Shown here: one piece after another, positions 1-43,710 of the stretch
Layout: each line of letters opens with the position of its first letter
Position numbering within the stretch: position 1 is the first letter of the stretch
Assembly (NCBI GenBank): GCA_949299395.1
Contig: CASGAB010000009.1
Span: 1 to 43,710, forward strand
Origin: an uncultured bacterium
GTDB lineage: Bacteria > Bacillota_I > Bacilli_A > RFN20 > CAG-826
Direction: 5' to 3'
Length of the DNA: 43,710 nt
Made by a program: the position numbers and the translations under genes
Notes under the pieces: generated by a model
Seen by the model: the letters and a program-made list of their open reading frames with translations, nothing else
Told to the model about the DNA's origin: nothing
Databases searched by the model: none

Positions 1-17
1 GGCCTCGAGCTTTTTTT
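1..17 (+). terminator. 3' half of an intrinsic terminator, cut by the window edge
   Basis: GGCCTCGAGC followed by seven T looks like the descending arm and T-tract of a strong terminator for a plus-strand gene to the left. The ascending arm would lie outside the window, so this is inference from half a hairpin. Confidence 0.4.
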
Positions 18-33
18 GATTGTTAATTAACAT

Positions 34-91
34 AAAAACCCCCTTTGTTACACATTACATAATAATTTTGTTCAGTGCAACTTTTGGGGGT
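34..91 (-). terminator. terminator of tRNA-Gly
   Basis: On the minus strand, ACCCCC (91-86) pairs with GGGGGT (43-38), and an inner GTTGCAC pairs with GTGTAAC through one G-U. The outer arm is followed by a run of T. The loop is long for a terminator, but the position directly after the tRNA fits. Confidence 0.55.
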
Positions 92-105
92 AATTTCATT
101 TGTGA

Positions 106-179
106 TGGAGCACCATACGGGAATCGAACCCGCATAACTAGCTTGGGAAGCTAGTGTTCTACCATTGAACTAATGATGC
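106..179 (-). tRNA. tRNA-Gly, anticodon CCC
   Basis: A complete 74-nt cloverleaf is visible on the minus strand. The acceptor stem GCATCAT pairs with ATGGTGC (one T-G), the D arm is GTTC/GAAC around AATGGTA, the T arm contains GGTTCGATTCC, and CCA is encoded. The anticodon arm CTAGC-TTCCCAA-GCTAG puts CCC at positions 34-36, so the tRNA reads GGG, a rare glycine codon here. A TATAAT -10 lies on the minus strand at 201-196, and a terminator follows. Confidence 0.95.
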
Positions 180-195
180 GCTTTTAACTTTTATG

Positions 196-201
196 ATTAT
201 A
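196..201 (-). promoter_or_regulatory. -10 box of tRNA-Gly
   Basis: A perfect TATAAT on the minus strand ends 16 nt before the mature tRNA 5' end. No convincing -35 hexamer is visible. It lies in the 49-bp gap after the recombinase stop, so the tRNA probably has its own promoter. Confidence 0.5.
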
Positions 202-228
202 ACATAAACCATAAAAGTAGTTTTTATT

Positions 229-1269
229 TTATCTAGAAATATTTTTTAAATATCGAATTCCCTTTTTTAAAGCAAGATTATCATCAATATAATTATTTTC
301 ATTAACTGAAAAAGAAGCTTGTCCTAAAAGAGTCGTTCTTACTTTTGTATCTGCTCCATATTTATAAAGTTCAGTATTAATTGATTTTCTTCCAAATCCA
401 TGGAGTGAATTATGATCTAAATTAGCCAATTTTAAATAAAAGTTTAATTTTCTTTGAACCTTTTTATGATATAAAGGAAAAAGAAAATCATTCTTTTTGA
501 TCTTATTTTTTAATATATATTCTTTTAAATATTTGGCATTATCATTGGTATAAACAATTGTTTTATAAGAAGAAGTACTTTTAAGTCGATAAGAAATCTC
601 GTTATTTATCGATAATTTTTGTTTATTTATATTTATATATGCAACACCTCTTTTAAAATGAATATCTTTTCTTTGAATTCCTAAAAATTCACCAATTCTT
701 AAACCACTAAAATATAAAAGACGTAATAAACAGTTATCATTAAAATCATTTACAACACTTAAAAGATGATACAAATCGCTTAAAGGAGTGTATTTATTTT
801 TACTATTTAATTTTATTACTTCAACAATTTTAAACGGTTTAATAAATTCAATTAAATCATCACGAAGCTCACTATCAATTAATCTTACTTTTCTTGCATA
901 ATTAATCATATCTTTTAAAATTGTTAAAATTGAATTTTTATAATGGACTGTTACATTTTTATTTTTTAATTTATTACGAAAAGATTCGATGTTTTTAAGA
1001 TTAAATAATTCATTAAGATCATTATTAAAAAAAGGTATTATATAATTATCTATCTTTTTTGAAAGATAATAAGTATAAGAAAGAGAACATTCCATTTCTT
1101 TAAAGTTGATATATCGGATTGAGAAAGAAGTTAAATCATTATTTTCGTTATTAATCTTTTTATTTTTATTAAGATTATCTTTAATTTCAAAATAAATCTT
1201 TCCTTCTTCATCCATCTTTAATTCGAAAGAGCCATTAATAAGATTATTAATCATTTTATTTTCATTCAT
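229..1269 (-). CDS. tyrosine recombinase/integrase, diverged
   Basis: A 346-aa protein whose C-terminal half (about 160-330) matches the tyrosine recombinase catalytic domain. Box I is FSGLRIGE with Arg191, a candidate lysine is K230, and box II is LHGFGR with His290 and Arg294. The candidate nucleophile is Tyr327 in NNYI. Two features are off-pattern. Box II reads HxxxR instead of the usual HxxR, and the second His/Trp of the family appears to be Gln316 in LLGQ. The N-terminal 155 residues have the helical character of a SAM-like core-binding domain but no clear match. The start has a good ribosome site (GGAGG, minus strand). No excisionase or other element genes are nearby, so it may be an orphan or a resident recombinase. 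It lies on the 5' side of the tRNA, so the tRNA is not an obvious attachment site for it. Confidence 0.75.
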   Translation of the reverse strand: MNENKMINNLINGSFELKMDEEGKIYFEIKDNLNKNKKINNENNDLTSFSIRYINFKEMECSLSYTYYLSKKIDNYIIPFFNNDLNELFNLKNIESFRNKLKNKNVTVHYKNSILTILKDMINYARKVRLIDSELRDDLIEFIKPFKIVEVIKLNSKNKYTPLSDLYHLLSVVNDFNDNCLLRLLYFSGLRIGEFLGIQRKDIHFKRGVAYININKQKLSINNEISYRLKSTSSYKTIVYTNDNAKYLKEYILKNKIKKNDFLFPLYHKKVQRKLNFYLKLANLDHNSLHGFGRKSINTELYKYGADTKVRTTLLGQASFSVNENNYIDDNLALKKGIRYLKNISR

Positions 1270-1295
1270 ATTTTTTTACCCTCCAAAAATAAAAT

Positions 1296-1325
1296 AAAAA
1301 AACTACTATAATAGTAGTTTTTTTG
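1296..1325. terminator. bidirectional terminator between the MerR gene and the recombinase
   Basis: AACTACTAT and ATAGTAGTT form a perfect inverted repeat centred on 1310, flanked by A-rich sequence on the left and T-rich on the right. On the minus strand it would end the SpoU-MerR transcript before the recombinase gene. Confidence 0.75.
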
Positions 1326-1375
1326 TGGCTATTATATTAAGAAAATGAAACTAATATTTTCAATAATTTTTCTTT

Positions 1376-2176
1376 TTATAAAGGAAGGATAAATCGATTG
1401 ATTTTTAATGATTCATTATTATCAAAATATTCATAAATTAGGTCTTTTTTAATCTTTATTTTGTTATCACTTAAGATCTTTTTTAAATTTTTATATGCAT
1501 CTAAAAAAGAAACTTTATTTATTTCATAAATTAATGAAATACTTTTATCAATTTCTTCAATATTTTTTTCTTTATAATCTTTAATTAAAGGGATACAGAC
1601 TTTAATTTTAATCATTTCATTATTATCAAAAATTTGATCTTTATTAATAAATGATTCTTTAGGAATGATAATAAAAGGGTTTTTCTTTTCAAAGATATAA
1701 TTCTTACTTAAAGCATGGATATAAATTTCTTTTAAAAGAGAAGGTAAAATCGATAAATCTTTAACATTTCTTTCTTCATAATAATAAATAATTTTTTCGG
1801 TTTGTTTTCGATATGTTTTATTGGTTGATGAAGAAAGAAAAAGTAAAGATTGATCGATATCATCTTTTTTCTTTTTTAATAATTTAATTAATTCTTCTTT
1901 TTTCTCTTTTTTTAATATCGATTCATTATTTATATCGTTTTCAAGATAAAACTCTTTAATTTCTTTTTTAGTTAATCCAGCATTTAAAAGAAGTGAAATT
2001 TCATTTAAAAGAACAAAAATTGATTCATCATAATATCGATAAGAAGTATTTTTATCTTTATAGTAAGGTTTAATCAAACCACTCTCTTCAAGTTCTAGTA
2101 AAAATTGACGAGAAAAAGAAGAAGCTTTTGTAACTTCAAACATTGAATAAACCTTTTTATCATTAACAAATTTCAT
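1376..2176 (-). CDS. MerR-family transcriptional regulator with effector-binding domain
   Basis: A 266-aa protein. Residues about 10-80 form a MerR winged helix: YSMFEVTKASSFSRQFLLEL, then ESGLIKPYYKD, a YRYYDE wing and LLNAGLTKKEIKEF. A short charged helix (about 85-110) is the likely dimerisation coil. The C-terminal part (about 125-266) has the size and strand pattern of a BmrR/GyrI-like small-molecule domain, though no ligand residues can be assigned. The N-terminus lacks the usual IGExA spacing at the very start, so it is a diverged member. It begins 5 bp after the SpoU methyltransferase gene, with no Shine-Dalgarno sequence, so the two are probably co-transcribed. Ligand and targets are unknown. 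Confidence 0.7.
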   Translation of the reverse strand: MKFVNDKKVYSMFEVTKASSFSRQFLLELEESGLIKPYYKDKNTSYRYYDESIFVLLNEISLLLNAGLTKKEIKEFYLENDINNESILKKEKKEELIKLLKKKKDDIDQSLLFLSSSTNKTYRKQTEKIIYYYEERNVKDLSILPSLLKEIYIHALSKNYIFEKKNPFIIIPKESFINKDQIFDNNEMIKIKVCIPLIKDYKEKNIEEIDKSISLIYEINKVSFLDAYKNLKKILSDNKIKIKKDLIYEYFDNNESLKINRFILPL

Positions 2177-2181
2177 ATCTT

Positions 2182-2922
2182 TTATTTTTTTCTTTTTTGT
2201 TTATTAAATTCATATAAAGCGATAGTCATTGCATTAGTTATATTAAGTGAATCAATTTTTGGAGAAATATAAATTTTTATTGGATTTAAATCTTTATATA
2301 AATCGTAATTTAATCCAGTTGCTTCATTACCAAAAGCAAGAGTTGAATAGCGATTAGTTAAATTATTAAATTTATATTCATCAAGATAGTTCTCAGTTTG
2401 TAACATAAATGAATAAATATCATGGTTATTGTATTTTTTCTTATATTCTTCAAGAGAAGAAAAATATTCAATGTTAACACTAAAAATTGAACCCATTGAG
2501 GAACGAATTACTTTTGGATCGAAAATATCAACTCCCGGTAAAATAATTGCAATATTTTTAAAATCAAAACCTAAAGAAGAACGAATCATTGTTCCTAAAT
2601 TACCCATATTTGATGGATTATCTAAAAGAACATGCTCTTCGTTTATATCTAGATTAGTTTCATATTTTTTAAAGATTCCAATAATATAAACATTTTCTTT
2701 ATCATTACTTAAGATATTAAAGATTTTATTAGAAGAAGTGATTTCGATTTTTTCTTTATTTACAAGGTGATAAATCTCATTAATAACTTCTTTATTTTTA
2801 AAAGATGAATGAATGTAAACTTTTAAAACGTATTCATTCTTATTTTTTAATAATTCAAGAGTTGGAAATGCTCCTAAAGAGTAGCTGTAATCGTTTATTT
2901 TTTTATATTTACTAAATTCCAT
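2182..2922 (-). CDS. SpoU/TrmH-family RNA 2'-O-methyltransferase
   Basis: All three SPOUT (SpoU) motifs are present. Motif 1 is LDNPSNMGNLGTMIRSS, motif 2 is LAFGNEATGL, and motif 3 is ISPKIDSLNITNAMTIALYE. The family makes a trefoil-knot fold that binds S-adenosylmethionine and methylates ribose 2'-OH in rRNA or tRNA; the target here is unknown. The N-terminal 90 residues could be a weak RNA-binding domain. The start is uncertain: ATG at 2922 is chosen, giving 246 aa, but TTG at 2931 is in frame. A -10-like TATATT/TATTAT on the minus strand (2934-2941) leaves almost no leader, so the message may be leaderless. A second SpoU member lies at 41317-42048. Confidence 0.85.
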   Translation of the reverse strand: MEFSKYKKINDYSYSLGAFPTLELLKNKNEYVLKVYIHSSFKNKEVINEIYHLVNKEKIEITSSNKIFNILSNDKENVYIIGIFKKYETNLDINEEHVLLDNPSNMGNLGTMIRSSLGFDFKNIAIILPGVDIFDPKVIRSSMGSIFSVNIEYFSSLEEYKKKYNNHDIYSFMLQTENYLDEYKFNNLTNRYSTLAFGNEATGLNYDLYKDLNPIKIYISPKIDSLNITNAMTIALYEFNKQKRKK

Positions 2923-3066
2923 AAAATCCAAAAATAATATACCATAACTCGCGATTTTTTTCTTTTAAAAATAATGAAAATTGTTAAAAAAATGTTTTAA
3001 AGAAAAAAACTCATTCTTATTGATAAAAATTATAAAAAAATACTATAAAAAAATGGACTTTTAAAA

Positions 3067-3072
3067 TATAAT
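3067..3072 (+). promoter_or_regulatory. -10 box of the FAD oxidoreductase operon
   Basis: A perfect TATAAT lies 8 nt before the ATG at 3081, so transcription should begin at or within 2 nt of the start codon. No Shine-Dalgarno sequence can fit. No clear -35 hexamer is visible. Confidence 0.6.
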
Positions 3073-3080
3073 TTTAATGT

Positions 3081-4511
3081 ATGAATAATTATGATGTAAT
3101 TTTGGTCGGTGCTGGTCCTTGTGGAATCTATGCAGCATACGAACTCGTAAAAAATAATAAAAACTTAAAAATATTATTAGTTGATAAGGGAAACGATATT
3201 TATCATCGTACTTGCCCTATTTTAGATGGAAAAATTAAACAATGTCCTCAAAATATTTATGGAAATAGTGGATGCTATCCAGCATGTTCTATGACTCATG
3301 GATTTGGAGGATGCGGTGCATATAGTGATGGTAAATTTAATATTACTTCTGAATTTGGTGGATGGCTTAATGAATATTTACCAAAAGAAGAAATTTTAGA
3401 TTTAATTCAATATGTCGATAAGATTAATTTAGAGCATGGTGCTCCTACTTCAATCACTGATCCAACAACAAAAGAAGTTCTGGATATCGAAAGAAAAGGT
3501 TTAGCAGTTGGATTAAAACTTTTAAGAAGCCAAGTTAGACATTTAGGAACTGAAGTCAATTTAAAACTTTTAGCTTCAATTTATGAAGAATTAAAAGAAA
3601 ATATCGATATGAAGTTTGCATGTAATGTTACTGATATTATCGTTGATGAAAACAACCATATTAAAGGTATCATCGATGAGAAAAATGAAGAATATTTTGC
3701 AAAATATGTTGTATTCGGTGTTGGTAGACCTGGTTCAAGTTGGTTAAGTAGTGTTTTATCTAAACACGGATTAAAAGTTTCATCAAATAGAGTTGATATC
3801 GGTGTTAGAGTTGAAACTAACGACGTTATCATGACTGACATCAATAAATATTTATACGAAGGAAAATTTATTTTTAAAACAACAGTTGGTACAACTTGTA
3901 GAACATTCTGTTCAAATCCATCTGGCCATGTTGTTATTGAAAATAATAACGGAATTATGGTTGCAAATGGTCACGCATATAGTGATCCAAAACTTGCAAG
4001 TGAAAATACTAACTTTGCTATTTTAGTTTCTCATAGATTTACTGAACCATTTAAAGATGCAAATGGATATGCTTATGAAGTTGCTTCATTAGCAAATAAA
4101 TTATCAAATGGTTCGGTTATTGTTCAAAGATATAGTGATATTGTTAAAGGAAGAAGATCAACCTATAAACGTATTAATGACAACTTCGTTATTCCTACAT
4201 TAAAGGAAGCGGTTCCTGGTGATTTAGCACTCGTTTTACCATATAAAACTATGCAATCAATTAGAGAAATGCTTGAAGCATTAGATCATGTCACTCCAGG
4301 TATTGCTAGTGGAAGCACATTACTTTATGGCGTAGAAGCTAAATTCTATAGCGATAGAATAGATTGCGATAATAATTTTGAAACACAAATTGGTGGATTA
4401 TATGTTGGTGGCGATGGTGCTGGTATTACAAGGGGTTTAGCTCAAGCTGGTGCTAATGGCGTCTATATCGCTAGACAAATTTTAAAGAAGGAAGGAGAGA
4501 ACAATGATTAA
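3081..4511 (+). CDS. NAD(P)/FAD-dependent oxidoreductase (COG2509-like dehydrogenase)
   Basis: A 476-aa flavoprotein. The N-terminal dinucleotide-binding motif is VGAGPCG (9-15), with an acidic residue closing the second strand in LLVDKG. A cysteine-rich segment follows (about 48-80: CPILDG, QCPQN, GCYPACS, GFGGCGAYSDGK), and the C-terminal FAD motif is GGLYVGGDGAGITRG. This architecture matches the uncharacterised FAD-dependent dehydrogenase family COG2509. Its substrate is not known. It leads a plus-strand gene run, overlaps cdaA by 8 bp, and is probably translated from a leaderless message. The cysteine cluster could serve redox chemistry or metal binding, which the sequence alone does not settle. 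Confidence 0.8.
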   Translation: MNNYDVILVGAGPCGIYAAYELVKNNKNLKILLVDKGNDIYHRTCPILDGKIKQCPQNIYGNSGCYPACSMTHGFGGCGAYSDGKFNITSEFGGWLNEYLPKEEILDLIQYVDKINLEHGAPTSITDPTTKEVLDIERKGLAVGLKLLRSQVRHLGTEVNLKLLASIYEELKENIDMKFACNVTDIIVDENNHIKGIIDEKNEEYFAKYVVFGVGRPGSSWLSSVLSKHGLKVSSNRVDIGVRVETNDVIMTDINKYLYEGKFIFKTTVGTTCRTFCSNPSGHVVIENNNGIMVANGHAYSDPKLASENTNFAILVSHRFTEPFKDANGYAYEVASLANKLSNGSVIVQRYSDIVKGRRSTYKRINDNFVIPTLKEAVPGDLALVLPYKTMQSIREMLEALDHVTPGIASGSTLLYGVEAKFYSDRIDCDNNFETQIGGLYVGGDGAGITRGLAQAGANGVYIARQILKKEGENND

Positions 4512-5316
4512 TTTATTACAATTTAAAACAGTTTTTGATGAATTAACAGTCAACGCTATTTTAGATTGTATTTTTGTTGTCTTGACTTTAGTTTTTATTA
4601 ATTTAATCATTGATTACTTTGTAAAAAGAAACTTAATTAGAATATCGCTTGGTGTTGCTAGTGGAGTTTTCTTTTTATCACACGTTTTCTGTTTTGATGG
4701 ATTACAATTATTCTCTCTTTTAGTTATTTTCCTTGTTGCATTCACTGGATTATTTATTAATCTTGCTGAACTTAGAACGTTTATTGCAAATAAATCTTCT
4801 CAAAAGAAAAATGATAAAGTCCTTCAAAAGAAAAAAGGTGAAGTCGATCGTATTTTTGATCATGAAGAAGTTTATAAAATTATTAATGAAACAGTAACTT
4901 ATCTTTCAAAGCATAAAGTTGGTGCGTTAATAACTTTTGAAAGAAAAGATAAATTATCTGATATTGTTAAAAACGGAACACTTGTTAATTGTCCAATCTC
5001 TTTTGAAATTTTAGCTACAATTTTCTATCCAGGAACAAGACTTCATGATGGTGCTGTAGTTATTAAAGACGATAAAATTTTAGCTGCAAGTGTTTACTAT
5101 ACTCCAACAACTAAACCATTGGTTGGAAAATATGGTTCAAGACATAGAGCTGCAATTGGAATTAGCGAAATTTGTGATGCTGTTACAATTGTTGTTAGTG
5201 AAGAAACTGGTAGAATTTCAATTGCTTATAATGGCGAACTTGAAAGTTATACTGCTGATAATTTCTTTACTGCATTTGAAAATATCATGTCATTAACTAG
5301 TGAAAATAACGATTAA
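4504..5316 (+). CDS. cdaA: diadenylate cyclase CdaA (c-di-AMP synthase)
   Basis: A 270-aa protein that condenses two ATP into cyclic di-AMP. Three hydrophobic segments (about 20-37, 45-62 and 68-88) anchor the N-terminus in the membrane. The DisA_N/DAC domain covers about 115-262, with GALITFE at 140, the catalytic LHDGAVV (DGA at 182-184) and GSRHRAAIG (RHR at 213-215). Length and layout match CdaA/DacA. Its ATG overlaps the end of the oxidoreductase gene and has a strong GGAGAG ribosome site. Unlike the usual cdaA-cdaR-glmM order of Bacillota, no YbbR/CdaR gene and no glmM follow. Confidence 0.93.
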   Translation: MINLLQFKTVFDELTVNAILDCIFVVLTLVFINLIIDYFVKRNLIRISLGVASGVFFLSHVFCFDGLQLFSLLVIFLVAFTGLFINLAELRTFIANKSSQKKNDKVLQKKKGEVDRIFDHEEVYKIINETVTYLSKHKVGALITFERKDKLSDIVKNGTLVNCPISFEILATIFYPGTRLHDGAVVIKDDKILAASVYYTPTTKPLVGKYGSRHRAAIGISEICDAVTIVVSEETGRISIAYNGELESYTADNFFTAFENIMSLTSENND

Positions 5317-5334
5317 TATCGTTTATTTTTATTT

Positions 5335-5952
5335 ATGAAAGAAAAAAAGAACTTAGAACTTTATAACTATTTAATTAAAGAATTATCTCTAATTCAGCTT
5401 TATAAAATTGAAATTGATGAAGATAAAAAGAATTCGTTAATTGAAGAACTAGAAAAAGAATTAATGGATGAACTTAACTATTTTGAAAATGTTAATTTCT
5501 CAAGAATCAATTATTTTTATAAAGATTATCACCCTTCTCCACTTAATCGAATTGTATTGTTACTAAAAGATAAAAGTGGAAATTATTATTTAAAAAAGGA
5601 TGAAAAAGAAGGAAGTTATTTACTTCTTAATGGTCTATTAAATATCGATCAAAAGATCGATATTAAAATAGAAGAACTCTTAAAAGAAAACGATATTACA
5701 TCAAAAAAAACTGATATAAGTCTTAAATTAATGAAATATCGTAAACCATTTGAAAACGAGAATTTCTATTATCCACTTCCTGAATATTTGATGATATTTG
5801 AAGTCATTATCGATGAACTAAATAATGATTCTTATCAAAGATTTAGTGAAGAAGAATTAGAAAAAGTTAACTTAACAAAAGAAATTAATAGTCTCGATTT
5901 AAAAGATATAATCGAAACATTAAAAAATAAAAAAGACTTAATTATTGATTAA
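5335..5952 (+). CDS. hypothetical protein, possible degenerate Nudix-fold domain
   Basis: A 205-aa charged cytosolic protein that I do not firmly recognise. Residues about 70-160 follow the strand order of a Nudix domain: RIVLLLKDKSGNYYLKKDE, then LLLNGLLNIDQ where a Nudix protein has LPGG, then PLPEYLMIFEVIID. The catalytic Nudix box (GX5EX7REUXEEXGU) is absent, so it would be a non-catalytic member if the relation is real. The N-terminal 60 residues are helical and acidic. The gene sits 18 bp after cdaA and just before deoD. It has no Shine-Dalgarno sequence, so translation probably depends on its position in the operon. Confidence 0.55.
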   Translation: MKEKKNLELYNYLIKELSLIQLYKIEIDEDKKNSLIEELEKELMDELNYFENVNFSRINYFYKDYHPSPLNRIVLLLKDKSGNYYLKKDEKEGSYLLLNGLLNIDQKIDIKIEELLKENDITSKKTDISLKLMKYRKPFENENFYYPLPEYLMIFEVIIDELNNDSYQRFSEEELEKVNLTKEINSLDLKDIIETLKNKKDLIID

Positions 5953-5966
5953 AAAGGAGAAAATTT

Positions 5967-6674
5967 ATGTCAACACACATCAAAAACGGAGCACATTTTG
6001 CTAAAACAGTCTTAATGCCAGGAGATCCTTTAAGAGCAAAATATATTGCTGAAAATTTCTTAACAGATTATGAAGAAGTCACATCAGTTAGAGGAATCTT
6101 AGGTTTTACTGGAAAAACAAAAGAAGGAAAAGAAATCAGCGTTATGGCTAGTGGTATGGGTATTCCTTCAATCGGAATTTATTCATATGAACTTTTCACT
6201 GAATATGGCGTTGAAAATATTATTAGAATCGGAACTTGTGGTTCTTATCAAGAAGAATGTAAAGTTGGTGATGTTATTTTAGTTTCAAGTGCATGTTCAA
6301 ATTCAAACTATGCTTCTCAATTTGATCTTAAAGGTGGCGCAATTGCTCCTTGTAGTGATTTTAATCTTTTATTAAAAGCTTATAATCATGCTCATGAAAT
6401 GAATATTCCTGTTCATGTTGGTCCAATCTTCTCAAGTGACATTTTTTATGATGCTGATAAAGATTATTATAAAAAATTCCAAGCTTTAGGAGTTTTAGGT
6501 GTTGAAATGGAATCTTACGGCTTATTCTTAAATGCTATGAGATTACATAAAAAAGCATTATGTATTTTAACTGTTAGTGATACATTCGTTGGAAAAGAAA
6601 GAGACTTAACTCAAGAAGAAAGACAAACAAAACTTAATGAAATGTTTAAACTTGCTTTAACAATGGCAGATTAG
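5967..6674 (+). CDS. deoD: purine-nucleoside phosphorylase, DeoD type
   Basis: A 235-aa hexameric-type PNP that phosphorolyses purine (deoxy)nucleosides to base plus (deoxy)ribose-1-phosphate. The phosphate-binding loop is MPGDPLRAKYIAE (17-29) and the ribose-binding motif is GVEMESYG. The late acidic loop reads VSDTFVGKE where the catalytic Asp is expected (SD). Length equals that of E. coli and Bacillus DeoD. A clear AAGGAG ribosome site precedes the ATG. It is the only soluble metabolic enzyme among the membrane and signalling genes of this run. Confidence 0.95.
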   Translation: MSTHIKNGAHFAKTVLMPGDPLRAKYIAENFLTDYEEVTSVRGILGFTGKTKEGKEISVMASGMGIPSIGIYSYELFTEYGVENIIRIGTCGSYQEECKVGDVILVSSACSNSNYASQFDLKGGAIAPCSDFNLLLKAYNHAHEMNIPVHVGPIFSSDIFYDADKDYYKKFQALGVLGVEMESYGLFLNAMRLHKKALCILTVSDTFVGKERDLTQEERQTKLNEMFKLALTMAD

Positions 6675-6694
6675 ATAGTAAAATATTGACTATT

Positions 6695-7366
6695 ATGGTT
6701 TTGAATCCACTTATTTTAACTGACAATAGTGATGTTGCAATTACGATTATCGCGGTTATTGGAGTAATTTTACTTGTTGCTCTTCTTTTAGTCGCGATTT
6801 TATTTCCTATTTTAAGAAAGAAATACATGTATCGTAATTTCCGCCTTGTTTATCATAAAAAGATTTATGAAATCGCAGAAAAAAACGATTATTTATTATT
6901 AAATAATGTTCATTTAAGAAATAAAGAAGTAAGTGTTGCAACAATTGATCATATTTTATTTGCTCATAAATATATTTATGTTATTAAAGATAGATATTAT
7001 AAAGGCGCAATAAGTGGTAATAAAAAAGATAGTGTCTGGTTATTTTTCAATAAAGCAAACGAAAGAACTGAAATTCACAATCCAATGATTATTAATAAAA
7101 CTAGAATTGAAAAGTTAATTTCATTAACCGGAATTAGCCAAGATTTATTTGTTTCAATTATTTTAGTTAATGATGATTGCGTTATTCAAAATCCAGAAGA
7201 ATTGAATTCAAAAAGAAGTTATATTGTTTCGCGTGCTAAACTTCCAAAATTAATTAGAAGTTTAGAAAAAAATAAAAACGTTAAAGATATTAACCAAGAA
7301 ACTTTAGAAGTCGCAGTTCAAGAAATTTATCGACTCTATGGTAAAGGTAGTGAAGGAAATGATTAA
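6695..7366 (+). CDS. membrane-anchored NERD-domain protein
   Basis: About 223 aa. One strong N-terminal membrane helix (about 12-35, VAITIIAVIGVILLVALLL) is followed by a basic stop-transfer segment and a cytosolic domain. That domain has NERD (nuclease-related) signatures: an ATIDHILFAHKYIYVIKDRY block, GAISG, an aromatic DSVW and the HNPMIINKTRIEKL helix. NERD domains are distantly related to the PD-(D/E)XK nuclease fold. Here the residues after IDH are FAHKYIYVIKD, so the acidic-lysine pair is only partly kept and catalytic activity is doubtful. ATG 6695 is chosen; TTG 6686 is in frame. Neither has a ribosome site. It overlaps the next membrane gene by 8 bp. Confidence 0.7.
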   Translation: MVLNPLILTDNSDVAITIIAVIGVILLVALLLVAILFPILRKKYMYRNFRLVYHKKIYEIAEKNDYLLLNNVHLRNKEVSVATIDHILFAHKYIYVIKDRYYKGAISGNKKDSVWLFFNKANERTEIHNPMIINKTRIEKLISLTGISQDLFVSIILVNDDCVIQNPEELNSKRSYIVSRAKLPKLIRSLEKNKNVKDINQETLEVAVQEIYRLYGKGSEGND

Positions 7367-8507
7367 AAAGGTATATCAACAATTTTTAAAGAATTTCAAT
7401 GTTACTATAAAATTTAGCAGCTTAATCTCAGTATTCTTCATTATTATATATGTCTTAATGGTCTTGCTCTTAAGCTTTGCACCTACAATTTTTAGTGATT
7501 TTTTAGGATATATTCTTTTAATGATTATCCTATATTTTTTAGTTAGTTTCCTTTCACCATATTTTTATTCATATTTTGCTAATAATTTAGCCCTTGAAAC
7601 TAAAGATAGCTCTCAAGTTAATATAGTTTCTTTTTTAGGAACAAGAATAATCGGCAAAAGAAGAGGAATTAGAAATATTCAACAACTCTTTAAATGGCTT
7701 TTATGGTCTTATTTAATCTATTTAGTTTTAGAATTAGTAATTGTTTTTATAGTTGTTGGAATCGGTCAAACTATTGAAGGAAGTCAAATAAAAGCTTTTA
7801 TTGAAGAATTTAAAAATATTAATACAATGCTGGGAAATGAGATGTATTTACAAGAATTAACTAATCTAGTTTTAAAATATGAAAAAACCATCGATTTAGT
7901 TTCAGGAATTTCTAATTTTATCGCTGTAAGTGTTGCTTTTTATTTCTTTTTATATAAATTTGCTCGTTCATTTATTAATTTTTATGCAATGCAAGGAGAC
8001 GGAAGATTCGCAATTGCACCATTTTTTATTAATAAATCAGTTAAAAGAACTTTAGCTTTAAAAGAATTTGGTTATAACAAAAATTTCCATATTTTATTAT
8101 TGCCTTATTACATTGGAACAGTTGTTATTTTTTCTGCCTGTTATTTATTAATGTTTTTCTTTTTAAACACAAGTCCAATGTTAAATTCTTTAACTGCTAT
8201 GATTGTAACTGTATTTATACTTTTACCATTTTTACCGGTTATTCTTAACTTTAATATGTTAAATAGCGAAAAATTTAGATTTTATTATTTAAAAACAAGT
8301 AGCGAAGATTTAACTGAAATGTTTAATTCACAAGTTAGTCAACATCAATTCGCTTCAAAAGAAGAAGAGGAAAAGTTTAAAAAAGACTTTGATGATTTTA
8401 ATAATAAAGTTCAAGAAATGCTTAATGAAAATAAAGATAAATTTAACGAAGATAAAAATGACGATAATATAATAGATAATAAAGAAGACGATAAAAAAGA
8501 CGAATAG
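7359..8507 (+). CDS. polytopic membrane protein with acidic tail, unknown function
   Basis: I do not recognise the family. From ATG 7359 the protein is 382 aa, with about six or seven hydrophobic segments: a pair near 15-60, one near 110-135, one near 175-200 and a group near 245-310. The last 60 residues are soluble and highly charged, rich in Glu, Asp, Lys and Asn with poly-acidic stretches, probably facing the cytoplasm. ATG 7359 is preferred because it forms the same ATGATTAA overlap as the oxidoreductase/cdaA pair and has GAAGGA just upstream; ATG 7338 is in frame. It is sandwiched between the NERD protein and another small membrane protein with no gaps, so the three probably form one complex or pathway. 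Confidence 0.6.
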   Translation: MIKKVYQQFLKNFNVTIKFSSLISVFFIIIYVLMVLLLSFAPTIFSDFLGYILLMIILYFLVSFLSPYFYSYFANNLALETKDSSQVNIVSFLGTRIIGKRRGIRNIQQLFKWLLWSYLIYLVLELVIVFIVVGIGQTIEGSQIKAFIEEFKNINTMLGNEMYLQELTNLVLKYEKTIDLVSGISNFIAVSVAFYFFLYKFARSFINFYAMQGDGRFAIAPFFINKSVKRTLALKEFGYNKNFHILLLPYYIGTVVIFSACYLLMFFFLNTSPMLNSLTAMIVTVFILLPFLPVILNFNMLNSEKFRFYYLKTSSEDLTEMFNSQVSQHQFASKEEEEKFKKDFDDFNNKVQEMLNENKDKFNEDKNDDNIIDNKEDDKKDE

Positions 8508-8508
8508 T

Positions 8509-8928
8509 GTGAAAAAGTTTTTTGGTGAAATATTAGTTTTAATTGGATCAATTGCTTTAACTCTTATTCCTTTAGCTGGAGGAATAACTATTTTGGTTGC
8601 TCTTTTTCGCCATCAACTTGATATTTTAACTTTAACTTCTTATCCAATTGGATGGATTTCGTTATTATTAACAGTGTTTGTTCATATTTACGGATTTGTT
8701 TATTCAATCCTTTCTTTAAGAGTTATTTCTTTAGGTAGAAGTAGTAAAAAAAGTTTATATATTTCTTTACCTTTTATTGTCGTTGAAATATTTAGAACAA
8801 TATTTGTTTATGTATTAGTTGGTGATTTTGCTTACCTTAATTTTTTTACTACAATAATAATCCTTACATTTATTTTCTATTCAATTCAATTATTCGGTTT
8901 TATTTTAAATTATAAGAAAACCATTTAA
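8509..8928 (+). CDS. small four-helix membrane protein, unknown function
   Basis: A 139-aa protein with about four membrane helices (roughly 8-30, 42-68, 80-103 and 112-136). It starts at GTG, 1 nt after the preceding stop, so translation is almost certainly coupled. No ribosome site is present. No family motif is recognised. It is the last gene of the plus-strand run and is followed by a strong terminator. Confidence 0.6.
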   Translation: MKKFFGEILVLIGSIALTLIPLAGGITILVALFRHQLDILTLTSYPIGWISLLLTVFVHIYGFVYSILSLRVISLGRSSKKSLYISLPFIVVEIFRTIFVYVLVGDFAYLNFFTTIIILTFIFYSIQLFGFILNYKKTI

Positions 8929-8957
8929 TCTTTTTTAAAATATCTTCGATAGTACAG

Positions 8958-8990
8958 GCGCATTTTGATAAATAAAATGCGTTTTTTATT
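8958..8990 (+). terminator. terminator of the cdaA-NERD gene run
   Basis: CGCATTTT (8959-8966) and AAAATGCG (8974-8981) form an 8-bp stem with a 7-nt loop, followed by GTTTTTTATTTT. It closes the plus-strand run before the rex promoter. Confidence 0.88.
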
Positions 8991-9005
8991 TTCTTAAAAA
9001 AATTA

Positions 9006-9056
9006 TTGTAAAATTATTTTAAATATTATAAAATTAAGTCGGTAAAAAAATACCGA
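9006..9056 (+). promoter_or_regulatory. rex-adhE promoter with CGGTAAAAA start-site element
   Basis: The -35 is TTGTAA (9006-9011) and the -10 is TAAAAT (9029-9034), with a 17-bp spacer. Exactly 5 nt after the -10 begins CGGTAAAAA (9040), covering the expected start site. TCGGTA (9039-9044) and TACCGA (9051-9056) form a 6-bp inverted repeat. The same element at the same spacing recurs at the hydrogenase and glgB promoters. The factor that reads it, if any, is unknown. Confidence 0.65.
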
Positions 9057-9064
9057 ATAGAATT

Positions 9065-9709
9065 ATGAAGACTCAGTTATCAAAAAATCAAATAAGGAGA
9101 CTTCCTGATTATCTAACTTATTTACTCAAAAAAGAAAATGAAAAAGTTGAGTATATATCAACTCTGGAAATTGCTAGAGATTTATCTTTAAATAGCGAAC
9201 AAGTTAAAAAAGATATGCAAGCAATCTCATCTTCTTCAGGAATTCCTAATAAAGGAAGAGAAGTAAATAAGCTCATTAATGATATTCAAAATATCTTAGG
9301 ATATAACGAAAATCATAAAGCGATTTTAGTTGGCTGCGGTTCTTTAGGTAAAGCAATATTAAATTACAATGGATTTAAGGATTATAACCTTGAAATTGCT
9401 GCAGCATTTGATAGTAATAAAGATTTAATAGGTAAAACTATTAACAACATTCCGGTATTTGACGTAGATGATATAAAAGAAAAAAGAAGAGAGTATGACG
9501 CTTCAATTGGAATTATTACTGTTCCAAGTAGTGAGGCACAAGGAATTGCAATCCGTCTTGCCGCTTCTGGAATTGAGGCAATTTGGAATTTTGCACCAAT
9601 AAATTTGGATGTCAACGGTGATGTTATCGTTTCAAATATGAATATGGCTCAATCATTAGCCAGCTTAGCTCATCGTTTGTATATTAAAAAAAATAAAATA
9701 AAGGAGTAA
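9065..9709 (+). CDS. rex: redox-sensing transcriptional repressor Rex, diverged DNA-binding wing
   Basis: A 214-aa protein with Rex architecture: an N-terminal winged helix (about 1-75) and a C-terminal Rossmann domain that senses NADH/NAD+. LVGCGSLGKA gives the GxGxxG loop, and AAFDSNKDLIGKTINNIPVF and IGIITVP follow the family. A C-terminal helix (MAQSLASLAHRL) ends the protein. The recognition region is unusual. After VKKDMQAI, canonical Rex has a glycine/arginine wing (YFGxFGxRGxGY), but this protein has SSSSGIPNKGREV, so its operator may differ from the classical TTGTGA-type site. It lies 8 bp before adhE, a classic Rex target, so it probably autoregulates the operon. The leader lacks a Shine-Dalgarno sequence. 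Confidence 0.88.
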   Translation: MKTQLSKNQIRRLPDYLTYLLKKENEKVEYISTLEIARDLSLNSEQVKKDMQAISSSSGIPNKGREVNKLINDIQNILGYNENHKAILVGCGSLGKAILNYNGFKDYNLEIAAAFDSNKDLIGKTINNIPVFDVDDIKEKRREYDASIGIITVPSSEAQGIAIRLAASGIEAIWNFAPINLDVNGDVIVSNMNMAQSLASLAHRLYIKKNKIKE

Positions 9710-9717
9710 GAAATTAA

Positions 9718-12333
9718 ATGGAAAAAGAATTAGACCCAAAAGCTGTTGCTGAAGTTAATGGCTTAGTTGAAAAAGGTTTAGTTGCCTTAGAAAAATTTCG
9801 TGAATTAAATCAAGAACAAGTAGACTATATCGTTGCTAAAGTTTCTACTAAAGTCTTAGATCAACACGAATATTTAGCACGTTTAGCTATCGAAGAAACA
9901 AAAAGAGGTGTTTTCGAAGATAAATGTACTAAAAACTTATTTGCATGTGAATATGTTGTTAATGCAATGAGACATTTAAAAACTTGTGGAATTATTTCTG
10001 ATGACCCAGTTACTGGTGTTACAGAAGTTGCTGATCCACTTGGTGTTATTGCTGGTGTTACTCCTGTTACAAACCCAACATCAACAACAATCTTTAAATG
10101 TTTAATCGCTTTAAAAACAAGAAACCCAATTATCTTTGGTTTCCACCCAAATGCACAAAATTGTTCAGTTGAAACAGCAAAAATCATTCACAAAGCAGCT
10201 GTTGAAGCTGGTGCTCCAGAAAACTGTGTTCAATGGATTGAACATCCATCATTAGATGCAACAACAGCATTAATGCATCACGAAGGCGTTGCTTGTATTT
10301 TAGCTACAGGTGGCAACGCAATGGTTACAGCAGCTTATAGTTGTGGTAAACCTGCATTAGGTGTTGGTGCTGGTAACGTCCCTGCATATGTTGAAAAAAC
10401 TGCAAATGTTGCTCAAGCAGCAAATGATATTTTAATGTCAAAGGCATTCGATAATGGTATGGTTTGTGCTTCAGAACAAGCTGCTATTGTTGATAAAGAA
10501 ATTTACGACGAATTCGTCAAAAATATTAAAAGATATGGTGCATATATGTGTAACAAGCAAGAAAAAGAAATGCTTGAAAAATATATGTTCAGACCTACAA
10601 AAGATGGTAAATCAACTGCATTATTTGCTGGTTTAGTTGGCCATCCAGCTTGGGAAATTGCTCATGAAGCTGGTTTTGAAGTACCAAAAGAAACTCCAAT
10701 CTTATTAGTTGAATGTTCAAAAGTTGGTATGGATGAACCATTAACAAGAGAAAAATTATCACCAGTCTTAGCTCTTATTAAAGCTAAAGATTCAAAACAA
10801 GGTGTTGATCTTGCTGAAAGCATGGTTGAACTCGGTGGTTTAGGTCACTCAGCTTGTATCCATACAGCAGATAAAGCTTTAGTTGATGAATTCGGCAAGA
10901 GATTAAAAGCATGTAGAATTATTTGGAACTCTCCAACAACATTCGGTGGTATCGGTAATATTTATAACTCATTCCTTCCATCAATGACTTTAGGTTGTGG
11001 TTCATACGGACACAACTCAGTTAGTGGTAACGTTAGTGCTATTAATTTAATTAATATTAAAAGAATTGGTAAGAGGAGAAATAACATGCAATGGTTTAAA
11101 GTTCCAAGCAAGATCTATTTTGAAAGAAATAGTGTTCAATATTTAAAAGATGCTAAAAACCTCAATAAAGCATTCATTGTTACTGACCAATCAATGGTCC
11201 AATTAGGCTTCTTACAAAAGGTTTTAGATCAATTACAATTGAGAAGAAATGACGTTCAAATTCAATTATTTACAAACGTCGAACCAGATCCAGATATCAC
11301 AACAGTCAAAAAAGGTGCTGAAATGATGAGAGGATTTGAACCTGATACAATTATTGCTTTAGGTGGTGGTTCAGCAATGGACGCAGCTAAAGGTATGTGG
11401 TTATATTATGAAAATCCAGAAGTTAACTTTGATGATTTAAAACAAAAATTCATGGATATTAGAAAGAGAGCATTTAGATATCCAGAATTAGGTAAAAAAT
11501 CAAAATTAATCTGTATCCCAACAACTTCAGGTACAGGTAGTGAAGTCACTCCATTCGCAGTTATTTCTGATAGAGCAAATTCTAAGAAATATCCATTAAC
11601 TGACTACACATTAACTCCAACAATAGCTATTATCGATCCAGAGTTTACAACTAACTTACCTCCAAAAGTTACAGCTGATACAGGTTTAGACGTTTTAACT
11701 CATGCTCTTGAAGCATACGTTTCAATGTTAGCTAGTGATTATACAGATGCATTAGCAATTCAAGCAATTCAAATGGTCTTCGAATATTTACCAAGATGTG
11801 TTAAAAACGGTAAAAACGATCTTGAAGCTAGAGAAAAAATGCACAACGCTTCAACAATGGCAGGTATGGCATTCGCTAACGCATTCTTAGGTATGTGTCA
11901 CTCAATGGCTCATAAGATTGGTGGTCAATTCCATGTTGTCCATGGTAGAGCTAATGCAACATTATTACCATTCGTCGTTAGATATAATGGTGAAGTCCCA
12001 CAAAAATTAGGTACATGGCCAAAATATAATGTCTACGATGCTGATAAACGTTATGCAAAAATCGCAAGATTACTTGGTTTAAAAGCTAAAACAGATGCTG
12101 AAGGTGTTAAATCACTAGCAGACGCTATTTATAAACTCGGTATTGAATGTGGTGAAGCAATGAACTTCAAATCAGAAGGCATCGATCAAAAAGAATGGTT
12201 CGATAAAGCTGAAGAATTAGCTTATCTCGCATTCGAAGATCAATGTACACCATGTAACCCACGTATTCCTCTTGTTAAAGATATGACTCAAATCTTAAAA
12301 GATGCATACGAAGGTTATAATCCAGAAAAATAG
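9718..12333 (+). CDS. adhE: bifunctional acetaldehyde-CoA/alcohol dehydrogenase AdhE
   Basis: An 871-aa fusion that reduces acetyl-CoA to acetaldehyde and then to ethanol, oxidising two NADH. The aldehyde dehydrogenase half (about 1-440) has the active-site Cys250 in NGMVCASEQ and the nucleotide loop GVGAGNVP. The iron-dependent alcohol dehydrogenase half starts near 457. It has GGGSAMDAAKG (about 549), TTSGTGSEVTPF, and iron ligands Asp658, His662, His728 and His742, with the same spacing as E. coli AdhE. A good AAGGAG ribosome site overlaps the end of rex. At the domain junction, a strong AAGAGGAG site stands 7 nt before in-frame ATG 11086 (Met457), which could yield a free alcohol dehydrogenase domain. 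Confidence 0.97.
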   Translation: MEKELDPKAVAEVNGLVEKGLVALEKFRELNQEQVDYIVAKVSTKVLDQHEYLARLAIEETKRGVFEDKCTKNLFACEYVVNAMRHLKTCGIISDDPVTGVTEVADPLGVIAGVTPVTNPTSTTIFKCLIALKTRNPIIFGFHPNAQNCSVETAKIIHKAAVEAGAPENCVQWIEHPSLDATTALMHHEGVACILATGGNAMVTAAYSCGKPALGVGAGNVPAYVEKTANVAQAANDILMSKAFDNGMVCASEQAAIVDKEIYDEFVKNIKRYGAYMCNKQEKEMLEKYMFRPTKDGKSTALFAGLVGHPAWEIAHEAGFEVPKETPILLVECSKVGMDEPLTREKLSPVLALIKAKDSKQGVDLAESMVELGGLGHSACIHTADKALVDEFGKRLKACRIIWNSPTTFGGIGNIYNSFLPSMTLGCGSYGHNSVSGNVSAINLINIKRIGKRRNNMQWFKVPSKIYFERNSVQYLKDAKNLNKAFIVTDQSMVQLGFLQKVLDQLQLRRNDVQIQLFTNVEPDPDITTVKKGAEMMRGFEPDTIIALGGGSAMDAAKGMWLYYENPEVNFDDLKQKFMDIRKRAFRYPELGKKSKLICIPTTSGTGSEVTPFAVISDRANSKKYPLTDYTLTPTIAIIDPEFTTNLPPKVTADTGLDVLTHALEAYVSMLASDYTDALAIQAIQMVFEYLPRCVKNGKNDLEAREKMHNASTMAGMAFANAFLGMCHSMAHKIGGQFHVVHGRANATLLPFVVRYNGEVPQKLGTWPKYNVYDADKRYAKIARLLGLKAKTDAEGVKSLADAIYKLGIECGEAMNFKSEGIDQKEWFDKAEELAYLAFEDQCTPCNPRIPLVKDMTQILKDAYEGYNPEK

Positions 12334-12357
12334 TTGATTAAAAAAATACAAATTAAA

Positions 12358-12380
12358 AGGCGACCTCGGTCGTCTTTTTA
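12358..12380 (+). terminator. terminator of rex-adhE
   Basis: AGGCGACC and GGTCGTCT form an 8-bp stem with one G-T pair and a TC turn, followed by five T. It starts 25 bp after the adhE stop. Confidence 0.85.
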
Positions 12381-12560
12381 TATTAAGATTGTATTAATTT
12401 TCATCAATTTTTGCATAAAATTGATCTCTCGTTACATTCCTGTATATAACAGGTGATATATACAAGGGGTGGTGGGGAGATCCATTTTATAAATAAAATT
12501 AGGAACGTAACCCCATTCCTATTTTATTTATATGTCGGATTTTTTTATTTTTTTTAAAAT
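12381..12560 (+). ncRNA. possible small RNA or hairpin-rich island (uncertain)
   Basis: Three further inverted repeats follow the adhE terminator. ATCAATTTT/AAAATTGAT has a 5-nt loop (12403-12425). CCTGT/ACAGG has a 5-nt loop (12439-12453). A 16-bp arm pair with one bulge lies at about 12488-12534. Between the last two sits GGGGTGGTGGGG (12466-12477), striking in such AT-rich DNA. The last stem is followed by T-rich sequence. Read on the plus strand, this could be a structured RNA antisense to the end of the PHP gene. No family is recognised and no convincing promoter is seen. Confidence 0.25.
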
Positions 12561-13359
12561 CTAATTCTTTTATAATTTCTTCTTCACTAATTCCTGTTTC
12601 CTTTAAAAATTTATCAAAGTAATCATAATTGATTTTTTCAAAATCCATTATTGCATGTGCATCAACTCCAAAGATAAATTTATTTCCAATTTCTTTAGCT
12701 TTTTTAAAGAAATATGGAGAAGGATAGTGCAGGCATCCAAATTTCATAGCGGTATATTTATTATTTGTATCACCATTTATATTTATTTCTAAAGGTATGT
12801 CTTTTCTTTTTGCTGCTAAACAAATTTCTTCAATTATTTGATCAATTTCAGGAGTAATAGTAGTTATACGATTAAAGAATAAATCAGGATGAGCTACATA
12901 ATTAAAATATCCTGACTTAATTCCTTTGATTAAGTCGTTTTTATATTTAATTAAACCTTTTAAATAATCATTTTGATGGAAGTAGTAGCAAAAATTATTA
13001 TTTTTATCATAATAACAGTGTTGACCAATAATCATGTAATCTAAGCCGTATTTATCGTAAAGTTCTTTATAATAATTATCTCTATCTTCGATATATTCGA
13101 TTTCTAAACCAATAAAAATGTTAATCTTATCTTTATATTTTTCATTTAATTTTCTTAAAGAATTCAAATAATCTGGAAAATCTTCATCAAAAGACATTCT
13201 CATTGATTCATGAGTAACATTTTTAAAAGGAGCATGATCACTAAAACCAAGGTTTTTATAACCATGTTCAATTGCTTTTAAAACATATTCCTCATCTTCG
13301 TTATAAGCGTGTCCGCATCTTTTAGTATGAGTATGATAATTTGAAATTAACTTTTTCAT
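12499..13359 (-). CDS. PHP-domain phosphatase, histidinol-phosphatase (HisJ/HisK) family
   Basis: A 286-aa metal-dependent phosphoesterase. The PHP metal ligands are all visible: NYHTHTKRCGHA at the N-terminus, GFSDHAPF, GLEIEYIED, MIIGQHCY, VAHPDLFF and FGVDAHA near the end. This is the HisJ/HisK-type family that removes phosphate from histidinol-phosphate. No other his gene is in the window, so the substrate could be another phosphate ester. The gene faces adhE, and its last codons lie inside a long hairpin (12488-12534). The start has no ribosome site. A TAAAAT on the minus strand (13376-13371) leaves only about 5 nt of leader. Confidence 0.85.
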   Translation of the reverse strand: MKKLISNYHTHTKRCGHAYNEDEEYVLKAIEHGYKNLGFSDHAPFKNVTHESMRMSFDEDFPDYLNSLRKLNEKYKDKINIFIGLEIEYIEDRDNYYKELYDKYGLDYMIIGQHCYYDKNNNFCYYFHQNDYLKGLIKYKNDLIKGIKSGYFNYVAHPDLFFNRITTITPEIDQIIEEICLAAKRKDIPLEININGDTNNKYTAMKFGCLHYPSPYFFKKAKEIGNKFIFGVDAHAIMDFEKINYDYFDKFLKETGISEEEIIKELDFKKNKKIRHINKIGMGLRS

Positions 13360-13415
13360 ATCAATGTTAGATTTTATGGTTATTTTTTGTTAATTTCAAT
13401 GATAATTTTGATATA

Positions 13416-13438
13416 TTTATCAAATATAATTTGATAAA
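13416..13438. promoter_or_regulatory. perfect dyad operator candidate in the hydrogenase promoter
   Basis: TTTATCAAAT (13416-13425) and ATTTGATAAA (13429-13438) are perfect 10-bp arms around the 3-nt spacer ATA. A third half-site, TTGATA, lies at 13408-13413. The dyad fills the -35/-10 spacer and overlaps the -10 (13435-13440) of the hydrogenase gene, a position expected for a repressor. It lies between two divergent genes. The binding protein is unknown. Confidence 0.55.
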
Positions 13439-13454
13439 ATATTACCGGTAAAAA
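13435..13454 (+). promoter_or_regulatory. hydrogenase -10 and CGGTAAAAA start-site element
   Basis: TAAAAT (13435-13440) is followed, after exactly 5 nt, by CGGTAAAAA (13446-13454) at the expected start site. Around it, TTACCGGTAA is a perfect 10-bp palindrome. Rex-adhE and glgB have the same element at the same distance. Confidence 0.6.
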
Positions 13455-13473
13455 TTTTAAGAGGTGAAAAACT

Positions 13474-14913
13474 ATGAAATTTGAAACTAGAGTTCAAGAA
13501 TTAAAACATAAGGTTTTGAAAGAAACTATTAAATATCTAAAAGACGGTAAAGAAAATTTAGATTATAACGATTTCGATGCTATTGTTAAAAACATTATTC
13601 CAGGCAAAAAACCTTCTTTTAGATGTTGTGTTTATAAAGAAAGAGCAATTGTAGAAGAAAGAGTTAAATTAATTTTAAACTCTTCAAGTAGCCAAGATAC
13701 AAACGTCATTAAAGTTATTTCAATTGCTTGTGATGAATGTCCACTTGGTGGCTATACTGTTTCAAGTGATCAATGTAGAGGTTGTATTGCTCATAGATGT
13801 TATGAAGCATGTCCAAAAAAATGTATTTCATTTACTGATGGATTAAGAGCTCAAATTGATAAAACAAATTGTATTAACTGTGGACTTTGTGCAAAAGCAT
13901 GTCCATATAGCGCAATTGAAAATAGAGTTAGACCTTGTGAAAAAGCATGTAAACAAAAAGCAATTACTCCTAATATGCTTGAAGATGATAACTCAGCACA
14001 TATTAATGATGAAAAATGTATTCACTGTGGTGCTTGTGTTTATACATGTCCATTTGGTGCAATTGTTGATATTTCTTACATTAAAGAAATTTTACAAATC
14101 TTAAGAACAAGTGATAAACAACATGTTTATGCAGTTATGGCTCCTTCAATCGGTGGTAACTTCTTAGATGCAAAAACGGGTCAAATTGTTTCTGCATTAA
14201 AGAAACTAGGATTCCATGAAGTAGTTGAAGCAGCTTTAGGTGCTGATATGGTTGCTTTAGAAGAATCACATGAATTAGCTGAAAGGGGAATTTTAACTTC
14301 ATCATGCTGTCCAGCATTTGCATTATATATTAGAAAATTCTTCCCTGAACTTGCTCAATATATCTCTTCATCACCATCTCCAATGGCAATGATTGCTAGA
14401 CATATTAAAGAAAACGATAAAGATGCAAAAGTTATTTTTATTGGTCCATGTACTGCTAAAAAGAGTGAAATTAAAAACCCAAGAGTTAGACCATATGTTG
14501 ATAGTGCAATGAGTTTTGAAGAACTCCAAGCTTTACTCGATGCATATGAAATCGATCCAAAAACTTTACAAGAAGAAGAATTCAGAAAAGGCTCAAAATT
14601 CGGTAGAGGATTTGCTAAATGTGGTGGTTTATCAAAAGCAGTTGAGCAAGCATTAAAAGAAACAAATACTGATTTTGAAGTTAAAGGTATTAATGTTGAT
14701 GGTATGGATAATATCAAAAAAGCATTATTAGAACTTAAAAATAATAAAAACTTATTCAATTTCATTGAAGGTATGGCTTGTGATGGCGGTTGTATTGGTG
14801 GACCTTGTAATCTTGAACATACCGCTAGAACTAAGATGATGATTGATAAATATAGTGCTGAAGCAGGTGTTGTTATTAAAGAAAACATTGATAAAGAAAG
14901 TAACCTTGATTAA
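13474..14913 (+). CDS. [FeFe] hydrogenase, group B type, monomeric
   Basis: A 479-aa protein that makes or oxidises H2 with ferredoxin as the likely partner. The N-terminal part carries many cysteines for iron-sulfur clusters: CDECP, CRGC with CYEACP, CINCGLCAKACP (133-144) and CIHCGACVYTCP (182-193). H-cluster motifs follow: TSSCCPAF (Cys278/279), FIGPCTAKKSE (Cys326) and EGMACDGGCIGGPC (Cys436, Cys440). The CIGGPC ending and the substituted first motif match group B enzymes, whose physiological direction is less certain than for group A. The maturases HydE, HydF and HydG are not in the window. Ribosome site AAGAGGTG. The ureohydrolase gene follows after 5 bp. Confidence 0.93.
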   Translation: MKFETRVQELKHKVLKETIKYLKDGKENLDYNDFDAIVKNIIPGKKPSFRCCVYKERAIVEERVKLILNSSSSQDTNVIKVISIACDECPLGGYTVSSDQCRGCIAHRCYEACPKKCISFTDGLRAQIDKTNCINCGLCAKACPYSAIENRVRPCEKACKQKAITPNMLEDDNSAHINDEKCIHCGACVYTCPFGAIVDISYIKEILQILRTSDKQHVYAVMAPSIGGNFLDAKTGQIVSALKKLGFHEVVEAALGADMVALEESHELAERGILTSSCCPAFALYIRKFFPELAQYISSSPSPMAMIARHIKENDKDAKVIFIGPCTAKKSEIKNPRVRPYVDSAMSFEELQALLDAYEIDPKTLQEEEFRKGSKFGRGFAKCGGLSKAVEQALKETNTDFEVKGINVDGMDNIKKALLELKNNKNLFNFIEGMACDGGCIGGPCNLEHTARTKMMIDKYSAEAGVVIKENIDKESNLD

Positions 14914-14918
14914 TTAAT

Positions 14919-15809
14919 ATGAAAAAAGAATTTAGAGATTTATTAGCTGAAAATATTGAAAGTAGTGATATCTTACTTTGTGGAGTCCCTTGCGATAAAA
15001 ATGCATCTGTTGGTAAAGGTGCATCACTTGCTCCTCAAGTTTTACGTGAATTATCTTATGATTTACCTGCTTTAGATATGATTGGCAATCTTTTAAAATC
15101 AAAAATTTATGATTTAGGAGATTATGAAGCTGATGATACTTTTGAAAAATTAGCTGATTCTTTATATAACGACTTTTATAAAATTGATGATAAATTCCAT
15201 CTTATTTTTGGTGGAGATCATTCAATAGCAATTGCAAGTGAAAAAGCATTTTATAAAAGATGTTTAGAAAAAGGAAAAGAACCAGTTATCATTCATATTG
15301 ATGCTCATCCTGATATTTGTGATGAATATCATGGTTCAAAATATTCTCATGCTTGTCCAATTAAAAGAGCAATTGACTTAGGTTATAAAGATCGAAATGT
15401 TACTCTTGTTGGAATTAGAGGATTTGAAGCTGAAGAAATTGAAACCTTCAAAAAACATCCATTTATTGATGTTTTTAAAGCAGTAGATGTAAATAAACTC
15501 GGCATTGAATCATTATTACTTTTATTAAATTCAAAATATAAAGATGATAAATATGAAATTCATATTTCATATGATATCGATGCTAATGATCCTTCATTTG
15601 CTCCAGGAACTGGAACTCCTGAAGCATTTGGTTTAGCTTCAATTGATATTTTAAATTTGGTTACTGGTTTGATTGAAAGATCAAATGTTACAAGTTTAGA
15701 GATTGTTGAAGTTGCTCCTCCACTCGATGTAAATAACATTACTTCTTGGTTAGCACTAAAAACAGTTTACGAAATAATTCATACTCTTGATGTTAAAAAT
15801 AAAAAATAA
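14919..15809 (+). CDS. ureohydrolase (agmatinase/arginase family)
   Basis: A 296-aa binuclear manganese enzyme that hydrolyses a guanidino group to urea or a related product. All metal-binding motifs are present: FGGDHSIA, HIDAHPDI and ISYDIDANDPSFAPGTGTPE. A late conserved Glu lies in LEIVEV. The exact substrate (agmatine, arginine or formimidoylglutamate) cannot be fixed from sequence; agmatinase is a plausible guess. It starts 5 bp after the hydrogenase stop without a ribosome site, so the two are probably one transcript, an unusual pairing. A terminator follows. Confidence 0.88.
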   Translation: MKKEFRDLLAENIESSDILLCGVPCDKNASVGKGASLAPQVLRELSYDLPALDMIGNLLKSKIYDLGDYEADDTFEKLADSLYNDFYKIDDKFHLIFGGDHSIAIASEKAFYKRCLEKGKEPVIIHIDAHPDICDEYHGSKYSHACPIKRAIDLGYKDRNVTLVGIRGFEAEEIETFKKHPFIDVFKAVDVNKLGIESLLLLLNSKYKDDKYEIHISYDIDANDPSFAPGTGTPEAFGLASIDILNLVTGLIERSNVTSLEIVEVAPPLDVNNITSWLALKTVYEIIHTLDVKNKK

Positions 15810-15814
15810 AAATT

Positions 15815-15846
15815 AGCCTCTTAAAACAAAAAAAGAGGCTTTTAAT
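15815..15846 (+). terminator. terminator of the hydrogenase-ureohydrolase operon
   Basis: AGCCTCTT (15815-15822) and AAGAGGCT (15833-15840) form a perfect 8-bp stem followed by a T-rich tail. Confidence 0.88.
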
Positions 15847-15931
15847 TTGTATATTAATTTGTTTAAAAGTAGGTCTAAAAATAGTAAAATAATTATGTTG
15901 ATTTTTAATATTAATTAAGGAGAAATTAAAA

Positions 15932-16687
15932 ATGGCAAAAACATATCAATTAGTTTTAATTAGACATGGTGAAAGTGAATGGAATAAATTAAATCTTTTC
16001 ACTGGATGGACTGATGTTGAACTCTCTGAAAAAGGTGTTGAAGAAGCTAAAAACGGCGGAAAATTATTAAAAGAAGAAGGTTTCCGCTTTGATGTTGCAT
16101 ATACTTCACTTTTAAAAAGAGCAATTCACACTTTAAACCACGTTTTAGAAGAAATGGATGAAGAATATATTCCGGTTCATAAATCTTGGAGATTAAACGA
16201 AAGACATTATGGTGCTTTACAAGGTTTAAATAAGAGTGAAACTGCTGAAAAATATGGTGAAGAACAAGTTAAAATCTGGAGAAGAAGTTATGATGTTCAG
16301 CCTCCAGCATTAACAAACGATGATCCAAGAAACCCAGCAAATCAAAAACAATATGCTACAGTTGGTGTTCAAGATTGCCCATTAACAGAATGTTTAAAAG
16401 ATACAGTCGCAAGAGTTTTACCTTATTGGGAATGCGAAATTAAACCTGCTATCGTTAGTGGTAAAAATGTTATTATCGCAGCTCATGGTAACTCATTAAG
16501 AGCTTTAGTTAAATATCTTGATAATATTAGCGATGATGAAATTGTTGGATTAAATATTCCTACAGGTGTCCCACTTGTTTATGAATTTGATGAACATTTC
16601 AATGTTTTAAATAAAAGATATTTAGGCGATCAAGCTAAGATTCAAGCAGCAATGGATGCTGTTAAAAATCAAGGTAAAGCTAAATAG
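15932..16687 (+). CDS. gpmA: 2,3-bisphosphoglycerate-dependent phosphoglycerate mutase
   Basis: A 251-aa glycolytic enzyme that interconverts 3- and 2-phosphoglycerate through a phosphohistidine. [20 protein letters not shown] holds the catalytic histidine, [11 protein letters not shown] gives the substrate loop, and [14 protein letters not shown] holds the second catalytic histidine. Length matches GpmA. An AAGGAG ribosome site precedes the ATG, and a possible TAAAAT -10 lies at 15885-15890. It is monocistronic, with terminators on both sides. It belongs to the same pathway as pfkA and pyk further right. Confidence 0.96.
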
Positions 16688-16712
16688 TTTTATCGCTATA
16701 AAAAATAACATT

Positions 16713-16750
16713 AAGAACTATCCGAATTAACGGATGGTTCTTTTGTTTTT
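16713..16750 (+). terminator. terminator of gpmA
   Basis: AAGAACTATCCG (16713-16724) and CGGATGGTTCTT (16731-16742) form a 12-bp stem with one T-G pair around AATTAA, followed by T-rich sequence. Confidence 0.88.
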
Positions 16751-16821
16751 TACAATTTTTACGAGCCTTTAACTTAATTTATAGTTATAATATTTAATAG
16801 ATATTTAAGAGGATATAAGTT

Positions 16822-17373
16822 ATGGATTATTTTTTCTCAGACCACGATATTGGTATATTAATTTTCTTGCTTTTAGGATTAATTTTAGGAGCAGTTGGAG
16901 GTATTGCTCATAAATTTAGCAAAGTAGTTGCTATTAGTGGAGCTGTTGCCGCATCTTATTTTTTATCTACTTTAATTGCAAATGCTATTTGTAAAATTGA
17001 AGCAGTTGCTAATTGGATTAATGGATTTGATTTAGGCGGTGTAATAATTTTAGCTGCTACTTATATAGTTGTTTTTATTATAGCTTTAATTTTAATTTTA
17101 ATTATTGTTACTCCTTTAGCTAAATTCTTATTTGAAGGTGGACCAGTTAGAAAAACTATTTCTCATCTTTTAGGAGCGGTAGTTGGCTTATTTATCGCAT
17201 TTTTAATTGCTTCAATCTATATTTTAATTTTACATGGATTAAGTGGAGTCAGTAATGATGTATTGAATTTTGTTAATGATCAATTTGGTTATTCAACAAA
17301 TCGAATGACTATTTCTAGATGGATGCTTGATCTTGCTTTAGGTGCAGTTGGTAAAATTAAAGAAATGATTTAG
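16822..17373 (+). CDS. CvpA-like membrane protein
   Basis: A 183-aa protein with about four hydrophobic helices (roughly 10-30, 35-55, 70-100 and 115-140). The first two carry the small-residue-rich pattern of the CvpA family (LILGAVGGIAHKFSKVVAIS). In other bacteria CvpA affects envelope homeostasis and biofilm or colicin V export, but its molecular role is not established. A TATAAT at 16786-16791 and an AGAGGAT ribosome site support the start. It is monocistronic and convergent with thrS. The family call is moderate; an unrelated small membrane protein is possible. Confidence 0.6.
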   Translation: MDYFFSDHDIGILIFLLLGLILGAVGGIAHKFSKVVAISGAVAASYFLSTLIANAICKIEAVANWINGFDLGGVIILAATYIVVFIIALILILIIVTPLAKFLFEGGPVRKTISHLLGAVVGLFIAFLIASIYILILHGLSGVSNDVLNFVNDQFGYSTNRMTISRWMLDLALGAVGKIKEMI

Positions 17374-17395
17374 TTAATTTCTATATTTTAAAAAT

Positions 17396-17424
17396 AAAAA
17401 ATCACTCCGAAGAGTGATTTTTTT
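17396..17424. terminator. bidirectional terminator between the CvpA-like gene and thrS
   Basis: ATCACTC and GAGTGAT form a perfect stem around CGAA, extended by A-run/T-run pairing on both sides. It touches the thrS stop codon and can serve both convergent transcripts. Confidence 0.9.
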
Positions 17425-19345
17425 AAAGTGATTTTGGATCGATTAAGAAGTCTTTATTTTCAATTTCTTTTCTAATTTTTTCAATAAATTCTTCTAATGT
17501 AACTGTAATTTGTTTTTCATCCCCAAATTTACGATAAGTCACAGTTCTATTTTCTTTTTCTTTATCACCGATAACTAATGTATAAGGAGTTTTCTTAATA
17601 ATAGAATTTCTCATACGATAGCCTAATTTTTCTTCGCTATCATCTAATGTAACTCTAAAGCCTTCTTTTTCAAATAAGGCTTTAATTTCATTAGCATAAT
17701 CTAAATGGAAATTATTGTTAACTGGTAAGATGTTTACTTGATTTGGAGAAATCCATAATGGGAATGCTCCACCAAAATGTTCAGTAATAATACCAATAAA
17801 TCTTTCAAATGAACCTAAGATTGCTCTATGAAGCATAACTGGTCTTTCTTTTTCGCCATCTTTATTAATATAGGTACAATCAAATCTTTCTGGTAAATTC
17901 ATATCAAGTTGAATTGTTCCACATTGCCAGATTCTACCCATACAATCTTTAAGTTTGAAGTCTAGTTTAGGTCCATAGAAAGCACCATCACCAGGATTAA
18001 TTGTTAATTCTTTATTTGTTGCAACACATGCATCATGTAAGATTTTTTCACTTAATTCCCAGATTGCATCATCACCAATATAATCTTTTTCAGGTTTAGT
18101 GGATAAAACAATTGAATAATCTAAACCAAATGTTGAATAGATTTCATCATAAAGTCTAAGTAAGTTTTCAATTTCAGATTGAAGTTGATCTCTTGTACAG
18201 TAAATATGAGCATCATCTTGAGTAAAACATCTAACTCTAAATAAACCATTTAATGCACCGCTTGCTTCATGTCTATGAACTAAGCCAAGTTCTCCTAAAC
18301 GAAGTGGTAAATCTTTATATGAATGAAGTTCACTATTATAAACAATTAATGATCCTGGGCAATTCATTGGTTTAATTGCGAAATCTCTATCATCAACTTT
18401 AGTTGTATACATATTTTCTTGATAATGATCCCAGTGACCAGAAGTTAACCATAATTCTTTTGAAAGAATAACAGGAGTAGAAATAAGTTTATAACCATGT
18501 TCACGGTGAATTTTATACCACCAGTTTTCAATTTCTTTTCTTAAAGTTAAACCGTTTGGTAAGAAGAATGGGAAACCTGGACCATATTCACTAATCATAA
18601 ATAAACCAAGTTCTTTACCAAGTTTTCTATGATCTCTCTTTTTAGCTTCTTCTTTAATATGTTCTAAATGTTCTAATTCTTCTTTTGTGAAACAAGAAAC
18701 ACCATATATTCTAGTTAATTGTTTATTTTTTGAGTCGCCTCTCCAATAAGCACCAGCAATTGTTTCAAGTTTAAAATGTTTGATAAAACCTGTTGAAGGA
18801 ACGTGTGGACCCATACAAAGATCAGTAAATTCACCTTGAGTATAGGTTGAAATTGTACCTTCAAGTTCATTAATTAATTCTTGTTTATAATGATTATTTT
18901 TAAATAATTCTAATGCTTCATCTTTAGAAATTTCTTTACGAACGATATATTCATTCTTTTTGGAAAATTCTTTCATTTTATTTTCGATTTTTACTAAATC
19001 TTCTTCTTTTAAAACATAATCTCCGAAATCGATATCATAGTAAAAACCATCATCAATAGAAGGACCGATACCAAGTTTAGCATCTTTAAAAAGTGAAAGA
19101 ACTGCTTCAGCCATTAAGTGAGAAGTAGAGTGATTTAAAATTTCAAATGCTTCCTTTGATTTTGATGTGATGAGTTCGAAATCACCATCTTCTTTAATTG
19201 GTTGATATAAATCAAATAATTTACCATTAAGTTTATAAGCAATTGCTGCTTTAGCTAAAGAAGTAGAGATTTTTTCTGCGACATCATGTCCATTATTATT
19301 GTTTTCAACTTCAAGATTACTACCATCTAATAATTTTAATAACAT
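17423..19345 (-). CDS. thrS: threonyl-tRNA synthetase
   Basis: A 640-aa class II synthetase that charges tRNA-Thr. It has an N-terminal TGS domain (about 1-62) and an editing domain with the HxxxH of HSTSHLMAEAV and a Cys in GVSCF. The catalytic core has the zinc cysteine in KPMNCPGS, plus LVHRHEASGALNGLFRVRCF and QDDAHIYC. A C-terminal anticodon-binding domain starts near 540. Length is normal for the family. Expression is controlled by a threonine T-box in the 5' leader. A good AAGGAG ribosome site lies downstream of the leader terminator. Confidence 0.98.
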   Translation of the reverse strand: MLLKLLDGSNLEVENNNNGHDVAEKISTSLAKAAIAYKLNGKLFDLYQPIKEDGDFELITSKSKEAFEILNHSTSHLMAEAVLSLFKDAKLGIGPSIDDGFYYDIDFGDYVLKEEDLVKIENKMKEFSKKNEYIVRKEISKDEALELFKNNHYKQELINELEGTISTYTQGEFTDLCMGPHVPSTGFIKHFKLETIAGAYWRGDSKNKQLTRIYGVSCFTKEELEHLEHIKEEAKKRDHRKLGKELGLFMISEYGPGFPFFLPNGLTLRKEIENWWYKIHREHGYKLISTPVILSKELWLTSGHWDHYQENMYTTKVDDRDFAIKPMNCPGSLIVYNSELHSYKDLPLRLGELGLVHRHEASGALNGLFRVRCFTQDDAHIYCTRDQLQSEIENLLRLYDEIYSTFGLDYSIVLSTKPEKDYIGDDAIWELSEKILHDACVATNKELTINPGDGAFYGPKLDFKLKDCMGRIWQCGTIQLDMNLPERFDCTYINKDGEKERPVMLHRAILGSFERFIGIITEHFGGAFPLWISPNQVNILPVNNNFHLDYANEIKALFEKEGFRVTLDDSEEKLGYRMRNSIIKKTPYTLVIGDKEKENRTVTYRKFGDEKQITVTLEEFIEKIRKEIENKDFLIDPKSL

Positions 19346-19364
19346 AGTTTTCTCCTTTTTTATT

Positions 19365-19633
19365 TTTATTTAAATAAAAAGTCCCTAGAAAAAGTCTTTA
19401 AAAACAAAACTTTTTTCTAAGGACGAATGACTTTATTTCGCGGTACCACCTTAGTTATAAATATAAGTTAATATTTATCACTCGATTGAATCTTTTTATC
19501 GATTAAAGATTATAAACGTTAAGTTACCTTAAATGCTCCAAAGTGGTATTTATTATCTCTTTTAATAAAAACTTTCAGCTAATGTTTTTAATCTCTTTTA
19601 AAAGGTGAATAATAAACATGTCTTTTTCAACGC
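19365..19633 (-). promoter_or_regulatory. T-box riboswitch of thrS, specifier ACC
   Basis: The minus strand carries the invariant T-box AAGGTGGTACCGCG (19452-19439), followed by a terminator whose arms are about 19424-19410 and 19395-19381, then a T-rich run. Upstream, a Stem I-like region closes on CTTTGGAGC. On its 3' side, AAT-ACC-A has the layout expected of the specifier loop, with ACC (threonine) at 19547-19545. Uncharged tRNA-Thr should favour the antiterminator. This leader fills the 331-bp gap between thrS and pyk. Confidence 0.93.
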
Positions 19634-19639
19634 ATTGAT

Positions 19640-19667
19640 ATTTTATTATTTTTAAATATTTTTGCAA
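19640..19667 (-). promoter_or_regulatory. promoter of the thrS T-box leader
   Basis: TTGCAA (19667-19662) and TAAAAT (19645-19640) are spaced by 16 bp on the minus strand, directly after the pyk stop. No terminator separates pyk from this promoter, so some read-through from pfkA-pyk is possible. Confidence 0.6.
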
Positions 19668-19676
19668 TATATTTAA

Positions 19677-21137
19677 CTATAAAATATCTCTATCTTCTGG
19701 AAGTTGAACAATTCTCATGAAGTTTGTTCTTCCAGCACCAGTAGGAGTTCCTCCACCAATTAAGATATAATCGCCAGGTTTTAAGCCAAGAGCTTTAGCT
19801 TTAACGATTGCGATAACTTCCATTTCTTCAATGAAGTCAGGCATTTTCTTACTCTTAATATAGGTTGAATAAATTCCCCAGTATAATCCGTTTTGTCTAA
19901 CGGTTGTAAGTTTGTTTGAGATAGAAAGAATCGGACAGCAAGGTCTTGCTTTTGAAATTCTTCTTGAAGATCTACCAGTTTCAGTAAATGAAACAATTAA
20001 TTTAGCATCGATTAATTTTGCTGTATTAGCAATAGCATTAGCGATAGCATCATTGTTATCTTTATTTGAGGTTTCATAAGCTTGTCTTGCTAATGTTTCA
20101 TAATCTAATTCTTTTTCTGTAGTACGTGCAATTTTTGTTTGCATTAATACTGATTCTGCAGGATATTCACCACTTGCTGATTCGCCTGAAAGCATAACAC
20201 AGTCTGTTGAATCATAAATAGCTGTAGAAACATCACCAACTTCAGCTCTAGTAGGAATAGGTGAATGACACATTGAATCAAGCATTTGAGTAGCGGTAAT
20301 AACTGGTTTACCTTTTTCTCTACATTTTCTAATTAATCTTCTTTGAACGATTGGGACTTCCTCTTCAGGAATTTCTAAACCTAAGTCACCTCTAGCAACC
20401 ATGATAGCATCACTTGCATCAACGATTTCATCTAAACAAGTCATCGCTTCGCAGTTTTCGATTTTAGAAATGATTTTAATTTCTGGATGACCGTGAGCTG
20501 CAAGAAGTCTTCTAATATCTAAGACATCATTAGGATTCCTAACAAATGATGCAGCAATGAAATCAACACCATTTTCACAAGCCCAGATAAGATCTTGTTC
20601 ATCTTTTTCAGAAATAAATTTCATTGATAAACGAGCGCCTGTAGTATTAACACCTTTATGATCACTAATAGCGTGGTTATTTAATGCTTCACAGATAATT
20701 TCTCTAGTTTTTTCATCTTTTCCGGTAACTAAATAATCAAGTTTACCATCATCGATTTTAATATGAGAACCGATTTTAATATCATCATATAAATTAGGGA
20801 AGTTAACACTAATTTTATCTTTAGTTCCTAAAACTTCTTTCATAGAAATACGAGTAACTTGACCTTTTGTAATTTCAATTTTACCGTTTTCCATATTATG
20901 AGTTCTAATTTCAGGACCTTTAGTATCGAGCATAACAGGAATATAGATTCCTTCATTTTCTAACTCTCTAGCTTTAAGTAATTTTCCTAAATGTTCTTCA
21001 TATGCACCATGAGAGAAGTTAAGCCTCATAACGTTCATGCCATTTTCAATTAATTTTCTTAACATTGGCATGTCTTGAGAAGCAGGACCAATTGTACAAA
21101 CAATTTTTGTCTTTTTTGTGATGTTTTCTTTTAACAT
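19677..21137 (-). CDS. pyk: pyruvate kinase
   Basis: A 486-aa enzyme of the last glycolytic step, PEP + ADP to pyruvate + ATP. Motifs in order: VCTIGPAS, NVMRLNFSHG, MLDTKGPEIRT, ISKIENCEA, MVARGDLGLEIP and ITATQMLDSMCHSPIPTRAE with the catalytic Lys in ISKIENC. The C-terminal allosteric domain ends in GGGTPTGAGRTN. Length is that of a standard bacterial enzyme without the extra PEP-utiliser domain seen in Bacillus. It starts 9 bp after pfkA, so the two are an operon; the ribosome site is GGAG. Confidence 0.97.
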   Translation of the reverse strand: MLKENITKKTKIVCTIGPASQDMPMLRKLIENGMNVMRLNFSHGAYEEHLGKLLKARELENEGIYIPVMLDTKGPEIRTHNMENGKIEITKGQVTRISMKEVLGTKDKISVNFPNLYDDIKIGSHIKIDDGKLDYLVTGKDEKTREIICEALNNHAISDHKGVNTTGARLSMKFISEKDEQDLIWACENGVDFIAASFVRNPNDVLDIRRLLAAHGHPEIKIISKIENCEAMTCLDEIVDASDAIMVARGDLGLEIPEEEVPIVQRRLIRKCREKGKPVITATQMLDSMCHSPIPTRAEVGDVSTAIYDSTDCVMLSGESASGEYPAESVLMQTKIARTTEKELDYETLARQAYETSNKDNNDAIANAIANTAKLIDAKLIVSFTETGRSSRRISKARPCCPILSISNKLTTVRQNGLYWGIYSTYIKSKKMPDFIEEMEVIAIVKAKALGLKPGDYILIGGGTPTGAGRTNFMRIVQLPEDRDIL

Positions 21138-21146
21138 AAATTTCTC

Positions 21147-22109
21147 CTATTTGACTAAATCATGTAATTTATAGAATTCTAAATGCTTATCTCTTTCGAG
21201 TTTTAAAGCATCGTAAATATCTGTGTAAACTAATTTATTTTCATGAAGTCCGACACAAACTCCGCCAATTCCTTCATCTAAAAGTGAAACAGCATATGCA
21301 CCCATTCTAAATGCATTAACCCTTTCCATAGCGGTAGGTTTTCCACCTCTTTGGATGTGTCCTAAAACTGTAGCTCTAGCTTCCCATTTTGTATTTTCAT
21401 TTAAATCTTTTTCAAGTTCTTTAGTATTAAGAAGTTTTTCAGCAACAAGGATAATAAATGAATCTCTTCCTTCATCATATGCTTTATTCATTCTTTCATA
21501 TAATGCTGCCTTATCTTCTAATGGATGATCAACTGTAAAAATTTCATCAGCATTTGTTGCTAATCCAGCAAAAATAGTTAAATCTGGACAGTGATTTCCC
21601 ATAATTTCAATAATTCCACATCTATTATGTGAAGTCATTGTTTCTCTAACTCTATCGATTGCTTCAACAACAGTATTTAATGCTGTATCAAAACCAACTG
21701 TATAATCACTTGAGGCGATATCATTATCAATAGTTCCTGGAATACCAATACAATTAATACCCATTTCGGTTAATTTTTTAGCACCCATATAAGAACCGTC
21801 TCCACCAATAACAATTAAAGCTTCAACGCCTTCGTTTTTTAAAGCTTCAACTGCTTTAGCTCTAACAGATTCTTCTTTAAATTCTGGTAATCTTGCTGTT
21901 TTAATAGCAGTACCACCGACATTCATTTTTTCTTCAATGAATTTACTATCTACTTTTTTAAAATTATTAGTAATTAAACCCTTGTAGCCATCATAAACGA
22001 CATACATGTCTTTATTTAAAGCACAGCCTGCTTTAATAGCTCCAATGACAGCTGCATTCATTCCTGGAGCATCGCCGCCACTAGTTAGGATTCCGATTTT
22101 TTTAACCAT
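21147..22109 (-). CDS. pfkA: ATP-dependent 6-phosphofructokinase
   Basis: A 320-aa enzyme that phosphorylates fructose-6-phosphate to fructose-1,6-bisphosphate. ILTSGGDAPGMNA is the ATP loop, IGGDGSYMGA binds magnesium-ATP, and GIPGTIDNDI carries the catalytic TIDND. EIMGNHCPDLTI replaces the usual EVMGRHCGD, so two positions at the sugar-phosphate site differ. Gly at the first ATP loop and GGDGS favour ATP over pyrophosphate as donor. A TATAAT (22144-22139, minus strand) and AGGAG ribosome site precede the start. It is the first gene of pfkA-pyk and is divergent from dnaB. Confidence 0.96.
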   Translation of the reverse strand: MVKKIGILTSGGDAPGMNAAVIGAIKAGCALNKDMYVVYDGYKGLITNNFKKVDSKFIEEKMNVGGTAIKTARLPEFKEESVRAKAVEALKNEGVEALIVIGGDGSYMGAKKLTEMGINCIGIPGTIDNDIASSDYTVGFDTALNTVVEAIDRVRETMTSHNRCGIIEIMGNHCPDLTIFAGLATNADEIFTVDHPLEDKAALYERMNKAYDEGRDSFIILVAEKLLNTKELEKDLNENTKWEARATVLGHIQRGGKPTAMERVNAFRMGAYAVSLLDEGIGGVCVGLHENKLVYTDIYDALKLERDKHLEFYKLHDLVK

Positions 22110-22138
22110 AAGTTTATCTCCTAAAACTCAACAAAAAT

Positions 22139-22144
22139 ATTATA
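22139..22144 (-). promoter_or_regulatory. -10 box of pfkA-pyk
   Basis: A perfect TATAAT on the minus strand lies 29 bp before the pfkA ATG, leaving room for the AGGAG ribosome site. The -35 hexamer is not clear in the A/T-only surroundings. Confidence 0.5.
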
Positions 22145-22230
22145 ATATTTTCTATTTTTTAAATAAATAAATTATTTATTTAATATAAATAGGAAAAATG
22201 ACATATATTTTAGTTTATTATATGATTATT

Positions 22231-22263
22231 TACTAATAAACTACTAAATGTCTACTAATAATA
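22231..22263 (+). repeat. three TACTAA repeats with an 11-bp period upstream of dnaB
   Basis: TACTAA occurs at 22231, 22242 and 22253, exactly 11 bp apart, so all copies fall on nearly the same face of the helix. They lie 41-73 bp before the dnaB -10. This could be a regulator or architectural protein site; none is recognised. Confidence 0.5.
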
Positions 22264-22303
22264 TTTTTGTAAGTTTTAACTTAATTTAATAATCGAATGA
22301 ATG

Positions 22304-22309
22304 TATAAT
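22304..22309 (+). promoter_or_regulatory. -10 box of dnaB-dnaI, leaderless arrangement
   Basis: A perfect TATAAT ends 9 nt before ATG 22319, so the transcript would begin about 3 nt before the start codon. The upstream in-frame ATG at 22301 overlaps this -10 and is therefore unlikely to be transcribed. Confidence 0.6.
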
Positions 22310-22318
22310 TTAATAACT

Positions 22319-23545
22319 ATGGAAACACTCACCATTTATATATTTAAAGAGGATAGTAATCCAGAAGATTATTTAACCTATTTTAGTGATTATTATTTGC
22401 CTATTACTGGAGGCAAACCTTTTTCTTTATATATGAGTTTAAAAAATCTTGTTAATACCAGTTTAAAAGAAGATGAATTAGTAAAACTTTTAGGTGTTTC
22501 TAGAGCAGATTATTTAACCGCAAAAAGAGTTTTAGAAGGTGTTGGACTTATTAAAAGTTATCAAAAAGAAGAGGTAATGTTTTTAATTCTTTATCCTGTT
22601 TTACCTCCTAGTGAATTCTTTAATAGAAGATATTTAACTGCAGCTTTATATAATGCACTTTATAATGATAAAGATAAATATCAAAAGATATATGATAAAT
22701 ATCGTCCAAAATATGATTTAACAGGATTTAATAATGTTTCGAGTGGATTTATGGATCTTTTTGAAACCGTTCCTTCTGAAAATAATGGTGAAAGAACTTT
22801 TAAAATTAAATATAAAACTCCAAAAAGTGATAATACTTTTTCTTACTCTATCTTTTTAAGAGAATTAAAAAAGATGTCTCAAATTAACGCTAAAATGATT
22901 AGTGAAGAAGAGGAAGAAAAAATCGAAACTTTAGCTACTTTATATAATGTTAAAGAATTCGATATGGCTCGTTATATTACGATGTCTTTTGATGCTTTAA
23001 ATAAAGAAAAAAGAATTGATTTAAAAAAAGTTGAAGAAGAAATTATTGCTAATTCCGCAGTTTCTGAAATTAAATTTAATCGAATTGATCAAAATAAACC
23101 TTCAAAAGTTAAAACAAGTAATAACATGATTAAATATTATCAATCGGTTGGTCCAATCGAATTTTTAAGAGAAACTTTAAAAGGAAAAGAACCTTCTTTA
23201 GAAGAAAAAAAGATTATTACTATGCTTTCAAATACATATCATTTTAGTGGTGATATGATTGTTGCAATTTTAGATTATGCTTTAAACAAGGATAATGGTC
23301 GACTTTATAAATTTAACATTGAAAGATATGCAGATATTGTTTTAAGAAATGGAGCTAGTGATTTATATTCGCTTTTAGATACTTTATATAATGAAAAAAC
23401 TATTAAAGAAGCTCATAAAAATGTTGAAATTAAAGTAAATAATAAAAATAATAATATCGAAACAAATTCCTTATTTAATTCTAAGAATGATGAAACTTAT
23501 AATGATGATGTATCATTTATTGATGAAGAGGATGATGAGATTTAA
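22319..23545 (+). CDS. dnaB: replication initiation and membrane attachment protein DnaB (Gram-positive DnaB/DnaD family)
   Basis: About 408 aa. This is the Bacillus-type DnaB primosome protein, not the replicative helicase. It helps load the helicase together with DnaD and DnaI. The N-terminal part (about 1-120) has the winged-helix arrangement of the family (KPFSLYMSLKNLV, DELVKLLGVSRADYLTAKRV, LEGVGLIKSY). A helical DnaB/D C-terminal domain (about 270-355, around GPIEFLRETLKG and GDMIVAILDYAL) is followed by an acidic low-complexity tail. Overall similarity is modest, but the adjacency to dnaI (6-bp gap) strongly supports the call. Confidence 0.82.
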   Translation: METLTIYIFKEDSNPEDYLTYFSDYYLPITGGKPFSLYMSLKNLVNTSLKEDELVKLLGVSRADYLTAKRVLEGVGLIKSYQKEEVMFLILYPVLPPSEFFNRRYLTAALYNALYNDKDKYQKIYDKYRPKYDLTGFNNVSSGFMDLFETVPSENNGERTFKIKYKTPKSDNTFSYSIFLRELKKMSQINAKMISEEEEEKIETLATLYNVKEFDMARYITMSFDALNKEKRIDLKKVEEEIIANSAVSEIKFNRIDQNKPSKVKTSNNMIKYYQSVGPIEFLRETLKGKEPSLEEKKIITMLSNTYHFSGDMIVAILDYALNKDNGRLYKFNIERYADIVLRNGASDLYSLLDTLYNEKTIKEAHKNVEIKVNNKNNNIETNSLFNSKNDETYNDDVSFIDEEDDEI

Positions 23546-23551
23546 TTTTTT

Positions 23552-24451
23552 ATGGAAAAAGTAGAAATTGAATTTAGTAAAGAATCTGAAGAAGTTAAAA
23601 AATGTCGTGAAGAAGCACTTGCTTCAATTTTAAATGATGAATCCTTTTTAGCGATTTTAAAAGAAGATGGTTTCACTATTGAAGATATTAAAGAAAATGT
23701 TGGAAAATTCGACCGTTATCATAAATCTTATTTAAAAAATCTATCTTTAACTAAATATGAAGACTGCAAAAAAGAAAATGAATTCTTTATGTATTATTTA
23801 AAAAAAGATAAAGACGGATTTATGGTTGAACTTAACCGTGAATTTGACGCATTTCATCGTTATATGAAATATGCTTCACGATTTATTTATAAAGATTTCG
23901 ATATTGATGATTTATATAATATTCGTTTAAATGATATTGCTAGAAAAGAACTTGCAGTTAGTATTAATAAAGCTTTAAAAGAAGGGTATCACAATTTTTA
24001 TATTCATGGATCTCATTCCACTTTTAAAACTTTATCAGCAATTGCAATTAGTAATAGTTTTTCAAATAAATCAAAAAAAGAAGAAGATCGAATCGCTTTT
24101 ATTAATGTTCCAAAAAGATTTAATGATTTAAAAGATTTAGTTTTTAGTAATGATAAAGATATTTTTCAAAAAAATATCGAAATGCTTTCTAATGTAAAAT
24201 TCTTAGTTTTAGATTCTTTAGGTGAAGAATATCGAAATGAAATTACTCGTGATATGATTCTTTTACCAATTTTAAGAAATAGAGCAAAAAGTAAAGAGTT
24301 ATTTACAATTATTACAACTCCTTATGAATTGAATGATTTAGTAAAACTTTATACTTTTAAAGATGGTAATTCGATTTCAGCAAATCAAATTGTTGAATTT
24401 ATTGCAATTAGTAAATTCTTTAAAGTTTATAGTGGTAAACTCGAACTTTAA
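23552..24451 (+). CDS. dnaI: primosomal protein DnaI-like helicase loader (AAA+)
   Basis: A 299-aa helicase loader that acts with DnaB at origins and restart sites. The N-terminal 110 residues are helical and basic/acidic; the C-terminal half is AAA+. The Walker A segment reads GSHSTFKT, with Phe where the final glycine of GxxxxGK[ST] is expected, and Walker B reads FLVLDSLGEE. The zinc-binding Cys/His set of Bacillus DnaI is not seen in the N-domain. These changes raise doubt about normal ATP binding. It is co-transcribed with dnaB and lacks a ribosome site. Its TAA overlaps the TAA of the convergent mutM-coaE gene in a shared TTAA. Confidence 0.78.
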   Translation: MEKVEIEFSKESEEVKKCREEALASILNDESFLAILKEDGFTIEDIKENVGKFDRYHKSYLKNLSLTKYEDCKKENEFFMYYLKKDKDGFMVELNREFDAFHRYMKYASRFIYKDFDIDDLYNIRLNDIARKELAVSINKALKEGYHNFYIHGSHSTFKTLSAIAISNSFSNKSKKEEDRIAFINVPKRFNDLKDLVFSNDKDIFQKNIEMLSNVKFLVLDSLGEEYRNEITRDMILLPILRNRAKSKELFTIITTPYELNDLVKLYTFKDGNSISANQIVEFIAISKFFKVYSGKLEL

Positions 24452-25833
24452 TTTTTTAATATTTCATCGATCTTTTTAAATAATTCCTCTTTTGAGGAGT
24501 TATTTTTTATATGGTAAATATTTCCACCAAATTTATTTTCATAATCTGCATTTAATTTTAAAGAAGATTCGATATTAATCTCGTTTCTTGATTCAAGATT
24601 AGAAACTTGTTTTTCCTTCTCTACATCTAAAATGATGATTTTTTTAAACATATATTCATAATGAGCTTTAAAAAGGAGTGGAACCTCGATAGCAACTTTG
24701 TCGTTTTCTTTAATAATTTTTACTAATTTTTCTTCTAAAATTGGATAAATATAGTTTTCTACTTTTAATTTCAATTCTTTATTTTCAATCATTTTGTATC
24801 TAGCTTTTTGTTTAGATTCAATATTATCGATATCAAAATTAAATCCAAATAATTTCGACATTTTGCGACGAATATATTCTTCTTTATAAAGTTCATGAAC
24901 CATTTCATCGCAAGATAAAATTAAATATTTTTTCTTTTTTAAATAATTTAAAACAGTCGATTTTCCGCTACCAATTGGACCAGTAATTCCAATCGCTTTA
25001 TTTAAAGTATGATCAAGTTGACAATTTGGACAATAAGTAGTGCCTCTTCCTCCTAAAAACATTTTATGAAAACGTGTTCCACAGTTAGGACATGTTTCAC
25101 CTTCTTTTCCATAACATAATAACTCGTTTTGGAATTTTCCATCGATTCCGTTTGCTGAAAAGGAGTGAACCGAAGAACCACCAAGTTTGATTGCTTTTTC
25201 TAAAACAATTTTTGCATTTTTAAAAATATTAATAAAATCATCTTCAGTTAATTCATTTCCTTTTGTTAAAGGATGAATTTTTGAACGGAATAAAGTTTCA
25301 TCGGCATAAATATTACCAATTCCGCATAAAATTGATTGATCTAACAATAATTCTTTAATTGGCTTTTTTCTTTTTAATTTTTTAATTAAATCCGGATAAT
25401 CTTTTTCTTCAACTTTATTTGCTTCAACACCAAGTTTTAACATCATTGGTAAAGTGTGTATCTCAGTTTTATTTGTTAAATACATAAGACCGAATTTTCT
25501 GGTGTCGTTAAAACAAAGTTTAGTATTATCATCAAAATAAAAGATTAAAGTAGTAGAAGAAATACGAGGATTATAGTTATTTTCATGATATGCAAACTTT
25601 CCTTCCATTCTTAAATGAGTTATTAAAATTAAATCGTTTGTTAAATCAAAAAATAAATATTTTCCATATCTTTGGACATTTAAAATAGTTTTTCCAATAA
25701 TTTCTTTTTTAAAAACTTCGATGTTTGATTGAATTAAGCGGTCATAAAAAATGTCGACCTTCTCGATGGTTTTATTCTTTACTAAAGGTAAAATTGTATT
25801 TTTTACGGTTTCAACTTCAGGTAGTTCAGGCAT
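24448..25833 (-). CDS. fused formamidopyrimidine-DNA glycosylase (MutM) and dephospho-CoA kinase (CoaE)
   Basis: A 461-aa single reading frame. Residues 1-272 form a complete MutM/Fpg, which removes 8-oxoguanine from DNA. It has N-terminal MPELPEVETV with the catalytic Pro, GKYLFFDL (Lys58), GIGNIYADE and a C-terminal zinc finger CPNC-x16-CPNC with Arg263. Residues 279-461 form CoaE, the last step of CoA synthesis, with P-loop ITGPIGSGKS (283-292), Asp in SCDEMV and EVPLLF. The family's acidic residue after PLLF is Lys here. The join (QLDHTLNKAIGI) is only a few residues and has no internal ATG or ribosome site. In Bacillus the two genes are separate neighbours after polA, so a fusion of neighbours is the simple explanation. 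It starts 2 bp after polA. Confidence 0.93.
   Translation of the reverse strand: MPELPEVETVKNTILPLVKNKTIEKVDIFYDRLIQSNIEVFKKEIIGKTILNVQRYGKYLFFDLTNDLILITHLRMEGKFAYHENNYNPRISSTTLIFYFDDNTKLCFNDTRKFGLMYLTNKTEIHTLPMMLKLGVEANKVEEKDYPDLIKKLKRKKPIKELLLDQSILCGIGNIYADETLFRSKIHPLTKGNELTEDDFINIFKNAKIVLEKAIKLGGSSVHSFSANGIDGKFQNELLCYGKEGETCPNCGTRFHKMFLGGRGTTYCPNCQLDHTLNKAIGITGPIGSGKSTVLNYLKKKKYLILSCDEMVHELYKEEYIRRKMSKLFGFNFDIDNIESKQKARYKMIENKELKLKVENYIYPILEEKLVKIIKENDKVAIEVPLLFKAHYEYMFKKIIILDVEKEKQVSNLESRNEINIESSLKLNADYENKFGGNIYHIKNNSSKEELFKKIDEILKN
24478..24508 (+). terminator. dnaB-dnaI terminator lying inside mutM-coaE
   Basis: AAATAATTCCTC (24478-24489) and GAGGAGTTATTT (24494-24505) form a 12-bp stem with one T-G pair around TTTT, followed by six T. 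It is oriented for the plus strand and starts 27 bp after the dnaI stop, within the antisense coding end of mutM-coaE. Confidence 0.8.
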
Positions 25834-25835
25834 AA

Positions 25836-28442
25836 TTATTTTGCATCATACCAATTCTTGGCATATCCTCCATCAACTTTGAGTTTAACATTAAGTTTAA
25901 CGCAGTTTTCCATAATATTTTTAACCAATGTTAAAACTTCATCTTTTTCATCATCACTAACTTTTAAAATAATTTCATCATGGATTTGATTAACGATTTT
26001 AGCTTTTAATCCTTTTTCTTTTAAAGCTTTATGAACTTCAACCATGGCAATTTTTATTAAATCAGCTGCACTTCCTTGAATAGGTGCATTCATTGAAGCT
26101 CTTTTTTCGAATTCTCTTTCAGCGTAATTATTTGAATTAATATTTTTTAAATATCTATGTCTATTGAACATAGTAGTGGTATAACCTTTAATTTCAGCTT
26201 GAGCAACTAAACTATTTAAAAAAGACTTAATTTCTGGGAATTCTTTATAGAAAGAAGCGATAATATTTTTTGCTTCACCAACAGAAATTTTAAGTTGATC
26301 AGATAAACCCCGATCACTAATTCCATAAACAATTCCAAAATTAACTGCTTTAGCATGTCTTCTTTCTAAAGAAGTAGGTTCTCTATCTAAATGAAATATT
26401 TTTCTAGCAGTTTCAGAGTGAATATCTTCATCATTATTAAAGACATTTATCATTGTTTTTGAATTAGATAAATGAGCTAAAATTCTTAATTCAATTTGAG
26501 AATAATCTAAAGATAAGATATTTAAATTTTTATCTTCATAGAAGAATGCTTTTCTAATCATTTTTCCATCTTCATCTCTAACAGAAATATTTTGTAAGTT
26601 AGGTTCAGATGAAGAAAGTCTTCCAGTAGTAGTTAAAGCTTGATTAAATGTTGCGTGAATTAATCCTTTTTCATCGATGTAAGGAATTAATCCATCGATA
26701 TAAGTTGACAATAATTTACTATATTTTCTATATTCCAAAATTAAAGGAATAATTGGATGTTTATCAATTAATTTAAGCAAATTTTCAGCACTTGTAGAGC
26801 GTGATTTTAAATTAGGTGCTAAATTTAATTTTTCATATAAAATAGTTCCTAATTGTTTTGGTGAATTTAAATTAAATTCTTCTCCATCATTTATTTTAAT
26901 AATTGCATCTTTTAAAGTGTTAATTTTTTCTTCAAAAGTAACTTTGAATTTTAATAATTCCTCTTTATTTAAAGGGAATCCTTCAATTTCCATATCGCCT
27001 AAAACGATTGTTAAAGGTTGTTCAATTTTATAAAGAAGCTCAAGTTGATGGTTTTCTTCTAACTTTTCTATTAATTTTGGGGCAATTTCATATGAATAAT
27101 GAGCAGAAATTGCGGTTAAAAGTGAATTATCTTTAAATAATGAATTTTCTTCATTTAAAGCATAAGAAATATCAACATCAAAAACTGATAAGATGTTAGC
27201 TAGTTCTGAAGACATTGATGACTCTAAAAGATAAGATGCTAAAAGAAGATCAAAAGCTAAGCCATCAATATTGATGTCGTTATTTTTTAATACAACATAA
27301 ACTTTCTTATAATCAAAGGCATATTTTTTGATTTCTTTTGATTCAATTAATTTAATTAAATCTCTATCTTTTTTTAAATTATCTAAAGAAATATAGTAAT
27401 TTTTTCCATTAACATGAACTGCAATTCCATTTAAAGTTGCAAAATGATAATTATCATCACTAATATCAATTGCAATACCCATGCAATCTTTAATTTCATT
27501 TATAAAAGCTGAAGAAGATTGAACAGCTTCATATGTTATCTTTTCATTTTCGCTATTTTTTCTTAAATTTGTAGGGATTTTTGCCATCAAACTCTTAAAT
27601 TCATATTTTTGCATGAATTTATTAAGTTTATTAAAATCATATCCTTTATAAATTAAATCTTCTTTTCCAAGTGGCAAGTCATCATCAGTTTTAATAGTTG
27701 CAAGTTTTAAGCATAAACGTCCATTATCTTGGAATTCAATGATATTTTGACCAACTTTTTTCGATGTATCCGCATTTTTAACTATTTCTTCAAAACTTCC
27801 AAATTGTTTAATTAATTCTTTTGCAGTTTTATCGCCGATTCCTGGAATACCTTTTAAGTTATCACTATCATCACCTCTTAATCCTTTATAATCGATGATT
27901 CTTTTTGGTTCAAAACCCCATTCTTCCATAAAAGTAGAAGGAGTCATTGTCCTAATATCTTTTAAACCTTTTTTAATTAATTCGATGGTGATATTTTCGT
28001 CGATGAGTTGAAGATAATCTTTATCTGAAGTATAAATTTCAACTTTATAGTTTTCTTTTTCCATTTTTTTAGCGATATTACCAGCAATATCGTCAGCTTC
28101 TAAATTTTCGTTTTCATAAAAAGGAATATTTAAAGCATTTAAAAGTTCTCTAAAAATAGGGAATTGAATTTTTAAGTCTTCTTCTAAAGGTTTGCGGTTA
28201 GCTTTATATTCTTTAAATTCTAAATGTCTAAAAGTCTTTTTTGATGAATCTAATGCAACAAAAAGAGCATCGTTTTCTTTAATTTCTTTTAAGATAGGAA
28301 CAAGCATATTGAAAAAACCATAAATGGCATTAGTAGGAGTTCCTTCTTTATTTCTCATTATTCTTGATGGATCAATACTAAAAGTTGCATAGAATGCTCT
28401 AAAAAGTAAGGAATAACCATCGATAATTACAATTTTATTCAT
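25836..28442 (-). CDS. polA: DNA polymerase I
   Basis: An 868-aa repair and Okazaki-fragment polymerase. The N-terminal 5'-3' exonuclease (about 1-295) includes VIIDGYSLLFRAFYA, ENLEADDIAG and GLRGDDSDNLKGIPGIGDKTA. The middle domain (about 310-470) is a 3'-5' exonuclease remnant: AIDISDD replaces DxE and the other acidic motifs are not seen, so proofreading is probably absent, as in Bacillus. The polymerase domain has motif A LSLDYSQIELRILAHLS, motif B RRHAKAVNFGIVYGIS and motif C QIHDEI. It overlaps the end of dnaE by 8 bp and has its own AGAGG ribosome site. Confidence 0.98.
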   Translation of the reverse strand: MNKIVIIDGYSLLFRAFYATFSIDPSRIMRNKEGTPTNAIYGFFNMLVPILKEIKENDALFVALDSSKKTFRHLEFKEYKANRKPLEEDLKIQFPIFRELLNALNIPFYENENLEADDIAGNIAKKMEKENYKVEIYTSDKDYLQLIDENITIELIKKGLKDIRTMTPSTFMEEWGFEPKRIIDYKGLRGDDSDNLKGIPGIGDKTAKELIKQFGSFEEIVKNADTSKKVGQNIIEFQDNGRLCLKLATIKTDDDLPLGKEDLIYKGYDFNKLNKFMQKYEFKSLMAKIPTNLRKNSENEKITYEAVQSSSAFINEIKDCMGIAIDISDDNYHFATLNGIAVHVNGKNYYISLDNLKKDRDLIKLIESKEIKKYAFDYKKVYVVLKNNDINIDGLAFDLLLASYLLESSMSSELANILSVFDVDISYALNEENSLFKDNSLLTAISAHYSYEIAPKLIEKLEENHQLELLYKIEQPLTIVLGDMEIEGFPLNKEELLKFKVTFEEKINTLKDAIIKINDGEEFNLNSPKQLGTILYEKLNLAPNLKSRSTSAENLLKLIDKHPIIPLILEYRKYSKLLSTYIDGLIPYIDEKGLIHATFNQALTTTGRLSSSEPNLQNISVRDEDGKMIRKAFFYEDKNLNILSLDYSQIELRILAHLSNSKTMINVFNNDEDIHSETARKIFHLDREPTSLERRHAKAVNFGIVYGISDRGLSDQLKISVGEAKNIIASFYKEFPEIKSFLNSLVAQAEIKGYTTTMFNRHRYLKNINSNNYAEREFEKRASMNAPIQGSAADLIKIAMVEVHKALKEKGLKAKIVNQIHDEIILKVSDDEKDEVLTLVKNIMENCVKLNVKLKVDGGYAKNWYDAK

Positions 28443-31400
28443 TAATGCTAACCTCTTTCATTTTGCTTAAGACAAAAGACTCTTTATTATCTTTAATTTC
28501 TTTTCTTCCTTCAATAAGAACGACTTTTTTCTCTCTTAAAAGTTCGTTATACATTTTATATTGAGATGAGAAAATAGTTACATCTAATTCTTCATTATTA
28601 TTATTTAAAGTTAAGAAGGCCATTAAATTGCCTTTTTCTTTTCCGTTTTTAATAGTAGTAGTTTTAACTGATTGAATAATTCCTAAAACAAGTGAATATT
28701 TATTTGGAATTAAATGATTAAAGCTAACGACTTTATTTTTTTCTTCATTAGATAAACTAGCGTGATTTAATAATGAATCTGAAATAGCGATTCCTAAAGC
28801 ATTTAGCTCGTTATTCATTCTTTCTAAAGGATCATCAATAATTGATGAATCCATTTTCATTTCACCATCATCTGATCCTTTTCTAATTTTAAGGAATGAT
28901 TCTTCGCCACCTAATTCAATCATATTCATTGCATCAGGAATATGCATTTTTAATTTTTTACGATTTTTATCGAAACAATCGAAACAACCTGCATCAATTA
29001 AGGCGGCTAATTCCTTATCAACGAGTTTATTATCAAAACTAATTGATCTAAGAATAAAATCTTGGAATGATTTATATTTTCCGTTTTTCTTTCTTTCTTC
29101 AACAATATTTAATGCTAAATTAGCTGGAACGCCTTTAATTTTATTAAGTGGGAAAATAATTGCGTTTTTAGTTGGAATGAAAAATAAACCTGAATTATTA
29201 ATATCTGGAAGAAGAAGTTTAATATTTCTTCGATTTATTTCAGATAAATAATTATTAAATTTTTGATCTTTATTACTTGAAAGAATTGATGAATAAAATT
29301 CACTTGGATAATAAGCTTTTAAATAAGCCATTCTTGCTGTAATCATTGCATAAGCAACAGCATGAGCTTGGTTAAATCCATAAGAAGCGAATTTTAAAAT
29401 CAAATCAAAAATATTTTCAGCTTCTTTTTGATAATGCTTGTTTTTAATTGCTCCATTGATAAATGATTTTTTCATTTCTAAAATTTCATCGCCATGTTTT
29501 TTAGAAATAGCTCTTCTTAAAGTATCAGCTTCTGCAAAGCTAAAACCAGCATATTTTTGAGCAATTCTCATGATTTGTTCTTGATAAATTATGATTCCAT
29601 AAGTTGGTTTTAAAATATCATCTAAATCTTTTGAAGGATATGTAATTTTTTCAATCTTATTTCTTCTATTTATATAATTGGATGAAAAAGCCATTGGGCC
29701 TGGTCTAGATAAAGAAATTGCATCAACAATTTCGCTAAAGTTTTTTGGTTTAATAATTAAGGTAATTTCTTTTCCTTTATTAGCATCGATTTGGAAAAGA
29801 CCCATTAAAAAACCTTTATCTAATAATTCATAGATTTTTTGATCATCAATAGGAATATCTTCAAATTTTAAGTTTAAATTATGAGCTTTATTAACAAGAT
29901 AAAGACAATTTGCAATAATCGTTAAATTAGAAAGACCCAAAATATCAAATTTTAAAAAGCCTTGATCTTCTAAATAATCTTTTTCGTATTGAGTGATAAT
30001 TTCATTTTCATTTATATAATTTATAGGCATTGTTTGAAGCAAAGACTCTTCACTTAAAACAGCACCAGCAGCATGTTGACCGATTTGACGAGGTAAACCT
30101 TCAATTAATTTGCCATATTCAAAAATCATTTTATTATCACTTGAAGCTTCGACTGTATCTCTAAAAACTTCGATATTATTATAAGCATCATCTAAAGTAA
30201 AATCTTGAGAACCATCAGCTTTTTTATAATTTAAAGGTATTCTTTTAGAGATATTATCAGCAACACTTACTGGATAGCCAAAAGCACGGCTTACATCTTT
30301 AATTGCGTTTTTAGATTTAATAGTTTGGAAAGCAATAACTCTACTAACTCGATCATATCCATATTTATTTTCTAAATAAGAAATTACTTCATCTCTTCTA
30401 ACATCTTGGAAATCGATATCAATATCAGGCATTGTTTTTCTATCAGGATTTAAAAAACGTTCGAATAATAAGTTATATTTAATTGGATCAACGTCAGTAA
30501 TACCTAAAAGATAAGAAACTAAGCTTCCAGCAGCGCTTCCTCTTCCAGGACCTACTAAAATCTCGTTATTTTTTGCAAAATTAACATAATCTTGAACAAT
30601 TAAAAAATAGTTTGCATATCCCATTTTACAAATTGTTAAATATTCATAATTTAATCTTTGTCGATAAAAAGGATTCTTTTTTAAATCAATATTTTTATTT
30701 TTTAATCCATTTGAAATATGTTCTTTTAATAAATCTTCACTAGAAAGATTTGAATTAATTACTTTTGCATAATCAATTAATTCGCCTCTTTTTTTAGAAA
30801 ATTCAAAATTAATTAATGAAGTGAGTTCATTTAAATTATTTATTTCTTCATCAGTAAAGAAATTATTTATTTCAGCATTATCGAAAAGATGATAACTTGG
30901 AACATCTTCTAAAGCTTCTTTTTCAATTGAAAAATCATTTTCAATTGCTTCTAATATTTTTAAAGTGCAGGCTTTATTTTTATCAATATTTTTTATTAAA
31001 GAAAAAGGTATAGATTTAAAATTATTTTTTAATAAAAATTCTCTAATCAAATTTATATGTGATTGAGAAATAAATTCATGGTTATCAATTCCGATATAAA
31101 AGTTTTCAAATCTTTCTTTTAAAGGAGTACATGTTGATACAATTTTATTTTCATCAACTGCATCAAAAATAGTAGAAGAAGTTGATAAAATAGCGATTAA
31201 TCCTTTAAAAGAAGGAAAATCTTCTAAGGTTAAAACTTTATCTTTATTTTTATTAACTATATTTGAAATTGCTAATAATGAACGATATCCATCTTCATTT
31301 TTAATATAAAAACAAAGATCGAGACCGTTAATTTTAATTTCTAAGCCAAAAATAGGAGTTATTCCATTTTTTAAAGCAATCTTATTAAAAAGAGGAAAAG

Positions 31401-31542
31401 CATAGAGATTTGATAAATCACTAATTCCACAATATTTATAATTTCTTTTCCTACATTCTAAAATTAAATCCTCGATTTTAATAGAAGATTTAAAAAAAGA
31501 ATAACCTGTATAAATATGTAATGGAAAATAGTGATTTATCAT
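28435..31542 (-). CDS. dnaE: DNA polymerase III alpha subunit, DnaE
   Basis: A 1035-aa replicative polymerase of the Gram-positive DnaE type, which in Bacillus works beside PolC in lagging-strand synthesis. The catalytic aspartates are in PDIDIDFQDVRRDEV, preceded by GPGRGSAAGSLVSYLLGITDVDP. The N-terminal PHP domain is degenerate: PLHIYTGYS and GISDLSNLY have lost metal-binding histidines, so no PHP exonuclease is expected. An OB-fold region near the C-terminus includes VLGIIQSVKTTTIKNGKEKG. Length is somewhat below Bacillus DnaE. No ribosome site is seen, and it follows nrnA by 13 bp. Confidence 0.96.
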   Translation of the reverse strand: MINHYFPLHIYTGYSFFKSSIKIEDLILECRKRNYKYCGISDLSNLYAFPLFNKIALKNGITPIFGLEIKINGLDLCFYIKNEDGYRSLLAISNIVNKNKDKVLTLEDFPSFKGLIAILSTSSTIFDAVDENKIVSTCTPLKERFENFYIGIDNHEFISQSHINLIREFLLKNNFKSIPFSLIKNIDKNKACTLKILEAIENDFSIEKEALEDVPSYHLFDNAEINNFFTDEEINNLNELTSLINFEFSKKRGELIDYAKVINSNLSSEDLLKEHISNGLKNKNIDLKKNPFYRQRLNYEYLTICKMGYANYFLIVQDYVNFAKNNEILVGPGRGSAAGSLVSYLLGITDVDPIKYNLLFERFLNPDRKTMPDIDIDFQDVRRDEVISYLENKYGYDRVSRVIAFQTIKSKNAIKDVSRAFGYPVSVADNISKRIPLNYKKADGSQDFTLDDAYNNIEVFRDTVEASSDNKMIFEYGKLIEGLPRQIGQHAAGAVLSEESLLQTMPINYINENEIITQYEKDYLEDQGFLKFDILGLSNLTIIANCLYLVNKAHNLNLKFEDIPIDDQKIYELLDKGFLMGLFQIDANKGKEITLIIKPKNFSEIVDAISLSRPGPMAFSSNYINRRNKIEKITYPSKDLDDILKPTYGIIIYQEQIMRIAQKYAGFSFAEADTLRRAISKKHGDEILEMKKSFINGAIKNKHYQKEAENIFDLILKFASYGFNQAHAVAYAMITARMAYLKAYYPSEFYSSILSSNKDQKFNNYLSEINRRNIKLLLPDINNSGLFFIPTKNAIIFPLNKIKGVPANLALNIVEERKKNGKYKSFQDFILRSISFDNKLVDKELAALIDAGCFDCFDKNRKKLKMHIPDAMNMIELGGEESFLKIRKGSDDGEMKMDSSIIDDPLERMNNELNALGIAISDSLLNHASLSNEEKNKVVSFNHLIPNKYSLVLGIIQSVKTTTIKNGKEKGNLMAFLTLNNNNEELDVTIFSSQYKMYNELLREKKVVLIEGRKEIKDNKESFVLSKMKEVSINE

Positions 31543-31555
31543 TTATTTTTTTAAA

Positions 31556-32572
31556 TTAATCTATAGCTTTCCCTGCTTTAATTTTTTTATCACAAGCTTC
31601 AATAAATATATCTAATTCTTTTAAAGATGCAATTTGAGCGCCACTTGCTTGCTTATGTCCACCACCTTTAAATTCCATAGCAATTTCATTGACGTTATAA
31701 TAACGACTTCTTAAAGAAATTCTAAAACAAGGTTCAGTAATATCTTCAGTAATTGAGCACCAAATGTTAACGCCTTTAATTGAAGAAAAGAGATTAACGT
31801 GTTCTTTACCTTGTTCACAAGAAAGACCTAATTCATCTAAATCTTTTTGTGTTAAAACATAATAAGCTGTGCCGTTTTCACTAATCTTAAAATTATTTAA
31901 AACAAATTGCATAAATTTTAGATCGTCGACATCTTTTTCATACATTTTTTCATAAATAGGAACGATTTCGATACCTTTTCCTAAAAGTTCAGAGGAAATT
32001 TCAAATGTATGACGAGAAGTAGAACCAAATTGAAAACGTCCACTATCTCCAACAATTGCACTATATAAATAAGAAGCACAAAGTTTAGAAATGGCTAAAG
32101 AATTATCTAAATCTTCAAAGTAGAAAAGCATATTTGCAATAAGTTCACTTGCAGCAGCTAAACTTGTTTCAGTAATTGCGATATCAAAGATTTTATCAGT
32201 TTCAGGATGGTGGTCTAATTTTATTTTAACTTTTGCTCTTTCAAAACGAGGGTCAGCAATTCTTTTTTTATCGCCAACATCGACAATAATTGCTAAAAAA
32301 TCATCATTAAACCATGAATCATTTATTTTATCTGTTTCTGGGTAAAGTCCGCGAGGAGTGAAAGTAATATGATTATCACCTAAAACTTTAATATCTTTAT
32401 CTTTAAAGTTTTCTTTTAACCAAGTTACTAATCCAAATTGAGTTCCTAAAGCATCAAAATCAGGCATTATATGTCTAAAAACTGCAATTTTATCGAACTT
32501 TTTGATATATTCTAATATTGCTTTATATTCTTTTTCGTGTTTTAAAGCTTGAATTTTAATTATTTCGTTCAC
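31556..32572 (-). CDS. nrnA: DHH/DHHA1 phosphoesterase, NrnA-like nanoRNase/pAp phosphatase
   Basis: A 338-aa two-domain enzyme. The DHH domain has FRHIMPDFDALGTQ, IVDVGDK and KLDHHPETD as metal-binding motifs, plus AIVGDSGRFQF. The DHHA1 domain ends with EFKGGGHKQASGAQI. NrnA degrades 2-5-nt RNAs and pAp; related proteins act on pApA, the product of c-di-AMP breakdown, which may matter given cdaA in this window. The start is GTG. An AAGGAG site overlaps the ackA stop but is 12 nt away, so the start is fairly, not fully, certain. Conserved neighbour of dnaE in Bacillus. Confidence 0.92.
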   Translation of the reverse strand: MNEIIKIQALKHEKEYKAILEYIKKFDKIAVFRHIMPDFDALGTQFGLVTWLKENFKDKDIKVLGDNHITFTPRGLYPETDKINDSWFNDDFLAIIVDVGDKKRIADPRFERAKVKIKLDHHPETDKIFDIAITETSLAAASELIANMLFYFEDLDNSLAISKLCASYLYSAIVGDSGRFQFGSTSRHTFEISSELLGKGIEIVPIYEKMYEKDVDDLKFMQFVLNNFKISENGTAYYVLTQKDLDELGLSCEQGKEHVNLFSSIKGVNIWCSITEDITEPCFRISLRSRYYNVNEIAMEFKGGGHKQASGAQIASLKELDIFIEACDKKIKAGKAID

Positions 32573-32581
32573 GTGTATTTA

Positions 32582-33772
32582 TTACTCCTTAATAAGTTTA
32601 TAAGCATCACGTGCGATCATAACTTCTTCATCAGTTGGAATTACATAAACTTTGATTTTACTTTCTGGAGTAGAAATTTCTCTTAAGACACCTCTACATT
32701 TATTCTTTTCAGCATCAAGTTCAATTCCTAAAGCTTCTTTACATCTATCAATAATCATATCTCTACTTTCTGGTGAATTTTCACCGATTCCAGCTGAGAA
32801 AATAATCATATCGCATCCGCCTAATCTAACATAATATTGTCCAATAAAGTCAGCGATTCTTCTTGCCCATAAATCTAATGCAAGCTGAGCATCTTTATTT
32901 CCGCCATTTGCAGCATCTTCAACATCTCTTGAATCGTTTGAAGTTCCAGAAACGCCATATAATCCGCTTTGTTTATTGAATTCTTGGAAAATTTCTTCAT
33001 ATGATTTTCCGCTCATTTTTTGGATTTGATAATAAACTGATGGATCCATATCACCAGTTCTAGTATTCATCATAATTCCGCCTAAAGGTGTTAAACCCAT
33101 TGATGTAGCAACACATTTTCCATCTCTAGTAGCAGTAATTGAAGCACCACTTCCTAAATGGCAGATAATTAATCTTTTATTTTCTTTATTTCCTAATAAT
33201 TCATGCCCAATTTCGGTTAAATATTTATGAGAAGTACCGTGAGCTCCATATCTTCTAATCATATATTTTTCGGCATATTCTTTTTTAATTGGATAAGAAT
33301 AATCTTCAGGACCCATTGTTTGATGGAATGCTGTATCAAAAACAGCGATAGCAGGAGTATTTGGTAATACTTTTTTGAATGCATCGTATCCAACTAAGTG
33401 TGCTTGATTATGTAAAGGTGCAAGTGGGATTAATGATTCAATTTTCTTATAAGTATCTTCGTTAAATGGTGTAGATTCACTAAAATAAGGACCACCTTGG
33501 ACAACTCTATGTCCAGTTGCTTTAATTTCATGGATATCTTCAATGATGTGATGCTTAATCATTGCGTCCATAACAAGTTGAACGGCAACACCATGATCTT
33601 TAACATTAACGATTTCTTTTAATTTATTATCACCAACTTTAATCTGAAAGATTGCGTCTTCGTGACCGATTCTTTCGACAATACCAGAAGTAATAACCTT
33701 TTCTTCAGGCATTTCATAAAGTTTAAATTTTAAACTGCTTGAACCACAGTTTACAGCCATAACTTTAGCCAT
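32582..33772 (-). CDS. ackA: acetate kinase
   Basis: A 396-aa enzyme that converts acetyl phosphate and ADP to acetate and ATP. VMAVNCGSSSLKFKLYE opens the protein, GHRVVQGG and VFDTAFHQTM follow, HLGSGASI is the phosphate loop, and GGIMMNTRTGDMDP and FSAGIGENS complete the ASKHA fold. ATG 33772 is chosen because it has GGAGG 8 nt upstream; an in-frame TTG 15 bp earlier lies inside that ribosome site. It is the first gene of a likely five-gene operon down to mutM-coaE. No phosphotransacetylase gene is in the window. Confidence 0.97.
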   Translation of the reverse strand: MAKVMAVNCGSSSLKFKLYEMPEEKVITSGIVERIGHEDAIFQIKVGDNKLKEIVNVKDHGVAVQLVMDAMIKHHIIEDIHEIKATGHRVVQGGPYFSESTPFNEDTYKKIESLIPLAPLHNQAHLVGYDAFKKVLPNTPAIAVFDTAFHQTMGPEDYSYPIKKEYAEKYMIRRYGAHGTSHKYLTEIGHELLGNKENKRLIICHLGSGASITATRDGKCVATSMGLTPLGGIMMNTRTGDMDPSVYYQIQKMSGKSYEEIFQEFNKQSGLYGVSGTSNDSRDVEDAANGGNKDAQLALDLWARRIADFIGQYYVRLGGCDMIIFSAGIGENSPESRDMIIDRCKEALGIELDAEKNKCRGVLREISTPESKIKVYVIPTDEEVMIARDAYKLIKE

Positions 33773-33863
33773 TATTATTTCCTCCAAAAAAACATCTTTA
33801 TTATATATTAATTTGTTTCATTTTTCCTTAATTAAAATATAGAAAAAATATGTTGTGGTGTTT

Positions 33864-33883
33864 TATAATATTTACGGTAAAAA
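33864..33883 (+). promoter_or_regulatory. glgB promoter with CGGTAAAAA start-site element
   Basis: TATAAT (33864-33869) is followed after exactly 5 nt by CGGTAAAAA (33875-33883). AATATTT (about 33867-33873) and AAATATT flank it as an inverted repeat. The -35 is poor, hinting at an activator. The same layout occurs at rex-adhE and the hydrogenase. Confidence 0.6.
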
Positions 33884-33908
33884 TATTTCTAGGAGAAGTT
33901 AATAAATT

Positions 33909-35816
33909 ATGGCTTATGGACTACTTTATGACTTTCTTTGTGGTCAAACAATAGAAGCTTATAAATATTTTGGCGCTCATTTTACTAAATGGGAAATCGA
34001 AGAAGATATTGATGTACCATCAAAAAAAGACCCAAATCTTTTTAAAAAGCAAAAACACAAAAGAATGATCGATGGAGTTGTTTTTAGACTCTATGCACCG
34101 ATGGCAAGTGATGTTTCGGTTATCGGAGATTGGAATAACTGGGATGTTGGCGCTAATAAAATGTATAAAATTGATGATTGTGGTGTTTGGGAACTTTTTA
34201 TTCCAAATTTACACAATTATTCTTCATATAAATTCCACTTTAAAGATGCAAATGGAAACTATGTTGACAAGGCTGATCCATATGCCTTCTTTAGTGAATA
34301 TCGTCCAGGTACTTGTTCAAGATTATTTAATATTGAAGGATTTATCTGGCATGATCGTCCATTTTTAAATCAAAGAAATAGAAATTTTGATCAACCAATG
34401 TCAATTTATGAAATGCATTTAGGTTCATGGAAAGGACAAGTTGATGGTAGAAATCTTTCTTATGAAGAAATCGCTGATTATTTAATTCCTTATGTTAAAG
34501 AATTAGGATTTACTCATATTGAAATTATGCCTATTGTCCAATATCCATTTGATGGAAGCTGGGGTTATCAAGCTACTGGATTCTATAGTGTTGATTCTAG
34601 ATATGGAAATCCTTTCCAACTTATGAGTTTTATCGATAGAATGCATCAAGCAGGAATTGGTGTTATTTTAGATTTTGCTCCAGTTCATTTTGCTACTGAT
34701 ACATGGTCATTATCTAATTTTGATGGCACTCCAATGTATGAATATAGTGATCAACATATGTATTCACCTTGGGGTAGTAAACAATTTGATTTAGGAAAAG
34801 ATCCAGTTCGTTCTTTCTTAATGTCAGCAATGAATTATTTCTTAGATTATTTCCATTTTGATGGTATTAGATGTGATGCAGTTTCTAATATTGTTTATTG
34901 GGATGGTAATAAAAATAATGGTGAAAATACCGGTGCTACCGAATTTATTAAAAGATTAAACGGTAAAATCCATATTGCTCATAACGATGTTATGATGATT
35001 GCTGAAGATTCAACTGACTTTACAATGGTTACTAAACCAACCGAATGGAATGGCTTAGGATTTGATTATAAATGGGATTTAGGTTGGATGAATGATACTT
35101 TAAAATATTATCACCTCGATCCAGTTTATAAAAAATATGAGCACAATAAATTAACCTTCTCAATGGCTTATTTCTTTAGTGAAAATTTCTTACTTCCTTT
35201 ATCTCATGATGAAGTTGTCCATGGTAAAGGCACTATCATCAATAAGATGTGGGGAGATTATAATCAAAAATTTGCTTTAGTTAGAAATTTATATACATAT
35301 CAATTCGCTCATCCTGGTAAAAAACTCAACTTTATGGGCAATGAGCTTGCTTCATGGGATGAATGGAATGAAAATAAATCTCTCCCTTGGGATTTAAAAC
35401 GTTTCCCAAAACACGATTCAGTTTCACGTTTAGTAAGAGATTTAAACCTTATTTATAGAAATGAAGAAGCAATGTATTTTGAAGAATATAATCCAGTTCA
35501 CTATAACTGGTTAATGGTTGATAATGCTAATGATTCAATCTTTGCATTTGAAAGAAGAGTTAAAGATTCACACTTAGTATTCGTCTTCAATATGACTCCA
35601 AATTATTATGAATATTATGAAATTGGTTTAACTAGACCTGGAGTTTATGAAGAAATCTTTAATTCAGATAAAGATGTTTATGGCGGAAGTAATGCTTATA
35701 ATGGTCTTCCAATTGCTTCAACAGAATATGGACCAGAAAACCGTCCACATAAATTTACTATTAAAATCGCTCCATTTGCAGCAATGATCTTTAAATATAA
35801 AGAACCATTAGAATAG
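33909..35816 (+). CDS. glgB: 1,4-alpha-glucan branching enzyme
   Basis: A 635-aa GH13 enzyme that adds alpha-1,6 branches to glycogen. The N-terminal CBM48 domain (about 45-130) has GVVFRLYAPMASDVSVIGDW and NNWD. The catalytic barrel has MYEMHLGSWKG-type residues, FDGIRCDAVS with the nucleophile Asp, IAEDST with the acid Glu and LPLSHDEVVHGKG with the third acidic residue. The C-terminal beta domain ends in IKIAPFAAMIFK. An AGGAGAAG ribosome site is present. A hairpin separates it from glgP. glgA, glgC and debranching genes are not in the window. Confidence 0.96.
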   Translation: MAYGLLYDFLCGQTIEAYKYFGAHFTKWEIEEDIDVPSKKDPNLFKKQKHKRMIDGVVFRLYAPMASDVSVIGDWNNWDVGANKMYKIDDCGVWELFIPNLHNYSSYKFHFKDANGNYVDKADPYAFFSEYRPGTCSRLFNIEGFIWHDRPFLNQRNRNFDQPMSIYEMHLGSWKGQVDGRNLSYEEIADYLIPYVKELGFTHIEIMPIVQYPFDGSWGYQATGFYSVDSRYGNPFQLMSFIDRMHQAGIGVILDFAPVHFATDTWSLSNFDGTPMYEYSDQHMYSPWGSKQFDLGKDPVRSFLMSAMNYFLDYFHFDGIRCDAVSNIVYWDGNKNNGENTGATEFIKRLNGKIHIAHNDVMMIAEDSTDFTMVTKPTEWNGLGFDYKWDLGWMNDTLKYYHLDPVYKKYEHNKLTFSMAYFFSENFLLPLSHDEVVHGKGTIINKMWGDYNQKFALVRNLYTYQFAHPGKKLNFMGNELASWDEWNENKSLPWDLKRFPKHDSVSRLVRDLNLIYRNEEAMYFEEYNPVHYNWLMVDNANDSIFAFERRVKDSHLVFVFNMTPNYYEYYEIGLTRPGVYEEIFNSDKDVYGGSNAYNGLPIASTEYGPENRPHKFTIKIAPFAAMIFKYKEPLE

Positions 35817-35849
35817 TGAAAATTTATAAAATTAATTAAAAATATCTTT

Positions 35850-35877
35850 AAAAAATAGCATTAATTTGCTATTTTTT
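35850..35877 (+). terminator. terminator-like hairpin between glgB and glgP
   Basis: An 11-bp perfect stem, AAAAAATAGCA (35850-35860) with TGCTATTTTTT (35867-35877), around TTAATT. It should reduce read-through; glgP lacks a clear separate promoter, so it may act as an attenuator. Confidence 0.8.
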
Positions 35878-35897
35878 ACTGGAAAGGTTAGAAATAT

Positions 35898-38321
35898 ATG
35901 ATTTTTGATAACAAAGAAACATTTAAAAGCGAATATACAACTCGTATTATTGCTAAATATGGTAAGACTCCTCAAGAAGCACATATTAGCGAACAATTTG
36001 ATATTTTAGGTGAACTTGTTAGAGATTATGCTGGAATAAATTGGAGAAATACTCGCCAAGCATGTACTAAACAAGAAGGTAAACAACTTATTTATTTCTC
36101 AATGGAATTTTTAATTGGTCGTTTACTTACTAATAATATGATGAATCTCGGTATTTTTAATATTGCTAAAGATGGTTTAGCAGATTTAGGTATCGATATT
36201 GGAAAACTTGAAGATGAAGAAGAAGATGCAGGTTTAGGTAATGGTGGTTTAGGCCGTCTTGCTGCTTGTTTTTTAGATTCAATAGCTTCTTTAGGCTATC
36301 CAGGAAGCGGAAACTGTATTAGATATGAATATGGTTTCTTTAAACAAAAGATTATTAAAGAAAAACAAGTTGAACTTCCAGATCAATGGTTATCTAATGG
36401 CTTTGTTTGGGAGGTTAGAAAACCAAAACATAGCTGTGAAGTAAGTTTCTATGGAAATGCTGAAACTTATATTAAATCAGATGGAAGTTACGGAATTAAA
36501 ACTGCTAACGCTATTAAAGTTAGAGCTTGTCCATATGATGTTTATGTTGCAGGTTATAAAAATGGTGTAGCTAACTCACTTAGACTTTGGAGTGCTCAAC
36601 CAAGTGAAGACAATATCCCTAAGAATCAATCTTTCGAAGATTATTTAGCAACAATTTATGAATTATGTCATGGTCTTTATCCAGATGATACAACAGAACA
36701 CGGTAAATTCTTAAGATTAAGACAACAATATTTCTTTGTTTCAGCAGGCTTACAATCAGTTATTAGAGCTCATAAAAGAATTTATGGAACTTTAGATAAT
36801 CTTGCTGATAAATATATTTTCCAACTTAATGATACTCATCCAATTTTAGCTATTCCTGAACTCATGAGACTTTTAATGGATGAACATAATTATGGATGGG
36901 ATGATGCATATGCTATCGTTTCTAAATGTTTTGCTTATACAAACCACACAATTATGGCTGAAGCATTAGAAAAATGGCCAGTTAGATATGTCCAAGATCT
37001 TTGCCCACGTTGCTTCATGATTATTGAAGAAATCCATCGTAGATTCTTAATCCGGGCTAACAAAGTTGGTGCTAATGATGGTGAAAAATACAATATGATG
37101 ATTATTAAAGATGGTATGATTCATATGACCAACTTAGCAATTTATGTTTCTATTAGTGTTAATGGCGTTGCTGCATTACATACTGATATTTTAAAGAAAG
37201 AAACATTTAAAGAATTCTTTAAATTCTTCCCAGAAAAATTTAATAATAAGACAAACGGTGTTACTCACCGTAGATGGTTAATGTATGCAAATAGAGAACT
37301 TGCTTCATTAATTACTGAAAAAATTGGTGATAATTGGGAAAGTCATCCAGAAGATTTAGAAAAATTATTACAATTTAAAGATGATAGCGACACATTATTA
37401 CGTTTAAGACAAATTAAATATAATAATAAAGTTGCTTTAGCAAAATATATTAAAGAACATAACGGAATCGAAGTAGATGTTAATTCAATTTTTGATGTTC
37501 AAATTAAAAGACTCCATGCATATAAAAGACAACTTATGAATGTTTTTAAAATTATGCATTATTACTATGAAATCAAAAATAATCCATCATTTAGTATGGT
37601 TCCACACACCTTCATTTTTGGTGCAAAAGCCGCTCCAAGTTATGTTTTTGCAAAAGACATCATCAAACTTATCAATGCAGTAGCAAATGTTGTTAATAAT
37701 GATCCAGAAGTTTCTAAATATATGAAAGTTGTATTTATCGAAAACTATGGTGTTTCTTTAGCAGAACTCATTATTCCTGCTGCTGATATTTCAGAACAAA
37801 TTTCAACTGCTGGTAAAGAAGCTAGTGGTACTTCAAATATGAAATTTATGATGAATGGCGCTTTAACTTTAGGAACTTTAGATGGAGCAAACGTTGAAAT
37901 TAATGAAAGAGTCGGAGATGAAAATTCATTTATCTTTGGTTTAAAAGTTAAAGATATTGAAGATATTAAAAAGAGCGGTAGCTATAACCCATGGGATTTA
38001 TATAACAACAACCAATATATTAGAAGAGTTTTAGATTCACTCTTTAAAGGTCCATGGTGTGAAAATAAACCAGATAGATTTAGAGGAATTTTCGATGAAA
38101 TCATGAATCATAATGATGAATACTTCATCCTTCTTGATTTTGATCAATATATTAAAGAATGCACAAAAATCGAAAATTACTATAATGATAAGGAAAAATG
38201 GTTTAAATCTTGCTTAATTAATATTGCAATGAGTGGATATTTCTCTAGTGATAGAACAATTGAAGAATATAATAACGACATCTGGCATTTAACAAAAATT
38301 GATTTAGACGTTTTAAAATAA
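35898..38321 (+). CDS. glgP: glycogen/alpha-glucan phosphorylase
   Basis: An 807-aa GT35 enzyme that releases glucose-1-phosphate from alpha-1,4-glucans using phosphate and pyridoxal phosphate. FSMEFLIGRLL and GLGNGGLGRLAACFLDS mark the N-terminal domain, and QLNDTHPILAIPELMRLL the core. The PLP lysine lies in EASGTSNMKFMMNGAL, followed by GTLDGANVEI. Length is standard. The ribosome site is GGAAAGG. With GlgB it forms a storage glucan module feeding glycolysis without spending ATP. Confidence 0.97.
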   Translation: MIFDNKETFKSEYTTRIIAKYGKTPQEAHISEQFDILGELVRDYAGINWRNTRQACTKQEGKQLIYFSMEFLIGRLLTNNMMNLGIFNIAKDGLADLGIDIGKLEDEEEDAGLGNGGLGRLAACFLDSIASLGYPGSGNCIRYEYGFFKQKIIKEKQVELPDQWLSNGFVWEVRKPKHSCEVSFYGNAETYIKSDGSYGIKTANAIKVRACPYDVYVAGYKNGVANSLRLWSAQPSEDNIPKNQSFEDYLATIYELCHGLYPDDTTEHGKFLRLRQQYFFVSAGLQSVIRAHKRIYGTLDNLADKYIFQLNDTHPILAIPELMRLLMDEHNYGWDDAYAIVSKCFAYTNHTIMAEALEKWPVRYVQDLCPRCFMIIEEIHRRFLIRANKVGANDGEKYNMMIIKDGMIHMTNLAIYVSISVNGVAALHTDILKKETFKEFFKFFPEKFNNKTNGVTHRRWLMYANRELASLITEKIGDNWESHPEDLEKLLQFKDDSDTLLRLRQIKYNNKVALAKYIKEHNGIEVDVNSIFDVQIKRLHAYKRQLMNVFKIMHYYYEIKNNPSFSMVPHTFIFGAKAAPSYVFAKDIIKLINAVANVVNNDPEVSKYMKVVFIENYGVSLAELIIPAADISEQISTAGKEASGTSNMKFMMNGALTLGTLDGANVEINERVGDENSFIFGLKVKDIEDIKKSGSYNPWDLYNNNQYIRRVLDSLFKGPWCENKPDRFRGIFDEIMNHNDEYFILLDFDQYIKECTKIENYYNDKEKWFKSCLINIAMSGYFSSDRTIEEYNNDIWHLTKIDLDVLK

Positions 38322-38334
38322 TCATTTATAATGA

Positions 38335-38362
38335 GACTAGTTGAAAAAACTAGTCTTTTTTT
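38335..38362 (+). terminator. terminator of glgP
   Basis: GACTAGTT (38335-38342) and AACTAGTC (38348-38355) form an 8-bp stem followed by seven T. Confidence 0.9.
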
Positions 38363-38373
38363 AGAGGGTAAAT

Positions 38374-39072
38374 ATGGATAAAAAAGAAGTAGTAAGAATA
38401 AGTTCCAATTTTTTGATTGAAGTCCTATTAATTGGAATTGGAGTATATGGAATAATAATTAATTTTACTGGAACTGGATTTATGGGTAATGGGTCATTAC
38501 TTTTATATTTTACGATCCAATCAAATATAGCAATTATTGCGATAACTACCATTTTTTTAATCCTTAAAACTATAAAATTAAAATACGAAAAAAAGATAAT
38601 ATCAAATTGGTTATTAATCATTAAGTTTATTTTTACAGTTGGAATTACTATAACTTTTTTGGTGTTTTTTGTTCTTTTAGCACCAACTATGCCTTTAGAA
38701 TATTTATTATCAATGGAAAATTTGACAGTACATTTTTTAGTACCTTTATTTGCAATTGTTGATTTCTTTTTCTTTGACAATCATATAAAACTACATAAAG
38801 TAATGCCTTTAGTTGGAACAATATTTCCTCTTTTATATTTAGGATTTGTATTTCTTTGTATTGCTTTAAACATCACTTTTAATGGTCAATTAGTACCTTA
38901 TTTTTTCTTAAATTATGAAGAATTAACATGGTTTAATTTTACATCGAAAGGTCCAGGAGTTCTTTATTGGATCTTGGTTCTATTAGTATTTGTAATCATA
39001 TTATGTTATTTATTCTATTTAATTATTTATCTTATTAATAAAAGAAGAAAAAAACATGAGAATAATCGTTGA
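38374..39072 (+). CDS. Pr6Pr-family membrane protein
   Basis: A 232-aa protein with about six membrane helices. YFTIQSNIAIIAI after the first extracytoplasmic loop and NLTVHFLVPLFAIVDFFFFD are the signature patterns of the Pr6Pr family, and a basic C-terminal tail faces the cytoplasm. The function of the family is unknown. It starts 12 bp after the glgP terminator with an AGAGGG ribosome site, so it needs its own weak promoter or relies on read-through. It ends in TGA, one of only two TGA stops in the window. Confidence 0.68.
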   Translation: MDKKEVVRISSNFLIEVLLIGIGVYGIIINFTGTGFMGNGSLLLYFTIQSNIAIIAITTIFLILKTIKLKYEKKIISNWLLIIKFIFTVGITITFLVFFVLLAPTMPLEYLLSMENLTVHFLVPLFAIVDFFFFDNHIKLHKVMPLVGTIFPLLYLGFVFLCIALNITFNGQLVPYFFLNYEELTWFNFTSKGPGVLYWILVLLVFVIILCYLFYLIIYLINKRRKKHENNR

Positions 39073-39112
39073 TTTTAGGAATAATAGTTAATTAAATTAT
39101 CGAAAAATAGTG

Positions 39113-39144
39113 AAAAAAATAGGAACAACAAGTTCCTATTTTTT
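39113..39144. terminator. bidirectional terminator between the Pr6Pr and CBS genes
   Basis: AAAAAATAGGAAC and GTTCCTATTTTTT form a 13-bp perfect stem around AACAA. It includes the stop codon of the CBS gene and serves both convergent transcripts. Confidence 0.9.
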
Positions 39145-39534
39145 ATCTATTAAATATTTAATAATTGATTTTCTAGTAATAATTCCAATAAATGAACCCT
39201 TATCATCAACTACTGGAACAAAGTTTTGATTCATTGATTTATCAATTAGACTATCCATCTCTTCTAAAATTGAAATTGCTTCATAAGGGCGATAGGTTGG
39301 AACTTCCATAATATTGATGCTTTCATAGCTTCTTAAATCAAATTTTAAGTTATTTTTAAGATAATATAATAAATCACCTTCAGTGATAGTAGTTAAATAT
39401 TTTCCTTTTTCATCAATAATAGATAGACAAGAATAACGATAATGTTCAAATATTTCTAAAACTTGTCTAATTGACATTGTATTTTCAATAACCTTAATTT
39501 GTGATTTAGGAGTTAAAAAGAAAAGAATGTTCAT
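39136..39534 (-). CDS. stand-alone CBS-domain pair protein
   Basis: A 132-aa protein made of two CBS motifs (about 14-62 and 72-130), with SCLSIIDEKGKYLTTITEGDL and VPVVDDKGSFIGIITRKSI as the conserved strand-turn-helix units. Such Bateman modules bind adenine nucleotides. In size it resembles the c-di-AMP-binding CBS proteins of Bacillota (DarB/CbpB), and CdaA is present in this window, but the identity is inference. It has an AAAGGAT ribosome site and follows the ECF S component by 4 bp on the same strand. Confidence 0.8.
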   Translation of the reverse strand: MNILFFLTPKSQIKVIENTMSIRQVLEIFEHYRYSCLSIIDEKGKYLTTITEGDLLYYLKNNLKFDLRSYESINIMEVPTYRPYEAISILEEMDSLIDKSMNQNFVPVVDDKGSFIGIITRKSIIKYLIDKK

Positions 39535-39538
39535 TTTT

Positions 39539-40075
39539 TTATCCTTTCAAAGAAGTTAAATAATCATAACGATATTTAACATTTACTTTATCAAAACTTA
39601 GTAATAATAAAAGAGCAAAACTTACTCCGATTACTCCTTGTATTATATCAAAAGATGAATATAAAATTGAGACTCTAAATATAAAATTATTAGTGATTAA
39701 ATAAAAGATAAAATAAGATAAAACCATTGGAATAATTGATAAATAGATAAGTGTATTTTTTAAGATATTTCTTTTAAAAAATAGTTTATAGGTAATAAAA
39801 GCAACGATAGCTTCTAAACTTTTTGCGACAATTGTAAAAGGAATACAGTTAGCAAACCCACTAAATAGATCTGCTAAAGAAGTAGAAATTATTGCACTAA
39901 TTATTCCTATTTCTGGACCAAAATAAAGGGTTAAAAAAATAATTAAACTATCGGAAAGATTAAAATAACCATCTACATTAGCATAAGGAACTTTAATAAA
40001 ATAAGTTGCAACAAAAATTAATGCACTCATTAATGCAATATAAGAAATCTTATATAAAATTTTTAACCCCTTCAT
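39539..40075 (-). CDS. ECF transporter S component, HmpT-like (COG4720)
   Basis: About 178 aa with five or six membrane helices. The family core GYFNLSDSLI, then LYFGPEIGIISA and ADLFSG with CIPFTIVAKSLEA, matches the COG4720 S components, which capture vitamins or their precursors (proposed hydroxymethylpyrimidine) for an energy-coupling module encoded elsewhere. The ligand here is not proven. ATG 40075 is chosen; TTG 40087 is in frame, 9 nt after a TATAAT (40102-40097, minus strand). Either way the leader is 14 nt or less and carries no ribosome site. No riboswitch fits in the 29-bp gap upstream. Confidence 0.78.
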   Translation of the reverse strand: MKGLKILYKISYIALMSALIFVATYFIKVPYANVDGYFNLSDSLIIFLTLYFGPEIGIISAIISTSLADLFSGFANCIPFTIVAKSLEAIVAFITYKLFFKRNILKNTLIYLSIIPMVLSYFIFYLITNNFIFRVSILYSSFDIIQGVIGVSFALLLLLSFDKVNVKYRYDYLTSLKG

Positions 40076-40116
40076 AAATAACAACAAATAATTTAAATTA
40101 TATAAATAGATAAAAA

Positions 40117-40587
40117 CTATTGATTATTATCGTTATTTTTATCTTCGCTCTTTAAAATAAATTTATTATAAAATTCTTCAATGGTGTAACATTCAATTCC
40201 TAAAGAAGTAAGTTTTTTAGTTAAAATACCTTCTCCATCAATGATTTCACCATCAAATTTACCATTATGAATTTTATGGACTCCACAAGCCGGGGATCTA
40301 TCTTGTAAAATTGCTTTTGTACAATGTTTAAAAGTAATTGGGTTAACACAAGCATTTGCTCCATCTTGATAGTTTTTAGTTACATCTTTATATTTTTTAG
40401 TTAAAACTCGATCTCCAATAATTTCACTTGGATCACGAGGAATACTTAATCCGCCCATTACTTCAGGACAAAGAGGAAGAAGTTCATATTTTGCTAAAAT
40501 TTCTTTAACAAGAGGATTATATTTTCCTTTTCCATCATAGCGAACTTTATCACCAACTAAACAAGCACTAATCATTACTGTTTCCAT
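40117..40587 (-). CDS. TudS-like [4Fe-4S] thiouracil desulfidase family protein (DUF523)
   Basis: A 156-aa protein. The three family cysteines are present in ISACLVG (Cys9), LCPEVMGGL (Cys40) and SPACG (Cys101), next to VRYDGKG and PRDPSEI. In characterised TudS these cysteines hold a 4Fe-4S cluster that removes sulfur from thiouracil. The cellular role in anaerobes is not well defined. A GAGGAT ribosome site supports the start. It is divergent from the YgjP-like gene and upstream of, but probably separate from, the ECF-CBS pair. Confidence 0.85.
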   Translation of the reverse strand: METVMISACLVGDKVRYDGKGKYNPLVKEILAKYELLPLCPEVMGGLSIPRDPSEIIGDRVLTKKYKDVTKNYQDGANACVNPITFKHCTKAILQDRSPACGVHKIHNGKFDGEIIDGEGILTKKLTSLGIECYTIEEFYNKFILKSEDKNNDNNQ

Positions 40588-40640
40588 ATTCTTTTAATCC
40601 TCATTTTTCCTAAAATCTTTCATTATTATAATGATTTAAA

Positions 40641-40646
40641 TATAAT
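40641..40646 (+). promoter_or_regulatory. -10 box of the YgjP-SpoU-MFS operon, leaderless arrangement
   Basis: A perfect TATAAT ends 8 nt before ATG 40655, the same spacing as at 3067-3081. The message would start within about 2 nt of the start codon. Confidence 0.6.
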
Positions 40647-40654
40647 TATTCCAT

Positions 40655-41320
40655 ATGAAAAAGAAAGAAGAAGTGATCGGAAAAATAGTAATTGGAAATC
40701 GTGAATTTCCGATTCTTTTTATTAAGAAGAAATACTATCAAAAATATAGTTATTATCGTTTTAAAGAGGATCACTTTGAAATAACTTCTTATTTTAAAAT
40801 TAATAAAGAAAAATCAATCGAAAAGATTGAAGAATTTGCTAAAAAACTTGTTAAAAGCGGAGTTATAAATGAAGAAGTTATAGAAGAAAAATTAAACAAT
40901 GAATATGTTTATATTTTAGGTGAAAAATATTTTATAAATAAAAATAATGAGGTTCTTTATAGAGATTTTAAAATAAAAAAAGATGATAAATATTATAAAA
41001 ATTTAATAAAAATAATTAAAAAAGATATAGAAGAAGTTTTCGATAAATATCGTATAATAATGAATGTTCCTTCAATTTATAAATTATCTTTTAGAGATAT
41101 GAAAACTAGACTTGGAACAAACTCTAAAAAAACTAATAAAATAACTCTTTCTTATTTTTTATTATCGTTTTCTTTAGAAGAAATAAGTTCAGTTATTGTT
41201 CATGAACTTGCTCATTATTATTATTTTGATCATTCAAAAAACTTTTATAACGTGATTTATACATATATGCCTAACTATGATTATTTAAATAAAAGGATTA
41301 AAAGGAGAATCTATAAATGA
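40655..41320 (+). CDS. YgjP-like (DUF45/SprT-superfamily) zinc metallopeptidase
   Basis: A 221-aa protein. The C-terminal zinc site is VIVHELAHYYYFDH, with His183, Glu184, His187 and His193. It is preceded by RLGTNSKKTNKITLSYFL and followed by MPNYDYLNKRI, all typical of the YgjP/DUF45 family. The N-terminal 130 residues contain a small basic beta-rich region. Proteolytic function is inferred only; the substrate is unknown. It overlaps the next gene by 4 bp (ATGA), giving one of two TGA stops. Confidence 0.83.
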   Translation: MKKKEEVIGKIVIGNREFPILFIKKKYYQKYSYYRFKEDHFEITSYFKINKEKSIEKIEEFAKKLVKSGVINEEVIEEKLNNEYVYILGEKYFINKNNEVLYRDFKIKKDDKYYKNLIKIIKKDIEEVFDKYRIIMNVPSIYKLSFRDMKTRLGTNSKKTNKITLSYFLLSFSLEEISSVIVHELAHYYYFDHSKNFYNVIYTYMPNYDYLNKRIKRRIYK

Positions 41321-42048
41321 TTTTTAAAATTGAAAGTGAAGATAATAAAATCGTTAAATACGTCAATAAACTTAAAAATACTAAATTCATGAAAGAAGAA
41401 GGAAGATTTATTATTGAAACTTTCCATCTTTTAGAAATGGCTAAAAAAGAAGATATCGACTTTGTTTTAACTTTAGAAAAACTCGATATTGATGACGAAA
41501 TTCCTCAATATATTGTTAATGAAAAGATAATGAAAAAATTAAGTGTTAATAAATCTTTTTCTAAAGTTATAGCCGTTTGTAAAATAAAAGAAGAAAAAGA
41601 AGAAAAGGATGAAGATTTAATTCTTTATTTAGATAATCTTCAAGATCCAGGAAATATTGGAACAATTTTAAGAACCGCTTTAGCTTTTAATGTAAAAACC
41701 ATTTATTCATCATCTTTTATTAGTATTTATAATCAAAAAACAATTCAAGCTTCTCAAGGCGCAATCTTTGAGTTGAATTTAAAAAAAGGCAGTAATAAAA
41801 TCTTATATGATTTAAAGAAGGACTATAAAATTGTAGGTACTGCTTTAAATGAAAAAACTATTGATTTAAGAGAATTTAATGCTCCTCAAAAAATAGTTTT
41901 AGTTTTAGGAAATGAAGGAAATGGCGTAAGTGACGAAGTATTAGATTTGTGCGATTATATAGTAAAAATTCCTATTACAAATATTGAATCTTTAAATGTT
42001 GGAATTGCTGGAGGAATACTTCTTTATACATTAAGGAATTCTAAATAA
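41317..42048 (+). CDS. SpoU/TrmH-family RNA methyltransferase (RlmB/TsnR-like)
   Basis: A 243-aa rRNA or tRNA ribose methyltransferase. It has an N-terminal substrate-binding part (about 1-95, opening ESEDNKIVKYVNKLKNTKF), then SpoU motif 1 LDNLQDPGNIGTILRTA, motif 2 LVLGNEGNGVSDEV and motif 3 IPITNIESLNVGIAGGILLY. The motifs are closer to the consensus than those of the paralogue at 2182-2922. The exact target is unknown. The ribosome site is AAAAGGAGAA, inside the end of the upstream gene. Confidence 0.9.
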   Translation: MIFKIESEDNKIVKYVNKLKNTKFMKEEGRFIIETFHLLEMAKKEDIDFVLTLEKLDIDDEIPQYIVNEKIMKKLSVNKSFSKVIAVCKIKEEKEEKDEDLILYLDNLQDPGNIGTILRTALAFNVKTIYSSSFISIYNQKTIQASQGAIFELNLKKGSNKILYDLKKDYKIVGTALNEKTIDLREFNAPQKIVLVLGNEGNGVSDEVLDLCDYIVKIPITNIESLNVGIAGGILLYTLRNSK

Positions 42049-42050
42049 TT

Positions 42051-43292
42051 ATGACTATTGCCTTACTTTTAATTATATATTTAGTTTTTATCTCGCTTGG
42101 TTTACCAGATTCACTTATTGGTACAACCTGGCCAGCTATATCAAATTCATTAAATATTCCTGAATCTTATCAGGGATTTTTAACGTGTTCTGTTAGCTTA
42201 TGTACGATTTTATCTTCGTTATCTACTCCATTTTTAGTTAAAAAGATAAAAACCAGTGGAACTGTTTGTGTTTCAATAGTTTTAACTGTAACTGGATTAG
42301 TAACTATGTCTTTTGTTCCTAATTTTTGGCTGATGATTTTAACAGCTATTCCTTTAGGTTTAGGAGCTGGAGCAATTGATACAGTTTTAAATAATTATAT
42401 AGCTTTACACTATAAAGCATTACATATGAACTGGCTTCATTCTTTTTGGGGAGTTGGAGCTACAGTTTCGCCTTTAATTGTTTCATATTTTTTAATGGAT
42501 AAAACAGGAACAACTGATCCAAATGGATGGAGAACTGGAGCCTTGGTTTTAGCCTGTATTCAAGCATCAATTTTTATTATTTCTTTATTGTCTTTACCAT
42601 TATGGAAAAGATGCGGAGTAATTTTTGTTGAAAGAGAAAAAAACAACGATATAAAAGAAGAAGAAACTTCTAGCGATGTTTCTTATAAAGAGATATTTAA
42701 AATTAAAGGAATTTATTCCGCATTAATCGCATTTTTAGCTTATATTGCTGTTGAATCATTAACTGGAATGTGGTTCTCATCAATGGTTTATTATGGAATT
42801 ACAGATAGTGCTGGAAATTCAATAGTTACCGAAAAAGATGCTGCTCAATGGGGAGCAATGTTTTATTTAGGAATTACTGCCGGAAGATTTATCTCAGGTC
42901 TTTTATCTTTAAAATTTAAAGAAAAAACAATGTTAAGAATTGGAGAAACAATCATTGTAATTGGATCGATTCTTTTGTTTATGACTTTTGAAGTAAAACT
43001 TATGCCTGTTGCAGTTGTTTTAATCGGTTTAGGATGTGCACCAATTTATCCAGCAATGTTAAAAGATACTCCAAATCGATTTGGAACAAATGTTTCTCAA
43101 AATATTATGTCTTTCCAAATGGCTGGAGCTTATATTTCAAATTTAGTAATCGCTCCTGCTTTTGGAATTTTAGCTAGATATACAACTTTCCTTTTATTAC
43201 CTTACTTTGTTATTGCTTTCTTAGTTTTATTAATTTTAGGAAATGAAGCTGTTTATATAGCTATAAAAAGAAAGCAAAAAGTAAGTAATTAA
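42051..43292 (+). CDS. major facilitator superfamily transporter
   Basis: A 413-aa integral membrane protein with about twelve helices in two halves, joined by a charged loop (about 188-215) rich in Lys and Glu. LGLPDSLIGTTWPAI in helix 1 and NWLHSFWGVGATVSP in helix 5 recall sugar-type MFS permeases of the FucP/YfkF-like groups. The substrate is not assignable. It starts 2 bp after the SpoU stop without a ribosome site, so it is probably coupled to it. The right end is followed by a hairpin and an insertion sequence. Confidence 0.85.
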   Translation: MTIALLLIIYLVFISLGLPDSLIGTTWPAISNSLNIPESYQGFLTCSVSLCTILSSLSTPFLVKKIKTSGTVCVSIVLTVTGLVTMSFVPNFWLMILTAIPLGLGAGAIDTVLNNYIALHYKALHMNWLHSFWGVGATVSPLIVSYFLMDKTGTTDPNGWRTGALVLACIQASIFIISLLSLPLWKRCGVIFVEREKNNDIKEEETSSDVSYKEIFKIKGIYSALIAFLAYIAVESLTGMWFSSMVYYGITDSAGNSIVTEKDAAQWGAMFYLGITAGRFISGLLSLKFKEKTMLRIGETIIVIGSILLFMTFEVKLMPVAVVLIGLGCAPIYPAMLKDTPNRFGTNVSQNIMSFQMAGAYISNLVIAPAFGILARYTTFLLLPYFVIAFLVLLILGNEAVYIAIKRKQKVSN

Positions 43293-43293
43293 C

Positions 43294-43313
43294 CATTTGT
43301 TCTTTAACAAATG
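43294..43313 (+). terminator. hairpin after the MFS gene, T-tract missing
   Basis: CATTTGTT and AACAAATG form a perfect 8-bp stem around CTTT, starting at the third base after the stop codon. It is followed by ATGTGAAAC, not T-rich sequence. It may be a terminator whose tail was displaced by the adjacent insertion sequence. Confidence 0.45.
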
Positions 43314-43314
43314 A

Positions 43315-43710
43315 TGTGAAACAAAATCGATAAAAATAAAAAGGGTAGCTGATATAATGTTTTTACCACAAAACAAGGAGGCTACCCATGGTAAATATTT
43401 TAACATTAAACGACACAAAAGTATCAAGCGATTTCCAAACAAGACAGAAAGCTGTAAAAGCTAGATGCATTAATAAACGGAGTGTTAAAAAGACATGTTC
43501 TTACTATCATTGTTCCAGATCTTCGCTGTGGAGATGGATTAAGAGATGGGAAAAAGACAAAAGTGATGAAAGCTTAGCATTGAAGTCACATAGACCTTTA
43601 ACAAAACATCTAAAATCATTAAATGAAGAATTGGTTAATAAAATTCTTAATATCCATAGACGTTCATCGGAAAAGACACCTTTTGAAATTTGGTGTGAAC
43701 TTTATGCTAT
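43315..43710 (+). mobile_element. left part of an insertion sequence, running off the window
   Basis: A transposase gene begins at 43388 and continues past the edge. The element's left end probably lies near 43315 (TGTGAAAC), but the terminal inverted repeat and target duplication cannot be verified without the right end. GGGTAGC (43343-43349) and GCTACCC (43381-43387) bracket a TATAAT-containing stretch and the AAGGAG ribosome site, so they could fold over the start of the gene. Base composition is less AT-rich than in neighbouring genes, in keeping with transfer. Confidence 0.65.
43388..43710 (+). CDS. transposase, N-terminal part (IS481/IS3-like helix-turn-helix), partial
   Basis: An open frame of 107 codons reaches the window edge. 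The translation is basic and carries a helix-turn-helix typical of IS481/IS3-like transposases: CSYYHCSRSSLWRWIKRWEK, then LKSHRPLTKHLKSL, a second helical unit LNEELVNKILNIHRRSS and KTPFEIWCEL. The DDE catalytic domain would be to the right, outside the window. ATG 43388 has AAGGAG at 43375-43380 with good spacing. The family assignment is moderate. Confidence 0.8.
   Translation, partial: MVNILTLNDTKVSSDFQTRQKAVKARCINKRSVKKTCSYYHCSRSSLWRWIKRWEKDKSDESLALKSHRPLTKHLKSLNEELVNKILNIHRRSSEKTPFEIWCELYA

Follow-up and report, generated by a model that had tools for sequence, protein, structure and literature searches.

In Gram-positive fermenters, Rex is the main NADH/NAD+ sensor. Its regulons are commonly predicted by scanning for a TTGTGA or TTGTTA motif. 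Known Rex operators have the form TTGTGA-N6-TCACAA, with TTGTGAAW4TTCACAA in Staphylococcus and TTGTTAANNNNTTAACAA in Clostridiaceae, and specificity is set by the DNA-reading residues Arg48, Lys49, Arg60, Gly61 and Tyr64 of the protein. In the T. maritima complex, the wing contacts the outer two T of the arm through Arg60 and Gly61, in the minor groove; the G at arm position 3 is contacted by Arg48, positions 5 and 6 by Lys49, and the backbone by Tyr64 (PMC8836258).

The stretch of DNA analysed here (43,710 nt, hereafter the window) carries at its rex-adhE promoter a perfect palindrome, TCGGTA-AAAAAA-TACCGA (positions 9039–9056, not assigned to a strand). Its layout is that of the TTGTGA-N6-TCACAA operators, an 18 bp inverted repeat with two 6 bp arms and a 6 bp AT-rich centre, and sites of this type likewise occur in the promoters of rex, adhE, gap and further alcohol dehydrogenase genes. 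The arm has in common with TTGTGA the G at position 3 (mostly) and the A at position 6, but positions 2, 4 and 5 of TCGGTA (variants TCAGTA and TTGGTA) hold C, G and T instead. We therefore propose that the palindrome, which has neither a TTGTGA nor a TTGTTA arm, is not a canonical Rex operator but the putative operator of a variant Rex. An earlier reading of the window, the original prediction, had remarked that no element of this kind was described; this holds for the arm, but the layout is the familiar one of Rex operators. A literature search found no description of TCGATA sites (see below), or of any Rex motif in Mollicutes or Erysipelotrichia, in the sources covered, which lie outside the main comparative Rex-motif study (Ravcheev 2012), where related motifs may be shown.

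The predicted variant Rex and the palindrome upstream of rex-adhE

The rex gene (9065–9709, + strand) starts with an ATG 8 nt 3' of the palindrome. The adhE gene (9718–12333, + strand), which specifies a bifunctional aldehyde/alcohol dehydrogenase with Pfam domains Aldedh, Fe-ADH and ADH_Fe_C, begins 8 nt past rex, and the two are likely to form one operon. In the window, a PHP-domain gene on the minus strand (12499–13359) sits between adhE and the hydrogenase gene (hydA); in some congeners, hydA comes directly after rex-adhE, past a terminator-like hairpin.

The rex product has the domain architecture of the family, with PF06971 (Put_DNA-bind_N, 39.5 bits) at the N-terminus and PF02629 (CoA_binding, the NAD-binding Rossmann domain, 81.3 bits) at the C-terminus, a score of 233.5 bits against the NCBIfam Rex equivalog NF003994 (cut-off 130), and an AlphaFold model (pLDDT 91.8) whose best PDB match is a Rex-operator-NAD+ complex. 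Like the Rex proteins of T. ethanolicus (3WGI), T. maritima (7WB3) and S. agalactiae (3KET), to which it is about 31–34% identical with a full-length structural match, it joins a winged-helix to a Rossmann domain. Unlike them, it has a one-residue insertion before the wing, and their FGEFGKRGVGY is replaced by SSSSGIPNKGR (variant wing GIPNKGR). The canonical set of DNA-reading residues is not preserved: in T. maritima numbering, Lys49 is retained, while Arg48 is replaced by Lys, Arg60 by Pro, Gly61 by Asn and Tyr64 by Arg. Position 48 is Lys in the window's species and Arg in most congeners; the Pro at the Arg60 position and the Arg at the Tyr64 position are invariant. Because the equivalog model accepts the protein and its DNA-reading residues are changed, we file it as a predicted variant Rex and not as a canonical one.

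A -10-like hexamer, TAAAAT, was read from the sequence at 9029–9034 (+ strand), which places the palindrome at about -3 to +15, across the predicted transcription start. Scored by a matrix derived from rex sites, the palindrome reaches 26.1, the highest value in the window. Rex matches were found in 23 of the 26 genomes of the genus, which appears to be the Candidatus Onthovivens group since one locus with this Rex belongs to Candidatus Onthovivens merdipullorum. Nearly all congeners with an ordinary rex carry the palindrome about 20–31 nt 5' of the gene (starts were taken as the nearest Met, and distances may err by a few codons), down to 46% Rex identity and even where the flanking DNA differs; it is also conserved in most of the family. 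Variants among congeners are symmetric, with TCAGTA/TACTGA arms and with ATTAAA or ATAATT centres. Two genomes (G011 and G015) have imperfect copies only, with a degraded left arm (AAGGTAAAAAAATACCGA), and in a third (G004), where rex is diverged, the palindrome was not found upstream of the gene. The same genome (rex at L026 and L027) has a perfect TCGGTA-N6-TACCGA 45 nt 5' of an unrelated FAD/NAD oxidoreductase gene (G004:C3:84950, L233); the region appears on two contigs of the assembly.

Taken with the neighbouring rex gene, the same palindrome before further fermentation genes and the link between arm and wing (both described below), the form, position and conservation of the palindrome make it very probable that it serves as a variant autoregulatory operator of the Rex encoded just downstream. 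Going by other Rex systems, from which DNA binding, the NADH response, repression and the start site are extrapolated, the most likely course is that at high NAD+ relative to NADH a Rex dimer would occupy 9039–9056, including the transcription start, and rex-adhE would be repressed. A build-up of NADH would release Rex, AdhE would be made, and ethanol formation would then regenerate NAD+. For gut Bacilli known from metagenomes alone, this would supply a concrete candidate redox switch for ethanol formation.

Copies of the left-arm motif at the hydA and glgB promoters

At rex-adhE, the left half of the palindrome is formed by CGGTAAAAA, which the original prediction had picked out as an element common to three promoters, those of rex-adhE, the hydrogenase and glgB. 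Its letters and spacing were confirmed: on the + strand, CGGTAAAAA starts at 9040, 13446 and 33875, each time 5 nt after a -10-like hexamer (TAAAAT, TAAAAT or TATAAT). Further copies of the 9-mer lie at 8229–8237 (minus strand) and at 11808, within adhE; the shuffled window would be expected to hold 0.44 matches, a figure for a motif that was picked post hoc, after it had been sighted. The genome search suggested as a check went against the proposal, as TANNNTN5CGGTAAAAA has three matches in the 1.24 Mb genome (39 contigs), all within the window, versus two for the backwards control. The two matches away from rex are thus unremarkable genome-wide, and the three-promoter coincidence is suggestive solely through its clustering in one window.

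The three copies are not one element. At rex, CGGTAAAAA belongs to an arm of the perfect palindrome, at hydA it lies within TTACCGGTAA, and at glgB it stands without a second arm. Comparison with related genomes, another check that had been suggested, separated the promoters in the same way: the rex site is conserved, but the CGGTAAAAA copies of the hydA promoter (13446–13454, + strand) and the glgB promoter (33875–33883, + strand) are absent from the closest congeners, although the -10 region is recognisable and the coding regions persist (hydrogenase 83–84% and GlgB 94–96% identical). Three matches within 43.7 kb, all at one distance from the -10, could still point to a new start-site element for RNA polymerase or for an unknown regulator. 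We regard this as extremely improbable given that loss, a control pattern about as frequent in the genome, and a conservation at rex that extends to the second arm, which hydA and glgB lack. Of the proposed common regulator or start-site control, a regulator that acts at the start is well supported for rex-adhE, with its palindrome conserved in genus and family and present before other fermentation genes.

At glgB, the rex-site matrix detected no operator above background (p = 0.085), and the CGGTAAAAA copy there is a chance resemblance. At the hydrogenase promoter, the same matrix gives the second-best match in the window, TTGATA-AAATAT-TACCGG (13431–13448, not assigned to a strand), which overlaps the -10 and scores 11.2, far below the rex site. 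It includes the minus-strand reading of CCGGTA, so its register differs from that of the proposed CGGTAAAAA element, and the CGGTAAAAA copy at hydA is a coincidence or at best a piece of a weak, lineage-specific Rex site. It is possible, at somewhat less than even chances, that hydA is a second Rex target in the window's species through 13431–13448, which would add to the Rex-operator reading of the rex-adhE site. In favour are the rank of the site and its p of about 0.0023 per 200 bp promoter, as well as the adjacency of hydA to rex-adhE in some congeners and the fact that hydrogenases are known Rex targets (PMC8457756). Against it count several mismatches to the consensus and the absence of the weak site from three congeners (G016, G018 and G021); the closest congeners do not conserve it.

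Palindromes before unlinked genes

An exact search for TYRGTAW6TACYRA in the 26 genomes retrieved rex and also intergenic sites before several other genes, namely those for an iron-containing alcohol dehydrogenase (Fe-ADH), GAPDH, pyruvate phosphate dikinase and an FAD-type oxidoreductase, names that were assigned by eye from the predicted proteins. Of 22 congeners, 7 had a site at 11/12 or better at the unlinked Fe-ADH promoter (0.05 expected); relatives are not independent, and these matches represent about five lineages. The corresponding figures are 3/23 for GAPDH (0.20 expected) and 1/24 for glgB (0.15 expected), and none of 24 hydA promoters had a site at this threshold (0.10 expected). 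Since it precedes unlinked fermentation genes (Fe-ADH, GAPDH) in several congeners, the palindrome looks like an operator that would be read in trans. The Fe-ADH site lies just 5' of the -35 and not at the start, a position that fits plain repression less obviously, and it may act differently from the site at rex.

A scan of the window's genome for TCGGTA-N6-TACCGA with two mismatches allowed returned fewer matches than the backwards control. The only other exact match of the TYRGTA type in that genome is TTAGTATTTTAATACTAA on contig 1, and the regulon there may therefore consist of rex-adhE alone. Matches (GTGGTAAAAAAGAACCGA) 5' of Fe-ADH in the clade to which the window's genome belongs were excluded, as they lie within the apparent terminator of the upstream gene. 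In this clade, at L266 and its relatives, GTGGTA...TACCAC followed by a T-run occurs about 125 nt before Fe-ADH; this is probably a terminator that resembles a Rex site by chance, or that has absorbed one.

Wing types and operator arms

Three main wing types were recognised among 141 Rex proteins drawn from the genus, family, order, class and other phyla, and the counts that follow depend on wing classes and motif thresholds hand-set on the same data and on shuffle expectations matched for composition, not kinship. With a canonical or canonical-like wing (GxxGxGY), TTGTKA matches of at least 10/12 were present in 10 of 23 (1.8 expected), a weak signal. With the wing GRPKxG[FYH] (P-F/Y class), found in Acidobacteria, Deltaproteobacteria, Clostridia and others, TCGATA-N6-TATCGA matches of at least 11/12 were present in 16 of 59 (0.0 expected). 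The window's protein has the third type, PxxGR (P-R class), in which TYRGTA-N6-TACYRA was present at 11/12 or better in 39 of 50 (0.67 expected). The same motif and threshold gave 0/32 at rex promoters with canonical or other wings, and the classic Rex motif at 11/12 was not observed in the P-R class (0.3 expected). Nearly all P-R proteins fall in one clade (support 100/97) that includes the genus and the greater part of its family; one outside it (L143, Izimaplasma) occurs with TCGATA.

In the window's system, C replaces T at arm position 2, and a Pro aligns with Arg60. It is likely that TCGGTA takes the place of TTGTGA due to the changed wing (Arg60-Gly61 to Pro-Asn, Tyr64 to Arg), as judged from the aligned proteins and sites. 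The palindrome might instead fold into a hairpin in the rex-adhE mRNA, at its 5' end, and control stability or translation, given that it lies within the short predicted leader and that pairing is preserved in variants such as TCAGTA/TACTGA. However, transcripts from the Fe-ADH promoter would not include the copy 5' of the -35, the promoters of related Rex classes contain overlapping arrays with a 14 bp period, and the arm sequence tracks the wing type beyond mere pairing, so that we consider a hairpin role very unlikely. A similarly low probability attaches to the palindrome being the operator of another regulator, with a merely historical link to rex. Binding by Rex is a prediction, and the G004 site is located away from rex, but the 18 bp layout is as in Rex sites, the targets are ones typically seen for Rex, and across the tree the type of operator goes with the type of wing.

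We think it probable, though less firmly so than for the rex-adhE site itself, that there are at least three Rex specificity classes in which the arm (TTGTKA, TCGATA or TYRGTA) tracks the wing, that the window belongs to the most derived of them, and that standard Rex-motif scans therefore overlook the regulons of large groups of gut Bacilli, Clostridia, Acidobacteria and Deltaproteobacteria. If whole clades do use TCGATA or TCGGTA, predictions with TTGTGA or TTGTTA would miss real sites and return false ones. Wing and operator changing together would also provide a natural mutagenesis series for specificity set by a wing that reads the minor groove.

In the P-F/Y class, rex is often preceded by operators that overlap in twos or threes, as TCGATA-N6-TATCGATA-N6-TATCGA, with a 14 bp period and TATCGATA in common. 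Such overlapping operators stand upstream of rex at L187, L189, L190, L195, L200, L204, L207 and L331, and their arrangement suggests stacked Rex dimers.
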